This document shows, one piece after another, positions 1-64,000 of a stretch of 64,000 nt of DNA. How positions within the stretch are numbered: position 1 is the first letter of the stretch; each line of letters opens with the position of its first letter. The notes beneath the pieces are model-generated. The model ran no database searches. It had not been told where the DNA came from and was given only the letters and a program-made list of their open reading frames with translations. Origin of the DNA: Comamonas testosteroni (GTDB lineage Bacteria > Pseudomonadota > Gammaproteobacteria > Burkholderiales > Burkholderiaceae_C); the NCBI RefSeq assembly GCF_014076415.1, contig NZ_CP043568.1, positions 4,898,001 to 4,962,000 on the forward strand, given 5' to 3'. Made by a program: the position numbers and the translations under genes.

Positions 1-34
1 CAATCAACGGCTTAGCGCTGCATGAAGAGGCTAG

Positions 35-105
35 TTTTGTACTCGCTTCTCATTGGTGTTGTACTTTCCGGAATTTTTCTCACTCAGTTTTGTATTTTCC
101 GAGAT
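35..105 (+). mobile_element. Left-edge motif related to the 61.7 kb transposon-end-like segment
   Basis: Three TTGTA-containing words (TTTTGTACTCGC, GTTGTACTTTCC, TTTTGTATTTTCC) and TTTTCTCACTCAGTTTTGTA at 78-97. The last differs at one base from the minus-strand sequence at 61.68 kb, in opposite orientation. The outermost TGTCGATTC part is not in the window, so either the end is upstream of base 1 or this is an old remnant. The rest of 1-273 shows no gene. Confidence 0.35.
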
Positions 106-273
106 GGCAGGCTCGGAAGCCTGGGCACAACCAACGTGGCCAACAATTTCTGACCGACTTCCCGCTGCCTTCATAGCCGAACTCGCTGGGAACTTCGGAA
201 CGAGGATGGATTACCGCAAACTGGCACACAACCTGCTTAAACCAAGCATCTTGTATACATTTGGGTATTCATC

Positions 274-2061
274 ATGCTGATTGGTTCATTTGAAGATTGG
301 AAGCGGGCTTATCAAGAAGGCGCTGACCCTGCTGCATTGCTTGAGCAGCAGCGTCGTAGCCTGGCAAGCGATGACTCGGCCTGGATCAGCTTTGCCAGTG
401 ACGCGCAATTGAAAGCGCAGTTGCTGCAACTGGAGGCACTTCAGCAAACCCAAGGTCGTGAGCGTCTTCCTTTGTTCGGCATCCCCTTTGCAGTCAAGGA
501 CAACATCGATGTGGAGGGCTTTGTCACCACGGCAGCCTGCCCTGCTTTCGCCTATTCGGCACAGCGCGACGCTGTGGCAGTTCAGCGCCTCAGGCAAGCC
601 GGAGCCATTGTTCTGGGCAAGACCAATCTGGACCAGTTTGCCACCGGTCTCGTCGGAACGCGCTCGCCATTTGGTGCCGTGCCCAATACGTTTGACAGCA
701 GACTGATTTCCGGCGGCTCCAGTTCAGGCTCGGCATCTGTGGTGGCGCGTGGTCTGGTTCCATTTGCCCTGTCCACGGATACGGCTGGATCGGGCCGAAT
801 TCCTGCGGCCTTTAACCAGATCGTCGGAATCAAGCCCACTCCCGGTGCAGTGCCCGGCACTGGTTTGGTGCCTGCCTGCCGCACGCTGGATTGCATAGGC
901 GTTCTGGCGCTGAATGTGGCCGATAGCGCTCTGATTCTGTCACTCATGGAAGGGCCTGACACACAGGACAGCTATGCCAGGCCACGTCCCTTCATCGCCA
1001 AACACACCCCACTGTCTCAACTGCGCGTGGGGGTACCTGATGCACGCAAGCTTTCCAGCGACTATGAGGATGCATTTGCTGCGTTTCTTGCGCGTCTGAA
1101 GCCGCAAACCGAACGGGTGCAAACCCTGCCCTTTGATGCATTGTTTGAAGTCGCCAATCTGCTGTACTACGGCCCCTGGGTGGCTGAACGGGTGGTCGGA
1201 GCACGCGGCATCTACGAACAACAGCCAGAAGCCTTGCTGCCAGTGATTCGCCAGGTTCTGGACGTACACCAGCGCTTCAATGCTGCTGATACCTTCAACG
1301 CCCAGTACCAACTGCAAGACCTGAAACGGCAAGCCGAGAATATCTGGCAACAATGTGATGTGCTGTGTGTTCCTAGCGCACCGCGCCACCCCTCCATGGC
1401 CGAGGTGGAAGCTGACCCCATCGGCGTCAACTCGGAGATGGGAACCTATACCAATTTCGTCAATCTTCTCGGTTGGTCGGCGATCGCAATCCCTGCATCG
1501 CAACTGCCAGACGGCCTGCCCTTTGGCATCACCTTGATAGCGCCGGGCTGGCGCGAGCCGGATCTGGTGCGCTGGGCTCAGCAGTTGGAAGCACAAACCA
1601 ATCTGTGTGCCGGCGTGACAGGCCTTCCCGCCCAAAACGATGGCTCACTGCCAACATGGCTGGTACCGACACAAGGCGAGACCATCGAAGTAGCCGTGGT
1701 GGGTGCACATCTGCGAGGTATGTCTCTCAATCATGAATTGCTGGCTTGTGGTGCGCGCTTTCGCGAGGAGACGAGCACTGCCTCAAACTACCGCCTATAT
1801 GCCCTGCAAGGCACGGTACCTCCCAAACCTGGAATGGCACGGTCAGAGGAAGGGGCTGCCATCACAGTCGAGGTGTGGGACATGCCAGTTGCCAACTTTG
1901 GCCGCTTTGTAGCCGGTGTCCCAACCCCTCTGGGCATTGGTTCGGTTCAGCTACAGGATGGACGCAGCGTGAAAGGCTTTATCTGCGAAGGCCATGCATT
2001 GACACAGGCCCGGGACATCACCACGTTCGGCGGCTGGCGCGCGTACTGCCAATCTCTGTGA
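274..2061 (+). CDS. atzF: Allophanate hydrolase (amidase signature family)
   Basis: Predicted to hydrolyse allophanate (urea-1-carboxylate) to ammonia and CO2, the last step of urea, biuret or cyanurate nitrogen release. At 595 residues it has the usual AtzF/DUR1 amidase length. Amidase-signature residues are visible: Lys75 in PFAVKDNID, the Ser-rich stretch GGSSSGS at 147-153, and the nucleophile Ser173 in TDTAGSGR. Residues from about 450 on form the extra C-terminal domain of allophanate hydrolases, associated in the family with decarboxylation of the intermediate. A GntR gene follows by 65 bp on the same strand. No urea carboxylase, biuret hydrolase or cyanurate hydrolase is in the window, so the allophanate source is unknown. 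A relaxed-specificity amidase is the alternative. Confidence 0.88.
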   Translation: MLIGSFEDWKRAYQEGADPAALLEQQRRSLASDDSAWISFASDAQLKAQLLQLEALQQTQGRERLPLFGIPFAVKDNIDVEGFVTTAACPAFAYSAQRDAVAVQRLRQAGAIVLGKTNLDQFATGLVGTRSPFGAVPNTFDSRLISGGSSSGSASVVARGLVPFALSTDTAGSGRIPAAFNQIVGIKPTPGAVPGTGLVPACRTLDCIGVLALNVADSALILSLMEGPDTQDSYARPRPFIAKHTPLSQLRVGVPDARKLSSDYEDAFAAFLARLKPQTERVQTLPFDALFEVANLLYYGPWVAERVVGARGIYEQQPEALLPVIRQVLDVHQRFNAADTFNAQYQLQDLKRQAENIWQQCDVLCVPSAPRHPSMAEVEADPIGVNSEMGTYTNFVNLLGWSAIAIPASQLPDGLPFGITLIAPGWREPDLVRWAQQLEAQTNLCAGVTGLPAQNDGSLPTWLVPTQGETIEVAVVGAHLRGMSLNHELLACGARFREETSTASNYRLYALQGTVPPKPGMARSEEGAAITVEVWDMPVANFGRFVAGVPTPLGIGSVQLQDGRSVKGFICEGHALTQARDITTFGGWRAYCQSL

Positions 2062-2126
2062 AGCACGCTGCGGCGCACAGCCCCCGTGCGGCGCTGCAGC
2101 CAAAGAAAAAACAAGGAGCCCCCATC

Positions 2127-2804
2127 ATGTCTTCCACCAGCCTCGCCAGCCTTGCTTACGAAAAACTACGCCAAGCCTTGGATAATTTTCAATATGTGCC
2201 TGGTGACCGCTTTAGCGAAAACGAAGTAGGCGCGGATCTCGGCATGAGCCGAACCCCTGTGCGCGAGGCGCTCGTACGCCTTCAGCGCGAAGGATATATC
2301 TCCGTCATACCCAAGCTCGGTTGGATCGTGAACAGCATTGACTTCACGATGTTCGAGCAGTTGTACGACGTGCGTTCGATACTGGAATGCGCAGCGCTGG
2401 ATCTACTTGTGCAGACTTCCGACCTGGAAATACGTTTGCATGAGCTGACCACACTATGGTGTATCCCCGCGCCACAACGGCTGTCTGAAATAGCCACTGT
2501 CTCGCGCAACGATGAGCAGTTTCACATGGCCTTGGTGGCGGCCAGCGGCAATCAGGAGATGACTCGCATCCATCGCGATATAACTGACCGAATTCGTATC
2601 GTGCGGCGTCTGGAGTTCACGCGCAACTACCGCATTGACGTGACCTACGAGGAGCATGGCAACATCCTCAAAGCATTGCTATGCCGAGACGGCTTGCAGG
2701 CCAAGTCTTTGCTACAGCAACATATCCGTGTCAGCCGTGATGAGGTAAAAAACATCACCTTGCATACCCTGCAGAATGCGAGACAGAAACAGCCTTCCCT
2801 TTAA
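2127..2804 (+). CDS. GntR-family transcriptional regulator (FCD-type)
   Basis: A 225-residue regulator with an N-terminal winged helix (SENEVGADLGMSRTPVREAL around residues 33-52, a typical GntR recognition region) and an all-helical FCD-like C-terminal effector domain. The start is set by AAGGAG at 2113-2118, 8 bp before the ATG; the upstream in-frame extension overlaps atzF and is rejected. It lies just behind allophanate hydrolase and is convergent with the hydrolase/ABC-transporter operon, so it probably controls use of the amide or urea-like substrate. The ligand is not known. Confidence 0.85.
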   Translation: MSSTSLASLAYEKLRQALDNFQYVPGDRFSENEVGADLGMSRTPVREALVRLQREGYISVIPKLGWIVNSIDFTMFEQLYDVRSILECAALDLLVQTSDLEIRLHELTTLWCIPAPQRLSEIATVSRNDEQFHMALVAASGNQEMTRIHRDITDRIRIVRRLEFTRNYRIDVTYEEHGNILKALLCRDGLQAKSLLQQHIRVSRDEVKNITLHTLQNARQKQPSL

Positions 2805-2834
2805 GTTTCACGACCACTGTCGTTGATATTCGGG

Positions 2835-3647
2835 TCACCGATGCTGTAGCAAGGCCTGCAGCAGCACGCCATCCTCGTGAGCCAGCGCATTCAGGATGCT
2901 GAAGTGATCCGCGCCTTCTACAACGACGTCTGCATCACCCTCCATGCCACCGCGATAAGCCGAAAAGGTTTGACTCTGCGCCTGCAACTGGGGAAGTTCG
3001 GCCGTTCCATAGGCTGTCACAAACGGCTTGCGTGTTGCAGGCAGACATAAGGGACTCAGTTGCTCGATTTCTTCGATGGATAGCCGGAGCGCCTGGTTCA
3101 GATAGGTATGAGCAATCGGTGCCAGGTCGTAGATTCCGCTGATGCCCAGACCTGCAACCACTCCCTCACAATTGAAGCCCATCGCGGTGAGATGCCCCCC
3201 TGCAGACCAACCGCATAGCAGGATGCGTCCGTTACCGCGCTGCTGCAAGGCATGGCTGCGGACAGCCGCGATGCCTGATCTCACCTGCTCCACGATTTGA
3301 GTTAGCGTGGCCTCGGGAGCCAGCGTATATCCAATCAGAGCAGCGTTGAGGCCATGCGCGAGCGCACCCTGAGCCACAAACCGAAAAGTGTTCTTATGGC
3401 GCATCTGCCAATAGCCGCCGTGAATGAACAGCAGCGTGCTGGCACCTCTCTCACCTTCAAAGAAGTCATAGCGCAAACGCTCTGCCGTACCAAACGGCAC
3501 ATCCAGTTGCCCTGCAGATCGCTGCGCCAACTCGACACTGCGAACTTCAAAATCAGCGAGCTGCTGGGCGCTATCCGTGACGGCGCGGGTGTTGTCGTAG
3601 GCCGCATCACGCGCGGCCTGCGACAGGCTCAACAAACAGTCCAGCAT
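2835..3647 (-). CDS. Alpha/beta hydrolase, kynurenine-formamidase/esterase-like
   Basis: A 270-residue alpha/beta hydrolase. The HGG oxyanion-hole motif (FIHGGYW, about residues 74-80), nucleophile elbow GWSAGG (about 146-151) and late His in ADHFSIL (about 247-253) resemble kynurenine formamidase-like and HSL-type esterases. Its start overlaps the stop of the upstream ABC ATPase by one base (TGATG), indicating translational coupling in an operon with the importer. A likely role is hydrolysis of the imported ester or amide so that nitrogen reaches allophanate hydrolase. That role is inferred from context; the substrate cannot be read from sequence. Confidence 0.75.
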   Translation of the reverse strand: MLDCLLSLSQAARDAAYDNTRAVTDSAQQLADFEVRSVELAQRSAGQLDVPFGTAERLRYDFFEGERGASTLLFIHGGYWQMRHKNTFRFVAQGALAHGLNAALIGYTLAPEATLTQIVEQVRSGIAAVRSHALQQRGNGRILLCGWSAGGHLTAMGFNCEGVVAGLGISGIYDLAPIAHTYLNQALRLSIEEIEQLSPLCLPATRKPFVTAYGTAELPQLQAQSQTFSAYRGGMEGDADVVVEGADHFSILNALAHEDGVLLQALLQHR

Positions 3648-4447
3648 CAGGCAGCCTTGGCGTGATGCGCCACATGACTGCTGAGCATTTCCGTCAGCTC
3701 TTTGCGCACCAGGTTGAATTCCGGTGCAGTGATATGGCGCGGGCGCTCCAGTGGAATACGATAGTCACGCTCCACACGGCCTGGACCGGCCGTCATGACC
3801 ACCACGCGGTCGGCCAGCAAAACAGCCTCCTCCACTGCATGGGTGACGAAAATCACGGTCAGCTTGGTCTTTTCCCAGATATCCAGCAGCTCCTGCTGCA
3901 GCACTTCGCGAGTCAGCGCATCCAAAGCGCCGAAAGGCTCGTCCATGAGCAGCACTTCACACTCATTGGCCAGCGCTCGCGCGATCGACACGCGCTGCTT
4001 CATGCCGCCTGACAGCTGGTTGGGAAAATGATCTGCAAACTTGGTCAGTCCTACCATGTTCAGATAGTGATCCGAGATTTCCTTGAGCTTGACCTCCGTC
4101 AGGCCTCGTTGCTTGGGACCAAATGCAATGTTCTGGCGCACAGTGAGCCATGGAAACAAACCATAGTCCTGGAACACCATGCCTCGATCCGGCCCGGGCT
4201 CGGAAATCGGCGTGTGATACATCTTGGCCACGCCCGTCGAGACTTTCTCAAAGCCCCCCATGATGCGCAGCAGCGTGGATTTGCCGCAGCCCGAAGCACC
4301 GATCAAGCAAATGAATTCGCCCTTCTGGATCTTCAGGTTCACGTCCTTCAGAGCGTGGATGGGACGGCCATTCAAACTAAAGACCTTGCTGACATTGGCA
4401 ATGTCCAGAATGGGCGCGGGAGTACGGTGAGCAAGGATTTCAGACAT
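3647..4447 (-). CDS. ABC transporter ATP-binding protein (taurine/nitrate/sulfonate type)
   Basis: A 266-residue ATPase with Walker A GASGCGKS, signature LSGGMKQR, Walker B VLLMDEPFGALD and a switch His in FVTHAVEEA. This is the standard layout of SsuB/TauB/NrtD-class importers. The start is the ATG at 4447, which overlaps the permease stop by 8 bases; the longer reading frame would run far into the permease gene. It energises the permease at 4440-5339 with the binding protein at 5421-6359. Downstream coupling to a hydrolase suggests uptake of an organic nitrogen compound rather than a sulfonate, but this is inference. Confidence 0.9.
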   Translation of the reverse strand: MSEILAHRTPAPILDIANVSKVFSLNGRPIHALKDVNLKIQKGEFICLIGASGCGKSTLLRIMGGFEKVSTGVAKMYHTPISEPGPDRGMVFQDYGLFPWLTVRQNIAFGPKQRGLTEVKLKEISDHYLNMVGLTKFADHFPNQLSGGMKQRVSIARALANECEVLLMDEPFGALDALTREVLQQELLDIWEKTKLTVIFVTHAVEEAVLLADRVVVMTAGPGRVERDYRIPLERPRHITAPEFNLVRKELTEMLSSHVAHHAKAA

Positions 4448-5339
4448 TGTGTTGCGGGCTCCACTTGAGAAGACGATTGTTGAGTGCGACCAGCAGACGG
4501 TCGGTGACAAAGCCAGTGAAGCCGATGACGACCATGCCGGCAATCACCACATCAGTGCGCGAGAGCATGCGACCGTCCATGATGGCGGCCCCCAGTCCTT
4601 CGGGAACGCCCGTCATCTCACCGACCACGATCAAAAACCATGCAATGCCGTGACCCAGGCGCAGGCCATTGAAGATGGATGGCATGGCCGCTGGCAGCAC
4701 CACCTGACGAAACATGGAAGCGCCCTGACAGCCCAGCATGGCGGCGGCTTCAAACAGACGAGGCTCCACCGACTTCACGCCAAAGGTGGTGTTGATGACA
4801 ATGGGAAAAAACGCCCCAAGGAACACCAAGAAGATGGCCGCGTTGGGGCCGACACCGAAGAAGATCATTGACAGCGGAAGCCATGCCGTCACAGGCACAG
4901 GGCGCAACATTTGCAGCGTGGGGTCTACAAAACGGCGTACGGCGGCGTTTTTACCGATCACCAGACCCAGGGGGATGCCTAGCAGAGCAGCGAGTCCAAA
5001 AGCCCCGTAAACACGAGACATGGACTTCAACCAGTGAATACCCAAAGTTTCGCTGAAGGCATCGTCATAGATACCGCCAAACGCGAAGTCCCACAGCATC
5101 AACCCGACTTCCTTGGGCGAAGGAACCAGCATGGTTCCGGTCGCACGCACGGCCAAGTCCCAAGCGATCAGCAGCAGCAGTGGGAGCACAGCAGGCACCA
5201 GCCAGGTCGTCATCCAAACCTTGGCGGCACTAGGTTGCGGCGGCATAACCAAATCCGCAGAAATTGAAGCAGCATGATTGACAGGCAGTGCGGGCGCTAC
5301 AGCAGCACGCGCTTGAGGGTCAAGAGTGGAGGACGACAT
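4440..5339 (-). CDS. ABC transporter permease (SsuC/TauC-like)
   Basis: A 299-residue inner-membrane permease with about six hydrophobic segments, starting near residue 52 (LVPAVLPLLLLIAWDLAV). The EAA-loop region EAAAMLGCQGASMFRQVVLP contacts the ATPase. A hydrophilic N-terminal tail of about 45 residues precedes the first membrane segment. The chosen ATG gives MSSSTLDP; an upstream in-frame ATG would add eight residues. It is the middle gene of the binding protein-permease-ATPase-hydrolase operon and overlaps the ATPase gene by 8 bp. Confidence 0.88.
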   Translation of the reverse strand: MSSSTLDPQARAAVAPALPVNHAASISADLVMPPQPSAAKVWMTTWLVPAVLPLLLLIAWDLAVRATGTMLVPSPKEVGLMLWDFAFGGIYDDAFSETLGIHWLKSMSRVYGAFGLAALLGIPLGLVIGKNAAVRRFVDPTLQMLRPVPVTAWLPLSMIFFGVGPNAAIFLVFLGAFFPIVINTTFGVKSVEPRLFEAAAMLGCQGASMFRQVVLPAAMPSIFNGLRLGHGIAWFLIVVGEMTGVPEGLGAAIMDGRMLSRTDVVIAGMVVIGFTGFVTDRLLVALNNRLLKWSPQHNV

Positions 5340-5420
5340 GGCAAAGATTCCAAAAGCAAGCAATTGCAGCTCAACGACGTCTAGACCTGACCGCGCTGTG
5401 CACAGCCAGGCCGCGCCGCG

Positions 5421-6359
5421 TTACTTGGGGTTAAAACCCGTCACGATGAAGCTGCTGTAATCAGGCAACTTACGAATCTGCTTGCGCTCCAGCATCAGCG
5501 AGCCGTAGTACTTGCTGCGGTTGATCCAGTCCTGATCAATCTTCCATGTCAGCTCCACATTGTCGGCAGCCAGATTGGCCACATCGGCGGGCAGGCCCAG
5601 CTTGGCCCCCGCCATCTGTACCAGCTCAGGACGATGGGCCATGGCGTATTCGGAGGCCTTGCGGTGAATCTCCAGGAATACCTTGGTCAGTTCTGGATCG
5701 CTTTTGACAGTGTCGGCATGGGTGGTCATGACCATGTTGACCTTGCCAGTGGGCGTGCTGTAAGGAAACTCGAGAACCTTGCCCACACCGCGAATAGCGC
5801 TGATGGAAGGGCCAGGTTCTGCCCCAACATAGCCATCGATATCGCCACGCTCCAACGCACCCGCCATCTCGCTGAAGGACACGCGCACGGACTTCAGGTC
5901 CTTGAGCGTCATGCCTTCAGCCTTCAGACGATCCAGAAACACGGCTTCCTGCGTGGAGCCGGGCAGAATGCCCACTCGCTTGCCCTTGAGTTCCTTGAAG
6001 TTGCCAATGCCGCTGTTCTTGCCCACCACAATCGCCATCCCACCGTTGCAAGTCGGCGCGACGATGACCACAGGCTCGCCCGCAGCAGCACCCAGGGTGG
6101 CAGCGGCCAAACCATAGGTACCGAAATCCACAGATTTGGTAACTATCGCATTCTTGCCATCGGTAGGTGTTTCAAACGGGATGACTTCGATCTTGTAGCC
6201 CGCTGGCGTGAACTTATCGTAGAAATAAGGTGTTATGCCATGAATGAGTTTGAGCGTCCCCACCTTGATGACCTTGTCAGCAGCCTGTGCTGGAGCCGTC
6301 ACAGACAAGGCCATGGCAGTAGTAGTCAAAGAAGCGAGCAAAAGACGGCGAGACAGCAT
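5421..6359 (-). CDS. ABC transporter periplasmic substrate-binding protein (NMT1/TauA-like)
   Basis: A 312-residue periplasmic binding protein of the NMT1/THI5-like fold used by taurine, nitrate and aliphatic-sulfonate importers. It has a clear Sec signal peptide (Arg-Arg start, hydrophobic core, cleavage after APAQA near residue 26) and the family stretch LKGKRVGILPGSTQEAVFLD. It is the first gene of the minus-strand operon running to 2835. The ligand is unknown; linkage to allophanate hydrolase makes a urea-, amide- or pyrimidine-like nitrogen source plausible. Confidence 0.87.
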   Translation of the reverse strand: MLSRRLLLASLTTTAMALSVTAPAQAADKVIKVGTLKLIHGITPYFYDKFTPAGYKIEVIPFETPTDGKNAIVTKSVDFGTYGLAAATLGAAAGEPVVIVAPTCNGGMAIVVGKNSGIGNFKELKGKRVGILPGSTQEAVFLDRLKAEGMTLKDLKSVRVSFSEMAGALERGDIDGYVGAEPGPSISAIRGVGKVLEFPYSTPTGKVNMVMTTHADTVKSDPELTKVFLEIHRKASEYAMAHRPELVQMAGAKLGLPADVANLAADNVELTWKIDQDWINRSKYYGSLMLERKQIRKLPDYSSFIVTGFNPK

Positions 6360-6841
6360 GGCAATTCCTTTGTAGAGGAGTCAAAGAGAGAACGCGTGCC
6401 ACTTGAATACATGCCTGTACACAAGTGCTTTAAACACTCAAAGCAAGCACCGTGCCAATCTCGCTTCCTCTTTGAAAATTGCCGAACTCCCTCACCCAAA
6501 CACCGTTTTCGTGCGTCCATCCCCGTGGACATGCGCTATTTCAGCTCACCATGCACCGAAATGGACTACGAATTCTCGTACCGCTCCAAAGTTGAAAACC
6601 TCAGAACTTAGGTCGGTGATATCAATCGCCAACACAGCACTAGCGATTTAGCTAGCGCCAGTGAAAGAGCCTGTAGCAAGCCTCCCAGCATGGGGATTCG
6701 TAGAGTGACTCGCACATCCGATATGCGGATTTCACATATCAGCCTCTGAGCTTCTCGTCTTGTTGTGTGGCAGCCCGCCTCCGAGAATCATTTTCAGATT
6801 CTTCAATACCGGCAACTGCTGACAACTCACGAGAAAAAGTC
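6360..6841. other. Divergent intergenic region between ABC operon and aromatic operon
   Basis: A 480-bp stretch with no convincing gene. It must carry the promoters of two divergent operons: the minus-strand ABC importer and the plus-strand SDR/Rieske operon. The only clear element is a short palindrome at 6716-6730, listed separately. Confidence 0.6.
6716..6730 (+). promoter_or_regulatory. Candidate IclR-type operator before the SDR/Rieske operon
   Basis: ATCCG-ATATG-CGGAT is a perfect 5-bp inverted repeat around a 5-bp spacer, about 110 bp before the SDR start. Its form resembles IclR-family operators (TTCCG-like half sites around an AT-rich centre). No stand-alone IclR gene was found in the window; the only IclR-like sequence is the C-terminal half of the flavin reductase at 27818-29002. 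Short palindromes arise by chance, so confidence is low. Confidence 0.35.
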
Positions 6842-7759
6842 ATGGATAGACTCAAGGACAAAGTCGCCATTGTGTTTGGTGCGGGTCCCAATATCGGCGG
6901 CACGATTGCTCACTTCATGGCTCGCGAAGGTGCACGCGTTTGCGTCACCGATGTAAGCGAATCCGCAGCAAACGACACAGTCAACTTTCTACGCGAGCGC
7001 GGACTTGAAGCCTTTGCTATGCAAGGCAATGCTCGCGTCGATGCCGACGTTAAACGCGCAGTGGACGAAACCATGGCCCGTTACGGACGCCTCGACATTT
7101 CGGTGAATATGGCCGGACGCGTTCACTGGAGCCATGTTCTGGACATGAAGCACGACGACTGGGACGACTCTGTCGCTAGCTTTGCTACCGCCGCGCTGAT
7201 CACCACGCAACACTGTGCGCGTGCAATGATCAAATCAGGTAACGGTGGCAGCATGATCCACATCCTTTCCACCGCGGCACACTTTGGCGAAGCCGATGGC
7301 GCAGCCTACTGCTCTGCCAAAGCCGGCTTGCTAAGTTTCGTTCGCTCGTCTGCGCTGGATCTCGCACATCTGGGCATCCGTGTGAACAGCGTCACACCTT
7401 GCTCCATGGAACACCAACTATGGACCACCATGCGGGACGAAATGTTCAATCCCGAATGGAAGACACCCACTAGCAAGGGCTTCTACTCGCGCCAGGAATA
7501 TCTCGATCAGATGCCGCTTCGTCGCTTTCCACGCGCATCCGATCTTGCATGGGCGACCGTGTTCCTCGCATCCGACGAGTCGGCGTGCATGACGGGCTCA
7601 GACATGGCCGTAGATGGGGGGTTGCGGCACAAGTATCCCACTTGGTCCCCGGGTCGCCACTACCCGCTAGACGTCAAGGACTACGCCCGCTCCATTGAGT
7701 GGACGAAATATGGTGAACCACAGGGCCCGCTCACGGACCTGATGGGCGAACCCGTCTGA
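6842..7759 (+). CDS. SDR-family NAD(P)-dependent dehydrogenase
   Basis: A 305-residue short-chain dehydrogenase/reductase. The N-terminal cofactor loop is GAGPNIGGTIA (about residues 14-24), NMAG is near residue 90, and the active site is formed by a Ser before AHFGEADG and the YCSAK motif. A C-terminal extension beyond about 255 is longer than in classical SDRs. The start ATG gives MDRLKDKVAIVFG, the usual SDR beginning; the earlier frame extension was rejected. It is first in the plus-strand aromatic operon and may oxidise a cis-diol or alcohol formed by the Rieske oxygenase that follows; the exact reaction is inferred. Confidence 0.85.
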   Translation: MDRLKDKVAIVFGAGPNIGGTIAHFMAREGARVCVTDVSESAANDTVNFLRERGLEAFAMQGNARVDADVKRAVDETMARYGRLDISVNMAGRVHWSHVLDMKHDDWDDSVASFATAALITTQHCARAMIKSGNGGSMIHILSTAAHFGEADGAAYCSAKAGLLSFVRSSALDLAHLGIRVNSVTPCSMEHQLWTTMRDEMFNPEWKTPTSKGFYSRQEYLDQMPLRRFPRASDLAWATVFLASDESACMTGSDMAVDGGLRHKYPTWSPGRHYPLDVKDYARSIEWTKYGEPQGPLTDLMGEPV

Positions 7760-7785
7760 CCCCCACCCTGCATCGGAGACAAACA

Positions 7786-8988
7786 ATGAGTCAACTCGAC
7801 GAGCGCCGCCTCGCACGCGCCGCGCAATTCAACCGCCTCACCGAAAGCAGTCCCCACACAGACATGGGCAAGCTGCTACGCCAGTTCTGGCAGCCCATCG
7901 CGCTGAGCGAAAGCGTGGAAGTGGGGACGGCCATCCCGCTCAAGATAATGCACGAGGAGCTGACGCTGTATCGCGGCGCGAGCGGCAAGTTGCATCTCGT
8001 GGGCGGTCGCTGCGCACACCGCCGCACGTTGCTCCACACCGGATGGGTCGACGGCGAGCAGATCCGCTGCATCTACCACGGCTGGCAGTTCGACAGTACT
8101 GGCTCCTGCGTCAACCGCCCCGCCGAAGCCGACACCGGTATGCCGCGCACCAAGATCGCGGGTTACCCCGTCAAGGAATATCAGGGTCTGGTGTTCGCCT
8201 ACATGGGTGAAGGCGAAGCCCCCGAGTTCGATCTGCCGCGCAAGCTGCTGACCGAGCGCGAAGGCGCCATCGTTGCCAACGGCATGGAGCGCTGGGACAA
8301 CAACTGGTTCCAGCAAGTAGAGAACTCGATGGACGCAGTGCACGTGAGCTTTGTGCACATGGCACTCACCGTCGGCGCCTTCGGCAAGGCCGTGACCACC
8401 GGCATTCCCGAACTAAGCTACGAAGAAACGTCTGCCGGCATCCGCCAGACTGCTCGCCGCAGCAAGGACAACATACGCCAGAGTGACTGGACTTTCCCGA
8501 ACAACAATCACATCACAGTGCCAGGCCTGACGCCTGACGACCCGTGGCTCGACGTGTTTGTCTGGATGACGCCCAACGACGATCTGAACACCACGCGCTT
8601 CATGATCTACAGCCTGCCGCCGGGTGCCAGCGAAGCCTCGCGCATGCGCTTCAAGGCCTACTTCGCCAAGTACGGCAAGTACGACCCGGCGGACCACCAT
8701 GACGAGTTGTTCAGCTCGCGCGTCTGGAAGGATCCGGAAGACACCTTCGTGGGCCTGACCGCCGCGCAGGACTACCTGTCCATCCGTGGACAGGAGCGCG
8801 TGACCAAGCGTGAGGACGAGATTCTAGGTCGCTCGGACCTTGGCATCGTCACGCTGCGCAAGCTGTTCTGGCGGGAGCTCGATCTGGTACGCGCAGGTCA
8901 GCCAATTAAGACGTGGTCGTCGCTTGATGAACCTGTCGAGCTGCCACATCAGCCCGGAGACGAGCCCGCAGTCGCCGCACAGGCCTGA
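7786..8988 (+). CDS. Rieske non-heme iron oxygenase, large subunit
   Basis: A 400-residue ring-hydroxylating or demethylating oxygenase of the phthalate-dioxygenase-like class. Rieske cluster ligands are Cys76-x-His78 and Cys95-x2-His98. The mononuclear iron site is seen in the stretch with Asn180, Asp183, His186 and His191 (ENSMDAVHVSFVH). Single-component oxygenases of this group take electrons from an FMN/[2Fe-2S] reductase, and one is encoded in the same operon at 14328-15296. The substrate is probably an aromatic carboxylate or its ether. The gene follows the SDR by 26 bp with a good ribosome site (GGAGAC). Confidence 0.9.
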   Translation: MSQLDERRLARAAQFNRLTESSPHTDMGKLLRQFWQPIALSESVEVGTAIPLKIMHEELTLYRGASGKLHLVGGRCAHRRTLLHTGWVDGEQIRCIYHGWQFDSTGSCVNRPAEADTGMPRTKIAGYPVKEYQGLVFAYMGEGEAPEFDLPRKLLTEREGAIVANGMERWDNNWFQQVENSMDAVHVSFVHMALTVGAFGKAVTTGIPELSYEETSAGIRQTARRSKDNIRQSDWTFPNNNHITVPGLTPDDPWLDVFVWMTPNDDLNTTRFMIYSLPPGASEASRMRFKAYFAKYGKYDPADHHDELFSSRVWKDPEDTFVGLTAAQDYLSIRGQERVTKREDEILGRSDLGIVTLRKLFWRELDLVRAGQPIKTWSSLDEPVELPHQPGDEPAVAAQA

Positions 8989-9003
8989 CGCAATCGCCCC
9001 TGT

Positions 9004-9034
9004 GCCGACACCGTCGTCCCACGGCGGTGTCGGC
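9004..9034 (+). terminator. Intercistronic hairpin after the Rieske oxygenase gene
   Basis: GCCGACACCG at 9004-9013 pairs perfectly with CGGTGTCGGC at 9025-9034 around an 11-base loop. The following DNA is pyrimidine-rich but has no clean T-run. Within a same-strand operon it is more likely a partial terminator or mRNA-stabilising hairpin than a full stop. Confidence 0.5.
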
Positions 9035-9084
9035 GGAGCGCTGCCCATTTCTCTTTCGCTTTTCCCCTCGATTCTCTTTCAGGT

Positions 9085-10263
9085 ATGTCGATGCTCGACC
9101 TCACCCCTCACGAAGCGCTCCCCGAAGAGTTGCTGATGTTTCGCGAATCTGTGCGCCGCTTTGTCGAGAAGGAACTGATTCCACTCGAGCATAAGCTGGA
9201 CTCCGCCGGTTTGCTGGATGATGCCACCGCACAGCAGGTGCGCGAGCGCGCCAAGGCCGCTGGCCTCTGGCTGCTCGATGTCCCCGAAGAAATCGGCGGG
9301 CAGGGCCTCTCGCTGTTGCCGCTCACCGTCTTCTGGGAAGAGGTTGGACGCAGCACGGTCGCCTCGTGGGTGCGCGATCACGGTCTCTTCGGACCGATGG
9401 TCGGCCCCATCCTGATGGGCCTGAACGAAACGCAGCGCAAGGAATACCTCTACCCCGTCGTGGAAGGCCGCAAGCGCTTTTGCTTTGCCCAGACCGAGCC
9501 GGATGCGGGTTCCGATCCGTCCGCCATGCGCACGCGCGCGGTCAAGACCGACACCGGCTATCGCCTCAATGGCGTGAAGCGCTTCATCACCCGCGCGGCC
9601 AAGGCCGATTTCGCGCTGGTGATGGCGGTGACCGATCCCGAGAAGCGCGCGCGCGGCGGCATCTCATGCTTCATCGTGGACATGAAAGCGCAAGGGGTCA
9701 CGTTGGCCAGTTCCGAGAAAACCTTGATGGGTGATTCGCCGTGCGAGATCGCTCTGCAAGATGTAGATGTCCCCTTCGACAATCTGGTGGGGGTCGAAGG
9801 CAAGGGCTTTGCATTGGCACAGGGCTACATCAATCACGGCCGCATCCGTCAAGGTGCACATTCCATCGGCGCTGCCGAGCGTTGCCTGAATCTCACGGCC
9901 GAATATGCCTCACAGCGGAAGACTTTCGGCGAGCCGCTGTCCGAACGCCAGGGCGTGCAATGGATGCTCGCCGACGGCTTCACCGAGGTCTACGCCTCGC
10001 GCCTCATGGTCTATGACGCGGCGCGCAAGGTCGAAGCCGGCGTGGACGCCAAGCTAGAGACTTTCATGATCAAGACCTTCGCCGTGGAGATGGGCTTTCG
10101 CGTCCTCGACACCTGCATGCAGCTGCATGGCGGCATGGGCCTCACGCAGGACACGCCCATCGAGCGCTTCTGGCGCGACCTGCGCAGCTACCGCATCACC
10201 GAAGGGCCGACCGAGGTGCTGCGCACCACGCTCGCCCGCCAGATTCTCAAGAACTTCGCCTGA
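9085..10263 (+). CDS. Acyl-CoA dehydrogenase family protein
   Basis: A 392-residue flavoprotein with the full acyl-CoA dehydrogenase fold. The family stretch QTEPDAGSDPSAMRTRAVK near residue 135 and the C-terminal TEGPTEVLRTTLARQIL are visible; the Glu in the last motif sits where class members carry the catalytic base or a neighbouring conserved residue. It is followed after 13 bp by a class III CoA-transferase, so an aromatic or alicyclic acid could be activated to a CoA thioester and desaturated. It might instead act as a decarboxylating or hydroxylating relative. Either of two nearby ATGs (9085, 9091) may start translation. Confidence 0.85.
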   Translation: MSMLDLTPHEALPEELLMFRESVRRFVEKELIPLEHKLDSAGLLDDATAQQVRERAKAAGLWLLDVPEEIGGQGLSLLPLTVFWEEVGRSTVASWVRDHGLFGPMVGPILMGLNETQRKEYLYPVVEGRKRFCFAQTEPDAGSDPSAMRTRAVKTDTGYRLNGVKRFITRAAKADFALVMAVTDPEKRARGGISCFIVDMKAQGVTLASSEKTLMGDSPCEIALQDVDVPFDNLVGVEGKGFALAQGYINHGRIRQGAHSIGAAERCLNLTAEYASQRKTFGEPLSERQGVQWMLADGFTEVYASRLMVYDAARKVEAGVDAKLETFMIKTFAVEMGFRVLDTCMQLHGGMGLTQDTPIERFWRDLRSYRITEGPTEVLRTTLARQILKNFA

Positions 10264-10276
10264 TTGGACAGACATC

Positions 10277-11413
10277 GTGAAAGACGCACTGAAAGACGTT
10301 CTGGTCATTGAACTGGGCACCGTGCTGACCGCCCCGCTGGCCGGCATGATGCTGGCCGATCTGGGCGCACGCGTGATCAAGGTCGAGCATCCCGAAGGCG
10401 GCGACCCCTTCCGCCGCCACGCGGGAAAGCTCTACAGCCCGCATTTCGCGGCCTACAACCGCAACAAGGAAAGCATTCAGCTCGATCTTCAATCCGAAGC
10501 GGGCAAGGCGGACCTCGCCAAGCTGATCGCCAAGGCCGACGTGCTGCTAGACAACTTCCGCGCGGGCGTGCTGCCGCGCCTGGGCTTCGGCGACGAGGTG
10601 CTCAAGGCTATGAATCCACGCCTGATCCATTGCTCGATCACCGGCTTCGGCGCCGAAGGCCCCTATAAGGACCGTCCCTGCTACGACGCAGTGGCGCTCG
10701 CCATCAGCGGTCTGGCCAGCCAGAAGCTCGACCCCGAGCGACCGATTCTCAACGGCCCATCGCTGTCGGACAACATCACCGGCATGTACGCGGCCTACGG
10801 CATTCTCGGCGCCCTGCACGCCCGCGAGCGCACTGGACAGGGCGAGCGCGTGGAGATCAACATGCTCGAAGCCTCCATCGCGTTCTCGCCCGAAGGCTTC
10901 TCGCAGTTCACACGTCTGGGCGTTGCGCCCACGCCGATGTCGCGCGTGGCGATCTCGCAGTCCTACGCCTTCCGCTGCGCGGACGGCAGGCTGCTGGCCG
11001 TGCATCTGTCCTCGGTTGAGAAGTTCTGGCTGGCGTTCGTCAATGCGCTGGAGCGCCCCGAGCTGCTCACCGACGAGCGCTTCAAGACGGCCGCGCTGCG
11101 AACCCAGCACTACACGCTGATCGCCGAACTCGTCGCTCAGGTGTTCGCCGAGCATGCCTATGCCGAGTGGGAAGCACGCTTGACGGCGGCTGATGTGCCT
11201 TTCGCCCCGGTCAAGACCGTCCCCGAAGTCATACAGGACCCACAGGTGCAGACGCTCCAGCCGTTCTACACCATCCAGCACCCAGAACACGGTGAACTCG
11301 TCGCCATCCACCGCCCCGTAAAGATCGGCGGAAAGCGCGGCCCGAGCGAGCTTGCAGCCCCCGTGCTCGGCGAACACAGCGCCGCCATCCGCAGCGAATT
11401 CTCGCTGTCCTGA
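10277..11413 (+). CDS. Class III CoA-transferase (CaiB/BaiF family)
   Basis: A 378-residue CoA-transferase of the CaiB/BaiF (formyl-CoA transferase) family. Recognisable segments are LADLGARVIKVEHPEGGDPFR near the start, NRNKESIQLDL, and the CYDAVALAISGL segment whose Asp is positioned as the acyl-aspartate nucleophile. Translation probably begins at the GTG at 10277; the longer frame would overlap the end of the acyl-CoA dehydrogenase. Together with that enzyme it indicates a CoA-dependent branch inside an otherwise oxygenase-based operon. Confidence 0.87.
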   Translation: MKDALKDVLVIELGTVLTAPLAGMMLADLGARVIKVEHPEGGDPFRRHAGKLYSPHFAAYNRNKESIQLDLQSEAGKADLAKLIAKADVLLDNFRAGVLPRLGFGDEVLKAMNPRLIHCSITGFGAEGPYKDRPCYDAVALAISGLASQKLDPERPILNGPSLSDNITGMYAAYGILGALHARERTGQGERVEINMLEASIAFSPEGFSQFTRLGVAPTPMSRVAISQSYAFRCADGRLLAVHLSSVEKFWLAFVNALERPELLTDERFKTAALRTQHYTLIAELVAQVFAEHAYAEWEARLTAADVPFAPVKTVPEVIQDPQVQTLQPFYTIQHPEHGELVAIHRPVKIGGKRGPSELAAPVLGEHSAAIRSEFSLS

Positions 11414-11433
11414 AACCCACACAGAGACGCACC

Positions 11434-12420
11434 ATGTCCAAACTCGAACTCTCTCTTGCCATCGGCAACTACGACCGCTGCCGTCCGCTCATCGACGGCG
11501 CCGTGCAGATCGACGGCGTGAACCCCGTCATCATGACGCTGTCGCCCGAGGAAATTTTCTTCCGCGCATTTCGCGGTCAGGAATTCGACATCTGCGAGCT
11601 CTCGCTGTCCAGCTCCACGCTGCAAGCCGCGCAAGGCAATTTCCCCTACGTCGGCATTCCGATCTTTCTGTCGCGCGCCTTCCGCCACACGGCCATCTAC
11701 TGCCGCACCGACCGGATCCAGAAGCCGGAAGACCTCAAGGGCCGCAAGATCGGTCTGCCCGAGTACCAGCTCACCGCCAACGTCTGGGTGCGCGCGATCC
11801 TGCAGGATGACTACGGCATCGCTCCGTCGGATGTGACCTGGGTGCGCGGCGGCATGTCGCATGCCGGTCGCCCCGAAAAAATCAAGATCAAGCTGCCCGA
11901 CAACGTGCGCGTGGAAGATGCGCCCGAAGGCGAAACCATCTCCAGCCTGCTCGCCAAGGGCGAGATCGACGGCTACGTGGCCCCGCGCGCGCCGGACGTT
12001 CCCGCCGGCACGCCCAACATCGGCTGGCTGTTCCGCGACCCGGTGGAGGCCGCCAAGGACTATTACCGCCGCACCAACATCTTCCCGATCATGCACATCC
12101 TCGGCGTGCGCCGCGAACTGGCCGATCGCCATCCGTGGCTGCCGGGCGCCATCTACAAGGCGTTCGAGGAATCCAAGACCAAGGCGCTGGAGCATCTGTC
12201 CGAAACCTCGGCCACCAAGATCACGCTGCCATTCGTGGAAGAACGCCTCAAGGAAGCACGCGACCTGATGGGTCAGGACCACTGGTCCTACGGCATCAAG
12301 GCCAACCGTCATGTGCTCGAGAACTTCTTCAAGCACCACCACGCGCAGGGCCTGTCGCCGCGTCTGGTCACGCCCGAAGACCTGTTCCACCCCGGCACGT
12401 TCGAGCAATTCAGCCTCTGA
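11434..12420 (+). CDS. 4,5-dihydroxyphthalate decarboxylase-like protein
   Basis: A 328-residue protein resembling 4,5-dihydroxyphthalate decarboxylase (Pht5 type), a family with a periplasmic-binding-protein fold but no signal peptide, as here (MSKLELSLAIGNYDRCRPLI). Near the middle, IGLPEYQLTANVWVRAILQ is characteristic. In phthalate catabolism the enzyme removes CO2 from a dihydroxylated aromatic dicarboxylate. Between a CoA-transferase and a gentisate-dioxygenase-like gene, it may decarboxylate an ortho-hydroxylated aromatic carboxylate. The family is often annotated by similarity alone, so the true substrate is uncertain. Confidence 0.75.
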   Translation: MSKLELSLAIGNYDRCRPLIDGAVQIDGVNPVIMTLSPEEIFFRAFRGQEFDICELSLSSSTLQAAQGNFPYVGIPIFLSRAFRHTAIYCRTDRIQKPEDLKGRKIGLPEYQLTANVWVRAILQDDYGIAPSDVTWVRGGMSHAGRPEKIKIKLPDNVRVEDAPEGETISSLLAKGEIDGYVAPRAPDVPAGTPNIGWLFRDPVEAAKDYYRRTNIFPIMHILGVRRELADRHPWLPGAIYKAFEESKTKALEHLSETSATKITLPFVEERLKEARDLMGQDHWSYGIKANRHVLENFFKHHHAQGLSPRLVTPEDLFHPGTFEQFSL

Positions 12421-12430
12421 GGAAAACGCC

Positions 12431-13444
12431 ATGTCCTTGAGCAGCGAACAAATCTTGCAGCAGTGGCATGCCGCGCGCCTGGCGCCCTTGTGGAACAGCC
12501 CGAACGCGCACAAGCCGCCGCCGGGCCCGGTGCCCAGTCATCTGTGGCGCTGGAGTGACATGCGTCCGCTGATCGAGCTGGCGTTTCAGGAGACTTCGCC
12601 GCAAGCGGTGCAGCGCCGCGTGCTGCAGATGCTCAGTCCCGAAGCCGAATCGCTGACAGACGAGCACACCTGCGGCAACGTGCTGGCGGCCTACCAGTGC
12701 CTGCTGCCCGGCGAGACCGCGCGCCCGCACCGCCACACCATGAATGCGCTGCGCTTCATGCTAGAAGGCTCGGGTGTCATCACGCTGGTGGACGGCAAGG
12801 AATGCCCGATGGAATTCGGCGATCTGGTGCTCACCCCCGGCATGACCTGGCACGAACATCGCCATGACGGCAGCGAGCCGGTGGTCTGGCTCGACGTGCT
12901 GGACGTGCCGCTGCACATGTACATGGGCTCGGTGATATTCCAGCCCGGCCCGATTCCCGAGCCACCGGTGACCATGCCCGATGCGGCCTTCGCCTACGCC
13001 AATGTGGCACCGCTGGTGACGCAGGGCCGCACGGACCACTCGCCAGTGTTCCGCTACCCGTATGCCAACGTCGTCGGCGCGCTCCAGCATGCGCCCAGGA
13101 GCGCCGACGGCGTGCGCCGCGTCCGCTACATCAACCCGCTGAATGGCCAGGGCGCGCTCCCGCTGCTCGAAGCCAGCATGATACAGGTTGACGCGGACAC
13201 GACTTCGCTGCCGATGCGCAGCAATGCCAATCTGGTGATCGCCGTGGTCGAAGGCGAAGGCGAAAGCCGGATCGGCGAGCAGAGCATCCGCTGGTCGGCC
13301 CGCGACGTCTTCACGGTGCCGCAGCACAACTGGGCCTCGCACCAGGCCTTCGAGCAGGACGCGCGCCTGTTCGTGGTCTCCGATGCCGATGCCATGCAGC
13401 GCCTGAATCTGCTGCGCGAAGAAGTGGGCGCGCCTGCGCCCTGA
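12431..13444 (+). CDS. Gentisate 1,2-dioxygenase-like bicupin
   Basis: A 337-residue two-cupin protein. The N-terminal cupin has the iron-binding cluster PHRHT near residue 102 with a second His in WHEHRHDG; the second cupin (about 215-325) lacks an equally clear His set. Length and organisation match gentisate 1,2-dioxygenase and 1-hydroxy-2-naphthoate dioxygenase. It would open a 1,4-dihydroxylated aromatic acid ring to a maleylpyruvate-type product, which the FAH-family hydrolase encoded 16 bp downstream could process. The ATG at 12431 follows a GGAAAA site; the longer upstream frame lies inside the preceding gene. Confidence 0.83.
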   Translation: MSLSSEQILQQWHAARLAPLWNSPNAHKPPPGPVPSHLWRWSDMRPLIELAFQETSPQAVQRRVLQMLSPEAESLTDEHTCGNVLAAYQCLLPGETARPHRHTMNALRFMLEGSGVITLVDGKECPMEFGDLVLTPGMTWHEHRHDGSEPVVWLDVLDVPLHMYMGSVIFQPGPIPEPPVTMPDAAFAYANVAPLVTQGRTDHSPVFRYPYANVVGALQHAPRSADGVRRVRYINPLNGQGALPLLEASMIQVDADTTSLPMRSNANLVIAVVEGEGESRIGEQSIRWSARDVFTVPQHNWASHQAFEQDARLFVVSDADAMQRLNLLREEVGAPAP

Positions 13445-13460
13445 GAGAAAAGAGAACGAT

Positions 13461-14324
13461 ATGAAGATTTGCTGGTTCAATGAACAGCGTCTGGGTGTGG
13501 TGGCCGATGGCCGCGTGGTTGACGTCACCGATGCGCTCAAGGCCCTGCCTGCGCCCTCCTACCCGCAGACCACGGGCGACCTCGTGGTCGCGAACCTGCC
13601 CCAGTTGCGCGCGGAAATCGAACGTCTGCAACCCACCGCCGCATCGCACCCCGTCGACTCCGTGCGCTTTCTCAGCCCCGTGGCGCAACCCGGCAAGATC
13701 ATCGGCGTGCCGGTGAACTACCAGGCGCATGTGGAAGAAGCCAATCGCGACGTGGCCATCTTCACCAACCGCTACACCGGCAGCGTGAAGGAGCAAGGCC
13801 TGTTCCTCAAGGCCAACAGCTCCCTCATCGGCTGCAGCGACGCGGTGAAGATCACCATGCCCGAGCGCCTGACGCACCACGAGATCGAACTCGCCGCCAT
13901 CATCGGCAAGAAGGTCTCGAACGTGTCGAAGGAAGAGGCGCTGTCCTGCATCGCGGGCTACGCCATCGCGCTCGACATGACCGTGCGCGGCCCCGAGGAC
14001 CGTTCGCTGCGCAAGTCGCTCGACACCTACTCGGTGCTCGGCCCCTGGCTGGTGACGGCCGACGAGATCGCTGATCCGCAGAAGCTCGACCTGCACCTCA
14101 CCGTCAACGGCGAGACCCGCCAGATCACCAACTCTTCGCAGATGATCATGTACATCGCCGAGCAGATCGAATGGGCATCGAGCTTCTACACGCTCTATCC
14201 CGGCGATGTGATCATGACCGGCACCTGCGAGGGCGTCGGCCCGGTCGTGCCCGGTGACGTGATGCACGCCACCATCGAATCGGTCGGCGACATGCGCGTG
14301 CGCGTCGAAGCGGCAGGAGCCTGA
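13461..14324 (+). CDS. Fumarylacetoacetate hydrolase family protein
   Basis: A 287-residue FAH-family enzyme. The N-terminal domain is short; the catalytic domain begins near IIGVPVNYQAHVEEA (about residue 79) and contains metal-binding acidic residues in THHEIELAAIIG and an Asp in ALDMTVRG. The C-terminal LYPGDVIMTGTCEGVGP loop is typical. As the neighbour of a gentisate-dioxygenase-like cupin it is a good candidate for fumarylpyruvate or maleylpyruvate hydrolysis. A separate isomerase gene was not seen, so direct hydrolysis of a maleylpyruvate-type product is possible. Confidence 0.85.
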   Translation: MKICWFNEQRLGVVADGRVVDVTDALKALPAPSYPQTTGDLVVANLPQLRAEIERLQPTAASHPVDSVRFLSPVAQPGKIIGVPVNYQAHVEEANRDVAIFTNRYTGSVKEQGLFLKANSSLIGCSDAVKITMPERLTHHEIELAAIIGKKVSNVSKEEALSCIAGYAIALDMTVRGPEDRSLRKSLDTYSVLGPWLVTADEIADPQKLDLHLTVNGETRQITNSSQMIMYIAEQIEWASSFYTLYPGDVIMTGTCEGVGPVVPGDVMHATIESVGDMRVRVEAAGA

Positions 14325-14327
14325 GCG

Positions 14328-15296
14328 ATGACGGACACCACTTCATCGGCGCACGAGAAGCTCACGCTGCGCGTGCAGTCGATCACCTATGCGGCCAAGG
14401 ACACCTATCTCGTCGAGCTGACCGATCCACAGGGCACGCCCCTGCCGTCGGTCACCCCGGGCTCCCACATCGATCTACATCTGGGCAACGGCATCACCCG
14501 CTCGTATTCGCTGGTGCAGTCGGGTGACGATCCTGCGTCCTATGTCGTCGGTGTGAAGCTCGACGCCAAGAGCCGCGGTGGCTCGCGCTACGTGCACGAA
14601 CAGTTGCGCGTGGGCAGCCTGCTGCCGGTCTCCATGCCGCGCAACCACTTTCCGCTGCACGAAGATGCCGCACACACGGTGCTGATCGCTGGCGGCATCG
14701 GCATCACGCCGATCTGGTGCATGGCCCAGCGCCTGGCCGCCATCGGTGCCTCGTGGGAACTCTGGTACAGCGTGCGCTCGCGCGCCGACCTCGCCTTCGT
14801 GCCGCTGCTTGAGGCCATGGGCGCGCGCGTGCATCTGCATGTCGACGAAGAGGCCGGCAAGATTCTGGATCTGCCCGCCATCGTCGCCGCGGCTCCGACT
14901 GACACGCATTTCTACTGCTGCGGCCCCACCCCCATGCTCGACGCCTACGAGGCCGCCGCTGCAGCGCGCTTTCCTTCCGAGCAGATCCATCTTGAACGCT
15001 TCGCGGCCAAGCAGGCGGCATCGGTGGATGGCGGCTTCGTCATCTCGCTGGCCCGCTCCTGCCGCGACCTCGTCGTGCCGCAGGGTGCGAGCGTGCTCAA
15101 GGTGCTTCTCGACAATGGCATCGAAGTAGATTCCTCCTGCCAAGAAGGTATCTGCGGCTGCTGCGAGGTCGCTGTACTCGAGGGCGAGGTTGATCACCGT
15201 GACGCCATCCTTACCGAGGCCGAGCGCGCCGCCAACAAGACCATGATGGTCTGCTGCTCCGGTGCCAAATGCTCGCGCCTCGTGCTAGACCTATGA
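14328..15296 (+). CDS. Rieske oxygenase reductase (FMN/NAD/[2Fe-2S], phthalate dioxygenase reductase type)
   Basis: A 322-residue electron-transfer protein with domain order FMN-binding (RSYSLVQ near 63), NAD-binding (GGIGITPI near 123, YCCGPTPMLDAYE near 199) and C-terminal plant-type [2Fe-2S] ferredoxin (CQEGICGCC near 266 and CCSGAKC near 310). This order defines the PDR/VanB class, which reduces Rieske oxygenases directly. It almost certainly serves the oxygenase at 7786-8988 despite six kb of separation in the same operon. It starts 3 bp after the FAH-family gene, and its stop overlaps the hemerythrin start. Confidence 0.93.
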   Translation: MTDTTSSAHEKLTLRVQSITYAAKDTYLVELTDPQGTPLPSVTPGSHIDLHLGNGITRSYSLVQSGDDPASYVVGVKLDAKSRGGSRYVHEQLRVGSLLPVSMPRNHFPLHEDAAHTVLIAGGIGITPIWCMAQRLAAIGASWELWYSVRSRADLAFVPLLEAMGARVHLHVDEEAGKILDLPAIVAAAPTDTHFYCCGPTPMLDAYEAAAAARFPSEQIHLERFAAKQAASVDGGFVISLARSCRDLVVPQGASVLKVLLDNGIEVDSSCQEGICGCCEVAVLEGEVDHRDAILTEAERAANKTMMVCCSGAKCSRLVLDL

Positions 15297-15736
15297 TGCC
15301 CATGACCTGGGGTGAACATCTCCTTCTCGGCCACTCCGAAATGGATGGCCTGCACGAGGAGTTCGTCGAGTTGATCGGCCAACTGCAGACCGCGAGCGAC
15401 GCACAACTGCCCGAACGGCTTCAGGCTATGCGAGCGCATCTAGAGCAGCATTTCAAAGAGGAGAATGAGTGGATGAGACGATCCGCCTTCCCGCCGCGCG
15501 ATTGCCATATCGACGAGCACACTGCGGTGCTGCGCTCTGTGTGCGAGGTCTGTGAGCTGCTCGCCGAGGGCAACGTCGCCATCTGCCGCGATCTGATCAA
15601 CGCGCTGGCGGATTGGTTTCCCAAACATGCCACGCATCTCGATTCGGCGTTAGCTCACTGGCTTTCCAAGCAACGCTTTGGAGGAAAGCCTGTCGTGCTG
15701 AAACGCAGCGTCAAATCCCCTCCCGTTGCACTCTGA
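15293..15736 (+). CDS. Hemerythrin domain protein
   Basis: A 147-residue protein with the diiron ligand pattern of bacteriohemerythrin: LGHSEMD near the start, HLEQHFKEENEWM around 48-60, CHIDEH around 70-75 and FPKHATHLD around 107-115. It begins with ATG overlapping the TGA of the reductase gene (ATGA), so the two are translationally coupled. Bacteriohemerythrins bind O2 and may store or deliver it to oxygenases or sense it. Coupling to a Rieske reductase suggests an O2-supply or protection role here, which is inference. A short inverted repeat (ACTCTG/CAGAGT, 15730-15746) at the end may help terminate transcription. Confidence 0.85.
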   Translation: MMPMTWGEHLLLGHSEMDGLHEEFVELIGQLQTASDAQLPERLQAMRAHLEQHFKEENEWMRRSAFPPRDCHIDEHTAVLRSVCEVCELLAEGNVAICRDLINALADWFPKHATHLDSALAHWLSKQRFGGKPVVLKRSVKSPPVAL

Positions 15737-15745
15737 GCCACAGAG

Positions 15746-16718
15746 TCACTCCACTTTGGCACCTACAGCCCGCACCACATCGCCCAACCGTTGAATATCG
15801 CTTTGCATCAACGCACGCAACTCGGAGGGCGTGGAGCTCAATGCCTCGACGCCTTGCTCTGTCATCTGTCGCTTCACCCCGGGTAGAGCTAATACGGCAG
15901 TGAACCTCCGCTGGATCTCCTGTACTTCGGACATTGAGGTTCTGGCCGGAGCAACCAGGCCAAACCAGTTCTGTAGCATTACCTGATCAAACCCGACTTC
16001 TCGCAATGTTGGCACTTGAGGCAGGACCATGAGTCGACTTTCCCCTGCCACCGCAAGAACGCGCAAATTTCGCTGCTCTACCTGCTTCTGGATCGAGCTG
16101 TATGAAACGAAAAAGCAGTCCACGCGCCCGGCGAGCAGGTCGATCACAGCCGGAGCCGCCCCTTTGTAAGGCACATGAATGAACTGTGCGGTACTTTGCG
16201 CCCTAAGCATTTCTCCCAGCAGATGACCGCCAGATCCGCTGCCTGCGGAAGCGTAAGTAATACCACCCGTTCGCTGCCTCGCTAGCGCCACCAACTCAGC
16301 TACCGTTTGTGCGGGGCTGTCAGCTGGAACCGAAAGGACACTCGGAAAGCGCCAGAGCAACGAAATAGGTGTGAAGTCTTTCAACGCGTCATAAGGCAAG
16401 CGCTTTCCATACAACGACGTGTTGATGGCATGCGAGCCAACATTAGGCAACATACAGAGTCTTGCCATCGGGCACCGCATGCTTGACATATTCCGCACCG
16501 ATGATGCCGTTGGCGCCGGGCCGGTTGTCAACAAGAATGGTCTCACCCGAAATGCGGGTCACTTCTCGTGCCAGTAACCTTGACAGCAGATCGACACTCG
16601 CACCTGGTGCAAACGGCACTATTAATGTCGTAGGTTTGGCGGCGCTAGCCGTTAGCGCGAAGCTGGCGCTCCATGCGGAGCAAGACGGCAGAGCGCGCAG
16701 CAATTGTCTTCTGCGCAT
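15746..16718 (-). pseudogene. Frameshifted Bug-family tripartite tricarboxylate transporter receptor
   Basis: Two adjacent frames together make one Bug-type periplasmic receptor of about 322 residues. The N-terminal part (16718 to about 16443) has a signal peptide and VPFAPGASVDLLSRLLA, and ends right after DGKTLYVA. The remainder continues in another frame from NVGSHAINTSLYGKRLPYD to the end. Removing one base at about 16445 (minus-strand GCCTAATG to GCCAATG) restores a continuous product, so this is a one-base insertion, either a real inactivation or a sequencing error. No TctA/TctB membrane genes are nearby, as is usual for Bug receptors. Confidence 0.8.
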
Positions 16719-16808
16719 ATCAGTCCTTCACGAGTAAGTCGATCAATTCTTATCAACTCGCCTGTGAGGATCAACACTCGAGTCCGCAACGCAGATATAC
16801 CGTTTTCT

Positions 16809-17513
16809 TCAAGCTGCTTTGGCGCTTGCAACCCGAGCGCGCTTCGGCTTTTCCTCCAAAGCTCCATTCAGACCGACTTGGGCCTGAGCCACCAAATGGA
16901 TGAGGCACGATACCAATGTGCTCTGGAAATCATCCAGAGACTCTCCTGATGCGCCCGCTATGGCATTTCCATCTTGCATGGCCAATGTGAAAGAGGCTAG
17001 CTTCTTCGGAAGTCCCGGCTGAGACTTCAGCAGCGATGCAGGAAGAATGCTTCGCCACCAAGTGGCTAGCTCTTCGCGCTGGGTCTCGCGAATGTTCAGA
17101 AATTGCGAACGAGCAGTCTGTTCAGGCACAGATTTTTCGACGCTTAATATCACACCAAGTCGCCAGAAGTCGGCCGCGAAATACTTGGGTGTGGTGGTAC
17201 TTCCGAAGATGCGAGTGACGTGCTGCTCGAAACTTTCCTTTGGCAATGGCTTGTTGCGCTCTGCAGTCTCACGATGCCAACGCGAGAAGCTGTCCTCGAT
17301 CATCGCGTTGAGCAGTAAATCCTTGCTTTCGAAGTGCCAGTACACGCTGCCAATGGGCAGGCCCGACATACTCGCCACCTTCGCCATCGTCATGCCGCTA
17401 TAGCCATTCGTCGAAATGACGTTAAAGGACGTCTCGAGAATGCGTGAACGAACGGCAGCACTCGACTTGTGCTCGCCATGCTTGCGGGTTCGACTGTTTT
17501 CGCTGGTGACCAT
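16809..17513 (-). CDS. TetR-family transcriptional regulator
   Basis: A 234-residue regulator. The N-terminal TetR helix-turn-helix is clear (ILETSFNVISTNGYSGMTMAKVASMSGLPIGSVYWHF across about residues 25-61, including the family SVYWHFESKDLL segment). The C-terminal ligand domain is unrecognised and ends with a basic Ala/Lys/Arg-rich tail (EEKPKRARVASAKAA). It lies between the broken Bug receptor and the MmgE/PrpD gene on the same strand and may repress the neighbouring minus-strand catabolic genes. Confidence 0.85.
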   Translation of the reverse strand: MVTSENSRTRKHGEHKSSAAVRSRILETSFNVISTNGYSGMTMAKVASMSGLPIGSVYWHFESKDLLLNAMIEDSFSRWHRETAERNKPLPKESFEQHVTRIFGSTTTPKYFAADFWRLGVILSVEKSVPEQTARSQFLNIRETQREELATWWRSILPASLLKSQPGLPKKLASFTLAMQDGNAIAGASGESLDDFQSTLVSCLIHLVAQAQVGLNGALEEKPKRARVASAKAA

Positions 17514-17657
17514 TGGGCTGAATTTTTATTTGGCTCATGTCGCTGGATTGGTGGCCCGGCATCCGGGTACCTCTCCAACATGTCTCCACAAGCTATCTGT
17601 ATTGGTGAATTGTTGATGGTACCCAATGTTGACGTGCATGGGCCCATCCCTCTGTTT

Positions 17658-19169
17658 TCAAATCGCCATCGCAGTCTGGAGCGCAGACACATCAACCTCA
17701 GCTTCCAGATTCTGGATGCGCTGCAGAATCCGCTGTGCCTGCCCGCGCCTCATGCCTGCTGCATCAGTGCATTCGAACAACTTCTTATGGAATTCGGCGA
17801 CTGTCATCGGGTTTTTGGGATCACCCTTGGCAAATTCGACCTGCTTGGTGAAGGTCTGACCATTGCGTGTCTCAATCTCTACACGGGCAAAGCCAGGGCC
17901 GCCATCCGGACGCACCAGATTCTTGTCCTCGACAGTTACGATCCGCGCAGTCAACTCCTTGAGGTCTCGGCGTTGCAAAGCCTCAAGCGTGAAATGTCGA
18001 AGACCGACCTCACGGTCCTGAATTGCTGCAGCCACCATCCAGGGATTGCTGAACTGAGCCTCAACGATCGTCTTGGGATTGCGCTTCTTTTCAAGGGGCG
18101 CTCCTAGCAGCATCATCTCTGCCGGTGGGCTGTAGATCGTGACTTTGGCCACCTGATCTGGGCGCAGGTCGTTCACCATTACCAGCTCTGTCGTGGCGTC
18201 GATAGCCACATGGCCACCGCGGCAGGAGGGATAGGGTTTTGGCGCGATATCCGGCCCAGCAAAGCTGCTACCCAACCCTCCGAGCAGGGACTCCTTCGAA
18301 TACTTTCCACCGTGGTATTGTTTGAACAGGCCCTTGAGTCCCTCTAGAACATGATCGGAGCCGAACACGCCATGCTTAGCTAGGCGGGCCGACATCATCC
18401 CGCCATAGGCCGCAAAGCCCGCGCCGAGGCGCTTGGCGAGCGTGCCATCCACGCTCGCCTGGGCGTTCCCGGACATCTGGTGATAGGCGAGCCCCACGGC
18501 CGCAACCACCTGCTCACGCGAGAGCTTCATGAGACGACCAGCCACCATCGTCGCCGATAGAAAGCCATACATAGGTGTGGGATCCCACCCGACGACGAAA
18601 GGCGACACGCCCGGCGAACCCGCACGCGAGAGGCGGCAGGCAAGATCAGTGCCGACGGCTACTGCGGCTACCAACTCTTGGCCGCTCACGCCCTTGACCC
18701 AGTCGGCCGTGGCCAGCGCGGTTGGAATGGTCACGCAGGACGCATGCATCAGCGAGGGCTCATAGGTATCGTCGAACTCGAGCGCCGCAGCCATAGACGC
18801 ATTCAGCCGCGCGGCGCTCTCTGCCGGCACACGCACATTTGTGCCCAGCACAAGACTCTCACCCTTACCACTGGTTTCGCGCGTCCAGTCATACAGTTGT
18901 CGTATGCCATCCGATTTCAACGCGGGCAAAGCCACCGCCACCGTATCCAGAATCTGGAACTTGGTCGCTTCAACCACTTTTGCAGGCAGCGCCGCATAAG
19001 GTGTTTCGAGGCAATAGTCCACCAGCGCGTAGATTGCGTCGGGCAGCGCGCGAGATGGTGTCGCAGAAAGTGCTGCCTTTTCCTCGGAAAGTGCCCAGAC
19101 TGCTCCGGTTGTGCTACCGGCCGCGAACAGAGCTGCGAACTGAGTAAAGCCTCTTCGATTCAAATTCAT
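17658..19169 (-). CDS. MmgE/PrpD family protein with Tat-like signal
   Basis: A 503-residue protein of the MmgE/PrpD superfamily (2-methylcitrate dehydratase, aconitate-isomerase and iminodisuccinate-epimerase relatives). The family core runs from about residue 50, with stretches such as DTVAVALPALKSDGIRQLYDW, FDDTYEPSLMHASCVTIP and the conserved CRGGHVAIDAT. Unusually, the N-terminus (NLNRRGFTQFAALFAAGSTT) looks like a twin-arginine signal, implying export, whereas classical PrpD is cytoplasmic. It follows three small membrane-protein genes on the same strand. The substrate is unknown. Confidence 0.8.
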   Translation of the reverse strand: MNLNRRGFTQFAALFAAGSTTGAVWALSEEKAALSATPSRALPDAIYALVDYCLETPYAALPAKVVEATKFQILDTVAVALPALKSDGIRQLYDWTRETSGKGESLVLGTNVRVPAESAARLNASMAAALEFDDTYEPSLMHASCVTIPTALATADWVKGVSGQELVAAVAVGTDLACRLSRAGSPGVSPFVVGWDPTPMYGFLSATMVAGRLMKLSREQVVAAVGLAYHQMSGNAQASVDGTLAKRLGAGFAAYGGMMSARLAKHGVFGSDHVLEGLKGLFKQYHGGKYSKESLLGGLGSSFAGPDIAPKPYPSCRGGHVAIDATTELVMVNDLRPDQVAKVTIYSPPAEMMLLGAPLEKKRNPKTIVEAQFSNPWMVAAAIQDREVGLRHFTLEALQRRDLKELTARIVTVEDKNLVRPDGGPGFARVEIETRNGQTFTKQVEFAKGDPKNPMTVAEFHKKLFECTDAAGMRRGQAQRILQRIQNLEAEVDVSALQTAMAI

Positions 19170-19191
19170 GTTGTGACTCCTTTGTTTTTGT

Positions 19192-19890
19192 TCACGCCGG
19201 CGTGACTTCTCGGTTCATGCGCTGGGACGCGGAACCCGCCTTGTCGATCAGCATGGCGATCAAAGTCAATAGGAGCGCTCCCACCGGAGGACCCCAGTCA
19301 TAAATGCGCAAGGGACGACTTCCCATAGAGGTCGAGAAGCCGATAACGACCACAGTCCATACCACCGCAACGGCGATGATCAGAAACATATCCTTGGATC
19401 GCACCGTATACGGTTGCGTACTGTCGGCTGCGAGCAGCGCGCGCCCTTCAGATGGTTGTGGCTGCCAGAGGAAGCCCGGCTTGGCGCGTAGTTGAAAGAG
19501 CCCGACAAAGCTCTTGCCGTATGCCAGGATCAGTAGCCCGCAGAGCAACAGTTCCTGAGTTCCGGTGAACAGTTGGCGTGGATGCGGCGAAACGAACAGG
19601 TTCAGATAGATGATCTGGAACGCGATTCCAGCCATGAACGCCAATGCCACCGGCACGAGAACATTGAACAGCAGCATGGAGCCGAGCACGATCTCCATGT
19701 ACTTGACCAAGGGATAGAACCCCACAACGTTCATTTCGTGCATGTAGGGACCCACCGCCCCGGCTTTGCTGAAATCCGGCACAACGCCAAACACGGCGAA
19801 GTTGATGCCCGACTTCAAAAAATGAATGGCGTAGTAGTACCGCAACCAAAGGATGAGGTATTTCCAGGGACCGTCTTGTGCCTTGATCAT
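19192..19890 (-). CDS. DoxX-like integral membrane protein (long form)
   Basis: A 232-residue membrane protein with about six hydrophobic segments. The first 150 residues resemble the protein at 20191-20664: both have a WK/WYYI-type start, KYMEIVLG or KYLEIITG, FTGTQELLL or FTGPQELFL, and a following LAYGKSF or LAYSGWIF. The C-terminal 80 residues add two more membrane helices. The fold is consistent with DoxX/DoxD-like proteins, some of which are quinone-linked. A paralogue pair this close suggests subunits of one membrane complex. Function unknown. Confidence 0.7.
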   Translation of the reverse strand: MIKAQDGPWKYLILWLRYYYAIHFLKSGINFAVFGVVPDFSKAGAVGPYMHEMNVVGFYPLVKYMEIVLGSMLLFNVLVPVALAFMAGIAFQIIYLNLFVSPHPRQLFTGTQELLLCGLLILAYGKSFVGLFQLRAKPGFLWQPQPSEGRALLAADSTQPYTVRSKDMFLIIAVAVVWTVVVIGFSTSMGSRPLRIYDWGPPVGALLLTLIAMLIDKAGSASQRMNREVTPA

Positions 19891-19962
19891 TGTGTCTCCT
19901 TGACGTTCGGTTCTTGTGCTTTTGCTCGGGGTGTGACTTATCAGTCGCGCCGCGCTTGGACT

Positions 19963-20145
19963 TCAGTCCCGATTCCGATCGCGGTACAGGTAATAGATCA
20001 GACCCACCCACGATGCGACGAAAGCCACGATGTCGTAGTTGCGGATCGGACGGTAGGTGGTATAGAACAGGCCCGTAGAGCCAATGAATGCGGCGGCCGT
20101 CAGCACGAGGCATACGAAGACGGCGATCCATTTGTTCTTGTTCAT
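19963..20145 (-). CDS. Small two-helix membrane protein
   Basis: A 60-residue protein with two predicted membrane helices (about residues 5-24 and 31-51) and a charged tail YLYRDRNRD. The ATG at 20145 is preceded by GGAG about 9 bp upstream; the slightly longer frame lacks such a site. It sits between two DoxX-like genes on the same strand and is likely an accessory subunit of their complex. No family was recognised. Confidence 0.6.
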   Translation of the reverse strand: MNKNKWIAVFVCLVLTAAAFIGSTGLFYTTYRPIRNYDIVAFVASWVGLIYYLYRDRNRD

Positions 20146-20190
20146 GATTTCAGCTCCAGACAAAAGAAAGTTGCGAGTGAAGTGTGTGCT

Positions 20191-20664
20191 TCAGTCGACG
20201 ATGCGGCGGCCGATGTCCTGCTTGTAGGCCATTGCTCCGTCCCAGAGCCACAGCGGTTCGAGCTTGGGCTTCACGGCGGCGAATATCCAGCCGCTGTATG
20301 CGAGTAGCAGAATGCCGTTAAGGAACAATTCCTGCGGGCCGGTGAAGTATTGGCGCGGCATCGCAGGCGAAGCGACGATGACGGTGTTAAGCCAGAAGAT
20401 GTTGACCGTAGCCGGGAATTCGAGAATCAGACCGAGCAGGGGCAGGCGGTTGAAGAAGATCATCGCACCGGTGATGATCTCCAGATACTTGATGATCTGG
20501 TAGAGATAGATATTGGCATTGGCCTGCACCCATTCGCCACCGATGCCAGGAATGTCGGGCACGTAGCCCGTAGTCGCGTAGCGGATGCCAGAGAACAGCA
20601 AGTGGGCGCCGAAGTAGAACCGGATCCAGTGAATGATGTAGTACCAGGGTGAGCGCGAAGCCAT
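20191..20664 (-). CDS. DoxX-like integral membrane protein (short form)
   Basis: A 157-residue membrane protein with four hydrophobic segments, related to the first part of the 232-residue protein at 19192-19890 through KYLEIITG, FTGPQELFLNG and LLLAYSGW. It begins MASRSPWYYIIHWIRFYFGAHLLFSG, close in pattern to the other's start. It is probably part of the same membrane assembly. The region upstream (20709-20731) has an inverted repeat like the operator proposed for other minus-strand units. Confidence 0.7.
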   Translation of the reverse strand: MASRSPWYYIIHWIRFYFGAHLLFSGIRYATTGYVPDIPGIGGEWVQANANIYLYQIIKYLEIITGAMIFFNRLPLLGLILEFPATVNIFWLNTVIVASPAMPRQYFTGPQELFLNGILLLAYSGWIFAAVKPKLEPLWLWDGAMAYKQDIGRRIVD

Positions 20665-20708
20665 GGCGTTTGTCCTTGCAATTTGAAATGTTGGAAGTAG
20701 GAGTGCGT

Positions 20709-20731
20709 CTAGAAAGCACGCTCGTTTCTAG
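20709..20731 (-). promoter_or_regulatory. Possible variant operator before the DoxX-like genes
   Basis: CTAGAAA-N9-TTTCTAG forms a perfect 7-bp inverted repeat 45 bp upstream of the 20664 start. The half sites match those at 24629-24646 and 32266-32283, but the spacing is 5 bp longer. It may be a weaker site for the same regulator, or a hairpin behind the porin gene. Confidence 0.35.
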
Positions 20732-20755
20732 CGAGACGTACTTTCTGGAAGGGCC

Positions 20756-21886
20756 TTAGAAGCGCGAAGTGATACCGAGAATGACGCCATTCACCGAGTT
20801 GCCGGCATTAGGAATGGGACTTTGGAACACTGGCCAACGAGATTTGCCGTTCTGGGTAAGGCGTGTGACCGCCGCCATCAGCATTACTGAGCGACTAACG
20901 TCGTATGTATAGGCGACGCCATAGCTAGTGGCATCGCTTTCATCGGTGCCGCTTGAGTATCGGCCGACGGTCATACGTAAGTTGCCTCGCTCAGAGACAG
21001 GAATAACCGCTCCCAGCAGCTTCACGGATTCTGAGCTTCCGTTAAGCGCCGCGCCGTTGCTACTCAGTGTTGGGTCGGTAGTGTCACGGTGTATATAGGT
21101 GAAGTATGGCTGGACTGGCCCCGCCTTGTAGCTCGCACCCAGCGCATACTCGGTGTTCGACTTTGTCGGACGCACGCTGCCCGAGCCAGGTGTACTGGAA
21201 GCCCGCACAAGCAGAGCTCCAAGGGTCAATGGTCCATTGTCATAATCCACCGCAGCCTCTATTAACTTAGGCTGAGTCTGAGATCCTTCATTGAAGCTGT
21301 AAGACAGCTTGGCCTGAAGACCGCTCCAGCGCGGCGAGATATAAGCAAGTGTGTTCTCTGTTCGCTGTGTCGGATTAATAAGAAATCCTGTGGAGACCCC
21401 CCTACCTGAAGCACTACCTGGAGCACCCGACCCCAAGGTTGTCAGCACGCCCCAGGCATCCATCGCGGGCAATAGCATAGGATCAAATTTCGGGAAAAAA
21501 TTGTAGGTTGGCCCCTCCAGTCGTCCAGCACGAATTGCTCCCCAGGCCCTGCTCTCTAGTTCGACATATGCTTGACGGCTCCAGAATCGGTTAGGCATGC
21601 CATTGGTGGAGCTTGATGTACCGGAATCAAGATTGATGCCAGCCTCAAGCCGCGCGTTTGCCTTTAACCCTTGCCCCAAGTCTTCACTAGAGAGGAATCC
21701 CAGACGAGATCCGGATCCTCCTGCGTGCATCGCTGTTTTTGATTGACCGGACGTCCGGTAATGAGCAACAGCAAGATCAGCGACACCATAAATGCGCACC
21801 GAGCTTCCTGACGAATCCTGCTGCTGTGCATTTGCCATCGAAATGGCCCCCAAAGCAGCTACCCCAATAATCCACTTTCGCTTCAT
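20756..21886 (-). CDS. Outer-membrane porin (Burkholderiales general porin family)
   Basis: A 376-residue beta-barrel porin with a Sec signal peptide (KRKWIIGVAALGAISMANA, cleavage near residue 20) followed by SSVRIYGVADLAVAHYRTSG, the usual first strand of OmpC-type betaproteobacterial porins. The C-terminus ends in phenylalanine (ILGITSRF), the sorting signal of outer-membrane proteins. The ATG at 21886 has an AGGAGA site; the longer frame was rejected. Linked MFS and TRAP-type genes suggest it admits the substrate of this catabolic region. Confidence 0.92.
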   Translation of the reverse strand: MKRKWIIGVAALGAISMANAQQQDSSGSSVRIYGVADLAVAHYRTSGQSKTAMHAGGSGSRLGFLSSEDLGQGLKANARLEAGINLDSGTSSSTNGMPNRFWSRQAYVELESRAWGAIRAGRLEGPTYNFFPKFDPMLLPAMDAWGVLTTLGSGAPGSASGRGVSTGFLINPTQRTENTLAYISPRWSGLQAKLSYSFNEGSQTQPKLIEAAVDYDNGPLTLGALLVRASSTPGSGSVRPTKSNTEYALGASYKAGPVQPYFTYIHRDTTDPTLSSNGAALNGSSESVKLLGAVIPVSERGNLRMTVGRYSSGTDESDATSYGVAYTYDVSRSVMLMAAVTRLTQNGKSRWPVFQSPIPNAGNSVNGVILGITSRF

Positions 21887-22066
21887 TTTGTCTCCTGGTT
21901 TTATTTTGAATACACCCGTTCTGTCCGTGCCATGCGCAGCGCTCCTCTGACGGAACATGCCTGCCATCGAAGATCGTGGATGATTGCGCGCGATGTGCAC
22001 CGATCTCGCACTGGAAAGATTGCATGTGCGGTCAAATCCAAGTCCGTTACCGAACTTGAGTGCCTG

Positions 22067-23443
22067 TCATGCCATCTGTTTGGTACATGCCTGACTGGTT
22101 GAGGACACTTCCTTCTCGTCAGGCATCGTGTATGCCGCGAGTTCTTTGTCGAAGCGCTCGTTGCCCATCCAGTAAGCAATTGCGCTCACCAGGCAGACCG
22201 CTCCAAAATACGCAGCGACCCATTCAGGATGCTTTCCACCGGACGCTGCAAGCAACATCGCCGCGATAAGAGGTGACAGACCTGCCCCAAGCGTGGAAGC
22301 AATCTGGAATGTCAAAGCAATTCCGCTGTAGCGCACATCCGCGGCGAACTTCTCGCTAATCCAAGTGTTGAACACGCCCCCCATCAATGCTTGGATCACG
22401 GGCATCGCAAGCACCATGGCTAGCATCAATGCCAGGAAGCTAGGCTGCTGAACAAGTAGAAAGATCGGCCAGATCAGGATCACTCCGGAAATTGCACCGG
22501 TGAGCATCAGCGGCCTGCGGCCGATGCGATCGGAGATCGCGCCGAACATCGGCAGTGTGAATATGTTGAAGAAGTTCGCCACGGTCATCGCTAGTAGAGC
22601 GCTGGTACGTGTGTGCCCAACTTCCACGGCATAGTTCAGCAGGAATGCAGCGGCAAACGTCGAGAATGACAATGGCGCTAGACCACCCAGCACTCCTGAC
22701 AGAATCTGCCCCTTGTTGTAGCGCAGCACAGTTACCAGTGGGATGGACTTTGGTCCACCCTTGGCTGCTTGCGCTTTGCGTGCTGCTTCGTATTCCGGTG
22801 TTTCCGTAACGCGCAAACGAATCAACAGGCCAACCACCATCAGCAAGGCACTGATGAGGAATGGGACACGCCACCCCCAGCTCAGAAACTGCTCACTTGG
22901 CAAAAGAGAAAACGGTGTCATCACTAGGGTGCCAAGCACTGCGCCCGTAGGCCCACCTGCACTCACTATGCTGACGGCGAGACCACGTCCCTTGGGCTTA
23001 GCATGCTCCATAGACATAAGCGTCGCGCCTCCCCACTCGCCGCCCATTGCCACTCCCTGCATGAGCCTCAAGAGCACAAGTAACACCGGAGCAGCGACAC
23101 CTACTTGAGCATAGGTTGGCAAAAGGCCGATCAGGGTACTTGCTACGCCCATCATGATCAGTGTGACCACCAGCACATTTTTTCGTCCAAGCCGATCACC
23201 AAAATGACCGAAGACGATCGCACCAAGCGGGCGTGCGAAGTAACCCACAGCAAAGGTCGCAAACGAAGACAACGTTGCAGCGAAGGGATCGAGCGTCACG
23301 AAGAAGATCTTCGGAAATACCAGCGCAGCGGCAATCCCATACAACAGAAAGTCGTAGTACTCCAGCGTGGTGCCGAGATAGCTGGCAAGAATCGCTCGCC
23401 GCTTCTGCTTTTCACGCTCTTGCATATGGGTGGAATGAGTCAT
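22067..23443 (-). CDS. MFS transporter, metabolite:H+ symporter (shikimate/ketoglutarate permease-like)
   Basis: A 458-residue major facilitator with twelve predicted helices. Family signatures include GHFGDRLGRKNVLV in the first cytoplasmic loop and the equivalent ISDRIGRRPLML in the second half. The N-terminal RAILASYLGTTLEYYDFLLYG is characteristic of the MHS symporters for organic acids. Flanking genes (porin downstream, TRAP-type receptor upstream, all minus strand) support a role in aromatic or organic acid uptake. Confidence 0.9.
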   Translation of the reverse strand: MTHSTHMQEREKQKRRAILASYLGTTLEYYDFLLYGIAAALVFPKIFFVTLDPFAATLSSFATFAVGYFARPLGAIVFGHFGDRLGRKNVLVVTLIMMGVASTLIGLLPTYAQVGVAAPVLLVLLRLMQGVAMGGEWGGATLMSMEHAKPKGRGLAVSIVSAGGPTGAVLGTLVMTPFSLLPSEQFLSWGWRVPFLISALLMVVGLLIRLRVTETPEYEAARKAQAAKGGPKSIPLVTVLRYNKGQILSGVLGGLAPLSFSTFAAAFLLNYAVEVGHTRTSALLAMTVANFFNIFTLPMFGAISDRIGRRPLMLTGAISGVILIWPIFLLVQQPSFLALMLAMVLAMPVIQALMGGVFNTWISEKFAADVRYSGIALTFQIASTLGAGLSPLIAAMLLAASGGKHPEWVAAYFGAVCLVSAIAYWMGNERFDKELAAYTMPDEKEVSSTSQACTKQMA

Positions 23444-23504
23444 AGGAATTAACTGTCTCGTGGGTTAAGCAAAAGGGAGAAAGGGATACACAAGTCCCTG
23501 TTAT

Positions 23505-24590
23505 TCATTGCGCTAAAGTAGCTTTGGCCAGTGAGGCAGTGAACTCAGGAGTCAGATGGTGTACCTGCATACCAGCGCGCTCGAGAGACTGCAAAGCCTG
23601 CAGCTCCTCCTCGCGCGCACGCAGGCGCTGGACCCGAGCAGCTTCCTCGGCGGCAGCTTTCAGCCAACCCTGCTGTGATTCATTCAGTGATCGCCAAGCA
23701 CTAGTGTTGATTACCAATGTCTGAGCTCCATAAGAATGTTGAGTCAGCCAAAGATGCTTCTGTGTCTCAAATAAGCGGCCCTGCAGTAACTGCGATACAA
23801 AGCCTTCTTGTGCCTCGATGGCACCCCGCTCCAACGCTTGGCGCACCTCTGCTGCCGCGATAGGAACCGGCACAGCACCCCAAGCAGTGAAAGTATTTAT
23901 GGATGTCTGGACAGGCAGTGTGCGAACCTTCATACCGCGCAGATCACTGAGGCTGTGCAGCTCGGTCCGTGTTGTGCTGAGTTGTCTGAAGCCGTTTTCC
24001 ATCCAAGCCAAGCCCACCAGGCCGAAAGCGGGCAAACTGTCTAGGAGGGCACGTCCCCTAGGACCTTCTACAATCGCGTCCACCTGTGCTAAGTCGCGCA
24101 CAACATAGGGCTGATCAAACCACGCAAACTCTTTTTGCAGCTCAGCCAAACCAGTGGCGGCGACTAGCATGATCTGCGGTGCACCTAGCCTCGCGTTTCG
24201 TAAAGCGTCGATCTGCTCTGCCGGGTTTCCTGAGACGGTGCTGGACAGCACATCGACTTCCAGCAGCCCATTGCTTCGACGCGCGACTGCTGCAGCAAAA
24301 TCATTTAAGGCGCGGCGCACTGAATGAGTTTCAGCGAGATACGGCCGGTAATCCGCCACACTGAGTCGCCAGGAGGGCCCCGGAACTGTTGCAGTTTGAG
24401 CAGTAGCCAGTGTTGTTAGCGGCATCCCGAGCATCGCGAACCCGAGGTGTCTGGACGTGCGCATAAGGCTACTCACTCTGAAAGCAAGCCCTCTCAAAAC
24501 CACCACTTCGAGTGATCTCGTTCCCGACACACCTGCGTCGCGCAGACCGCAACAGCGCGCCACACGGTCGCGCAAACGTGTCAACTGCAT
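23505..24590 (-). CDS. TRAP-type periplasmic substrate-binding protein (DctP-like), orphan
   Basis: DctP-like solute receptor; family segments are ISDLRGMKVRTLPVQTSI-like (here LSDLRGMKVRTLPVQ, about 215-229), INTFTAWGAVPVPI and AIEAQEGFVSQLL. The ATG at 24590 has a good GGAGA site but gives a 65-residue leader; an internal ATG at 24464 (MRTSRHLGFAML) would give a normal signal peptide and a 319-residue product. No DctQ or DctM permease genes are present, so it is an orphan receptor or uses membrane proteins encoded elsewhere. An operator-like palindrome lies at 24629-24646, just upstream. Confidence 0.75.
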   Translation of the reverse strand: MQLTRLRDRVARCCGLRDAGVSGTRSLEVVVLRGLAFRVSSLMRTSRHLGFAMLGMPLTTLATAQTATVPGPSWRLSVADYRPYLAETHSVRRALNDFAAAVARRSNGLLEVDVLSSTVSGNPAEQIDALRNARLGAPQIMLVAATGLAELQKEFAWFDQPYVVRDLAQVDAIVEGPRGRALLDSLPAFGLVGLAWMENGFRQLSTTRTELHSLSDLRGMKVRTLPVQTSINTFTAWGAVPVPIAAAEVRQALERGAIEAQEGFVSQLLQGRLFETQKHLWLTQHSYGAQTLVINTSAWRSLNESQQGWLKAAAEEAARVQRLRAREEELQALQSLERAGMQVHHLTPEFTASLAKATLAQ

Positions 24591-24628
24591 TGATTTGTCT
24601 CCAATATTTGGTGCTTCCAGCTTTATTT

Positions 24629-24646
24629 CTGGAATTTATTTTCTAG
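24629..24646 (-). promoter_or_regulatory. Operator copy CTGGAA-N6-TTCTAG
   Basis: An interrupted inverted repeat about 40 bp upstream of the TRAP receptor start, followed by AATTTTTATA. The same arrangement (CTAGAA-N6-TTCTAG, then AATTTATAA) occurs at 32266-32283 before the meta-cleavage operon. Two near-identical sites in front of separate same-strand units point to co-regulation, perhaps by the local LysR or TetR protein. Confidence 0.6.
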
Positions 24647-24750
24647 AATTTTTATACCAAATTTGAAGAACATCAATATGAAGCAATGCCATCTCTGCTA
24701 TGTCAACATCGCATAAGAGTGCATGCACTACAGCCACGCTCCACAAAAAA

Positions 24751-24784
24751 CGACAAAAAAGGCGCTCATGGCAATGAGCGCCTT
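24751..24784 (-). terminator. Rho-independent terminator of the hydratase operon
   Basis: Arms AAGGCGCTCAT (24759-24769) and ATGAGCGCCTT (24774-24784) pair perfectly over 11 bp with a 4-base loop. On the minus strand the hairpin is followed by a T-run (A-run at 24755-24760). It lies 27 bp after the stop of the hydratase gene. Confidence 0.88.
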
Positions 24785-24810
24785 AAGTAAGTTATGCGGC
24801 GCAGAGCGCC

Positions 24811-25608
24811 TCAATCAGTTGCGAAACGAGCCCGAACTATGCCCACGCCGCTGATGTTCGCTTCGAAAATATCACCGGGATTCACCGCCACCATCGGACC
24901 GAGCGCGCCGGTGAGCACAAGATCACCAGCTCGCAAAGGATGGCCCAACATTGCCAGCTTTCTGGCCAACCACAATGCAGCGTTTAAAGGATGTCCCAGG
25001 CAAGCACTACCAGTGCCCTGAGAGACAAGTTGCCCATTGCAGGTCATACGCATCTCTACCATCTTTAGATCAAGGTTCTCGAGTGGAACCTTCACTCCGC
25101 CAAGCACAACCAAACCACTTGAGGCATTGTCTGCAACCGTGTCAGCGAAGTGAATATTCCAGTCAGCAATCCGGCTACCGACAACCTCAATGGCAGGTAA
25201 CACATACGCTGTCGCTTCAATCAATTCCACAAGTGTTGTATCAATGCGCGGTAGATCGTCACCGAGAACCAGAGCGACCTCTGCTTCCACCTTCGGCTGA
25301 AGCGTTCGCTCAAGCCCAATCGACTCGTCATCGCCATACAGCATGTCTGCGAATAACGTTCCGAAGTCGGGCTGATCAACTCCCAACTGCTTTTGTACCG
25401 CCAACGAGGTAAGGCCTATCTTGCGACCAATGACACGGCGGCCTTGAGCTTGCGCATGTTTTACGTTGGCTTGTTGGATCGCATAAGCTAAACGCTCGGC
25501 GTCACCATGCATTAAGTCTCGCAATGGACCGATCGGCGTACGAGTGAGCTCAGCCTCGCGCAGAAGCGCGGCAAGCTCCAAAATTTTTGCTTCATCTTGC
25601 TGTTCCAT
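24811..25608 (-). CDS. 2-keto-4-pentenoate hydratase (MhpD family)
   Basis: A 265-residue hydratase of the MhpD/TesE family, which adds water to 2-hydroxypenta-2,4-dienoate or a homologue to give 4-hydroxy-2-oxoacids. Visible family features are GRKIGLTS near residue 63, metal-site acidic residues in [11 protein letters not shown] (about 106-116), and [15 protein letters not shown] near the end. The chosen ATG follows GAGGG by 7 bp; an alternative ATG at 25626 overlaps the upstream stop (ATGA). It supplies the step between the C-C hydrolase (31313-32143) and the aldolase/dehydrogenase pair at 32.9-34.9 kb. Confidence 0.88.
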
Positions 25609-25622
25609 TTGGTGTCCCTCTG

Positions 25623-26240
25623 TCATTCACTCTTGGTCTGTTCTTCCGTATGGAAAATGTTCTTGAGTAGGCGAAGATCCTCCACCTTGCCGACTGGGGC
25701 CTTGAATTGCAGCATGGGTATGTAGTACTTCACATAGGCCAACAGCAGCACTACGTTCATGTATGTGCACCAGACTGCCATGAAGAAGCTAAATAGTCGC
25801 TCAAAGCGTAGGTTCAAAACGATCGAGTTGTAAAACACAACCAATCCCAACGGCAAGGCAATCACAAGTGCAAGAGGCACGAATCGATTGAACACCAGGC
25901 ACAGTCCCACAAGCAATTCAGCAACCTTCACATAATCGAAAAGGCCGGTCTCAATCATGGTGACCAGCATGACGTTAGATAGGTGCAGCGTGCCCAGCGG
26001 CTGCGGGTAGATATTGGGCAGACCCCACATCGGCAGCAGATGGTTGAGGCCGTTCACGATCATCCATGCGCCCAGCATGAGCCGGAAGAAGGTGATGAGC
26101 AGGGTTCCGGTGAACCATGCGTCGATTTTGATGGCATCCTGGCTTTGATTGTCAGAGGCGGTTTTCATGGTGCGGTCACTTCGTGTGTTGTCTGGCGATG
26201 TCGATGGGCGGAATGGTGCGTGGTTCGGTGCGTTGCTCAT
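25623..26240 (-). CDS. DoxX-like integral membrane protein
   Basis: A 205-residue protein with four hydrophobic segments after a polar N-terminal tail of about 45 residues. It resembles the other DoxX-like proteins here in general layout (an early [13 protein letters not shown] segment, then [20 protein letters not shown]). The proposed ATG overlaps the upstream stop (ATGA, 26237-26240); a second ATG at 26168 would give 181 residues. It is encoded between a secreted SnoaL-like protein and the hydratase, so the operon mixes membrane redox-like and meta-cleavage functions. Function unknown. Confidence 0.65.
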
Positions 26241-26713
26241 CGGCTGGCCTTTGGCCATGACACCTGATCGCAGGTCTTGCCGGCGGGCAGCGCCTGGCTC
26301 GACGGCCGTGCGCGGTCCATGATGCGACCGTTATTGGTGCGGAAGAAGTCCACCGTCTCCATGCTCTGTCCATCGCTTCCATCGATGCAATGCCAGACCA
26401 CGACGTTCAGGCCTTCCGCCACCACACGGCGGATCGTGTGCTTGATAGGAGCGCCATCCTTGCGGTCCGCCGCATCGGGTGCGAGGTCGACGGTCTTGGG
26501 TGTTGTGTAAGCCACCAGAGCCTGCGCGCCATGACCCTCGTCGTAGGCCATCTTCATGAAGCCAGCGACAACCTCGCGCGGCAGCTTGCCCACGCCCGGT
26601 CCTTTGTCTCCCGCCCAGCGCGGATTGGTGGCCATGTTGTGCGCCACAGCGGCTGTCAGCGCAATGCCGACGATGACCGATAGAGCGTTGAAGGTTCGGG
26701 TCTTGATCTGCAT
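26237..26713 (-). CDS. Exported SnoaL/NTF2-like protein
   Basis: A 158-residue protein with an N-terminal hydrophobic segment (about 9-24, ALSVIVGIALTAAVAHNMA), likely a signal peptide or anchor. A small alpha+beta domain follows that resembles nuclear transport factor 2/SnoaL-like proteins (VVAEGLNVVVWHCIDGSDGQSMETVDFFRTNNGRI has the typical strand order). This fold binds small hydrophobic ligands or isomerises polyketide-like rings. It is first of a three-gene operon with a DoxX-like protein and the hydratase. Confidence 0.6.
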   Translation of the reverse strand: MQIKTRTFNALSVIVGIALTAAVAHNMATNPRWAGDKGPGVGKLPREVVAGFMKMAYDEGHGAQALVAYTTPKTVDLAPDAADRKDGAPIKHTIRRVVAEGLNVVVWHCIDGSDGQSMETVDFFRTNNGRIMDRARPSSQALPAGKTCDQVSWPKASR

Positions 26714-26872
26714 GAGTCTCTGTTTCTCAATTGTTATGGGTTTATCAGTTGCCGCGTTGCCAATCCATAAGCTGGCACAGCGCGTTCATTCTCGAATCAG
26801 CCATCCGGCCCTTCAAGACCGGCATCTGCATCTCAGCTATGCGCATTCACCATGGGTCAGCGCCTGTGTCGT

Positions 26873-27760
26873 TCAGTACAGCTCCTTGAGTGTTTCCTTG
26901 ACCACCAGAGCGGCTGCGTCCGCCAGCTTGCTGCGCGGCTGCTTGGTCGATGTGATCATGCTTATCGTGGCCTCCAGCGGCGGATTGACGATCTTCTGCC
27001 ACGACAGTTGCGGCAATGAACGCAGGGACTGCAGGCTGCCCGGCATGATGGAATATCCCCCGCCGCTGGCGACGATTTCTGTGGTGGATGCCGTTGAATC
27101 GATTTCCAGTTCGATGCGCAGACGCATACCGAGCTTGGCCGCAGCCGTTTCCACGGCGGGCCGTGTCCATTGGTTGCTGTGCGGCAGAATCAAAGGCAGA
27201 TCGACCAACTCCTGAAGCCCGATTTCGGAGCCACCATCGCCCGCAGGCTCCGGTCCGATCAGATACAACTGTTCGTTGGCCAGCGGCTCGATGGTGAGAT
27301 GTGGCGAGCTTGCGGGACTCAGCACCAGGGCGAAGTCCACCTGCCCGAGGAGCACCTTTTCATAGAGCGCGCCAGAGAGCCCCTCCGTCAGTCGAACCGA
27401 GGCCAGTGGGAAATTTTTCTTCAGCAGCGGTGCTAGCGTGGGAATCAGAATCCGGCCAATGCTGGGCGTGAGCCCGATGACCAGTTGGCCGGCATAGACT
27501 GAGTCGTTGTCGCGTACCGAAACCAGAGCGGCATCCATCGTGTGGATAACCGAGCGCGCGTATTCGACGAACTTGGCACCCTTTTCAGTAAGGCGCACGC
27601 CCCGGCCATGGCGATGAAAGAGGCTGGCCCGCAGCTCCAGTTCGAGCGTGCGCACCTGTCTGCTCAGCGTGGGCTGAGGGATGTTCAATACATCGGCCGC
27701 CTTGATGTAGCTGCCCGCTTCCGCCACAGCAACAAAACTACGCAATTGACAGATATCCAT
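26873..27760 (-). CDS. LysR-family transcriptional regulator
   Basis: A 295-residue LysR regulator. The N-terminal winged helix (QLRSFVAVAEAGSYIKAADVLNIPQPTLSRQVRTLE) is canonical and a periplasmic-binding-like effector domain follows from about residue 90. Unlike most LysR genes it lies on the same strand as the genes it probably controls, between the flavin reductase and the SnoaL-like gene. It is a candidate activator of the meta-cleavage units and a candidate binder of the CTRGAA-N6-TTCTAG sites. Confidence 0.9.
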   Translation of the reverse strand: MDICQLRSFVAVAEAGSYIKAADVLNIPQPTLSRQVRTLELELRASLFHRHGRGVRLTEKGAKFVEYARSVIHTMDAALVSVRDNDSVYAGQLVIGLTPSIGRILIPTLAPLLKKNFPLASVRLTEGLSGALYEKVLLGQVDFALVLSPASSPHLTIEPLANEQLYLIGPEPAGDGGSEIGLQELVDLPLILPHSNQWTRPAVETAAAKLGMRLRIELEIDSTASTTEIVASGGGYSIMPGSLQSLRSLPQLSWQKIVNPPLEATISMITSTKQPRSKLADAAALVVKETLKELY

Positions 27761-27817
27761 GGCAGTTCAGTGCTCCGTTTTAAGATGGGCTGCGACAAAC
27801 AAGCAGGCAGGTCCGGC

Positions 27818-29002
27818 TCATTCAGGAATGCAGGCAATCAGGCGCTCGACGCGCTGGGCCGCATCCTGCAAGCGCTCCAGCAGCGCCTTGACCTTCGCAC
27901 CCGGCAGTTCTGCCGGAAACTCGCTCAGACGTAATGCCAGCACCGTCTCGCCGCGCTGGTTCTGCACCGGGACGGTCAGGTGCAGCAATTGGTAGATCTG
28001 CGCATCTTCAATCTGCACCGGCTCGTGCATATCGAACATGGCGGAGACGGTTGAGAGAAAGCGCCGCTCCTGCTCCGGCGTGCGGTGCGGGCATGAGTAC
28101 AGTTCGAGCGCCGCATCTAGCGCTTCGGAGCTCTGGTCGCCAAGCAGTGACATGGACCAGCGGCGCTCGCGCACGCGCTGTAGCTGATCTCTGGCACGCG
28201 ACCGAGTTTCTTCGCTGCACTTGCCAAGACGCGCAAGCCAAGCATCCTCCGCAATCGCATTGACGCTGTCCACGAACAGCGCCCCCAGTGGCGGCGTCAG
28301 TGGAGCACGCGCGCCGAGGCGATTCTTGCCGCGCTGCGCACTCGAATGGTCTGCCACTGCGACATAGATGGAATCGATGCCAGCCGGTGCGACCACGCTG
28401 CAACCCATGCCCAGTTCCTTGGCCACGGCCTCGATCTCGTCACGCGCTGCCTCGGCCAGACGTACCGACTGGAACACGTCACGGTCGTTGACCAGCATCA
28501 GCGGTCCCGTCGAAAAGCGCCCATAGCCGCGCTGGAAGAACAACAGCGGCAGGGCGTCGCGCTCCAGCCCCATCGTCTTGACGGCACCGAGCACGATAAA
28601 GTGATCGCCGCCATCGACGACGTTCGCGTACTCACAGTCGATCCATGCCACCACACCGTCGATGATGGGATTGCCCGCCGGGCTCGCGTGCCACTTCACC
28701 GCCTCGAACCTGCGCTCTCCCGGCGCGGCCAGTGTGCGACAGATGCCTTCCTGATCGGCGGCCAGCATGTTGATGCAGAAACGCTCAGAGGCTTCGCGCA
28801 GAACGTTGAACGAACGCGAGGTCTTCATCGGCAGGAACGCGACCAGCGGTGGATTGAGGGACACCGAGGTGAACGTGCCCACCACCATGCCCATCGGCTC
28901 GCCCGCCGCGTCAAGGCCGGTGACGACCGCCACACCCGTTGGGTAGTTACCCAGCACCGCGCGAAACTGATCGCTGTCGATTGGGCTTTGAACGTTTTCC
29001 AT
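27818..29002 (-). CDS. Flavin reductase fused to an IclR-like effector domain
   Basis: A 394-residue two-domain protein. Residues about 1-165 are a FMN/FAD reductase domain of the HpaC/HsaB type (FRAVLGNYPTGVAVVTG, GTFTSVSLNPPLVAF, RFCINML, GDHFIVLG). Residues about 180-390 resemble an IclR ligand-binding domain (SIYVAVADHSS, RLGARAPLTPPLGALF, RVRERRWSMSL), without the winged-helix DNA-binding domain. The reductase should supply reduced flavin to the monooxygenase at 29109-30281. The fused domain may sense the aromatic substrate and adjust reductase activity, as a C-terminal effector domain does in Acinetobacter 4-hydroxyphenylacetate hydroxylase reductase. That parallel is inference. Confidence 0.82.
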   Translation of the reverse strand: MENVQSPIDSDQFRAVLGNYPTGVAVVTGLDAAGEPMGMVVGTFTSVSLNPPLVAFLPMKTSRSFNVLREASERFCINMLAADQEGICRTLAAPGERRFEAVKWHASPAGNPIIDGVVAWIDCEYANVVDGGDHFIVLGAVKTMGLERDALPLLFFQRGYGRFSTGPLMLVNDRDVFQSVRLAEAARDEIEAVAKELGMGCSVVAPAGIDSIYVAVADHSSAQRGKNRLGARAPLTPPLGALFVDSVNAIAEDAWLARLGKCSEETRSRARDQLQRVRERRWSMSLLGDQSSEALDAALELYSCPHRTPEQERRFLSTVSAMFDMHEPVQIEDAQIYQLLHLTVPVQNQRGETVLALRLSEFPAELPGAKVKALLERLQDAAQRVERLIACIPE

Positions 29003-29108
29003 TTTCAGTCAGCTCCGCGTGGAAATTCACTTCACACAGGGACACGCCAGCATGGCAACCAGTGCCCGTACTGTCTTGCCCCATTCGCTCATCGGATCGA
29101 CAAACCAA

Positions 29109-30281
29109 TCAGATGATCACGCCGGCCGGCTTGGGAATGCCGTACAGCGAGCCCGCAAAGGCCGCGTATACCGGGTCTTCCACGTTGCAGGCGTGGCCCA
29201 TTGCCACCGAGAGATCGCGGAACTGGCGTTGGATCGGGTTGGACAGGCGGTTCGCATTACCACCCGCGCTCTTGAACACTTCGGCCGCAGCTGCAGCCGC
29301 GCGATGCACGGAGCGCACCTGGTGAACACGTGCGCGCGCCTGCATGGCATCCGTCACGCGCTCACCGCGCTTGGCCACTTCATAGGCGTCGGTAATGTCA
29401 GTGAGTAACTGCATCTTGGCCGCGTCCAGATCGGCAATCGCCGCACCCAGCGCCGACATGTGATAGGGGTTCTGCGTCGCTTTCACGCCCATGCGCGAGA
29501 CACGTTCACGTGAGTAGTCGGAGAAGTGACGCACCACGCCATCGGCGATGCCGATCGACGCCGCCGCAATCGCTCCGGGGAACAGCAGATCGAACGGAAC
29601 CTGGTACAGCACCTTTCCCGGCTGGTACTTGCTGGCGTACTCACGGGAATTGAGCTTGCCGACTTCCAGCGTACGGTAGTCGGGCACGAAGGCGTCCTTG
29701 ACCACGACGTCCTTACTGCCCGTGCCGCACAGGCCCATGACTTGCCAAGAATCCTGAAGAATTTCGTAGTCCTTGCGAGGCAGGATGAAGTGGAATGGTT
29801 CGACGAATTCGTTCTCGGGACCGCCCTGCTTTTCAGCCTTTCCACCCAGCACGACCCACTTGCAATGATCGGTGCCCGAAGAAAACGGCCATTGACCATT
29901 CAGAATGAAGCCACCATCCACACGCTTGGCGCGGCCGATGAAGGCGTACGGCGAAGCGATCCAGGTATCCTTGTCTTCGCCCCACACTTCTTGCTGTAGC
30001 TTAGGATCGGTCTGTGCGAATTCGAATGGATGCACGCCCACCACGCCGCCCACCCAGCCCACGGACGGAGCGCGCGCTGCCAATTCCAGCAGCACTTGAT
30101 AAAACTCGCGGGGATGGGCCTCGTCGCCACCGAACTCCTTAGGCTGCAGCATGCGCACCACGCCGGCATCGCGTAGCAGGCGAGCCGCTTCATCAGTGAT
30201 GTAGCCGCGCTTTTCTCCAGCGTCGACTTCGTTCGCAACAGCGTCTGCAAGCTTGGGCAGACTTTCGATTACGGAATGCAT
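29109..30281 (-). CDS. Flavin-dependent aromatic monooxygenase, HsaA-like
   Basis: A 390-residue enzyme with acyl-CoA-dehydrogenase fold of the class D two-component monooxygenases, such as HsaA and p-hydroxyphenylacetate hydroxylase C2. Typical segments are MLQPKEFGGDEAHPREFYQVLLELA, GWVGGVVGVHPFEFA, NGQWPFSSGTDHCKWVVLGG and SWQVMGLCGTGSKDVVV. It would ortho-hydroxylate a phenol to a catechol using FMNH2 or FADH2 from the reductase encoded just downstream. The next enzyme is an extradiol dioxygenase, which fits. The substrate cannot be told from sequence. Confidence 0.87.
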   Translation of the reverse strand: MHSVIESLPKLADAVANEVDAGEKRGYITDEAARLLRDAGVVRMLQPKEFGGDEAHPREFYQVLLELAARAPSVGWVGGVVGVHPFEFAQTDPKLQQEVWGEDKDTWIASPYAFIGRAKRVDGGFILNGQWPFSSGTDHCKWVVLGGKAEKQGGPENEFVEPFHFILPRKDYEILQDSWQVMGLCGTGSKDVVVKDAFVPDYRTLEVGKLNSREYASKYQPGKVLYQVPFDLLFPGAIAAASIGIADGVVRHFSDYSRERVSRMGVKATQNPYHMSALGAAIADLDAAKMQLLTDITDAYEVAKRGERVTDAMQARARVHQVRSVHRAAAAAAEVFKSAGGNANRLSNPIQRQFRDLSVAMGHACNVEDPVYAAFAGSLYGIPKPAGVII

Positions 30282-30339
30282 TCTCTATATCCTCTTGAGA
30301 TGTGGTTTCTGTCCGGTGTCTGCACGTGTGCGTGCGGCC

Positions 30340-31245
30340 TCAACCGGCGGCTGCAGGCGCCTGGATCTCCAGGAACGGCGACAACTCTTTGTGCTGATGT
30401 TTGTGACCCCAGGTGCTGGTGCGGTCGTAGAAACGTGGCTCCCAGTGCGCGTCCACCTCGAGCCCACCCCATCCGTATTCGATGCGGAATCCGGCTGGCG
30501 ATTGCAGGTAGAACGAGGTCATCTGGTCATTGGTGTGGCAGCCCAGCGTGCGGGTGACCGGCACCTTTCGGTCCTCGCACAGGTCCAGCGCGCGGCCCAC
30601 GTCTTCCAGCGAGTTGACCTCCACCATCAGGTGCAGGAACGCTGCCCGGTCGTTCGGAGAGCGGGCGATGGCCAGCGAATGGTGACGGCCATTGACGTGA
30701 TAGAAGTGCGCGAAGATCGGACCGTCCACCACTGTGTCCGACATCTGGAAGCCCAGCACATCACGGTAGAAACGGTCGCTCTTCGCGAGGTCTGGCACTG
30801 CCAGCACGACGTGGCCCAAGCCCTGATCGCCGGTGCGAAAGCCAGTCATCGCACGCCCTGGCCGAAACACATTGCGTGGACGCATCTGCCCCCATGCCAG
30901 TTCGTGGCGGAGGCCTGCCGGGTCGATGAACCACTGGTAGCCGATCACCTCGCGCGCGGCCGCCTCCTCAGGCGAAGCGCGGTGCGCGGTGATGCCATAT
31001 TGCGTGATGCGATCGGCGATGACCTGCGCCGCCTCCTCTCCGGTCGTTGCCCAGCCGATGTAAGCCACCGCGTTTTTCTCGCCGGGGTGAATGGTCACCC
31101 GATGGGCCACCTCATCAAAACGCAGGCGCACCGCGCCATCGGGCCCCGGCTGTGCCAGTTCGCAGCCCAACACCTCGGTCCCGAACTGCTCCCAGTCCTT
31201 GAACGATGGAGATGTCGCACCGAAATATGCCAGCGACGTAATCAT
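30340..31245 (-). CDS. Extradiol (type I, VOC) catechol dioxygenase
   Basis: A 301-residue two-repeat vicinal-oxygen-chelate dioxygenase resembling 2,3-dihydroxybiphenyl 1,2-dioxygenase and HsaC. Iron ligands are visible as His in GLGHVVLAVPD (about 143), His in FLHLMVEVNS (about 207) and Glu in FRIEYGWGG (about 259). The ATG gives MITSLAYFGATSPSFKDW, the normal beginning of the first repeat; the 17-residue longer form was rejected. It makes the meta-cleavage product for the C-C hydrolase encoded upstream. It is third in the sequence of activities monooxygenase, dioxygenase, hydrolase encoded here. Confidence 0.9.
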   Translation of the reverse strand: MITSLAYFGATSPSFKDWEQFGTEVLGCELAQPGPDGAVRLRFDEVAHRVTIHPGEKNAVAYIGWATTGEEAAQVIADRITQYGITAHRASPEEAAAREVIGYQWFIDPAGLRHELAWGQMRPRNVFRPGRAMTGFRTGDQGLGHVVLAVPDLAKSDRFYRDVLGFQMSDTVVDGPIFAHFYHVNGRHHSLAIARSPNDRAAFLHLMVEVNSLEDVGRALDLCEDRKVPVTRTLGCHTNDQMTSFYLQSPAGFRIEYGWGGLEVDAHWEPRFYDRTSTWGHKHQHKELSPFLEIQAPAAAG

Positions 31246-31312
31246 GCTGTATCCCTGTCTCCTGTTCCGGTCGGCACTTGCCGTCCGGAGGTTCATTTGT
31301 TATCGGATTCGC

Positions 31313-32143
31313 TCAGTGACCTTGGATGAACGACGCTACGGAACGGTTGAATTCGTCCGTATGCTCGAGTTGCACCCAGTGACCGCAACGAGTGACCAGC
31401 AGCAGTCGCGCATCGGGAATCTGGCGCACCAGATGCAGACCCGAAGTGAACGGCACCGTGCGGTCATCGCGACCATGGATCAACAACGCCGGTGCCTTGA
31501 TCTCGGCCAATCGCGCCTGATCGATGCGCACCATGGGTTTGCCATGACCGCTGATCCAGCCTTCGATATGGTCTGGACGGGACAACAAAATGTCGACACG
31601 CTCTTGCACGAACGCGTCCGTCACATGGCGTGTGTCGAACGCCATCGTGGCGATGAACTTGCGCATCGACTCGGGACCCGGTTGAAAGTAGGCCGCCTCC
31701 AGCGCCTTTACGCCTTCACTCAGGCCGGTGGCGTCAAAGATGCTCGGCACGCCGGCCGATGAGCCCAGCGTGACCAGATGGCTCACCAGATCCGGGCGCT
31801 CGTAAGCCAGGCGAATACACGACGAACCGCCCATTGAGTTGCCCACGATCGCCACTTTGCCCAGGCCCAATGTCTCGATGAACTCGGCCAGTGCACCGCT
31901 GTTGTCACGCTGGTCGTACTTCACAGACTGAGATTTGCCCCAACCCGGCAGATCCAATGCGAATACGCGAAAGCGCTCGGACAAGTACGGCATGTTTGGA
32001 TGGAAGTTGCTCCATCCCGAAGCACCTGGTCCACCTCCGTGAACCAATACCAGCGGCTGGCCACTGCCAGCTTCGTGATAGTGGATGTCCCAGTTTTTCG
32101 TCTTAACTCGTTTACTAGTGTTTTCTTCGGTCAGGGTTGTCAT
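31313..32143 (-). CDS. Meta-cleavage product C-C hydrolase (BphD/HsaD family)
   Basis: A 276-residue alpha/beta hydrolase of the carbon-carbon bond hydrolase group. It has the HGGGPGASGWSNF segment of this group (about 35-47), nucleophile Ser103 in GNSMGG, acid Asp in HGRDDRTVP and base His in RCGHWVQLE. It would split the ring-opened product into a carboxylic acid and 2-hydroxypenta-2,4-dienoate or a homologue, which the hydratase at 24811 takes further. It is the first gene of the minus-strand meta-cleavage operon, with an operator-like palindrome about 120 bp upstream. Confidence 0.92.
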   Translation of the reverse strand: MTTLTEENTSKRVKTKNWDIHYHEAGSGQPLVLVHGGGPGASGWSNFHPNMPYLSERFRVFALDLPGWGKSQSVKYDQRDNSGALAEFIETLGLGKVAIVGNSMGGSSCIRLAYERPDLVSHLVTLGSSAGVPSIFDATGLSEGVKALEAAYFQPGPESMRKFIATMAFDTRHVTDAFVQERVDILLSRPDHIEGWISGHGKPMVRIDQARLAEIKAPALLIHGRDDRTVPFTSGLHLVRQIPDARLLLVTRCGHWVQLEHTDEFNRSVASFIQGH

Positions 32144-32265
32144 GTCTTGTCTCGGCTCGATATACGCCTTGCGCTCGGCAAAGCTCAGTTGTCAGGGGAT
32201 CGTTACTGGACTGTCTTTCGGACATACAGCATGTGCGGTACTTAGCCTCCAGTAGATTTATATTA

Positions 32266-32283
32266 CTAGAACTTGCATTCTAG
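32266..32283 (-). promoter_or_regulatory. Operator copy CTAGAA-N6-TTCTAG
   Basis: A perfect 6-bp inverted repeat around CTTGCA, followed by AATTTATAA. Apart from one mismatch in a half site it matches the element at 24629-24646, including the AT-rich flank. It lies about 125 bp before the C-C hydrolase start. Confidence 0.6.
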
Positions 32284-32753
32284 AATTTATAATCGCTTAC
32301 CCCACTGGTGAAAGTGCTGCAGTTCGTATAAAAGACAAGCCAATTTGTCTCGCGACTGATCGACGCGATGACGCTCTAGCGGAACGACGTGTGGTCGCTC
32401 ATCCGGCGCTACTGCAATTGGAGGACTTGCAGACCTTGAGTGATACAGGCCCACTCGGCTATGCGCAGTGGCTCGCTGAGTACCGTGCACATAGCCTTCT
32501 TTAGGAAGTGGAGCTACACCACGGAACGGGACGCGACCAAGTACTGTGACCTCTAGTGGGAGTAGCCAAACACCGGGCCGCTTTTCCAAATGCTTGAGCT
32601 GACGCAACAGCTCAAGCTCTGCGTGCAAATTTCAAGAATCTCACAACATCGACTTATTCACGGCTCTGGACGAACTGGCCGCTAAGCATGGACGCCACAG
32701 GACGATGCAGTAATTAGAGACCTGTCATGTAGCTCGAAAAAGGCGATTTATAA

Positions 32754-32777
32754 ATATATTTAACTTGTTAAATATAT
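32754..32777 (+). promoter_or_regulatory. AT-rich perfect palindrome before the aldehyde dehydrogenase/aldolase pair
   Basis: The 11-base arm ATATATTTAAC and its exact reverse complement flank a TT centre, about 90 bp upstream of the acetaldehyde dehydrogenase start. There is no T-run after it. It is probably an operator for the plus-strand pair, distinct from the CTRGAA type. Confidence 0.5.
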
Positions 32778-32867
32778 CGAAAATTGAATAACAGATTTAC
32801 ATGTCAATAAAACAGGGAATCTACCTAAACTACCCGCACGTTAGGCTGCATTTAAAGAAAGAGACAC

Positions 32868-33827
32868 GTGTCAAACGCTCAACGAAAACTCAAGGCTGCC
32901 ATCATCGGCAGCGGCAATATCGGCACGGATCTGATGATCAAGATCCTGCGCCATGGCAAAAACATCGAGATGGGCGCCATGGTCGGCATCGATCCCCACT
33001 CCGACGGTCTTGCCCGCGCCTCCCGCATGGGCGTGGCCACCACCCACGAAGGCGTGGAAGGCCTCACGCGCATGCCCGGGTTTGCAGAGATCGACTTTGT
33101 ATTCGATGCCACCAGCGCCGGCGCACATGTGAAGAACGATGCCTTCTTGCGCAGCCTCAAGCCTGGCATCCGCATGATCGACCTGACGCCGGCGGCCATC
33201 GGCCCGTACTGCATTCCCGTGGTCAACGGCGACATGCATCTGGACGCGCCGAATGTGAACATGGTCACCTGCGGCGGCCAGGCCACCATCCCCATGGTGG
33301 CCGCAGTCTCTCGTGTGGCCAAGGTGCACTACGGCGAAATCATTGCCTCGATTGCCAGCAAGAGTGCCGGCCCCGGCACCCGTGCCAATATCGACGAGTT
33401 CACCGAGACCACCTCCAAGGCGATCGAGGTCGTGGGCGGCGCCACCAAGGGCAAGGCCATCATCATCATGAACCCGGCCGAGCCGCCCCTGATCATGCGC
33501 GACACGGTCTACACCCTGAGCGCGCTGGCCGACGAGGCCGCCATTGCCGCATCGGTAGAGCAGATGGCCGCTGCCGTGCAGTCCTATGTGCCGGGCTACC
33601 GCCTGAAGCAGAAGGTGCAGTTCGACCGCATCGATGCACCGATCCGCATCCCCGGCGTGGGCAATGCCCTCACGGGCCTGAAAACCTCGATCTTTCTAGA
33701 GGTTGAGGGGGCGGCCCACTATCTGCCCGCCTATGCAGGCAACCTGGACATCATGACCAGCGCCGGTCTGCGTACTGCGGAACACATGGCCGAGCGCATG
33801 CTGGCGACGCTCGCCGTGGCCGCCTGA
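32868..33827 (+). CDS. dmpF: Acetaldehyde dehydrogenase (acetylating)
   Basis: A 319-residue CoA-acylating aldehyde dehydrogenase of the DmpF/BphJ/TesF family. The NAD loop is GSGNIGTDL (residues 14-22) and the catalytic Cys135 is in VTCGGQA. It begins at GTG with an AAAGAG site. It converts the aldehyde released by the partner aldolase to acyl-CoA by direct channelling in a heterotetramer; the aldolase gene starts 14 bp downstream. This completes the lower meta-cleavage pathway of the 24.8-32.1 kb region although it is on the opposite strand. Confidence 0.95.
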
Positions 33828-33841
33828 GGAGACGACACACC

Positions 33842-34879
33842 ATGACGCAAACCAAGAAAATCTACATCTCCGACGTGACCCTGCGCGACGGCAGCCACGC
33901 CATTCGTCACCAGTACAGTGTGGAACAGGCCAGACAGATCGCCCAGGCCCTGGATGAGGCCCGGGTCGACTCGATCGAGGTCGCCCACGGCGACGGCCTG
34001 CAAGGCTCCAGCTTCAACTATGGCTTTGGTGCCCATACCGACCTGGAGTGGATAGAGGCCGTGGCCAGCGTGGTCAAGCACGCCAAGATCACCACCTTGC
34101 TGCTGCCGGGCATTGGCACCGTCCACGACCTCAAGGCCGCCTACGACGCCGGTGTGCGCGTGGTGCGGGTGGCGACCCACTGCACCGAGGCCGACGTGTC
34201 CCGCCAGCATATCGAATACGCGCGTCATCTGGGCATGGAAGCCGTGGGCTTCTTGATGATGAGCCATATGCAGACCCCTCAAGGTTTGGCTCAACAGGCC
34301 AAGCTGATGGAGAGCTACGGCGCTACCTGCTGCTATGTCGTGGACTCCGGCGGCGCTCTGGGCATGAACGATGTGCGCGATCGCTTCAAGGCATTCAAGG
34401 ACATCCTCAAGCCGGAAACCCAGACCGGCATGCATGCCCACCACAACCTGAGCCTGGGCGTGGCCAACTCCATCGTGGCGGTGGAAGAAGGCTGCGACCG
34501 CGTGGATGCCAGCCTGGCCGGCATGGGCGCGGGCGCCGGCAATGCTCCGCTGGAGGTGTTCATCGCAGCCGCGGAACGCCTTGGCTGGAACCACGGCACG
34601 GATCTCTACAAGCTCATGGATGCGGCCGACGACATCGTGCGCCCGCTGCAAGACCGTCCGGTGCGCGTGGACCGCGAGACGCTGGCACTGGGCTATGCCG
34701 GGGTCTACAGCTCGTTCCTGCGTCACTCCGAAGCGGCGGCGGCCAAATACGGACTCAAGGCCGTGGATATCTTGGTGGAGCTGGGCAAGCGCCGCATGGT
34801 CGGAGGTCAGGAAGACATGATTGTCGACGTCGCCCTGGACCTGCTGAGGCAACACGACGCAACAACCATAAAAACCTAG
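33842..34879 (+). CDS. dmpG: 4-hydroxy-2-oxovalerate aldolase
   Basis: A 345-residue metal-dependent class II aldolase of the DmpG/BphI/TesG family. The active-site stretch is [13 protein letters not shown] with Arg15, Asp16 and His19; metal-binding His residues are in [10 protein letters not shown] near residue 200. It splits 4-hydroxy-2-oxoacids to pyruvate and an aldehyde, which passes to the acetaldehyde dehydrogenase subunit. It is the last clear catabolic gene before the transposition operon. Confidence 0.95.
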
Positions 34880-34891
34880 CTTGACGGTGAC

Positions 34892-34926
34892 ACTGGCATC
34901 GGCGGCATATCTCCGCCAATGCCAGT
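34892..34926 (+). terminator. Hairpin after the aldolase gene
   Basis: ACTGGCATCGGCGG pairs with CCGCCAATGCCAGT with a single mismatch around a 7-base loop, starting 12 bp after the aldolase stop. A T-run is missing, so it is a weak intrinsic terminator or an mRNA-end structure. It separates convergent genes. Confidence 0.5.
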
Positions 34927-34979
34927 AGTAATTAGATGAATTACACAGTCAGATTCTCTTGAACGCGAGAGCCAATTTC

Positions 34980-35807
34980 TCATGACCTCTCGCGTGCACT
35001 TCTCCCTTCATAGAAGCCAGGGTGATTCCGCGAGGTCGCTTTACGCTGGTTTCGCCTGACCTGGAGAGACTGGTTGGAAAGCAAAAGAAGGTCATGCGGT
35101 AGAACACCCATCTTCTTGAAGCGCGTCAGGCTATCGAGAGAGTGTCTTTTGGCATTACCTGTGATGAAAAAGTGTCGATGGAAGATGGCCGCCAGCAAAG
35201 CCCTTCCATTTTCAAGAACAGCTTTTTCCCATCCTGCCACGAGTCCCTCTTTTAGAGGATGTGGCGTACTATCCCAACCAGTGTCCAAGCGCTCTGCACA
35301 CTGTAGGCAATGGCCCAGATGGGCGACCCCCTCTCGCTTCAATCCCGCATTGAGCATGTCTCCAGGCAACTGCAAATCACACCTGCAATGAGGACAACTC
35401 TCGCCTAGCAAGCAATCGTGAATAGGGCACCAACGCCAAGCTTTAAATCGCCAGTGCAGAGGAAAATGCTTGCATCCAGGTTCATGCAAGCACGACGAGC
35501 AATACCTGTATCGAGGCATTCCATTCTTTGTCCAGAGCAAAAAATCTTCACCCGTAGGATCGATGCTGCGAACGCCGGAGAACATATGTTCCGCGAAGCC
35601 AAAGGATGAGACAGCTTGTCCGGTTAAGTTCGCCACATTCCAAAGAGCATTTCCCGCCAGCGTCAGGTCCGGATCACGCTTTACCGGCAGCCCCACATAC
35701 GTCATCAACTCCTTCACTTCCACACCTTGGCTCAATGCTGCCCGGGTGAGCCAAGAGGCAGGACTTTCATAGCCATGAATAGGAGGAATGCCAACCAAAC
35801 GTCTCAT
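34980..35807 (-). CDS. tniQ: TniQ/TnsD-family target-selection protein 2
   Basis: A 275-residue TniQ-domain protein, the last gene of the Tn7-like operon. The N-terminal PPIHGYESPASWLTRAALSQG is the TniQ beginning. A zinc-finger set follows: Cys103-x2-Cys106, Cys127 with His130, and Cys138/Cys141. It overlaps the upstream tniQ gene by 4 bp. TniQ/TnsD proteins bind the attachment site and hand it to the AAA+ protein TnsC. A second, different TniQ in the same operon suggests two target-recognition subunits or two target routes. Confidence 0.85.
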   Translation of the reverse strand: MRRLVGIPPIHGYESPASWLTRAALSQGVEVKELMTYVGLPVKRDPDLTLAGNALWNVANLTGQAVSSFGFAEHMFSGVRSIDPTGEDFLLWTKNGMPRYRYCSSCLHEPGCKHFPLHWRFKAWRWCPIHDCLLGESCPHCRCDLQLPGDMLNAGLKREGVAHLGHCLQCAERLDTGWDSTPHPLKEGLVAGWEKAVLENGRALLAAIFHRHFFITGNAKRHSLDSLTRFKKMGVLPHDLLLLSNQSLQVRRNQRKATSRNHPGFYEGRSARERS

Positions 35808-36778
35808 GTGGCAGCCCCTTCAAACAGATCCAACTGTCCTAGCTCCGGGTATCCGCGAACCACTAGATCCATTTCCTTTTGGCCAAAGATCCACTGAAAC
35901 AGTTGGCGACCAATGGCTTCATCCTGGTAGCCTGTCGGACAAGTCATCAAGCTCACTAGTGGTGCGCGCGCAACCAAAGAGGCCCATGCACCGTCATCCT
36001 CGGCCCTGGCAGCAAAGGCTTGAAGGCGCCCAAGCGCTCGTCTCACGACTTCTTGAGCGTCAGCGGGAGCCAGACAACGAGAAAGCTCCCTCGGACATAG
36101 CGGTGACCATGAGCTTGGCAACAAGCCAAACGCATAGAACACTTGCATCCAACCATCAAGCGATAGACCTGTGAGCCACCTCGGGACGCCGGTGTCCTCT
36201 ACCAGACCAGAACACGGCTCCGATCGAAGCGAAGCCTGCAAAATGCGCTGTGCATACAGAAGCTCAGGCGTTGCCAGGACTGCATTGTCTGTGCAGCCCA
36301 AGTGATGTCGACATCCACCCCACTGCACTCCCTTACGATCCCATTTGATCACTGCCTGGCATTGAGGACATATTCCTGTCAGGCACAGGCCGTGCTCCAG
36401 GCAGCATGTCGAAAGTGTCAAATCCCATACATCGAGCAAGTATCCCTTCTCAAAAACGCATTGCGGACATACCTGAGGCTGGTTCGTCCGCAACACTCCC
36501 GGCTGACGAAAAAGGTGTCCATAGCATGCCCGTCGTGCCCCCATAGACCGCGGCAAAGTTGCAGGCAAACGATGGGCAAGCCTCGCTTTGTCGACGCCGA
36601 ACCATTGCGCAAGTCGTGGGGCATGTACAGACTTGAGTCGTTCCGAAGCTCCTATACCAAGTAGCCGATGCAGGGCTGACAGCCTCCCTCCATTCATGGC
36701 CACAGAGCGTAGACAGAAGCCAAGACCTGATTCGTCGTCGCGCAACTCACTGGAGATTGGAAATGGGCTTTCAGACAA
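35804..36778 (-). CDS. tniQ: TniQ/TnsD-family target-selection protein 1
   Basis: A 324-residue TniQ-like protein. Its start differs from canonical TniQ, but the zinc-binding core is clear: Cys104-x2-Cys107, Cys125/Cys126 with His129, and Cys137-x2-Cys140 (VCPQC, CCLEHG, CPQC). The C-terminal 150 residues are helical and unlike TniQ2. It overlaps TnsC by 8 bp and TniQ2 by 4 bp, so production is coupled. It probably serves, with TniQ2, as the DNA-target adaptor. Confidence 0.83.
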   Translation of the reverse strand: MSESPFPISSELRDDESGLGFCLRSVAMNGGRLSALHRLLGIGASERLKSVHAPRLAQWFGVDKARLAHRLPATLPRSMGARRACYGHLFRQPGVLRTNQPQVCPQCVFEKGYLLDVWDLTLSTCCLEHGLCLTGICPQCQAVIKWDRKGVQWGGCRHHLGCTDNAVLATPELLYAQRILQASLRSEPCSGLVEDTGVPRWLTGLSLDGWMQVFYAFGLLPSSWSPLCPRELSRCLAPADAQEVVRRALGRLQAFAARAEDDGAWASLVARAPLVSLMTCPTGYQDEAIGRQLFQWIFGQKEMDLVVRGYPELGQLDLFEGAAT

Positions 36779-37736
36779 AGGGATTACTCCTCAAAGTTGC
36801 CTGTCCACAGACTTGTTTGAAGGCGCTGCAGAAAGCCTCCTTGTCCACCGCAGAGTGACCACGGTCAAACGCGATAAGGATGGCTTCCGTCATCAGTCTT
36901 TTGAAAGCACGCAGATTTCCATCGGTGGCCAAATGCAAGAGCATCGCCACTTCCGGAGCATGAATGTACCCAAGATCAAACGACTGACATTGCTTTGCAA
37001 AGGCACGAACAAAGCCAACCCAGTTTCCGTCCGAGGTAAAGTTCTTCATCTCCTCTCGGATAGGGACTCGCGAAGCAAGATGAGACGCGGCATCAGGCAA
37101 GGTATCTAGCTCAGAGGTTCCAGCAAGAACCAAACTAATGTTGCATTCGTCCATAAGTTCTCTGAGGAATTCCGTCGCCTCGTTTTCCAAATCGCTGGAG
37201 GCAGAGACACGCCGCGGATAGAGCAAGTGATGTGCCTCATCGATCCAGATGAGACGTGTTTTGCAATTTTTCAGGGCGTCAAACACCAGAAAGCGTCGCA
37301 TATACAACTGCTTGCCAGAACCACCAGCAAACGGATACTTGAGAGCCTTCAAAATGCCCTGTACCAGATGCCCAGTCTTCGGCCTGCTTTGCACCCGCAC
37401 ACCAATCGCAGCAAAGTCTTGCGAGAAAAGTGCGGACTGCGGCAATGACGCCCGGAAGTACTTGAATGAATCAGTTTTGCCAACCCCACTGGGGCCGATC
37501 AGGCACATTCCTTGAGGCATGCTGAACTCCGTTCCCAGCTGGAATAGCCTATCTAGTGCCTTGAGAGCACGAACCGCATCCGGAAACAGTACAAACGCTC
37601 GATCAGCTTCTGTTGCCACGCGCAAAGCACCCACGCTATACGTAGACAAGCGACGAGCATCCAATGCCAGTTGCTCCGGATCGGGGGCATCAAGCTGCAT
37701 GGATTGGTCGAATATCTTTTTTTGGTCGTTTCGCAT
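36771..37736 (-). CDS. tnsC: TnsC/TniB-like AAA+ transposition regulator
   Basis: A 321-residue AAA+ ATPase with Walker A GPSGVGKT (81-88) and Walker B LIWIDEAHH with Asp166-Glu167. Its size is that of the short TniB-like TnsC proteins and far below the 555 residues of Tn7 TnsC. It assembles on DNA, receives the target from TniQ/TnsD and activates the TnsA/TnsB transposase. It starts 3 bp after the tnsB stop. Confidence 0.92.
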   Translation of the reverse strand: MRNDQKKIFDQSMQLDAPDPEQLALDARRLSTYSVGALRVATEADRAFVLFPDAVRALKALDRLFQLGTEFSMPQGMCLIGPSGVGKTDSFKYFRASLPQSALFSQDFAAIGVRVQSRPKTGHLVQGILKALKYPFAGGSGKQLYMRRFLVFDALKNCKTRLIWIDEAHHLLYPRRVSASSDLENEATEFLRELMDECNISLVLAGTSELDTLPDAASHLASRVPIREEMKNFTSDGNWVGFVRAFAKQCQSFDLGYIHAPEVAMLLHLATDGNLRAFKRLMTEAILIAFDRGHSAVDKEAFCSAFKQVCGQATLRSNPFV

Positions 37737-37739
37737 GAT

Positions 37740-39692
37740 TTAAAACGCAAGAGATTCGAACTCTGGAATTTCTTTCTCAGAGATTCGGTATTCACTAGGA
37801 ACAATGAGTTGTTTCGATTCAGAGAGCGGCAGTTGGGGCGACGAATCCGAGCTCGATAGGACCTTGTGGGATGTCATGTCTGCATAGCGCCCGGCGCGCA
37901 GTGCATCTGCCCGCCCTCGATGATTTGTCGCCTCCATCCAATGCTCATGCAGCCGTTGACGAGAAGCCAGCAACGACTCATACCTCTCTGGAGAGCTCAA
38001 ATCCGCCTTTGCGAACTTCCTGATCAGTTGGTGCTGATTGAAGCTCAAACCCCTGGCATAGGCCGGCCACCGGCATACAGCGTCATGCCATGACAGCCCG
38101 TCGGGATCCAGCACCTTCATGATGGAGATGTCATCAGGATCGAACTTGCACAATAGTCTTTGCTTCGGCCCATACTTCTTGACAATGTCTTTGAAGGCAT
38201 AGCTGCCATAGGGCAACCCGTGGAAGCCGATTCCTCCCTGATGCAGAGTCAACTGCTTTGACATTCCTGAAGCCCACGTCAATTGCTCCAAGCTGCCAGG
38301 AAAAGTAGCTGGTGGGCAACGCTGTATTCCTTCAGCAAACAACTCATAAGGCATTGCCATCTTTCTCCAGTTCGGTTGATGTGGGTACACATCCACCACA
38401 AACATGAGCAAGCCACGAACCAAGTCGCTGAAAGTGATCGAGGCATCCTTGTAAGGGTCGATCCTTGCGACGTTGGCCACGGATGGGCGAATACGCCCCT
38501 TCATCAATGTCAAGGTGTTCAACGTGGAAAAGAAGCGCTCAACGTGCGGTTTGAGCCATGGTGTCCTGACACGGCAGTACATCAAGTCAACGCCCAGTGC
38601 CATCGCCATGGTCTTGAACCCGAATGAGTGGAATTCGAGCCCGTTGTCGATCACCCACTCATCGCCAAGCCCCATGGATAGCCAATCACTTTGGAGATCG
38701 AGCCCATGCAAAAGCGGGGCCTTGGGCAAAAGCGCATTACGAACCACTCCGCATACAGAAGTCAGCCCGGGGCCATAAAAGGAGATATAGAAACCAAGGA
38801 TGTAGCCCGAGTACGCATCAATCATCACCGTCAAAACAGGCCTCCCCAAAGGTAGCCCTGTACGGTCACAAATCACGACCCAGTTCAACGGGGTATGGTC
38901 AATTTCAACTCGCTGGTACGGATACGCAGCTACTCCCTCCGGGAAAGCCGTTCTGCAAACTATCCGAGCTCTCGCCACACCTTCACGAGCAGCAACTCGC
39001 GTATACAGATCAATGTCCTGAACTCTGCGTGCCAAAGTTGGAAAGCTCACCTGAGCCGTGTCTTGCTCCAACTGACCGCTCTTCACCAAGCGCTTGAGCT
39101 CGCTCTCAAGCTGGTCGTAGGTAAACCTCAAAGAGTTCCTATGTGGAGTTAGGTAGTGCTGCTTCAGCATCCTCCAGATAACGTCTTCCACAGAGTCGAT
39201 CAAGCGCCGTGCTCTCTTTCGCATGCGGTGCTTGTTAACTAAAGCAAGTGCGTTATTTCCCGAGATTTCATAGTTGCGCATCCAGAGCATCACAGTGGTT
39301 GCCGATGGAACCGCCTCGCCTCTAGAGTTGGCCAACTTGGCGATGGCTTCTTCGATCTTCTTGCGTTGCCCTTTTGTAATGCCCTGTCGTCGCAGGCGAC
39401 TGACGTAATCAAGTCGGCGCTCCAATTCGGATCTCTCGTGCTCCTTCAAGGCACTTAAGTCCAGCACGGAAACCACTGTTCTATTAGCAAACCGACCTTC
39501 GGGTGCACCTCCCAGCACCACTTGGTATTCCTTGCTATAGATTCGATGGATCAGCTCCGCAACGCCCAAAATCAGAGCCCGACGGGTAATCACGTCCTCA
39601 AATTGGTACTCTTGATCAGGTAATTCCCTGGTGAGTTCCAGGGTCCGTTGGCCCGCTCTAAGCGTCAAGCCAGTTTGCAAAGCGAATTGCAT
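37740..39692 (-). CDS. tnsB: TnsB-like DDE transposase
   Basis: A 650-residue Mu/TnsB/TniA-type transposase. The catalytic triad of the rve core is Asp265 (VEIDHTPLN), Asp349 (WVIDNGLEF) and Glu385 (KPHVERFF), with D-x35-E spacing. Helical DNA-binding regions precede it (about 90-250), and a C-terminal region after 560 probably contacts TnsC. The ATG at 39692 has GGGGGAGAACC before it and overlaps tnsA by 35 bp; the longer frame lies within tnsA. It joins 3' ends to the target. Confidence 0.94.
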   Translation of the reverse strand: MQFALQTGLTLRAGQRTLELTRELPDQEYQFEDVITRRALILGVAELIHRIYSKEYQVVLGGAPEGRFANRTVVSVLDLSALKEHERSELERRLDYVSRLRRQGITKGQRKKIEEAIAKLANSRGEAVPSATTVMLWMRNYEISGNNALALVNKHRMRKRARRLIDSVEDVIWRMLKQHYLTPHRNSLRFTYDQLESELKRLVKSGQLEQDTAQVSFPTLARRVQDIDLYTRVAAREGVARARIVCRTAFPEGVAAYPYQRVEIDHTPLNWVVICDRTGLPLGRPVLTVMIDAYSGYILGFYISFYGPGLTSVCGVVRNALLPKAPLLHGLDLQSDWLSMGLGDEWVIDNGLEFHSFGFKTMAMALGVDLMYCRVRTPWLKPHVERFFSTLNTLTLMKGRIRPSVANVARIDPYKDASITFSDLVRGLLMFVVDVYPHQPNWRKMAMPYELFAEGIQRCPPATFPGSLEQLTWASGMSKQLTLHQGGIGFHGLPYGSYAFKDIVKKYGPKQRLLCKFDPDDISIMKVLDPDGLSWHDAVCRWPAYARGLSFNQHQLIRKFAKADLSSPERYESLLASRQRLHEHWMEATNHRGRADALRAGRYADMTSHKVLSSSDSSPQLPLSESKQLIVPSEYRISEKEIPEFESLAF

Positions 39693-40323
39693 GGTTCTCC
39701 CCCGAAACAGATTGCTTAAACAACCGCACCTTCGCATTGCCTTCGTAGTGCAGGTCTGCACTGAGCAACACTTGACGACGCGTCACCATGTAAAGCATGG
39801 TTGCTTGGCTGATTCCAGCCTCAGTGAGCTCTTTCACTGGAAGCCCATGGTCCCCCACTTGCTCCAGTAGCGCCTTGCATTTGTGCATCGCCTCGGCGTC
39901 GCAAGCTCCTTTGGCATACCGGCGGATGTAAAGCGCGCGCTCCGCTAGCCCCTCGCGACGCAGCACGTTGTCTAAGGCCAGAAGAAAGGGGATACCAGAT
40001 GTACTCAGCTTCAGACGAACTTGTTCAAAGTGCGCCTGGAAAGAGGCCACAAACTTCTCTGGCTTGACTTCAACTACCGCCCGTGACCCATCTTGGAACG
40101 TCACCAGATAGTCAGGTGTGTACTTTTTTCCCGAGGGTAGAGTGAGTTTGAAAGGCTGAGATTTGATTGATGTGACATTGGGAAAGAGCGCGGCGCAATG
40201 CACGAAGTCGCGCTCAACCGAGGAGTCGGCTTCGATTGCCTCGGGCTGAAGGTGTGGGAGGTGCAGCAACCGCACGGTATGGGCAGGCGAACGCTGAACC
40301 ACTTTTCTCGTCGAGGGTTCCAT
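39658..40323 (-). CDS. tnsA: TnsA-like endonuclease
   Basis: A 221-residue TnsA-type nuclease. The restriction-like active site is Glu37 (SSVERDF), Asp71 (YTPDYLV) and Glu85-x-Lys87 (VVEVKPE). The C-terminal 130 residues form the winged-helix-like TnsA C domain (VKELTEAGISQATMLYMVTRRQVL). It cuts the 5' ends of the element, making cut-and-paste rather than replicative transposition likely. An AGGAGAGAACC ribosome site precedes the ATG, and the unknown upstream gene ends 9 bp before. Confidence 0.9.
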   Translation of the reverse strand: MEPSTRKVVQRSPAHTVRLLHLPHLQPEAIEADSSVERDFVHCAALFPNVTSIKSQPFKLTLPSGKKYTPDYLVTFQDGSRAVVEVKPEKFVASFQAHFEQVRLKLSTSGIPFLLALDNVLRREGLAERALYIRRYAKGACDAEAMHKCKALLEQVGDHGLPVKELTEAGISQATMLYMVTRRQVLLSADLHYEGNAKVRLFKQSVSGENHAIRFANWLDA

Positions 40324-40332
40324 GGTTCTCTC

Positions 40333-40782
40333 CTAGCTGCGGCAAGTTGGGCAAAGGAAGGGGAGTCCGGCACCCCGGTGTTTGCGATGCTTTCCATGTC
40401 TTGAGGAGACCAGGCGCAATCGATCATCGCCCCCTATTGCCATTGAGCTGGTTGCTCTCTCATGAACCCACGCATTTGCCACATCCAAGTCTTGCTCGAC
40501 CTCCTTCATAAAGTCCCAGGTTTCATTCCTTAAGTCACTTCTGGTGAGATCAACAAGCAAACAAGGGCTGACAAAAGCCTGCGCCTGCAACTTCCTGAAA
40601 GAAGAGATAAGAGCCGCTGTTCTTGTCTCAAGGGCCGACGCTGAACCTGAGCACTCAGAGCTACTACGACGAAGCGGGATCTCGAGCTGGGTATGTTTCC
40701 AGCAGCATGAAGCTGCAACCATCGGCCATGGATGGAGCCCACTTCTTGATGAGTTGGGGGAAGGTGGTGCCTTATGAGTCAT
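40333..40782 (-). CDS. Unknown protein heading the transposition operon
   Basis: A 149-residue protein beginning MTHKAPPSPNSSRSG with an AGGAG site 7 bp before the ATG. It is rich in Ser, Arg and Leu, with an acidic stretch (NETWDFMKEVEQDLDVANAW) and a basic tail (SSRHGKHRKHRGAG) ending in FLCPTCRS, a possible half zinc ribbon. No family was recognised. It lies 9 bp from tnsA on the same strand, so it is probably expressed with the tns genes. Its position between tnsA and the presumed element end would suit a regulator. Confidence 0.55.
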   Translation of the reverse strand: MTHKAPPSPNSSRSGLHPWPMVAASCCWKHTQLEIPLRRSSSECSGSASALETRTAALISSFRKLQAQAFVSPCLLVDLTRSDLRNETWDFMKEVEQDLDVANAWVHERATSSMAIGGDDRLRLVSSRHGKHRKHRGAGLPFLCPTCRS

Positions 40783-40874
40783 GAAAACTCCTGTCTGCGA
40801 GGATGAGTTGATCCAGCCCGCAGCAAAAATGCTGCAGGCATGGCTTGACGTTGCCAGCAGCACAGGAGTAAATT

Positions 40875-40925
40875 CCGACCTAGGGCTTCCAATCCTAGGT
40901 GGTCTCTTATCCTGAGCTACCGAGC
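40875..40925 (-). other. tRNA-like segment or leader hairpin upstream of the tns operon
   Basis: On the minus strand GGTAGCTCAGGATAAGAG looks like the D-arm of a bacterial tRNA. It is followed by an inverted repeat CCTAGG-N9-CCTAGG (40879-40899) in the place of an anticodon arm. No paired acceptor stem or canonical T-arm could be found, so it is not an intact tRNA. It may be a tRNA remnant or a leader structure for the operon. Confidence 0.3.
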
Positions 40926-41040
40926 AGCGCCAGTCTTCTGAAAAGGGGATTGGCGTTTGTTTTTCTGGTGGTGAATTTCTCCTTGTGTCTCGAGGTTAGG
41001 AACATCAGTTTTCTGGTGCTCGATAACGATCGCTAGCTAT

Positions 41041-41349
41041 CTAGCAGTCCTTCATGTGCTCTGCATCACAGGTCTCGCCGCTACAAGCGGCGGAGGGCTC
41101 GGTTGCACCAAGCCTGCACTTCCATATCCACGTAGCGACCTCATGAGTCAGCGCGAACCGACCGCGCCTCTTCGGCATACCAAACACAGCTACAGGTAAA
41201 TTTCCTCGTGATGCCGCCTGCCGAAAGGCTGCTGGGCTGGGGTAACCGAGTGCCTGCTGAAGATCTCGCCCCCCCATCACCAGACCGTGCCTAGCCGTCA
41301 GTTCCTCTAGCACTTCACGCTTGATTGGGTGGTCACCGCTGTCTCGCAT
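41041..41349 (-). CDS. Small predicted DNA-binding protein
   Basis: A 102-residue protein whose middle part (MGGRDLQQALGYPSPAAFRQAA, then FALTHEVATWIW) resembles winged-helix excisionase/AlpA-like or plasmid-borne regulators, where a short helix pair is followed by a basic wing (MPKRRGRF). Its C-terminus carries three cysteines (ACSGETC, MKDC). It is divergent from the gene at 41460 and sits between the transposition operon and the accessory island. A regulator of one of these is likely; the family name is not certain. Confidence 0.55.
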   Translation of the reverse strand: MRDSGDHPIKREVLEELTARHGLVMGGRDLQQALGYPSPAAFRQAASRGNLPVAVFGMPKRRGRFALTHEVATWIWKCRLGATEPSAACSGETCDAEHMKDC

Positions 41350-41459
41350 AGCGCCTGTCTCACTTAGTTTCGCTCTGTCACCATCCTAAAGATGCTTTGC
41401 GGCATAGTCGAGGGGGCATATAGGGTCCAAATTTACCCGCTTTCATCTCAGAAAAAGCT

Positions 41460-42503
41460 ATGCAAGCCGTTGAAAACAAAGACATATCGTTGCCTTTACC
41501 CGTCACTCCCACCCCTGACTTGGGACAAGATCCAGGAACGAAAAAGGCGCGACGATGTGATGTCGATGTCTTATCTACCGTGGCTTGGGTCCGATACCTC
41601 CAACACCTAAGCAAGAGCAAAAGCGCCTATGCACTGGGGCGCCTAATCGAGAGTGATGCTTACTGGAGAACTGAGGAAGGGATCGGCCATCACCGAAACA
41701 AGTGGTCCAAATATCAAAAAGGCCAACATCGGCCTCGATCCACACTTGTCAACACCGCCGATCGCCTATTTCCTGGAAGCGCACAGGTGATTAATTCTAT
41801 GTTTTGGGTAATTCTAAAAAATACTTCAATAAATCAAAATCAAATATCTAAAATAGAATCAAAATTAAGTGCAGAGGTTAAGCTAGTAGTCGAAAAATGG
41901 AGAAATAATTTCCGCAATGGAAGAAACCCTGGAATTCGAAGATTAGCCCACAAACTTGAAATAATACATAACTTAGACGCCCTTGCAGCTATGATGCTAA
42001 TGTGCCAGAACTGCTATATATCTAATAATGAAAAAGATGCACATGAGTGGAGCAGATATATTTATCGATATCTGGCAATTAATTCTGAATTCTTTCACAT
42101 CAGTGGAGTAAAAGAAGAAATTTTTGAGAAAATCAAAGAAGTTTTTCTCCAGAAAATAAAATACAAAAACTTGAGATATACATACCCACTCTCAATGTAT
42201 TCAACATTGCATCATTACCTTATGGTTGGATTAAGCGATGTAGGTAATTTAGACCATGCTAATATAAAAACAATAGAAATAATTTTTCATGCAAGAAAAT
42301 CACTTAATGGAAATTATGGATGGGATTTACAAGCAGCTTTCAATCCTATTCTAGAAATAATCGACAACTCATCTATTGATCAGGAATTAATTGAAGACCA
42401 GATTAGAATAAAGTATGAGTTTGATTACGCATGGGAAGTACTAAAGCAAGGAAAAATAAAGAGATATCCACCAGAATATCATCTTCCATTGAAAATACCG
42501 TAA
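41460..42503 (+). CDS. Unknown protein with GC-rich N-terminal and AT-rich C-terminal part
   Basis: A 347-residue soluble protein. Residues about 30-115 (WVRYLQHLSKSKSAYALGRL, then KWSKYQKGQHRPRSTLVNTA and LFPGSAQVIN) form a compact domain of a kind seen in small proteobacterial mobile-island proteins, for which I know no name. From about residue 112 (41795) codon use turns strongly AT-rich, with many Ile, Asn and Lys codons, and the product is helical with no recognised motif. The break in composition inside one frame suggests fusion of a local N-terminal module with imported DNA. Function unknown; its neighbourhood suggests mobile-element or defence biology. Confidence 0.6.
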   Translation: MQAVENKDISLPLPVTPTPDLGQDPGTKKARRCDVDVLSTVAWVRYLQHLSKSKSAYALGRLIESDAYWRTEEGIGHHRNKWSKYQKGQHRPRSTLVNTADRLFPGSAQVINSMFWVILKNTSINQNQISKIESKLSAEVKLVVEKWRNNFRNGRNPGIRRLAHKLEIIHNLDALAAMMLMCQNCYISNNEKDAHEWSRYIYRYLAINSEFFHISGVKEEIFEKIKEVFLQKIKYKNLRYTYPLSMYSTLHHYLMVGLSDVGNLDHANIKTIEIIFHARKSLNGNYGWDLQAAFNPILEIIDNSSIDQELIEDQIRIKYEFDYAWEVLKQGKIKRYPPEYHLPLKIP

Positions 42504-42966
42504 TTAATATTACTTCACGGCTAAGCAATAAATGCTTTTATTGAGGCAGTCCAACACGAATTCATAGCAACAGCATGCTGATCAGCCGCGACCGGCACAG
42601 TCGGTCAATTTAGCTCATTTCTTCTTGTGAGCAGCACAGTCTGAATCGACTCGAGTTTTAAAATCCTCATGGATCCATTCCAAGAAAGTCTCAACAAAAA
42701 GTCAAGGCTATTCACGGTTTCAGCCGTAAGTGGCGCCCGACGCTTATAGATCCACCTCAGAGCCTCATTGATCGGCCTAATGACGCTAGCGTCATGCAGG
42801 AACTTTCTGCATAGCATCAATGTTGGAAAGGGAAGTCAGAACCATGTCCGAAACCTAGCACACAATCACTCGCAATTTGAGCTAGCACTCCATAATCCCT
42901 CCACGCGCATGGCACGGGTTTGACAAGCGTGAATTGTCTGTCTGACCTCGATCAACGCAGCCAAAC
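42504..42966. other. Intergenic stretch with one doubtful short frame
   Basis: The DNA becomes less AT-rich after 42540. A 70-codon minus-strand frame (42605-42817, product MLCRKFLHDASVIRPINEAL...) exists but has no visible ribosome site or known motif. It is listed here rather than as a gene. Confidence 0.35.
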
Positions 42967-43347
42967 TTATTGCATCGCAGGAATTAAGCTCTCCCCTTCG
43001 CTTAGCCACGCACCAGCTTCCACCGCACTCCATACAACCTCACTCACATCGTGCGTGATCGCACTGGGCCCACGTGCAACATTGGCAATCATCAACATAG
43101 TCAAGCATGGATCCTCCTCTGGAGGTGCACACAAGCGATATCTTCGACCGGATTCGGTTCTGACAATCCTCCGAGGAAGATCGATAGCACTAAGTGAGGT
43201 TGTCACTCGAAATGACCCTGAGTCCAATTGTGCAGCAATGCGCAGTAATCCAGAGCCTAGTTGCAGGATGCGCCAGTGGTACAGGTCAACTTCGGCCTGC
43301 GACTCAACGCTTGGTGCTTGACGGCAGTTGCTAACGTAAATCAGCAT
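42967..43347 (-). CDS. Hypothetical protein
   Basis: A 126-residue protein beginning MLIYVSNCRQAPSVESQAEV. The ATG at 43347 is preceded by GGAGG 5-6 bp upstream, a good ribosome site; a start 12 bp earlier lacks one. The product has alternating strands (LDSGSFRVTTSLSAIDLPRRIVRTESGRRYRL) and an acidic C-terminal half (EEDPCLTML, SEVVWSAVEAG). No family was recognised. It is convergent with the preceding unknown gene and sits alone before the defence-like cassette. Confidence 0.5.
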   Translation of the reverse strand: MLIYVSNCRQAPSVESQAEVDLYHWRILQLGSGLLRIAAQLDSGSFRVTTSLSAIDLPRRIVRTESGRRYRLCAPPEEDPCLTMLMIANVARGPSAITHDVSEVVWSAVEAGAWLSEGESLIPAMQ

Positions 43348-44228
43348 GATGGCCTCCATGGTGCAGCAGAAATTCCCCCCCAAATAGCCTAAAGCATGCC
43401 GACCACTTTTGCTGCATCTTTTGCCAATGATGACGTAGCCTGGAAGTTACGCTGTCGCCAGGAATTACCATGTGTATGCCAATGCCAACCGACTGTTCTC
43501 TCTAATGGAATTCTTGCCCACTGCTTAGTACCGGGCACCTTTATGTACCAGCAGGCAAAAATCATAAGAAAAGGTCGGTTACGTGTACCGAGAGCTTGGG
43601 CCAGAAGAACAATGGCGCAAGTTAAGGTCGCACTCGTAGTGATTGGTCAATGTTGGCCTTTGCAAGAAGCCTCGATGCTCCTTCTAGCATTCCCGGCTGG
43701 CAAGTTTTCTTAGCTGGCAGCTTCAGGCTGTGAGCGGCCTGTCACCGAATGGCAGACTTGATGGGGCAGCGCCACAAACCTGAGATACCCGTGAGCGGTC
43801 GTTCGCGTCGGCCAGCAATCGACCCACTCCTGCCGTTCGAGCCTCTTGGGTCTATGTCGGCGATGCAGCGGCTGCTGTCATTCGGCCATAGCTGAGGAAT
43901 TCACGCTGGAGGCCGAATACCGGACATTGACGTGCTCGGCGTCGGTCCGTCGAAGCGCCGAGCGGAGGAGCGCTGCTGCGGTGGGCGGATTTGCGCAATG
44001 GCCCCATGTGAGAAACTCGTGCCCCGCCATGGCACGCCGGATAACGGGCATTCGCGAAAGCCGGTACGGCTCATCAACAAAATCCTCGGGTCGCCATACC
44101 AGCTATGGGTTTCATCAAACGGCTGTCAGATGGGGGCGTTATTAACACTTTGGATGGCCGCGGCGCAGACGAGGGTACGGCTGCGTCGCACTGCCTGATG
44201 CCGCTGGTGACACGGGAGTTATAAAAGA
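43348..44228. other. Gene-free stretch before the helicase
   Basis: About 880 bp without a supportable gene. The segment 43740-44000 is a mosaic of GC-rich words (for example TTCGAGCCTC, GCAGCGGCTGCTG) of the type seen in the degenerate intergenic repeats near 51.6 and 61.0 kb. The promoter of the helicase gene should be in the last 100 bp, where GAGTTATAAAAGA precedes the ATG. Confidence 0.45.
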
Positions 44229-47200
44229 ATGAAACGATCTGATCTAGACATCGCTGACCCTTCGAGCAGTGACATGTCCCGCCTCGGTGGTACCTGCTGT
44301 TTACCTGCCATTAAGGGTGCGGTCGAAGAGCAGTACTTCGAGCAAGCCATGACGGCTTTGATGAGCCAAAAGTTTTGGACAGCAGCTACCGATTCAACCT
44401 CATATCGGCCGACGAATGGCCTCTGGGCGCCCCAGCGTCGTGCTGTGGGAACGGCAGTCGCCTATCTTGGCGCTGTCGAGGGGACGACACCCACGGAGTC
44501 TGCGCTCATCAAGATGCCCACAGGAACGGGAAAGTCCGGCGTGATCGCCACCTTGGCGTGCGCGCTTCCAAAGGTCCGCAGGACGTTGATCATCACGCCA
44601 CGGAGAGCGCTGGTTGACCAGATGCTTAAGGACGTTCATTGGAGGTTCTGGAAGCATTTTGGCCTCATGTACCGGAAGTCGGGGCTGAGCAAGATCAACC
44701 CTGGTGATGCAGAGCCCAAGGACACGCAGATGGCAGCCGATGGCGTAATGAGGCTGCTGCCATCGATGACATCGGCCTTGTGCGCCTATCCCCAGGGTCA
44801 GCGGCTGATCGTGGTGGGCACGTTCAGTGCACTGGCTCAGATCCTCAGGCCTCCACGCCCAGCACATCGGTTGACTGGCGCCTACCCAAACGAGCGCGAG
44901 GAAAGTCCGGCTGACGCACCTAGATCGGCTGAATGGAAACAACCCGATGCTGACATGGTCCGGGCTGTGCTGGCCGACTTCGACCTTGTCATCGTTGATG
45001 AGGGGCACTACGAGCCAGCGTTCGTCTGGTCACAGTGCATTCGTGCTCTGGCGCGCCCCACGGTACTGTTCAGCGCGACGCCGTACCGCAATGACTTCAA
45101 ATACTTTCAGGTGCGTGGCAACTACGCGTTCAACCTTGGTTACGAAGAGGCGACGAGCCATCACCTGATCCGCCGCGTCGCATTCGCCGATGCCAAGCAT
45201 CTTCCCAAAGCCAGTTGCAGTCCCCTCGACTTTGCCGCTGCCCTTATTGCATTCAAGACCAACGTCCTCGACAAGCAGCACTGGCCTACCAGGCTCGGCA
45301 TCAGGCGCGTGATCGTCCGCTGCGCCAACTATGAGTCGCTGCAACGCATGCGCGACGCGCTTAGCACATTAGGTCGCAAGGCGGTGCTGATCCATGACAA
45401 CGTGTTGCGCGACGATGTGAACAAGCTGGAGTTCCAAACGGTGAAGCCGGCATTGGACGCGGCCGAGGCCGCGCCCGTCGAATACTGGCTCCATCAATGG
45501 AAACTCCTGGAGGGTGTGGACAACAGCACCTTCGCCACCGTCGCGATCTATGAGGCATTCACCGCTTCACGGGCGACCATCCAGCAATTCGGCCGCGTCA
45601 TCCGAGTGCTTGACCGCGACGCACCTAGCAAGGAAATCGCAACGGTCTTCGCCTGCGCGGACATCCAAGCCGACGCTCAGGCCCGTTTTGATCGATACAC
45701 CCGCTATGAAAGGCATTTCGCCAACGATCCAAAACGGGCTCTCGAGCAAGAGTCGAACCTACCCTCGCTTCTTTTGGAGAGCGTGGCGCCCTATCAGTAC
45801 CTGGCGGGCGACTTCCGAGAGCGCGTCCCGCTGAACGACCCCTACGAAGTTCCGAAATTCGCTGACTTCGCGGTCCCGCTGAGAACGTCGATCTATCGGT
45901 ACTCCGGCCACGCCACGCTCGACGAATTGGCGAAGTCCTGTGCCGACGCCATGCAGCTCGAGGACCGGTATCACGTGACGATCCTCAAGCCCGGCGCTGC
46001 AGAGACTAATTCAGTCCGGTTGATTCACTACCTAACTTGCAAGAACTCGGAGCTCCTGGTCAGACACTCGCTGCCCATCTGGGGCCTGGGCGTGATGGTC
46101 ATCGCCCAGATCGGCCAACGTGTATTCTTCCTGGATACCGAGGGGATCGTGATCGAGCTGGATGCTCTCGGGCTTGAGCCAGAGTCGGCGGAGCACCTGC
46201 AGCGCCTGATCCCGGCGGACCAGACCGGCGTCGCGTCCAGGGTGTCACAAGCGTCCGCCATTGGCTTGGACCTCTCGAAGACCGCGGTCCGTTCCATCAC
46301 AGCCCGGATGCACGATTTCGCCAGCGACTTCTTCGACCTCTCACAGAACAGCCAGGCGCTGCATTCAGTGCGAGCATCCATGCGGCTGCAAAACACGCCT
46401 GTGACCCGTTACCTATCAATCGACCGAGCCAGTGTTTCCGACTACAGCGCCCGCACGCAGCGGCGCTCGGTGAACGAGTACTTCTCGTGGCTCCAGTTCT
46501 TGGCCGCGATCCTTGACTCGAACGCTCCCGTGAGTGGCGTGTTTGACCGATTCGCTCGTTCAGTGGCTGCACCGGCCGTCCAGGACGCAGAGCCGATGAA
46601 CGTCCTTTTCGACTTCTACGATCTGCTGGACAACGCCGTCGACACGGCAGGCTGGCATGCCGCGAGATGCGAGTCGCTTCGACAAGCGGAAACCTGCGTT
46701 GACGTTGACAGCTCAGGAAAGTTCACGTTGGACGTCGCCGGTAAGAACTTGAGTGGGAAGATCACGTACACGGTCACCGGCAATGTCCGGCCCAAAGGGA
46801 GGTACGACATTGAATCGCCTGAACTCGACGCGTTCGTCAGAGATCCGAGCGCACCGTCGACAGAACCCGCGTCACTGGTCCGCGCTCTTAACAGGGAGCA
46901 GGCATTTCGGGTCATACCGAGCGGATCGGACCTCACGTATGCCAAACGGTTGTTCTATCGTACGGGACTGGACATCGTCGCCATTGCCCAAGGCCGTGAG
47001 GAAGGGTCACCTCTGGAGATGCTGACGCCTTCACCATGGCTTGAGCGGGTCACATCTGAGAAGGGGGGCGGAACGGCGGCGCAATGGGTGGCGCACTCGG
47101 TATTCGGCGGCATGTTCGCGGAGTTCGGTCTCTCAAAACATGGCGCGCCTTCGACGGCCAAAAAGCGGCCGCTGCGTACCTTGGATCCGACGCTCTCTCA

Positions 47201-47720
47201 GGAAATCGATACGTTTGATACGCTGGTGTGTGACGACGGCGGCCAGGAGCAGGCAGATTTCATGTGCATGGGTGAATCGCCAAGGCGCGTGGTGTTCATT
47301 CACGCAAAGGTCAACAACAGCCAGATGAGCGTCAGCGCCATGCAGATCGTTGGCCGGCAAGCCATGGCATCCCTCGCATTTATGGCACGAGGCGCACGAC
47401 TTATGGACCGAACCGCCTGGTGGCAATCGCCATGGTCCACAGATGATCACCAGCAAGTTCCTCATCGCCTACTGAGAGCTGCGACCCCTGACCTCGCGAC
47501 CACATGGAACGAGATCAAGCGCGGAATCCAATCTGCTCAATACGCCAAGGAAATCTGGATCTTCGCGGGCCGCACCCTTAGCAAAGCAGAGCTCATAAGG
47601 CAGCTCACTCGCCCAAGCGGCCCAACACCCCTATCTCTGCAGATGGTGTACTTCCTGGGAGCGCTTCAGACGTCGGCAGCGAGAGCGAACGTTGCCATGC
47701 GGATCTTCTGCTCCAACTAA
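44229..47720 (+). CDS. Large SF2 helicase with PD-(D/E)XK-like C-terminus (defence candidate)
   Basis: A 1163-residue superfamily 2 helicase. Motif I is MPTGTGKS (96-103), motif II is VIVDEGH with Asp257-Glu258, motif III is SATP (282-285) and motif VI is QQFGRVIR (462-469); this layout is like the DEAD/DEAH helicases of restriction-type systems. The middle third (about 500-950) has no recognised domain. Near residue 1015-1030, DFMCMGESPRRVVFIHAKV has the strand pattern of a PD-(D/E)XK nuclease with His-x-Lys in place of Glu-x-Lys. It is followed, 340 bp on, by an ATPase/nuclease pair on the same strand. I infer a nucleic-acid translocase of an anti-phage or anti-plasmid system. Confidence 0.78.
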   Translation: MKRSDLDIADPSSSDMSRLGGTCCLPAIKGAVEEQYFEQAMTALMSQKFWTAATDSTSYRPTNGLWAPQRRAVGTAVAYLGAVEGTTPTESALIKMPTGTGKSGVIATLACALPKVRRTLIITPRRALVDQMLKDVHWRFWKHFGLMYRKSGLSKINPGDAEPKDTQMAADGVMRLLPSMTSALCAYPQGQRLIVVGTFSALAQILRPPRPAHRLTGAYPNEREESPADAPRSAEWKQPDADMVRAVLADFDLVIVDEGHYEPAFVWSQCIRALARPTVLFSATPYRNDFKYFQVRGNYAFNLGYEEATSHHLIRRVAFADAKHLPKASCSPLDFAAALIAFKTNVLDKQHWPTRLGIRRVIVRCANYESLQRMRDALSTLGRKAVLIHDNVLRDDVNKLEFQTVKPALDAAEAAPVEYWLHQWKLLEGVDNSTFATVAIYEAFTASRATIQQFGRVIRVLDRDAPSKEIATVFACADIQADAQARFDRYTRYERHFANDPKRALEQESNLPSLLLESVAPYQYLAGDFRERVPLNDPYEVPKFADFAVPLRTSIYRYSGHATLDELAKSCADAMQLEDRYHVTILKPGAAETNSVRLIHYLTCKNSELLVRHSLPIWGLGVMVIAQIGQRVFFLDTEGIVIELDALGLEPESAEHLQRLIPADQTGVASRVSQASAIGLDLSKTAVRSITARMHDFASDFFDLSQNSQALHSVRASMRLQNTPVTRYLSIDRASVSDYSARTQRRSVNEYFSWLQFLAAILDSNAPVSGVFDRFARSVAAPAVQDAEPMNVLFDFYDLLDNAVDTAGWHAARCESLRQAETCVDVDSSGKFTLDVAGKNLSGKITYTVTGNVRPKGRYDIESPELDAFVRDPSAPSTEPASLVRALNREQAFRVIPSGSDLTYAKRLFYRTGLDIVAIAQGREEGSPLEMLTPSPWLERVTSEKGGGTAAQWVAHSVFGGMFAEFGLSKHGAPSTAKKRPLRTLDPTLSQEIDTFDTLVCDDGGQEQADFMCMGESPRRVVFIHAKVNNSQMSVSAMQIVGRQAMASLAFMARGARLMDRTAWWQSPWSTDDHQQVPHRLLRAATPDLATTWNEIKRGIQSAQYAKEIWIFAGRTLSKAELIRQLTRPSGPTPLSLQMVYFLGALQTSAARANVAMRIFCSN

Positions 47721-48060
47721 TGGCTGGCAGCCAGCAGGTCGAGGGGGCCAAGGGCGACGACCGCAAATGATCGAAGCAACCGTTCCTTTAGTGAGCGAAG
47801 ACAGGCGCCTCCCACCCTGGGGCGGTCTTCTGCGAAGCCGGCTTTACATGCGTTCCGGCCCCTTGCAGCCAAGCTAGTCTTTGCACGATACACTCGGTAG
47901 AGTGCGCAAGCTGCGCAATACCTTTATGCATGCTACGGAATGCGGCGAAGACGTTGATTCGGTAGCGCTTACCTCGACTCTGTTTAGCCACCGTAGCAAA
48001 GGCAATGATGTCACCATGCGGAGCTTTGTGATCGAGTGACGGACCCAACGGAGGAAAGCA
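47721..48060. other. Gap between helicase and ATPase genes
   Basis: About 340 bp with no supportable gene. A GGAGG at 48050-48054 is the ribosome site for the TTG start at 48061. A short minus-strand frame (47788-48048) shows no ribosome site or known motif. The length leaves room for a separate promoter, so the helicase and the following pair may be independent units. Confidence 0.45.
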
Positions 48061-49944
48061 TTGGATATTGAAACCGCTGGGGCCATCAGGCTTTTTTTCC
48101 CCAACCCATCGTTGACCTTGGTTTATTTCGAGGCGCTAGCCAATGCGCTTGATGCGGGTGCGACCGAAGTGTCCATCGATATTGATGTACAGGCGTTCGA
48201 TAAGCCGAACACGCTAAAAATCGCGGTTTCAGACAATGGCGATGGGTTCACAGACGAAAATTTCGAACGTTTCAGGAAGCTATTGAGACCCAGGGACAAG
48301 TTCCACAAAGGCATTGGGCGCCTGGTATTCCTCAACTACTTCAGTCGGGTAGAGGTCACCAGCACCCGCGACAAATGGCGCAGGAGCTTTATCTTTAAAG
48401 ATGGTTTCGATGGCAATGCACCACTCGAAAATTTGCAAGATGAGCAGCCAGCCAAAACAACGCTGGCATTCAATGGTTTTGCAAAAGATCGCATCAAATC
48501 CTATGACGATTTGAAGCCCGACGCACTCAAACCACTCTTGATTGAGCAATTCCTGCCGACACTGGATGCGCGCAAGCGTGATGGCACAGTATTCAACATT
48601 TCGATCAAGCTGAAGACCATAGAAAGCAACGCACAAAAGGAGTTTTTTCCACACGAAACGCTCATTACAGCCGATGACTTGCCTTCAATGACCAAGATCA
48701 CCATCCAGGATGATTCTCTGGATGCGTTTTCGACCATTGACATGTACTACCACGTCGAACCGGTGTCGGGAAAAGGAAGCCTACTTGTTGCCTTCAGTAT
48801 TGATGGTCGGACGATTCCAGTTAACTTGATACCGACATCGTCTTTCCCGCCTGGGCACATGGGTGTGTTCCTGTTTGAGTCGGAGATGTTTCACTCCAAT
48901 GCTGACAGTTCGCGTCAAAAGCTAATACTGCCGGAAGGCCTTCAAGAGGCGAGTCTTTATCGCGTCTTGCGCCGGGAAGTTGGCAAGGTGTTGGCAGAAA
49001 AAATTCCGAAGATCACGGAGAAGAATGAAGAGGTAAAGGGAAAATTTGAAGAGCAATTCCCACATCTTCTTGGCTACTTCGAAAACGATACCGTTGGCTT
49101 GATTGATCGTGATGATGCTCTGGATATAGCGCAGCAGAAATTCTTCCGCGCTCAGAAGCAGGTGCTGCAATGCGAGACACTGACCGAAGCAGCATATGAG
49201 AAATCTCTGGAGTTGTCATCGCGCACGTTGACCGAATACATCTTGTACCGCGACAAGATCATCGGCCGTATGAAGGAAATGACGGCCGACAATGCCGAAT
49301 CCGAAATACACAATCTCATCGTCCCGAGATTCAAGGAATTCTCGAAAGAAGCCATGCCTTCGGAGGTTTACCAGAACAACGCCTGGTTGCTGGATGACAA
49401 GTTCATGGTGTTTCGTACCATTTTGAGCGAGCAGCGGATGGATACCGTCGTCAATGCCATACGGCTCGACGAAGAATGCGAGAAAGATGCGGGCAGGCCG
49501 GACATTGCCATGATCTTCTCCGCCGATCCAAAAGATACCAGCGCAGTGGACGTGGTCGTCATCGAAATCAAGAAGAAAACGGACGATGAAAAAGAAAATC
49601 AGTATGCCATCAATCAACTGCTTGATCGTGCGGTGAAACTGGCGTCGCATTGCCCTAATATCCAGAGGATCTGGTACTACGCCGTCATCCAGATCAGCGA
49701 CACGATGGGAACTCGGCTGCGTCAGCAAAACTGGGCACCACTGTTCTCCATGGGGAAACTTTACTACCAGGAATTTCGAACCGAACGACCGGATGGAACG
49801 GTGGTCCCGACTCCGACTTTCGTCGTGTCATTTGATGCCATCGTGGCAGATGCCGAAAGCAGAAACCACACATTCCTCGAAATCTTGCGCAACGGCATGA
49901 GGGAATACGCCGCACAACAGGCCACCGGCCAGGCAGGCAGCTAG
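48061..49944 (+). CDS. GHKL ATPase fused to PD-(D/E)XK nuclease domain (defence candidate)
   Basis: A 627-residue protein. The N-terminal GHKL (HSP90/MutL/histidine-kinase-like) ATPase has N-box EALANALD with Glu24, Asn28 and Asp31, G1 box DNGDGF (58-63) and G2 box KGIGRLVF (83-90). A linker of helices and a coiled-coil-like stretch (LAEKIPKITEKNEEVKGKF) follow. The C-terminal part has PDIAMIFSADPK (about 480) and VVIEIKKK (about 499-506), the two halves of a PD-(D/E)XK active site. Translation starts at TTG with GGAGG six bases before it; no ATG is better placed. It ends 4 bp before the Mrr-like gene. ATP-driven clamp closure gating a nuclease is a likely mechanism, by inference. Confidence 0.8.
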   Translation: MDIETAGAIRLFFPNPSLTLVYFEALANALDAGATEVSIDIDVQAFDKPNTLKIAVSDNGDGFTDENFERFRKLLRPRDKFHKGIGRLVFLNYFSRVEVTSTRDKWRRSFIFKDGFDGNAPLENLQDEQPAKTTLAFNGFAKDRIKSYDDLKPDALKPLLIEQFLPTLDARKRDGTVFNISIKLKTIESNAQKEFFPHETLITADDLPSMTKITIQDDSLDAFSTIDMYYHVEPVSGKGSLLVAFSIDGRTIPVNLIPTSSFPPGHMGVFLFESEMFHSNADSSRQKLILPEGLQEASLYRVLRREVGKVLAEKIPKITEKNEEVKGKFEEQFPHLLGYFENDTVGLIDRDDALDIAQQKFFRAQKQVLQCETLTEAAYEKSLELSSRTLTEYILYRDKIIGRMKEMTADNAESEIHNLIVPRFKEFSKEAMPSEVYQNNAWLLDDKFMVFRTILSEQRMDTVVNAIRLDEECEKDAGRPDIAMIFSADPKDTSAVDVVVIEIKKKTDDEKENQYAINQLLDRAVKLASHCPNIQRIWYYAVIQISDTMGTRLRQQNWAPLFSMGKLYYQEFRTERPDGTVVPTPTFVVSFDAIVADAESRNHTFLEILRNGMREYAAQQATGQAGS

Positions 49945-49948
49945 TCAA

Positions 49949-51292
49949 ATGGCCAAGGCAAACGGCTTTGCCGTACTCCTCGCTAAAGAACGAGTGGACA
50001 CATTCCTTGGATGTGTGGCCGAAGAGCGGACGTTTGCTGAGCCTGTCGCTGACTTTCAACACAGCCGAACCGCACCACTGGTTTGCTTTGTGGTTAATGC
50101 TGGGAAGTTGACGCACATTGGTCTGGGTCGTCGCGGCGTGCGCGCCGGGACAGGCTTGAGCCGATTGAACATCGACAAAGCTGAGGAACTGTCGGAGCCA
50201 ATATCAATTCGGAAGCTGCTCAACCGCTTGCCGAAGCGTAACGCAGCATCCATCCGCAAGCGGTTCCAGTCGGGCGGCTTGTTGACCGAGAAAGGCTTCT
50301 CCGCTGTTGTCGAAACTCTCCGACAGCTTGCACCCCAAGCCAGCACCTTGCTGGATCGGTTCAGTGAAACCAGAACTGCCCGCATCCGGCGATTGCCCGA
50401 CAAGGCAAGGAAGAACCTGGCACAGCAGAAAGAAGCTGTGCTGACGGCGCTGTCGATTGCCGGACTTAGCCGCGACCCCGTTCAGGAATGGGCGCCCTCG
50501 GATGAAACGCCGGTCTCCTTTCTGGACGGCTTGCCCAGCGTTCGGCTGCGCGAAGACCCGATGGTGGTCAACGACCTGCAAAACCTGCCGGGCTTTGAGG
50601 TAGTCAAGAGCTACCCCTATGGCGCAGCGGTATTCGAGTCGGAGGAAACGTCAGAACGCCTCACCGTCATCCTTGCCAATCGTCTTCCGCTCGAAGAGCA
50701 AACCGGCACCGATCTCATCTACTTCAACGAAACCTACCAGAGCTTTGTGATGGTTCAGTACAAGGCGATGGAGCGTGAAGATAGGCGCAACAGGCCAGCC
50801 GAAGCCGTCTATCGGTTGCCCGACGCGCAGTTGAAAGAAGAACTCGACCGCATGGATGCCGTGCTCGGCACGTTGAAGGCATGTGCGCCCAACACCGACA
50901 TTGGCGGCTACCGGCTGACCGAAAACCCGTTCTTCCTCAAGCTCTGCTCCCGGCTTGTATTCAACCCGGATGACGTAGGCTTGGTGCCCGGCATGTACCT
51001 GCCGCTGGATTACTGGAAGCTGTTGGAGAACGACCCTGGCATCCAGGGGCCGAGGGGTGGTCTGCGGATCACCTACGAAAACGCAAAGCGCCATTTCGAC
51101 AACACCGCATTTACAACCGTGGTGTCCAAGGCGTGGGTTGGTACGACGCCCAGCCAGTCGACGGTTCTTCAGGATGTCATCCGAGCAACCCTAGAAACGG
51201 GTAAGGCAGTCGCCATTGCCATCAAACCGAAGAAGTCTGCCGAACACCGAACGGAAAGTGAAGAAACAGGCGAGGAAGCACTCGATGTCTGA
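49949..51292 (+). CDS. Mrr-like nuclease-domain protein (defence candidate)
   Basis: A 447-residue protein with no recognised N-terminal domain (about 1-180; mostly helical, basic, with RRLPDKARKNLAQQ). A core follows containing GTDLIYF (Asp near 254) and VMVQYKAM (Gln-x-Lys near 269-271). Asp...Gln-x-Lys is the Mrr variant of the PD-(D/E)XK site, typical of modified-DNA restriction. The C-terminus is acidic. The gene starts 4 bp after the GHKL-ATPase/nuclease gene, so the two are an operon. It may be a second nuclease or the target-recognising partner. Confidence 0.7.
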   Translation: MAKANGFAVLLAKERVDTFLGCVAEERTFAEPVADFQHSRTAPLVCFVVNAGKLTHIGLGRRGVRAGTGLSRLNIDKAEELSEPISIRKLLNRLPKRNAASIRKRFQSGGLLTEKGFSAVVETLRQLAPQASTLLDRFSETRTARIRRLPDKARKNLAQQKEAVLTALSIAGLSRDPVQEWAPSDETPVSFLDGLPSVRLREDPMVVNDLQNLPGFEVVKSYPYGAAVFESEETSERLTVILANRLPLEEQTGTDLIYFNETYQSFVMVQYKAMEREDRRNRPAEAVYRLPDAQLKEELDRMDAVLGTLKACAPNTDIGGYRLTENPFFLKLCSRLVFNPDDVGLVPGMYLPLDYWKLLENDPGIQGPRGGLRITYENAKRHFDNTAFTTVVSKAWVGTTPSQSTVLQDVIRATLETGKAVAIAIKPKKSAEHRTESEETGEEALDV

Positions 51293-51921
51293 CATATTTT
51301 CCGCGAGCGCAGCCTTGTTATCTACTCGCCCCGACAATGCCTCGGCCAGACCTTCGTCTGCGACGACGCGCATAGCGAGCATTTACTCGCGCTGTTAGCG
51401 CAAAGGCTGAAAGATCCAGTATTCCGCAAACAGGAAGGTTTTCCGCAGGGAGCGGGCGAAGCGATCCTCCCTTGAAGTACGTGCTGCATCCAGCCGTTTA
51501 GAGAGGCGTATATGCCTACATCGGAGCGCTATTAGCCTCGTCGCAGTCGACAGAAATTCGAGTCGGTTCCCATCGAATCGTGCAGTCGAGCAGCCGATTC
51601 CAAAGGGTGCGGCTACGCGGCGCTCAATGTCTGGTATTGGCAGTTGCTGCTGTTCAGGAGCCGAACTTTGAATGACTCAGATCAGCCTGAAGCTGTAGTT
51701 CGGAGGTGCACTGTGGGTGTCTGCTCTTGGCCGATAGTGTGAGTATGTGTATGCGCCAGGAAGCAGGCACTCCGTCACGCGAGCCAGTTCGGAAAGGTCA
51801 GCTGTCAGCGAGGTCCGCGAACTGGTGCTACCGGCCTAAGCAGTCACTCAGGTTCATCAAATGAATAACGGCTTCTGACGGTGTCCAGTTAATTTGCAGC
51901 ACCACAGTTGCGACGAACTGC
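51293..51921. other. Gene-free stretch with degenerate repeat copy
   Basis: About 630 bp after the defence-like cassette without a supportable gene. It contains the repeat copy at 51580-51740 described separately. It marks the right edge of the accessory island. Confidence 0.5.
51580..51740 (+). repeat. Degenerate intergenic repeat, copy 1
   Basis: About 160 bp that aligns in the same orientation with 60985-61165. The best part reads ACTCAGATCAGCCTG, then a short variable piece, then AGGTGCACTGTGG in both copies, with a matching GTGCARTCGAGC word further left. It has no coding potential and looks like remains of a dispersed Burkholderiales intergenic element. Confidence 0.6.
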
Positions 51922-52329
51922 TCAAGCAATGCTCATTTCAGTGGGCGTGGTCTGAAAGGCAATCTGACGCCATTGGCCCTCGTGTTGGGTCCAGACTTGA
52001 AGAACCTGAGAGTCAATCCGAACGGTGCCGCTTCCATCTTTTCTGACTGCGACCAGTAGCTGTCGGCCAGTCATCACGGCAGTTTCTCCCAGGACCTGGA
52101 CGCGAAGATTGGAGCGATCGATCTGCTCATAGTTGACGTGCGTTCCGCCAGAGCGAAAATAGCTTTCATAGCTATCCACTTGGCCTTTCGCGTGGACATG
52201 TGTGAGGTCCGGGTGTAGCAACTGTTTGAGCCGATCAAAGTCGCCCCTTTTCATGGCATCGCATCGTTGCTTTTCGCGCTCCAGAATCTGGGCTTCGACT
52301 TGGGGTAATTCGGCTTGGGTATTAGTCAT
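51922..52329 (-). CDS. NTF2-like/DUF4440 family protein
   Basis: A 135-residue cytoplasmic protein with the NTF2-like (SnoaL/DUF4440) order: helical start EAQILEREKQRCDAMKRGDFDRL, then LLHPDLTHVHAKGQVDSYESYF, and a terminal beta pair LQVWTQHEGQWRQIAFQTTP. The ATG at 52329 gives MTNTQAELPQ; a GTG at 52356 would add nine residues. The fold often acts as a small ligand-binding or isomerase domain. It lies downstream of the aldehyde dehydrogenase on the same strand, 55 bp on. Confidence 0.75.
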   Translation of the reverse strand: MTNTQAELPQVEAQILEREKQRCDAMKRGDFDRLKQLLHPDLTHVHAKGQVDSYESYFRSGGTHVNYEQIDRSNLRVQVLGETAVMTGRQLLVAVRKDGSGTVRIDSQVLQVWTQHEGQWRQIAFQTTPTEMSIA

Positions 52330-52383
52330 ATCTTGGATTGGGTATACAGGAATCACGGCACCGATGGCAGTCGAGCTGCCTGT

Positions 52384-53820
52384 TCAGGCACAGGTGTAGG
52401 AGGTTTTGACAGCAGTGAAAAACTCCTGGGAGTAGCGACCTTGTTCGCGCGGTCCGTAGCTCGAACCCTTGCGTCCACCGAAAGGAACGTGGTAGTCAAC
52501 TCCTGCGGTGGGCAGATTGACCATCACCATCCCGGCCTGGCTATGGCGCTTGAAATGTGTCGCGTGCTTCAAGGAAGTCGTGGCGATTCCCGCTGACAGA
52601 CCAAAAACCGTATCGTTGGCGGTGGCCAGAGCCTCCTCATAGTTTTTCACGCGGATCACGCTGGCCACCGGGCCAAAAATTTCCTCGTTGTTGATGCGCA
52701 TTTCGGAGGATGACTCGCTGAACAAGGCTGGCGACATGTAGTAGCCATCGTTGCCGAGCTGCAATCGCTCGCCTCCTGTTGCCAGAGTGGCGCCTTCGCT
52801 CTTGCCGATCTCGACATAAGCGAGGTTCTGCTCCAACTGCGACAAAGAGGAAACCGGTCCGATGTCAGTACCTGGGTCAAGTGCATCACCAATCCTGATA
52901 GGCGCCATGCGGGCCTTCATCGCCTCGATGAACCGTGGGTAGATACCATCTGTCACGATCAAACGGCTCGAAGCGGTACAGCGCTGGCCGGTCGAGTAAA
53001 AGGAACTTTGTACGCATAGTTCAACGGCCTGGCTGAGGTCGGCATCATCGAGCACAACTTGCGGATTTTTGCCTCCCAGCTCCAACTGCACTTTCTTGTG
53101 AGTTGCAACGCATCGAGCCGCAATATGACGGCCGACACCAGCCGAGCCCGTGAAGCTGATGGCATGAATGCCTGGGTGCTCAACCAATGCGCTGCCAATC
53201 ACGCTGCCGCGGCCCATGACAAGATTGAACACACCCGCCGGGACACCAGAGCGGTGGATGATGTCCGCCAGGGCCCAGGCGCTGGCAGGTACCAGTTCGG
53301 CTGGCTTCAGAACCACACAGTTCCCGAAGGCCAACGCAGGTGCAATCTTCCATGCAGGAATCGCCATCGGAAAGTTCCAGGGGGTGATGAGGCCGACTAC
53401 GCCCACCGGTTCGCGTGTGATCTCTATACCAATACCCGGACGCACCGAAGGCAGCAACTCCCCAGAAAGCCGAAGGCACTCGCCAGCAAAGAACTTGAAG
53501 ATCTGGCCGGCGCGGGTCACTTCGCTCACGCCTTCGGCCTTGGTTTTGCCTTCTTCACGTGAAAGCAGCGTTCCAAGCTCCTCTTTGCGTACAAGAAGTT
53601 CATTGCCGATCTTGTCCAGTGCATCCGAGCGCATTTGGATGTTACTGGCTGCCCAGGCTGGAAAGGCTTGCGTAGCAGCAGCGACGGCGACGTCGACATC
53701 CGCTGCATCACCTTGCGCATATTCAGCGATGGCGTCCTCCAGGTTGGAGGGGTTGATGTTCGGCGCGTAGCTCGCCCCTCTTGTCCATTCGCCGTTGATC
53801 AATAAATCGTGCTGATTCAC
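52384..53820 (-). CDS. NAD(P)-dependent aldehyde dehydrogenase
   Basis: A 478-residue aldehyde dehydrogenase of the succinate- or 2-oxoglutarate-semialdehyde type. Catalytic Glu247 is in LELGG, the catalytic Cys281 in GQRCTAS, and the cofactor loop FTGSAGVG is at 223-230. It begins at GTG (53820) with GGAG upstream; a longer reading frame adds an unlikely leader. Its beginning (NINPSNLEDAIAEYAQ) resembles 2,5-dioxovalerate dehydrogenases, so sugar-acid or aromatic-derived aldehydes are both possible. Its promoter region has TTATGCAC boxes at 53973-54006. Confidence 0.9.
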   Translation of the reverse strand: MNQHDLLINGEWTRGASYAPNINPSNLEDAIAEYAQGDAADVDVAVAAATQAFPAWAASNIQMRSDALDKIGNELLVRKEELGTLLSREEGKTKAEGVSEVTRAGQIFKFFAGECLRLSGELLPSVRPGIGIEITREPVGVVGLITPWNFPMAIPAWKIAPALAFGNCVVLKPAELVPASAWALADIIHRSGVPAGVFNLVMGRGSVIGSALVEHPGIHAISFTGSAGVGRHIAARCVATHKKVQLELGGKNPQVVLDDADLSQAVELCVQSSFYSTGQRCTASSRLIVTDGIYPRFIEAMKARMAPIRIGDALDPGTDIGPVSSLSQLEQNLAYVEIGKSEGATLATGGERLQLGNDGYYMSPALFSESSSEMRINNEEIFGPVASVIRVKNYEEALATANDTVFGLSAGIATTSLKHATHFKRHSQAGMVMVNLPTAGVDYHVPFGGRKGSSYGPREQGRYSQEFFTAVKTSYTCA

Positions 53821-54311
53821 AAATAGCTCCGTTCGGGTTGTGAAAGACCAAGACGCCGATGCGCGAAGTCTGAATGCCACTGCTCGACTGCCGAGTCAGG
53901 GCGGAAAAAGCCACTGCGTCACACGCGGCCATCCTGCTCAGGGATCAAGAGGTTAGCGTGCGGACTCAATGTTTTGTGCGTAAAGTGTATTTTATGCACA
54001 AAATAATATTCAACAAAAGCTCTTTCCAGGTTGGTAAACCTGCATGACGTCTTCTGGCTTCGGGGAGGGAGAATCAGCGGTGTGCAGGTGGGTCCGGCGA
54101 TCTGACCTCTGCGGGCCTCAAGGGCTTGGGCACCTCAAGCCTCTGGGCGGCGACAAATTTTCACCGCGAGGATGGCGAGAATCCGGTGTCTGGGTGTGCT
54201 GCAACGCCGTGCGCCAGGAGTGCCTAGCACCGGCGATGCATGGATACGAGGGGGCCGCCCTTTGATAAATGCAAAACAGCTTTCGATAGTGCCCTCGTAG
54301 CCGAGGCTGGA
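53821..54311. other. Control region upstream of the aldehyde dehydrogenase
   Basis: About 490 bp with the boxes at 53973-54006 and otherwise no supportable gene. Two short plus-strand frames (54044-54265, 54240-54539) lack known motifs; the second also runs into the FMN-reductase gene on the other strand. Confidence 0.45.
53973..54006. promoter_or_regulatory. GntR-type boxes before the aldehyde dehydrogenase
   Basis: Two adjacent inverted boxes, TTTTGTGCGTAAAG and TTTTATGCACAAAATA, about 155-185 bp before the GTG start. They match boxes before the GntR gene and before the FAH-family operon. Confidence 0.5.
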
Positions 54312-54896
54312 TCAGTTTTGCTTTGTCCGTGCAGCTTGCCAGCGGATCTCATTGATCAGATCGTCCAAGCCTGCCTTGATGAAGTTCAGGGTCGGCTCGT
54401 CCACCAGCTTTCCATCCTGAATACGGGTTGCGACATTGGCAATGGCGATGTGCTGCCGCACCAATGGACGAGCAAGCGTCGCGGACAGGGCGTCTCGGAT
54501 CTGGGCCTGGGCTCGAACGCCACCAGCCGTGCCAGGTGATGCGGTCATGATGAGTGCGAGCTTGTCCTTGAGCGGCGACGCAAACCCAGGGCGCGATGCC
54601 CAATCGATCGCATTCTTGAGCACACCAGGGATGCCGTAGTTGTACTCGGGCGAGCAGATCACCAAGCCATCCGCTTCTGCAATCGCAGTCTTGAGCCATT
54701 TCACTGCTGGCGGTGGCGTGTCCCCTTCGAGGTCACCGTTGTATAGCGGGACGTCATCCAGGGGCAACAACTCCATGGTGACTGTTGGTGGAAGCAGTGG
54801 GGTGAGGCTGCGAAGTACTGCTGTGCAGTGGGATGCACTCCGAATACTGCCTGAAATCGCAACGAGGCGAACCGGGGTGTTGATGTCTACTTTCAC
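54312..54896 (-). CDS. NADPH-dependent FMN reductase family protein
   Basis: A 194-residue flavodoxin-like reductase. The FMN phosphate loop is SGSIRSASHC (about 15-24) and a second family motif is SPEYNYGIPGVLKNAIDWASRP (about 80-101). It starts at GTG with GGAG upstream. Such enzymes reduce FMN or quinones. It is divergent from the GntR regulator, and the shared 50-bp region has operator-like boxes. Confidence 0.88.
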   Translation of the reverse strand: MKVDINTPVRLVAISGSIRSASHCTAVLRSLTPLLPPTVTMELLPLDDVPLYNGDLEGDTPPPAVKWLKTAIAEADGLVICSPEYNYGIPGVLKNAIDWASRPGFASPLKDKLALIMTASPGTAGGVRAQAQIRDALSATLARPLVRQHIAIANVATRIQDGKLVDEPTLNFIKAGLDDLINEIRWQAARTKQN

Positions 54897-54923
54897 TGAG
54901 GTTTACTCCTTCTTTCAATCTCT

Positions 54924-54960
54924 TAAGTTTATGCATAAAATTAAAAACATGTATAAAAAA
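54924..54960. promoter_or_regulatory. GntR-type boxes in the FMN reductase/GntR divergent region
   Basis: TTTATGCATAAAA and ACATGTATAAAA sit between the divergent genes, covering the two possible ATG starts of the GntR gene. Positioned to give autoregulation and control of the reductase. Confidence 0.5.
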
Positions 54961-55647
54961 GACGCCCCCACCAAAGCCCCGACCTTGATCGATCAGGCAT
55001 TTGCGCAACTGCGTCAGGATGTGCTCAACGGCACATACGGTGCCGGAGTGAAGCTCAAGCTCGATGAGTTGCAGACAGCCTACGGCTTTTCAAGCAGTCC
55101 GCTGCGAGAGGCTCTGAGCCGTTTGGCCCAAGAGGGATTGATACGCGCCGATGAGCGCCGAGGCTTTCGAGTTACCGCCATTTCTGCCGACGATCTTGCC
55201 GATATCACGCGCATGCGCATCATGTTGGATTCGCAAGCGCTTCGTGAATCAATTGCCTTTGGAGATGACGCATGGGAAGCGTCGGTTGTGGGCGCTTTTC
55301 ACCGCTTAGAAAAAGTGGAAAGCCGGCTTAGCGACGGCCCCGTGGTGCTGGACCAGGGGTGGACCGATATGCACACGGCGTTCCATATGGCGCTGCTTTC
55401 GGCCACTCCTTCCGAGCGGCTGCGCACATTGAGTGCCAGCCTGTTCGATCAGGCTGAACGATATCGCCGCTATTCAGCTCGCTTTCGCAAGACCTTCAAG
55501 CACAAATCAAATGAGCACCGCAAGCTCATGGATGCCACGCTGCGAAGGGATGCAGACACAGCGTGCGCGCTACTGGAGGAACATATTCTCAGTACGCAAC
55601 GGAATGTGATGGAGGTTCTGGAAAAGGTGGAGAAGCAGCCAAGCTGA
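54949..55647 (+). CDS. GntR-family transcriptional regulator (FCD-type)
   Basis: A 232-residue GntR regulator. DNA-binding segment: DELQTAYGFSSSPLREALSRLAQEG; C-terminal FCD helices with HTAFHMALLSATPS and HRKLMDATLRRD. Translation may start at ATG 54931 (MHKIKNMYKK) or 54949 (MYKKDAP); the longer frame opened further upstream runs antisense into the reductase. It probably binds the repeated TTATGCAYAAA boxes near 54.0, 54.9 and 55.9 kb and controls this catabolic region. The ligand is unknown. Confidence 0.85.
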   Translation: MYKKDAPTKAPTLIDQAFAQLRQDVLNGTYGAGVKLKLDELQTAYGFSSSPLREALSRLAQEGLIRADERRGFRVTAISADDLADITRMRIMLDSQALRESIAFGDDAWEASVVGAFHRLEKVESRLSDGPVVLDQGWTDMHTAFHMALLSATPSERLRTLSASLFDQAERYRRYSARFRKTFKHKSNEHRKLMDATLRRDADTACALLEEHILSTQRNVMEVLEKVEKQPS

Positions 55648-55849
55648 TTCCATGTTTCAGCGAAATGTCCGCCGAGTTATCTCCTGACGTAGAGGCCGCT
55701 CTCTTAGCTGGCCGGCGCCAGGCGAATGCTGTTGAAGCCATCCTTATGCTGATCATGTCGGCATGGCAGCCCTCTGCTGTTCCCCCAATGTGGACGTCTA
55801 GCTGCTAGCTGGCTGCAGCTTAAAAATTCCTCCTCGAATCAATGCTCAC

Positions 55850-55875
55850 GCTCACGAGTCGTGAGCATTTTTTTT
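55850..55875 (+). terminator. Rho-independent terminator after the GntR gene
   Basis: GCTCACG (55850-55856) and CGTGAGC (55860-55866) pair perfectly around a 3-base loop, followed directly by A and a run of eight T. Confidence 0.88.
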
Positions 55876-55902
55876 GTGCATTTTTTGGCACCTGGGGCAA
55901 AC

Positions 55903-55975
55903 CCTATGCATCAAAACTATTTTTATGCACAAAAATAAGTTCATGCACAAAGTGGATTTGATGCAATATTGCACC
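55903..55975. promoter_or_regulatory. GntR-type boxes before the FAH-family operon
   Basis: Three or four boxes, CTATGCATCAAAA, TTTATGCACAAAAATA, TTCATGCACAAAG and GATGCAATATTGCACC, lie within 75 bp upstream of the operon. They share TTATGCAYAAA with the sites at 53.99 and 54.93 kb. The promoter of the operon should overlap them. Confidence 0.6.
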
Positions 55976-56020
55976 AAAGCCGCATCCTTTTCACCACTCC
56001 TTATCGCTTGAAGGAATCCC

Positions 56021-56881
56021 ATGAAACTGATGTCTTATTCGCTCGCCGGCCGTGAAACCTGGGGCGTCGTGATTGCCGATGGTGTCGCTGAGCTTGCTGC
56101 TCGTACGGGCTATGCCACGCTTGCCGATTTCATCGCCAGCCCTGACTTCGTGCGCCGCGATGCATTGACAGATGGTCTGGTTGCAGATGCAAAGTTGGCC
56201 GACGTGACGTTCTTGCCAGTCATTCCTCGTCCAGAAAAGATCGTTTGCGCAGTGCGTAACTACATGGATCATCACCAGGAAGTGCTGGCTGCAGGGATGC
56301 AGCGAGAACTCTCCGAGGAGCCCCCGATTTTTCTGCGTGTGTGGCGTTCTCAGACTGCACACCAAGGCCCGATCGTGCGTCCCCATGTTTCCGACTCGTT
56401 GGACTGGGAAGGTGAACTCGCCGTCATCATTGGCCAGGGCGGCCGCGACATCGCCGAGGCGGATGCCTGGGAGCACATTGCCGGCTACAGCTGCTACAAC
56501 GATGCGAGCGTGCGGGAATGGCAGTTCCATGCCAAGCAGATCGCATCGGGCAAAAATTTCGAGTCCACCGGGGCCTTTGGCCCTTGGATGGTGACAGCCG
56601 ATGAAATCTCGCCAGGCCGTGAATTGAAGCTCGAGACACGCCTGAATGGTGCCGTGGTGCAGTCTAGCCACACAGGACACATGATCTTCTCGATCCCACG
56701 CTTGATCGCCTATGCCTCCACCATCTTCACGCTGGTCCCGGGCGATGTGATCATCACAGGCACTCCGGCTGGCGTGGGCTGGAGCAAAAAGCCTCAGCAG
56801 TTCATGAAAGCAGGCGACGTCGTGGAAGTGGAGATCGAAGCCATTGGTCTGCTGCGCAACCCAGTGATAGCGCAGTCCTAA
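56021..56881 (+). CDS. Fumarylacetoacetate hydrolase family protein
   Basis: A 286-residue FAH-family enzyme. The catalytic core starts near KIVCAVRNYMDHHQEVLAAG (about 74) and has metal-binding acidic residues in WEGELAVIIGQGG (about 128-140) and an Asp in NDASVREWQFH. The C-terminal LVPGDVIITGTPAGVGW loop is typical. It begins a plus-strand operon with a Bug receptor, a DUF1185 protein, an MDR oxidoreductase and a VOC dioxygenase. It may act on the dioxygenase product. Confidence 0.87.
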   Translation: MKLMSYSLAGRETWGVVIADGVAELAARTGYATLADFIASPDFVRRDALTDGLVADAKLADVTFLPVIPRPEKIVCAVRNYMDHHQEVLAAGMQRELSEEPPIFLRVWRSQTAHQGPIVRPHVSDSLDWEGELAVIIGQGGRDIAEADAWEHIAGYSCYNDASVREWQFHAKQIASGKNFESTGAFGPWMVTADEISPGRELKLETRLNGAVVQSSHTGHMIFSIPRLIAYASTIFTLVPGDVIITGTPAGVGWSKKPQQFMKAGDVVEVEIEAIGLLRNPVIAQS

Positions 56882-56956
56882 TCCATCCCCTCAGACTTCA
56901 TCCACTTCACACGGGTAGAGCCAGGCCCAAAGAGGCCGCCACCCATGGAGACAAAC

Positions 56957-57928
56957 ATGCATAGAAGACACTTCCTCGTCGCCAGCAGTGCGACGGCCTT
57001 GTCCTGGTCAACACTTCCGGTTATGGCTCAGACCTATCCGGATCGGGCGATCAAGCTGTATCAGGGCTTTGCCGCTGGCGGAAATGCTGATTCCATCGCC
57101 CGAGCCGTGGGTACGGAGATTGGTAAGGCCCTGGGACAACCCGTGATAGTGGAGGCCCAAACCGGGGCTGGTGGAACCATTGCGGCAACCACGGTGGCTC
57201 GTGCCAAGCCCGATGGCTACACCTTGTTGATGGCGACTGGTGGTCATGCGGTGGCCGGTGCGTTGTACAACAAGCTCCCTTACAACTCGGTAAGTGATTT
57301 TGAGATGATCTCAACGGTCACTTTCTTTCCGTTCCTGTTGGTGGTCAATACAAAGTCCAAGTTTCAAAGCTTGCGCGAGGTGCTTGCCAAGGCCCAAGCT
57401 GAACCGGGTACCGTCGCATATGGCACAGCTGGAGTGGGCTCCACCCATCATTTAGCTGGAGAGCTGCTGGCCAAGATGGGACGCGTGAGCTTGATGCATG
57501 TGCCTTATCGAGGCGACGCCGCAGCCGTCACCGCCCTGCTGGGGGATGAAGTGTCCTTCATCATCGCTCCGCCAACAGCCGTTCTTTCCAACATCCAGGC
57601 TGGCAAGCTGCGTGCGATTGCAACTAGCGGTGCACAGCGCTGGCCAGGCTTGCCCAATGTCCCCACAGTGTCTGAGCAAGGTGTGGCTGGGTACGACGTG
57701 CGCTCCTGGGCAGGGCTGATGGCGCCTGCCGGCACTGCGCGCGCAGTGGTCGAGCGTCTGAATACCGAGACGCAGCGGGCGCTTCAACTGGCCTCTGTGC
57801 GCAAACGTCTGGAAGACATCGGCGGTGAAGCACGAGGCAGCACGCCTGAAGAAATGAAAGCCATGGTTAGCCATGAGCTTGAGAAGTGGCGCCAGGTTGT
57901 AGCCGACGCCAAGATTCCTAAACAATAA
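56957..57928 (+). CDS. Bug-family tripartite tricarboxylate transporter receptor
   Basis: A 323-residue periplasmic receptor with signal peptide (HRRHFLVASSATALSWSTLPVMA) and the Bug motifs QGFAAGGNADSIARAVGTEI, DGYTLLMATGGHAV, PFLLVVN and MHVPYRGDAAAVTALLG. The ATG at 56957 has GGAGA upstream; a start 12 bp earlier lacks one. It probably binds the aromatic or dicarboxylic acid degraded by this operon. Confidence 0.92.
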   Translation: MHRRHFLVASSATALSWSTLPVMAQTYPDRAIKLYQGFAAGGNADSIARAVGTEIGKALGQPVIVEAQTGAGGTIAATTVARAKPDGYTLLMATGGHAVAGALYNKLPYNSVSDFEMISTVTFFPFLLVVNTKSKFQSLREVLAKAQAEPGTVAYGTAGVGSTHHLAGELLAKMGRVSLMHVPYRGDAAAVTALLGDEVSFIIAPPTAVLSNIQAGKLRAIATSGAQRWPGLPNVPTVSEQGVAGYDVRSWAGLMAPAGTARAVVERLNTETQRALQLASVRKRLEDIGGEARGSTPEEMKAMVSHELEKWRQVVADAKIPKQ

Positions 57929-57951
57929 ATGCACTTACCGAAAGTTCAGTC

Positions 57952-58530
57952 ATGACTTTGATAGCAATTCGCAAACGCAGCCTCAATATCGAGACCATTT
58001 ACCATGAAGGCGGCCCACCGGCTGAGCAACCCTTACGCGTAGCATCGGCCTGTGCCGTGGTTCGCAACCCCTATGCTGGACGCTACGAACCCGACCTGTT
58101 GCCTTTCATGGCAGAGCTGCGCAGCCTGGGCACTTTGCTCGCAGAGGAACTGGTGGACACTTTGGGCAAAGAAAATGTCCAAGCCTACAGCAAGGCGGCC
58201 ATTGTGGGCGTTAACGGAGAGCTGGAGCACGGTGCAGTTTGGCACGAGGCCGGTGGTTGGGCGATGCGCCATGTCCTGGGCGAGCCCAAGGCCATCGTTC
58301 CATCGGCAAAAGCGGTGGCTGCCACGGGCTACCGCCTGATGGTTCCTCTGCATTACATCCATGCCGCTTACGTGCGCAGCCATTACAACAGCGCGGAAGT
58401 CGGCATCCAGGACGCCCCGCGTCCTGACGAAATCCTCTTTGCCCTTGTGATGGCCGACGGTGGCCGTATTCATTCGCGCCTGGGCGGACTGACCCGCGAG
58501 CAAGTCTCGGTGCATGACGGGCAGCGCTGA
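57952..58530 (+). CDS. DUF1185/amino acid synthesis family protein
   Basis: A 192-residue protein resembling the small DUF1185 'amino acid synthesis' family found next to Bug receptors and amidases. Family-like segments are VVRNPYAGRY near 36 and KAAIVGVNGELEHGAVWHEAGGWAMR near 82. No active site is known to me. It starts 23 bp after the Bug gene and ends 18 bp before the next gene. Confidence 0.75.
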   Translation: MTLIAIRKRSLNIETIYHEGGPPAEQPLRVASACAVVRNPYAGRYEPDLLPFMAELRSLGTLLAEELVDTLGKENVQAYSKAAIVGVNGELEHGAVWHEAGGWAMRHVLGEPKAIVPSAKAVAATGYRLMVPLHYIHAAYVRSHYNSAEVGIQDAPRPDEILFALVMADGGRIHSRLGGLTREQVSVHDGQR

Positions 58531-58547
58531 TCATGGAGGCGAGCACT

Positions 58548-59543
58548 ATGACGATGAAAGCCGTGCAGCTGCAAACCACTGGCGGCCCAGAAGTGTTGTC
58601 GCTGGTCGACTTGCCTGTGCCCCAGCCAGGTGCTGGCCAGGTGCGCGTGAAGGCTCATGCCATCGGAGCAGGCGGCCCCGATGTGTTGATTCGCAATGGC
58701 ACGTATAAGTGGATGCCGCCATTGCCCGCCATTCCTGGCAACGAACTGGCAGGTGTTGTGGATGCGGTGGGTCCAGGCGTGAGTCGCCTCGCTATCGGTG
58801 ATCGGGTACTGGTCAGTGCGCGGGAGCTGCCTCAGCGCGGAGGCTGCTATGCGCAGGCTATCTGCGTTGCGGAGTCGGTTCCGTTCGTACTTCCAGACAC
58901 CATTGCCTTCGATGATGCAGTGAGCCTTGGCAATTTCCAGCTCGCATTGGCTTTGCTGGCCAGCAATGGCAATTTGCCGGCGCAATCCATTCTGGTGCCT
59001 GGCGCAGCAGGTGGCGTGGCGACGGCTCTGGCACAGGTCGCCAGATCTCGTGGTTTACGTGTCATTGGCACAGCCTCCACCGCTGAAAAGCAGGCATTTG
59101 CGATAGAAAACGGTGTCACAGATTTGGTGAGCGGCGATGTGAAGACACTGCCTCAGCAGGTGATGGAACTCACTGCTGGACGAGGCGTTGATTTGGCCTT
59201 TGACCATGTGGGTGCCGATCTCTTTATCGCTTGTCTGCGCTCTCTGGCTCCGTCAGGTATGGCGGTGTCGTACAACATTCTGGCAGGCCCCCCGTCTGCT
59301 GATGTGTTCGACGAGTTGCGCAAATTGCTAGCCAGAAGCTTGGCCATTCGCACTTTCTCTATCCATGCGGTAGATGCAGACATCACGCAACGCCGAGGAT
59401 TGATGGAGGAAGCCATCAGGCTCATGGCGAGCGGCTCTGTGCGTGCACCACGTGCCATGCGTATGCAGCTGGCACAAGCTCGACAGGCTCACGAGCTGCT
59501 CGATAGCGGTGGCACTCTGGGCAAGCTCGTCCTCATTCCCTGA
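58548..59543 (+). CDS. Quinone oxidoreductase-like MDR protein
   Basis: A 331-residue medium-chain dehydrogenase without structural zinc cysteines, most like zeta-crystallin/NADPH:quinone oxidoreductase. It has GPEVLSLVDLPVPQPGAGQV near the start, IPGNELAGVVDAVG near 65 and the nucleotide loop PGAAGGVATALAQ near 155. The ATG at 58548 follows GGAGG by 8 bp; the in-frame ATG at 58554 is also possible. It probably reduces an unsaturated carbonyl intermediate. Confidence 0.85.
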   Translation: MTMKAVQLQTTGGPEVLSLVDLPVPQPGAGQVRVKAHAIGAGGPDVLIRNGTYKWMPPLPAIPGNELAGVVDAVGPGVSRLAIGDRVLVSARELPQRGGCYAQAICVAESVPFVLPDTIAFDDAVSLGNFQLALALLASNGNLPAQSILVPGAAGGVATALAQVARSRGLRVIGTASTAEKQAFAIENGVTDLVSGDVKTLPQQVMELTAGRGVDLAFDHVGADLFIACLRSLAPSGMAVSYNILAGPPSADVFDELRKLLARSLAIRTFSIHAVDADITQRRGLMEEAIRLMASGSVRAPRAMRMQLAQARQAHELLDSGGTLGKLVLIP

Positions 59544-59562
59544 TTCCCTGGAGCTCGCTAGC

Positions 59563-60117
59563 ATGAACCAACCCTATACCGCCAACCTGTCCCACTTCGG
59601 TATCTTTTGCCGCGATCTGGAAGTGATGAAGTCCTTCTACACGGGCGTATTCGATATGCAAGAAACGGACCGTGGTGTGGGCGTGACCTTTCGCTTCGAG
59701 ATCGTGTTTCTGAGCGGACGAAATGATCAACACCATCAATTGGTGTTGGCCGGAGGACGCGGTGCCGATTCGCCGAGCACCGTGATGCAACTGTCGTTCA
59801 AGGTTCAGTCCATTGACCAGCTGCGCGAAGCGCGGCGTCGGGCACTGGCTTTGGGGGCAACGAAGATGCGCGGCCTCAACCATGGCAACGCGCTTTCGAT
59901 CTACTGTATGGACCCTGAGGACAACACCGTGGAGGTTTACCTGGACACGCCTTGGTATGTGAGTCAGCCCCACGGAGACCCGTTAGATCTGGAGCAGAGT
60001 GATGAAGCCATTTGGGCGCAGACCGAGCGGGTCGTGCGCACAGACCCGAGCTTTATGCCTGTGGCCGAGTGGGCAGCCCAGTTTGAGCAGCGTCGTCAGG
60101 CTACTAGGAACGCATAG
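59563..60117 (+). CDS. VOC-family (extradiol dioxygenase-like) protein
   Basis: A 184-residue single-domain vicinal-oxygen-chelate protein. Likely metal ligands are His in NLSHFGIFCRD (about 11), His in NDQHHQLVLAGG (about 57) and Glu in DNTVEVYLDTP (about 124). Two-repeat dioxygenases are twice as long, so this is a type I-like small dioxygenase or a glyoxalase relative. It is last in the plus-strand operon with FAH-family, MDR and Bug genes, consistent with ring cleavage of an uncommon catechol. Confidence 0.8.
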   Translation: MNQPYTANLSHFGIFCRDLEVMKSFYTGVFDMQETDRGVGVTFRFEIVFLSGRNDQHHQLVLAGGRGADSPSTVMQLSFKVQSIDQLREARRRALALGATKMRGLNHGNALSIYCMDPEDNTVEVYLDTPWYVSQPHGDPLDLEQSDEAIWAQTERVVRTDPSFMPVAEWAAQFEQRRQATRNA

Positions 60118-61669
60118 GCTCAGGTGGGCCGGCACTTGGAAAAGTGGCAAGCCATCGGCATTGAGCAATGTCCTCAATGCTGTATTGGCTTGTCCCTTCC
60201 CATGGCGGAAAGTTGTGCCGCCGCAGTCGATAAGCAGTTGTATGTTTTGCTTGCTCCTTGGCATCAGGAGCCAGCATCACAATCACTTAGACTCTTAGCA
60301 AGACATTCCCTTTGCGGCCCGGCAGCAAGCTTGCGGCTGCTGCCTGAGCAGCATCATTGAGATCGAAAATAGCTTCTGCCGGGGTTTTAGCTTACCCGAC
60401 ACATGGCTTTGTCGGAGGCTGTTGAAGGCCACGGAGGATTGGATCCGAGAGCTGATCCAGGCATTGGATAGATCTGAGACTGCTGCTCAGGCGCCATGAA
60501 ATGCCCAAGAGCCGTCTGAGCCCACGCAGTCGTATCTTTGCTCTGCAGGCAGCGGCGACTTCAATTTCATAGCCCACTTTCAAATGGCCTCGCTTTAAGT
60601 CGACGTCGATCTGAAAGATTTATTGGAGTACTTGTTCAAGCCGGGGCATTGCCTACGCTATTGGTTGAGCGCACATCGATGAGAGGTTTGCCTAAGGATA
60701 GTTGTCTTGGAGGCAGGCTAATTCGTCTTTCAAGTAGCCAGTTGCTGCTCGAAGTCGGTTGCATCGTGAGATGAGTTCATGTGTTGGCTACTGAGTTGGG
60801 CCCGGCCTACCGCGACACTTGTCAAGGAACGGCGTGATATCCCCAATGCACTTCAAATCGGAAGGCTGAATGTGACTGGCAGAAATTGCTACGCAGCAGA
60901 CATTTGCTGCCGGGGCTCGAACGACAGCAACGGGTCGACACGAGCCTGCCGGGGCACGCTGAAGCGGTCCTTCGGGCCAGTGCGTGGCAAACCGTGCAAT
61001 CGAGCGGCCGGTCCCGAGGGTGAAGCGGCCGTTCAGGACAAGCAGCCTTCAACGGCTGGTGTTGGCCATTGCTGCCGTTCAAGCAACGAACCGTGAATGG
61101 CTCAGATCAGCCTGTAGAAGTCGTTCAGAGGTGCACTGTGGCCGTCCGCTCCTGGCCGAACTCAGTCAGTCACGACCAGCAGCCTAGTCAGCCACAACCC
61201 GCACGGGCGGTCAGCTCGACCGGAATACGCTTTGGAACCTGGCCGACATCTGGTCTTAGGCTACTACAGCCCGAAGTGACTGTGATCTAACTAGGTAAGC
61301 GCGACAAGCATTGTTGCGAACGCATAGGCAAATTGACTTGCTCAACACCGGGTCTGCGACTTGGTAGCCCTTCAAAAACCACCTGACGCCCCTTAGCGGC
61401 AAAAGAACCTGCAGAACTCGAATACGCAGCATAAGGCGCGCATCGTGCGAGGCTGCATGGGTATCAGTTCCTGCCTGCATGAGCCTGCCACAGCCGCGTC
61501 TGCACCAAGGTCAACTAGGGGAGTACGGATAAAACAAAGGCACAGGTTAAGTATTTCCGGTTTTTTTGAGAATTTTGCCTAAAAAAATAATCAATTTCAG
61601 CGGATGGCAACTTGTGAAAATCAAAATTTCACTAATTAAATCAATTGGTTATGCCAGTGTTTTGGCTTC
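60118..61669. other. Repeat-rich gene-free region before rpoH
   Basis: About 1.5 kb with no supportable gene. It holds the repeat copy at 60985-61165 and shuffled GC-rich words. Frames in 60390-60600 show basic, Arg-rich fragments like those of decayed transposases, but nothing identifiable. Confidence 0.5.
60985..61165 (+). repeat. Degenerate intergenic repeat, copy 2
   Basis: Aligns in direct orientation with 51580-51740: GTGCAATCGAGCGGCCG, later GGCTCAGATCAGCCTG, AGGTGCACTGTGG and a CTCCTGGCCGAA-like end. No open frame is conserved. The type is not known to me. Confidence 0.6.
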
Positions 61670-61743
61670 AAAGCGGTACAAAACTCAGTGAGAAAAGTAC
61701 AAATCTCAAGAAGAATCGACAACAAATTCAAGAAGAATCGACA
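61670..61743 (-). mobile_element. Transposon-end-like segment with 22-bp-period repeats
   Basis: Read on the minus strand from 61743, the segment begins TGTCGATTCTTCTTGA. An exact 16-base copy follows after 22 bp (61728-61743 and 61706-61721), then TTGTACTTTTCTCACTGAG and TTTTGTACCG. A start at TGT and repeated subterminal motifs are typical of IS21- or Tn7-like ends. The inner part (TTTTCTCACT, S, AGTTTTGTA) reappears inverted at 78-98 near the left edge. No transposase of this end was found beside it, so it is a solo or distant end. Confidence 0.45.
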
Positions 61744-61798
61744 GGCAGGTCACAACCTGCGCCGTCAAAAACCAACAAAAGCTGTGGGAACTTTGTCT

Positions 61799-61825
61799 TT
61801 AGCACTCTCTCTAACGGAGTGCTAA
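61799..61825 (+). promoter_or_regulatory. CIRCE operator (HrcA site) before rpoH
   Basis: A perfect CIRCE element: TTAGCACTC at 61799-61807, nine-base spacer, GAGTGCTAA at 61817-61825. All 18 arm bases match the consensus bound by the heat-shock repressor HrcA. It ends 31 bp before the preferred rpoH start and touches an upstream ATG at 61827, so that ATG is a less likely start. Confidence 0.95.
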
Positions 61826-61856
61826 TATGAAGATCATGGAAGAAAGGAAACCTGCA

Positions 61857-62801
61857 ATGAAAACTGCCTCCGGCTCCATTGCTACTGCCCTGGCGCCCGC
61901 GAACCCCTGGGCGCTGGTACCTCCGCTGGGCAACCTGGATGCCTATATCTCGGCGGTCAATCGTATGCCAATGCTCACCCTTGAGGAAGAGCAGGACTAC
62001 GCTCGCAAGCTCAAAGAACACAATGATCTGGACGCCGCCGGGCGTCTGGTGATGTCCCACCTGCGTCTGGTTGTCTCCATCTCGCGCCAGTACCTGGGCT
62101 ATGGCCTGCCTCACGGCGACCTGATTCAGGAGGGCAATGTGGGCCTGATGAAGGCTGTCAAACGCTTCGATCCCGATCAGGGCGTGCGTCTGGTCAGCTA
62201 CGCCATGCACTGGATCAAGGCGGAAATTCACGAATATATCCTGAAGAACTGGCGCATGGTCAAGGTCGCGACGACCAAGGCCCAGCGCAAGCTGTTCTTC
62301 AATCTGCGCTCGATGAAGCATGACCTGAAGTCCGATGCCGCCATGGCCGACGAAGAGCTGGCCCTGCGCGAAACCCTGACTTCGAACGAAATTGATGCGG
62401 TTGCTGCAAAGCTCAACGTCAAGCGCGAGGAAGTCATCGAGATGGAAACCCGTCTGGCCGGCGGCGATGTGCTGCTGGATCCTTCTCCCAGCGATGATGG
62501 AGAACAGGCCTTCGGCCCTATCGCCTACCTGGCTGATGCCAGTCACGAGCCTACAGCCATGCTTGAATCGCGCCAGCGCGATCATCTGGCAACCGATGGT
62601 CTGGTCATGGCCCTGGAGGGCCTGGATGACCGCAGCCGCCGCATCGTTGAAGAGCGCTGGCTCAAGGTCAATGACGACGGCTCTGGCGGCATGACGCTGC
62701 ATGAGCTGGCTGCCGAATACGGTGTGAGTGCCGAGCGCATTCGCCAAATTGAGGTAGCCGCCATGAAAAAGATGAAAAAAGCGCTGGCCGAGTTTGCGTA
62801 A
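61857..62801 (+). CDS. rpoH: RNA polymerase heat-shock sigma factor RpoH (sigma-32)
   Basis: A 314-residue sigma-32. Region 2 contains RLVMSHLRLVVSISRQYLGYGLPHGDLIQEGNVGL and SYAMHWIKAEIHEYIL. The RpoH box QRKLFFNLR, unique to sigma-32, is present (around residue 133). Region 4 ends in VSAERIRQIEVAAMKKMKK. The ATG at 61857 follows AGGAAA; the alternative ATG at 61827 begins right behind the CIRCE arm. It directs transcription of heat-shock genes. The operator places it under HrcA as well. Confidence 0.97.
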   Translation: MKTASGSIATALAPANPWALVPPLGNLDAYISAVNRMPMLTLEEEQDYARKLKEHNDLDAAGRLVMSHLRLVVSISRQYLGYGLPHGDLIQEGNVGLMKAVKRFDPDQGVRLVSYAMHWIKAEIHEYILKNWRMVKVATTKAQRKLFFNLRSMKHDLKSDAAMADEELALRETLTSNEIDAVAAKLNVKREEVIEMETRLAGGDVLLDPSPSDDGEQAFGPIAYLADASHEPTAMLESRQRDHLATDGLVMALEGLDDRSRRIVEERWLKVNDDGSGGMTLHELAAEYGVSAERIRQIEVAAMKKMKKALAEFA

Positions 62802-62849
62802 ACGCCAACTTGCGCTTCAAGCCTTTAAAAGGCTGAAATGCTGAACCTC

Positions 62850-62880
62850 AAACCCGGATAATTTCCGGGTTTTTTATTTT
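62850..62880 (+). terminator. Rho-independent terminator of rpoH
   Basis: AAACCCGGA (62850-62858) and TCCGGGTTT (62864-62872) form a perfect 9-bp stem with a 5-base loop, followed by a T-rich tail. Confidence 0.93.
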
Positions 62881-62943
62881 TCGGCATTGGTGCATGCTTT
62901 CACGCACACCGATCGCCTATCAAGAATTCAAAAGAGACCTGCC

Positions 62944-63942
62944 ATGCCTATTCGCACTTCGCGCATCTTGAAGAACCTGTCCCGCCGCAGCCTGGTTGCA
63001 GCAGGAGTCGCCATGGCGGCGACAGCAATGGCTCCGGCCGTCCTGGCAGCCGACAACTGGCCCGACAAGCCCCTGCACCTGATCGTGGGCTTCCCCGCAG
63101 GCTCCTCGCCCGACCTGACAGCCCGCGCGTTGGCCGAGCCATTGGAGAAGAAGCTGGGTCAGACCATCATCGTGGAAAACCGCGTGGGTGCTGGCGGCAA
63201 TATCGCCGGCGAGTATGTGGCCAAGGCAGATGGCTACACCTTCAGCGTGATGATCAACGGCAATATGACCATTGCCAAGATGCTCAACCCTGCAGTGCGC
63301 TATGACCCCATCAAAGACCTGCAGCCCGTGAGCCTGATCGGCGTGGCTCCGCTGGTACTGGTGGCCCCTGCGTCGGCCCCACAAGGCAAGGCCTTCATGG
63401 AAGCGGCCGCCAAGGCTGGCGACAAATGGAGCTATGGCTCGCCCGGTGTCGGTACCGTGGGCCATCTGGGCATGGAACTGCTCAAGAGCCGCTCGGCCAT
63501 CAAGGCCGTGCACGTGCCCTATACCGGCTATCCCCAGGTGTTCAACGGCATTCAGGGCGGCGATTTGAAGCTGTCCATGCTCCCTCCGGCACTGGCCATG
63601 GCACAGATTCAGGCCGGCAAGCTGCACGGCATCGGCGTGACCTCTGCAGCACGCAGCCCTCTGGCTCCCGGCCTTCCCAGCCTCAAAGAGCTCGGCGTCA
63701 ACAACTTTGATCTGGAAATCTGGAACGCCGTCGCTGCGCCCAGGTCCATGCCCAAGGCCCATGTGGACAAGCTGGCGGCCGCCGTCAGCGAGATCGTGCG
63801 TACGCCCGAGATGCGCCAGAAGCTGTCCATGCAAGGCTGGCAAGCCGTGGGCAGCTCGCCCGAAGGCCTGAGCAACCGCATCCAGCAGGATGTGAAGGCG
63901 CTGGGCGCCATCATTCGCGAGCAGGGAATCACGGCGCAGTAA
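62944..63942 (+). CDS. Bug-family tripartite tricarboxylate transporter receptor
   Basis: A 332-residue periplasmic receptor with signal peptide (SRRSLVAAGVAMAATAMAPAVLA-like, cleavage near residue 36) and the Bug motifs VGFPAGSSPDLTARALAEPL, VENRVGAGGNIAGEYVAKA, DGYTFSVMINGN and VHVPYTGYPQVFNGIQGG. It starts at ATG 62944; a longer upstream frame overlaps the rpoH terminator region and is rejected. No partner membrane genes are in the window. It is the last gene. Confidence 0.92.
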   Translation: MPIRTSRILKNLSRRSLVAAGVAMAATAMAPAVLAADNWPDKPLHLIVGFPAGSSPDLTARALAEPLEKKLGQTIIVENRVGAGGNIAGEYVAKADGYTFSVMINGNMTIAKMLNPAVRYDPIKDLQPVSLIGVAPLVLVAPASAPQGKAFMEAAAKAGDKWSYGSPGVGTVGHLGMELLKSRSAIKAVHVPYTGYPQVFNGIQGGDLKLSMLPPALAMAQIQAGKLHGIGVTSAARSPLAPGLPSLKELGVNNFDLEIWNAVAAPRSMPKAHVDKLAAAVSEIVRTPEMRQKLSMQGWQAVGSSPEGLSNRIQQDVKALGAIIREQGITAQ

Positions 63943-63947
63943 ACACG

Positions 63948-63983
63948 CCCCCTGAGCCGCTTTGCGGCTTCCCCCGAGGGGGG
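63948..63983 (+). repeat. GC-rich nested hairpin repeat (Comamonadaceae intergenic type)
   Basis: CCCCCT ... AGGGGGG outer arms enclose GCCGC-TTT-GCGGC, directly after the Bug gene. This nested hairpin form is common between genes in Comamonas, Delftia and Acidovorax and may also terminate transcription. Confidence 0.65.
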
Positions 63984-64000
63984 ACGACAGCCTCGCTGCG

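What the first reader, a model, noticed from the sequence alone, without database searches (positions are those of the whole stretch)
48061..51292. GHKL-ATPase/PD-(D/E)XK protein paired with an Mrr-like protein: possible uncharacterised defence pair
Seen: a GHKL ATPase (Asn28, Asp58, Gly84-Gly86 boxes) carries a C-terminal nuclease site (PDIAMIF...VVIEIKKK). Four bases later comes a protein with the Mrr form of the nuclease core (GTDLIYF...VMVQYKAM). Known: GHKL ATPases act as ATP-gated clamps, for example in MutL, and Mrr nucleases cut modified DNA. Inferred: the ATPase clamps or scans invading DNA and the two nuclease domains cut it. The combination does not match any named system I can recall.
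Basis: partly seen in the sequence, partly recalled or inferred. Interest (0 to 1): 0.78.

Follow-up and report, generated by a model that had tools for sequence, protein, structure and literature searches.

The report
Two nuclease genes stranded from BREX
Two neighbouring bacterial genes that probably cut phage DNA in two different ways look like the surviving side-branch of a larger, lost anti-phage system called BREX, and the second gene belongs to a large, still unnamed family that is predicted to recognise chemically modified DNA.

Summary
ORF 48061-49944 (627 aa) is a GHKL ATPase plus transducer plus PD-(D/E)XK nuclease; its catalytic residues are invariant in 30 aligned proteins. ORF 49949-51292 (447 aa) has an Mrr-like E...D...QxK core, kept in 49-50 of 50 aligned proteins. 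The reading of an uncharacterised stand-alone pair is only partly right. The ATPase-nuclease belongs to a described class (paraMORC3; GHKL-Shedu VcSduA; BbrUII/HgiDII). In 18 of 42 loci it lies in a type 3 BREX operon, in 17 of them just before pglXI, and in 6 more in or beside restriction-modification operons. In the window a broken pglXI stub follows the pair and is the genome's only PglXI match: the pair looks like the leftover cassette of a lost BREX locus. The second protein's N-terminus models as an EVE/YTH-type modified-base reader, so it is predicted to be a modification-dependent restriction enzyme. Its family is large, with no Pfam, NCBIfam or PADLOC hit for the members scanned. The partners are separable, though they share contigs more often than chance. 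Best reading: two complementary, independent nucleases. New variant of a known kind.

The parts
48061..49944 (+). GHKL-ATPase/PD-(D/E)XK nuclease gene (paraMORC3-like), TTG start, GGAGG at 48050-48054
   Evidence: of 35 relatives checked 34 have ATG and 1 GTG at this place
48061..49005 (+). GHKL ATPase plus transducer (S5-like) module, residues 1-315
49288..49941 (+). C-terminal nuclease domain, about residues 410-627; E413, P480-D481, D497, E502xK504
   Evidence: identical in 30 of 30 aligned proteins; hhalign to the C-terminus of L004, E 3.6e-13; its fold was not matched separately
49949..51292 (+). EVE-like reader plus Mrr-like nuclease gene, 4 bases after the first; predicted modification-dependent restriction enzyme
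49958..50374 (+). N-terminal PUA-superfamily (EVE/YTH/ASCH-like) domain, residues 4-142
50531..51157 (+). PD-(D/E)XK nuclease domain, residues 195-403 (E249, D255, Q270xK272)
51305..51499 (+). Broken remnant of pglXI (type 3 BREX methyltransferase), matching its residues 8-76 only; an ATG at 51285-51287, just before the stop codon of the preceding gene, is in another frame than this stretch, which holds a stop
   Evidence: tblastn 56% identity over 70 columns, E 2e-15; only PglXI match in the genome, E 9e-15
51832..51915 (.). Right boundary: from here on (51832, 51872 and 51915 in three genomes) the sequence matches same-genus genomes at 91-95%
48044..48060 (+). Left boundary of shared sequence: similarity to BREX-borne relatives (L014, L016) and to L012 begins at 48044-48045
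   Evidence: blastn, 85-91% over 116-117 bases

Best explanation
The pair is the stranded accessory-nuclease cassette of a type 3 BREX locus whose core has been lost, and it encodes two independent anti-phage nucleases. Protein 1: an ATP-driven GHKL dimer closes around DNA like MutL or MORC and gates its C-terminal PD-(D/E)XK nuclease, cutting invading DNA as VcSduA is thought to. Protein 2: an EVE-like domain reads a modified (probably flipped-out) base and an Mrr-type PD-(D/E)XK domain cuts nearby, so phages whose modified DNA escapes the BREX-type layer are met by a second one. Shown here: domain folds (by model), conserved active sites, the BREX slot in relatives, the pglXI stub, no other PglXI match in the genome. 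Inferred: that the window pair once stood in an intact BREX operon, DNA as substrate, ATP gating, reading of modified bases, independence of the two, continued function after loss of BREX.
For: Fold and active sites. Context: in 17 of 42 loci the GHKL gene precedes pglXI with 0-1 gene between; an 18th (L050) has BrxC, BrxF and Schlafen cluster genes upstream and its contig ends inside the GHKL gene (clusters, named through representatives). The gene between varies: Schlafen in L017/L018/L030, PD-T7-3 in L015, EVE nuclease in the window. Six more loci lie in or beside RM operons: type I in L035, L041 and, by cluster, L043, L047; type III in L040; type ISP in L027. pglXI stub beside the pair and no other PglXI match in the genome. 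Constraint against L012: dN 0.073, dS 0.843 for gene 1 and dN 0.054, dS 0.547 for gene 2 (370 codons). Precedent: VcSduA loses defence when either its ATPase or its nuclease residue is changed (PMC12137116, passages); EVE-HNH VcaM4I is a modification-dependent enzyme (PMC7897488, passages).
Against: No function was tested. The EVE assignment rests on a model alone (mean pLDDT 74.8; best Foldseek E 0.036); no EVE profile hit was seen even at E 10. The genes share a contig more often than chance (7 coincident contig lengths against 0.5 expected), which could mean cooperation. The dN/dS values also cover the time before BREX was lost. The L012 copy of gene 2 is frameshifted, gene 1 is split into two ORFs in L033, L037 and L044, and the window's gene 1 has TTG where 34 of 35 relatives have ATG; all are compatible with decay.
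Confidence: 0.62

Rival explanations
1. The two proteins form one machine: the EVE nuclease recognises a modified base and recruits the GHKL nuclease, which clamps the DNA and makes the second cut.
For: 4-base gap and same order in the window and in L012; 7 coincident contig lengths between the two homologue lists against 0.5 expected.
Against: Gene 2 lies beside gene 1 in 1 of 42 loci of gene 1, within the stretches held; no gene-1 match at 12 of 12 other gene-2 loci tested; the same slot holds Schlafen or PD-T7-3 instead.
Confidence: 0.2
2. A dead relic: both proteins need BREX components, and the cassette decays in this genome.
For: pglXI is reduced to a broken stub and no other match exists; TTG start; frameshift in the L012 copy of gene 2.
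Against: Both window ORFs are full length with all catalytic residues; the 12 closest clusters, 99-100% identical, keep 623-627 aa, though these are probably one lineage; relatives of gene 1 live outside BREX in RM operons and relatives of gene 2 lie on plasmids with no gene 1 or PglXI match.
Confidence: 0.16
3. Protein 1 is a sequence-specific type II restriction enzyme of the BbrUII/HgiDII kind that has lost its methyltransferase.
For: The related L073 protein is a BbrUII/HgiDII family member by NCBIfam (797.2 bits, cut-off 550) and aligns to the window family by hhalign at E 1e-7.
Against: The window protein scores 22.2 bits against that cut-off of 550; no methyltransferase ORF was recognised beside it apart from the pglXI stub; in relatives it sits in operons with their own methyltransferase (PglXI, HsdM).
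Confidence: 0.1
4. Housekeeping mismatch repair (MutL-like) pair.
For: GHKL+transducer fold shared with MutL.
Against: MutL models 15.4-23.7 bits against cut-offs of 180-391; patchy distribution (matches in 5 of 200 order-level genomes, the window's own included); defence neighbourhoods.
Confidence: 0.02

Closest known systems
VcSduA, a GHKL-Shedu (type I-D) of Vibrio cholerae, and the paraMORC3 class of Iyer et al. 2008
   Same: One polypeptide with N-terminal GHKL ATPase, middle transducer/clamp-like domain and C-terminal PD-(D/E)XK nuclease with E-D-ExK; RM/defence neighbourhoods; [quoted passage not shown]
   Different: No SduA_C (PF14082) hit in the window protein at E 1 and none by hhalign to two canonical SduA_C proteins; the window family is tied to type 3 BREX and RM operons. 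VcSduA itself was not fetched or compared.
BbrUII/HgiDII family restriction enzymes (NCBIfam NF050001)
   Same: GHKL plus nuclease of about 650 aa; L073 is a member and aligns with the window family.
   Different: Window protein far below cut-off (22.2 of 550 bits); no methyltransferase partner recognised.
VcaM4I (EVE-HNH modification-dependent endonuclease)
   Different: Nuclease is PD-(D/E)XK-like (QxK), not HNH; no detectable sequence similarity to EVE profiles or solved EVE proteins.
MspJI-type modification-dependent enzymes (recalled, from no call)
   Same: PUA-superfamily reader plus Mrr-like nuclease with a QxK motif in a chain of similar length (recalled).
   Different: No Mrr_cat or other restriction-endonuclease Pfam family among the hits of 18 members at E 10.
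Type 3 BREX with auxiliary nucleases (PMC12839542)
   Same: Accessory nucleases, Schlafen RNases and Gabija/PARIS-like modules lodged in or beside the core operon; the same is seen here.
   Different: That paper's main text has no occurrence of GHKL, MORC or MutL (its supplements were not seen); in the window the BREX core is gone.

Membership tests
paraMORC3 (GHKL + S5 + RE-fold nuclease) | GHKL ATPase with transducer/S5 domain | tested here: met
paraMORC3 (GHKL + S5 + RE-fold nuclease) | C-terminal RE-fold domain with E-D-ExK | tested here: met
   E413, D481/D497, E502xK504 identical in 30 of 30; met by residues only, the fold of this part was not matched separately
paraMORC3 (GHKL + S5 + RE-fold nuclease) | Sequence clustering with the published members | not tested
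   published member sequences were not fetched
Shedu (type I) | SduA_C / DUF4263 (PF14082) nuclease domain | tested here: not met
   no hit at E 1, no PF14082 match in the own genome; hhalign of the C-terminus to two canonical SduA_C proteins E 0.62 and 0.12, no match; to L073 (borderline SduA_C: 24.5 bits, 29.2, cut-off 27) E 0.0027, probability 11, against 0.021 for the best of 12 shuffled controls
BbrUII/HgiDII restriction enzymes | NF050001 above cut-off (550 bits) | tested here: not met
   22.2 bits
BREX core gene | Constant presence in BREX and absence elsewhere | tested here: not met
   18 of 42 loci in type 3 BREX, 6 of 42 with RM operons, others elsewhere: accessory, not core; BREX loci without the gene were not counted
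EVE/PUA modification-dependent restriction enzymes | PUA-superfamily reader domain | tested here: inconclusive
EVE/PUA modification-dependent restriction enzymes | Nuclease domain with intact active site | tested here: met
EVE/PUA modification-dependent restriction enzymes | Cuts modified but not unmodified DNA | not testable with these tools
   needs enzyme assay
Mrr (PF04471) | Mrr_cat profile hit | tested here: not met
   the own-genome search with PF04471 gave one match, outside the window
MutL mismatch repair | MutL equivalog score | tested here: not met
   23.7 bits against 180 and 15.4 against 391

The most novel reading that the evidence does not exclude
Probability: 0.25. Interest if true: 0.72.

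Novelty: new variant of a known kind. Interest (0 to 1): 0.5.

Why it matters
The second protein's family is large: 935 proteins at E 0.001 or better for one member and 1249 for the window's. In the 120 rows listed of each search no protein carries a Pfam domain, and those with a readable source name are called hypothetical, with one exception (AlkC, P0290). If its EVE-like reader holds, it adds a large class of modification-dependent restriction enzymes. The GHKL nuclease ties the paraMORC/GHKL-Shedu class to a fixed slot in type 3 BREX and to RM operons, which makes the idea of plug-in backup effectors directly testable: the same slot exchanges Schlafen, PD-T7-3 and, as the window suggests, the EVE nuclease. 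The window itself offers a natural background without PglXI.

Tried and rejected
Upstream helicase gene (44229-47720; partial PDC-S71 match) as a third component: rejected. It is separated by 340 bases; shared sequence with relatives begins only at 48044; tblastn of the helicase matched no locus except the window's own region; and the pair in L012 is preceded instead by a gene with GMP-synthase Pfam domains.

Tn7-like transposon as carrier: tnsA/B/C-like and two TniQ genes lie at 34980-40323. Ends were not established. One inverted pair, 20 of 24 bases, lies at 41235-41258 and 51762-51785 and so flanks the helicase and the pair. In that comparison 0 of 100 shuffles reached its 18 of 22, but it was picked from a whole-window search where by my own estimate a few such matches are expected, so it is left open. 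Comparison with three relatives fixed only the right boundary; the left flank of one relative gave 47 scattered matches in the own genome, so island size stays unknown.

Other BREX remnants in the window: tblastn of BrxC, BrxF, BrxHII, PglZ, BrxA and Schlafen gave at best E 0.025, taken as chance. No BREX gene was found in the 20.7 kb of L012 with PglXI, BrxC, BrxHII and Schlafen queries.

Canonical Shedu membership: not met. Viral contigs: 2 distant relatives of gene 1, none of gene 2. Phage records: no match for either gene. E. coli genomes: no DNA match. Plasmids: no gene 1; 10 records with gene 2, all under 60% identity, of which 8 were read. Gene 1: 5 of 200 order-level and 2 of 369 class-level genomes, the own included; two of the order-level matches (L005, L006) look by eye like sensor kinases. 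Gene 2: 4 of 150 family-level and 4 of 369 class-level genomes, the own included, 0 of 249 around G717 and 0 of 9 around G712. Three L060 and L063 neighbours scanned gave no PADLOC family, and two of them no Pfam family. Alignment A4 held one wrong frame (L063) and was replaced by A5. The VIA list barely tests residues 318-627 of protein 1, so its nuclease is argued from residues and homology only.

Of the 42 loci, 12 were left unclassified: L026, L029, L033, L038, L039, L044, L045, L046, L048, L049, L052, L053. For five (L029, L038, L045, L046, L048) one neighbour each was scanned without a hit; neighbours of the other seven were not scanned. Cluster names rest on scanned representatives, not on every member.
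Full report
OBSERVATION. The two ORFs are real and correctly placed. The first starts at TTG with GGAGG upstream; of 35 relatives checked 34 have ATG and one GTG at this place. The second begins 4 bases after the stop. Pfam recognises the GHKL domain of the first protein and nothing in the second. PADLOC has no match for either at E 1. NCBIfam gives only sub-threshold matches for the first and none for the second.

WHERE PROTEIN 1 LIVES. One scan of genome contigs gave 42 loci. Their ORFs were clustered and representatives of the BREX-like clusters scanned with PADLOC. The PglXI cluster is present in 17 of 42 loci: L013-L025, L030, L032, L034 and L051. All 17 also hold a BrxC- and a BrxHII-cluster gene. 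In 13 of the 17 pglXI follows the GHKL gene directly; in L017, L018 and L030 a Schlafen gene lies between, and in L015 a PD-T7-3 gene. In 11 of the 13 a Schlafen gene directly precedes the GHKL gene, and in L032 and L051 brxC does. An eighteenth locus, L050, has BrxF, BrxC and Schlafen cluster genes and its contig ends inside the GHKL gene. L036 and L037 have a BrxHII-cluster gene next, which was not scanned itself. Six loci lie in or beside restriction-modification operons: type I in L035 and L041 and, by cluster, L043 and L047; type III in L040; type ISP in L027. L042 has a PDC-M41A gene and an MTase_I-cluster gene, L028 and L031 a PDC-M05A-cluster gene, L012 has protein 2; 12 are unclassified. 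The 2026 survey of BREX accessory nucleases (PMC12839542; passages and part 1 of section 35) names Schlafen, Shedu, Gabija and PARIS modules, but its main text does not contain GHKL, MORC or MutL. A search for papers holding both GHKL and BREX returned two, the cholera paper and one on a DNA-damage kinase (the second seen as a listing only). Supplements could not be read, so this is no proof of novelty.

THE WINDOW LOCUS LOOKS LIKE A BREX REMNANT. A stretch at 51305-51499, with 12 bases between it and gene 2, matches residues 8-76 of PglXI (56% identity, E 2e-15). It holds a stop and is out of frame with the ATG at 51285 just before the stop of gene 2. It is the only PglXI match in the genome. 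Similarity to BREX-borne relatives begins at 48044, just before the ribosome-binding site, and same-genus sequence resumes at 51832-51915. Other BREX queries gave only chance-level matches in the window. So the pair most likely stood just before pglXI and has outlived the system. In L012 no BREX gene was found with the four query kinds tried.

ARE THEY A PAIR? For: same order and spacing in L012, and 7 exact coincidences of longest-contig length between the two homologue lists against 0.5 expected by a jitter control (maximum 5 in 5000 trials); that equal lengths mean the same contig is an inference. Against: 1 of 42 gene-1 loci has gene 2 within the stretch held, and 19 of 20 GHKL-bearing genomes searched have no match. 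At 8 plasmid loci and 4 chromosomal loci of gene 2 a tblastn of gene 1 found nothing; the plasmid copies have varied neighbours, for example an ATP-binding protein plus UvrD helicase in L090. L062 has gene 2 next to AbiEi/AbiEii and a Schlafen-like stretch, and L064 has it near an HsdS gene. I therefore read them as separable effectors that ride together in one branch.

MECHANISM. Most likely an ATP-gated clamp nuclease next to a modification-dependent nuclease, two complementary layers, each able to act alone. The steps on DNA, ATP and modified bases are inferred from relatives and models. Both genes show purifying selection against L012 (dN 0.073, dS 0.843; dN 0.054, dS 0.547), but this includes the time inside BREX.

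VERDICT. A new variant of a known kind: a member of the GHKL-nuclease class in a BREX accessory slot, joined to an unannotated family of predicted reader-nucleases. Interest 0.5.

Noticed in passing
34980-40323 (- strand): Tn7-like genes: TnsA-like nuclease, a transposase with sub-threshold rve and Mu-type HTH matches, TniB/TnsC ATPase and two TniQ genes. Ends and cargo could not be defined.
   Followed up: partly
41235-41258 and 51762-51785: Inverted pair, 20 of 24 bases alike, flanking the helicase gene and the pair; 0 of 100 shuffles of the right stretch reached its best 22-base score, but it was chosen from a whole-window search.
   Followed up: partly
44229-47720 (+): 1163-aa DEAD/ResIII helicase whose C-terminal half matches the candidate defence model PDC-S71.
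   Followed up: partly
L003 1501-3363 / L069 9212-11110: A relative of protein 1 (32-35% identity) sits between genes that look by eye like pheS and pheT, a site I recall as a cassette slot in Neisseria.
   Followed up: no
L015 10001-17857: Slot variant with a PD-T7-3 homologue between the GHKL gene and pglXI and the Schlafen gene after pglXI.
   Followed up: partly
L051 9989-18337 and L032 10001-17698: Type 3 BREX loci where the GHKL gene and pglXI are followed by Gabija (GajA, GajB) or by an ATPase gene with best match NsnB.
   Followed up: partly
L062 1891-5395: A distant relative of protein 2 follows an AbiEi-AbiEii pair, 3 bases after AbiEii; a Schlafen-like stretch (31% over 124 aa) lies beside it.
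   Followed up: no
L033, L037, L044: The GHKL gene is split into two ORFs in these three loci, so decay of the gene is not rare.
   Followed up: no
G000:C1:4819972-4820292: The one Mrr_cat (PF04471) match of the genome lies outside the window.
   Followed up: no
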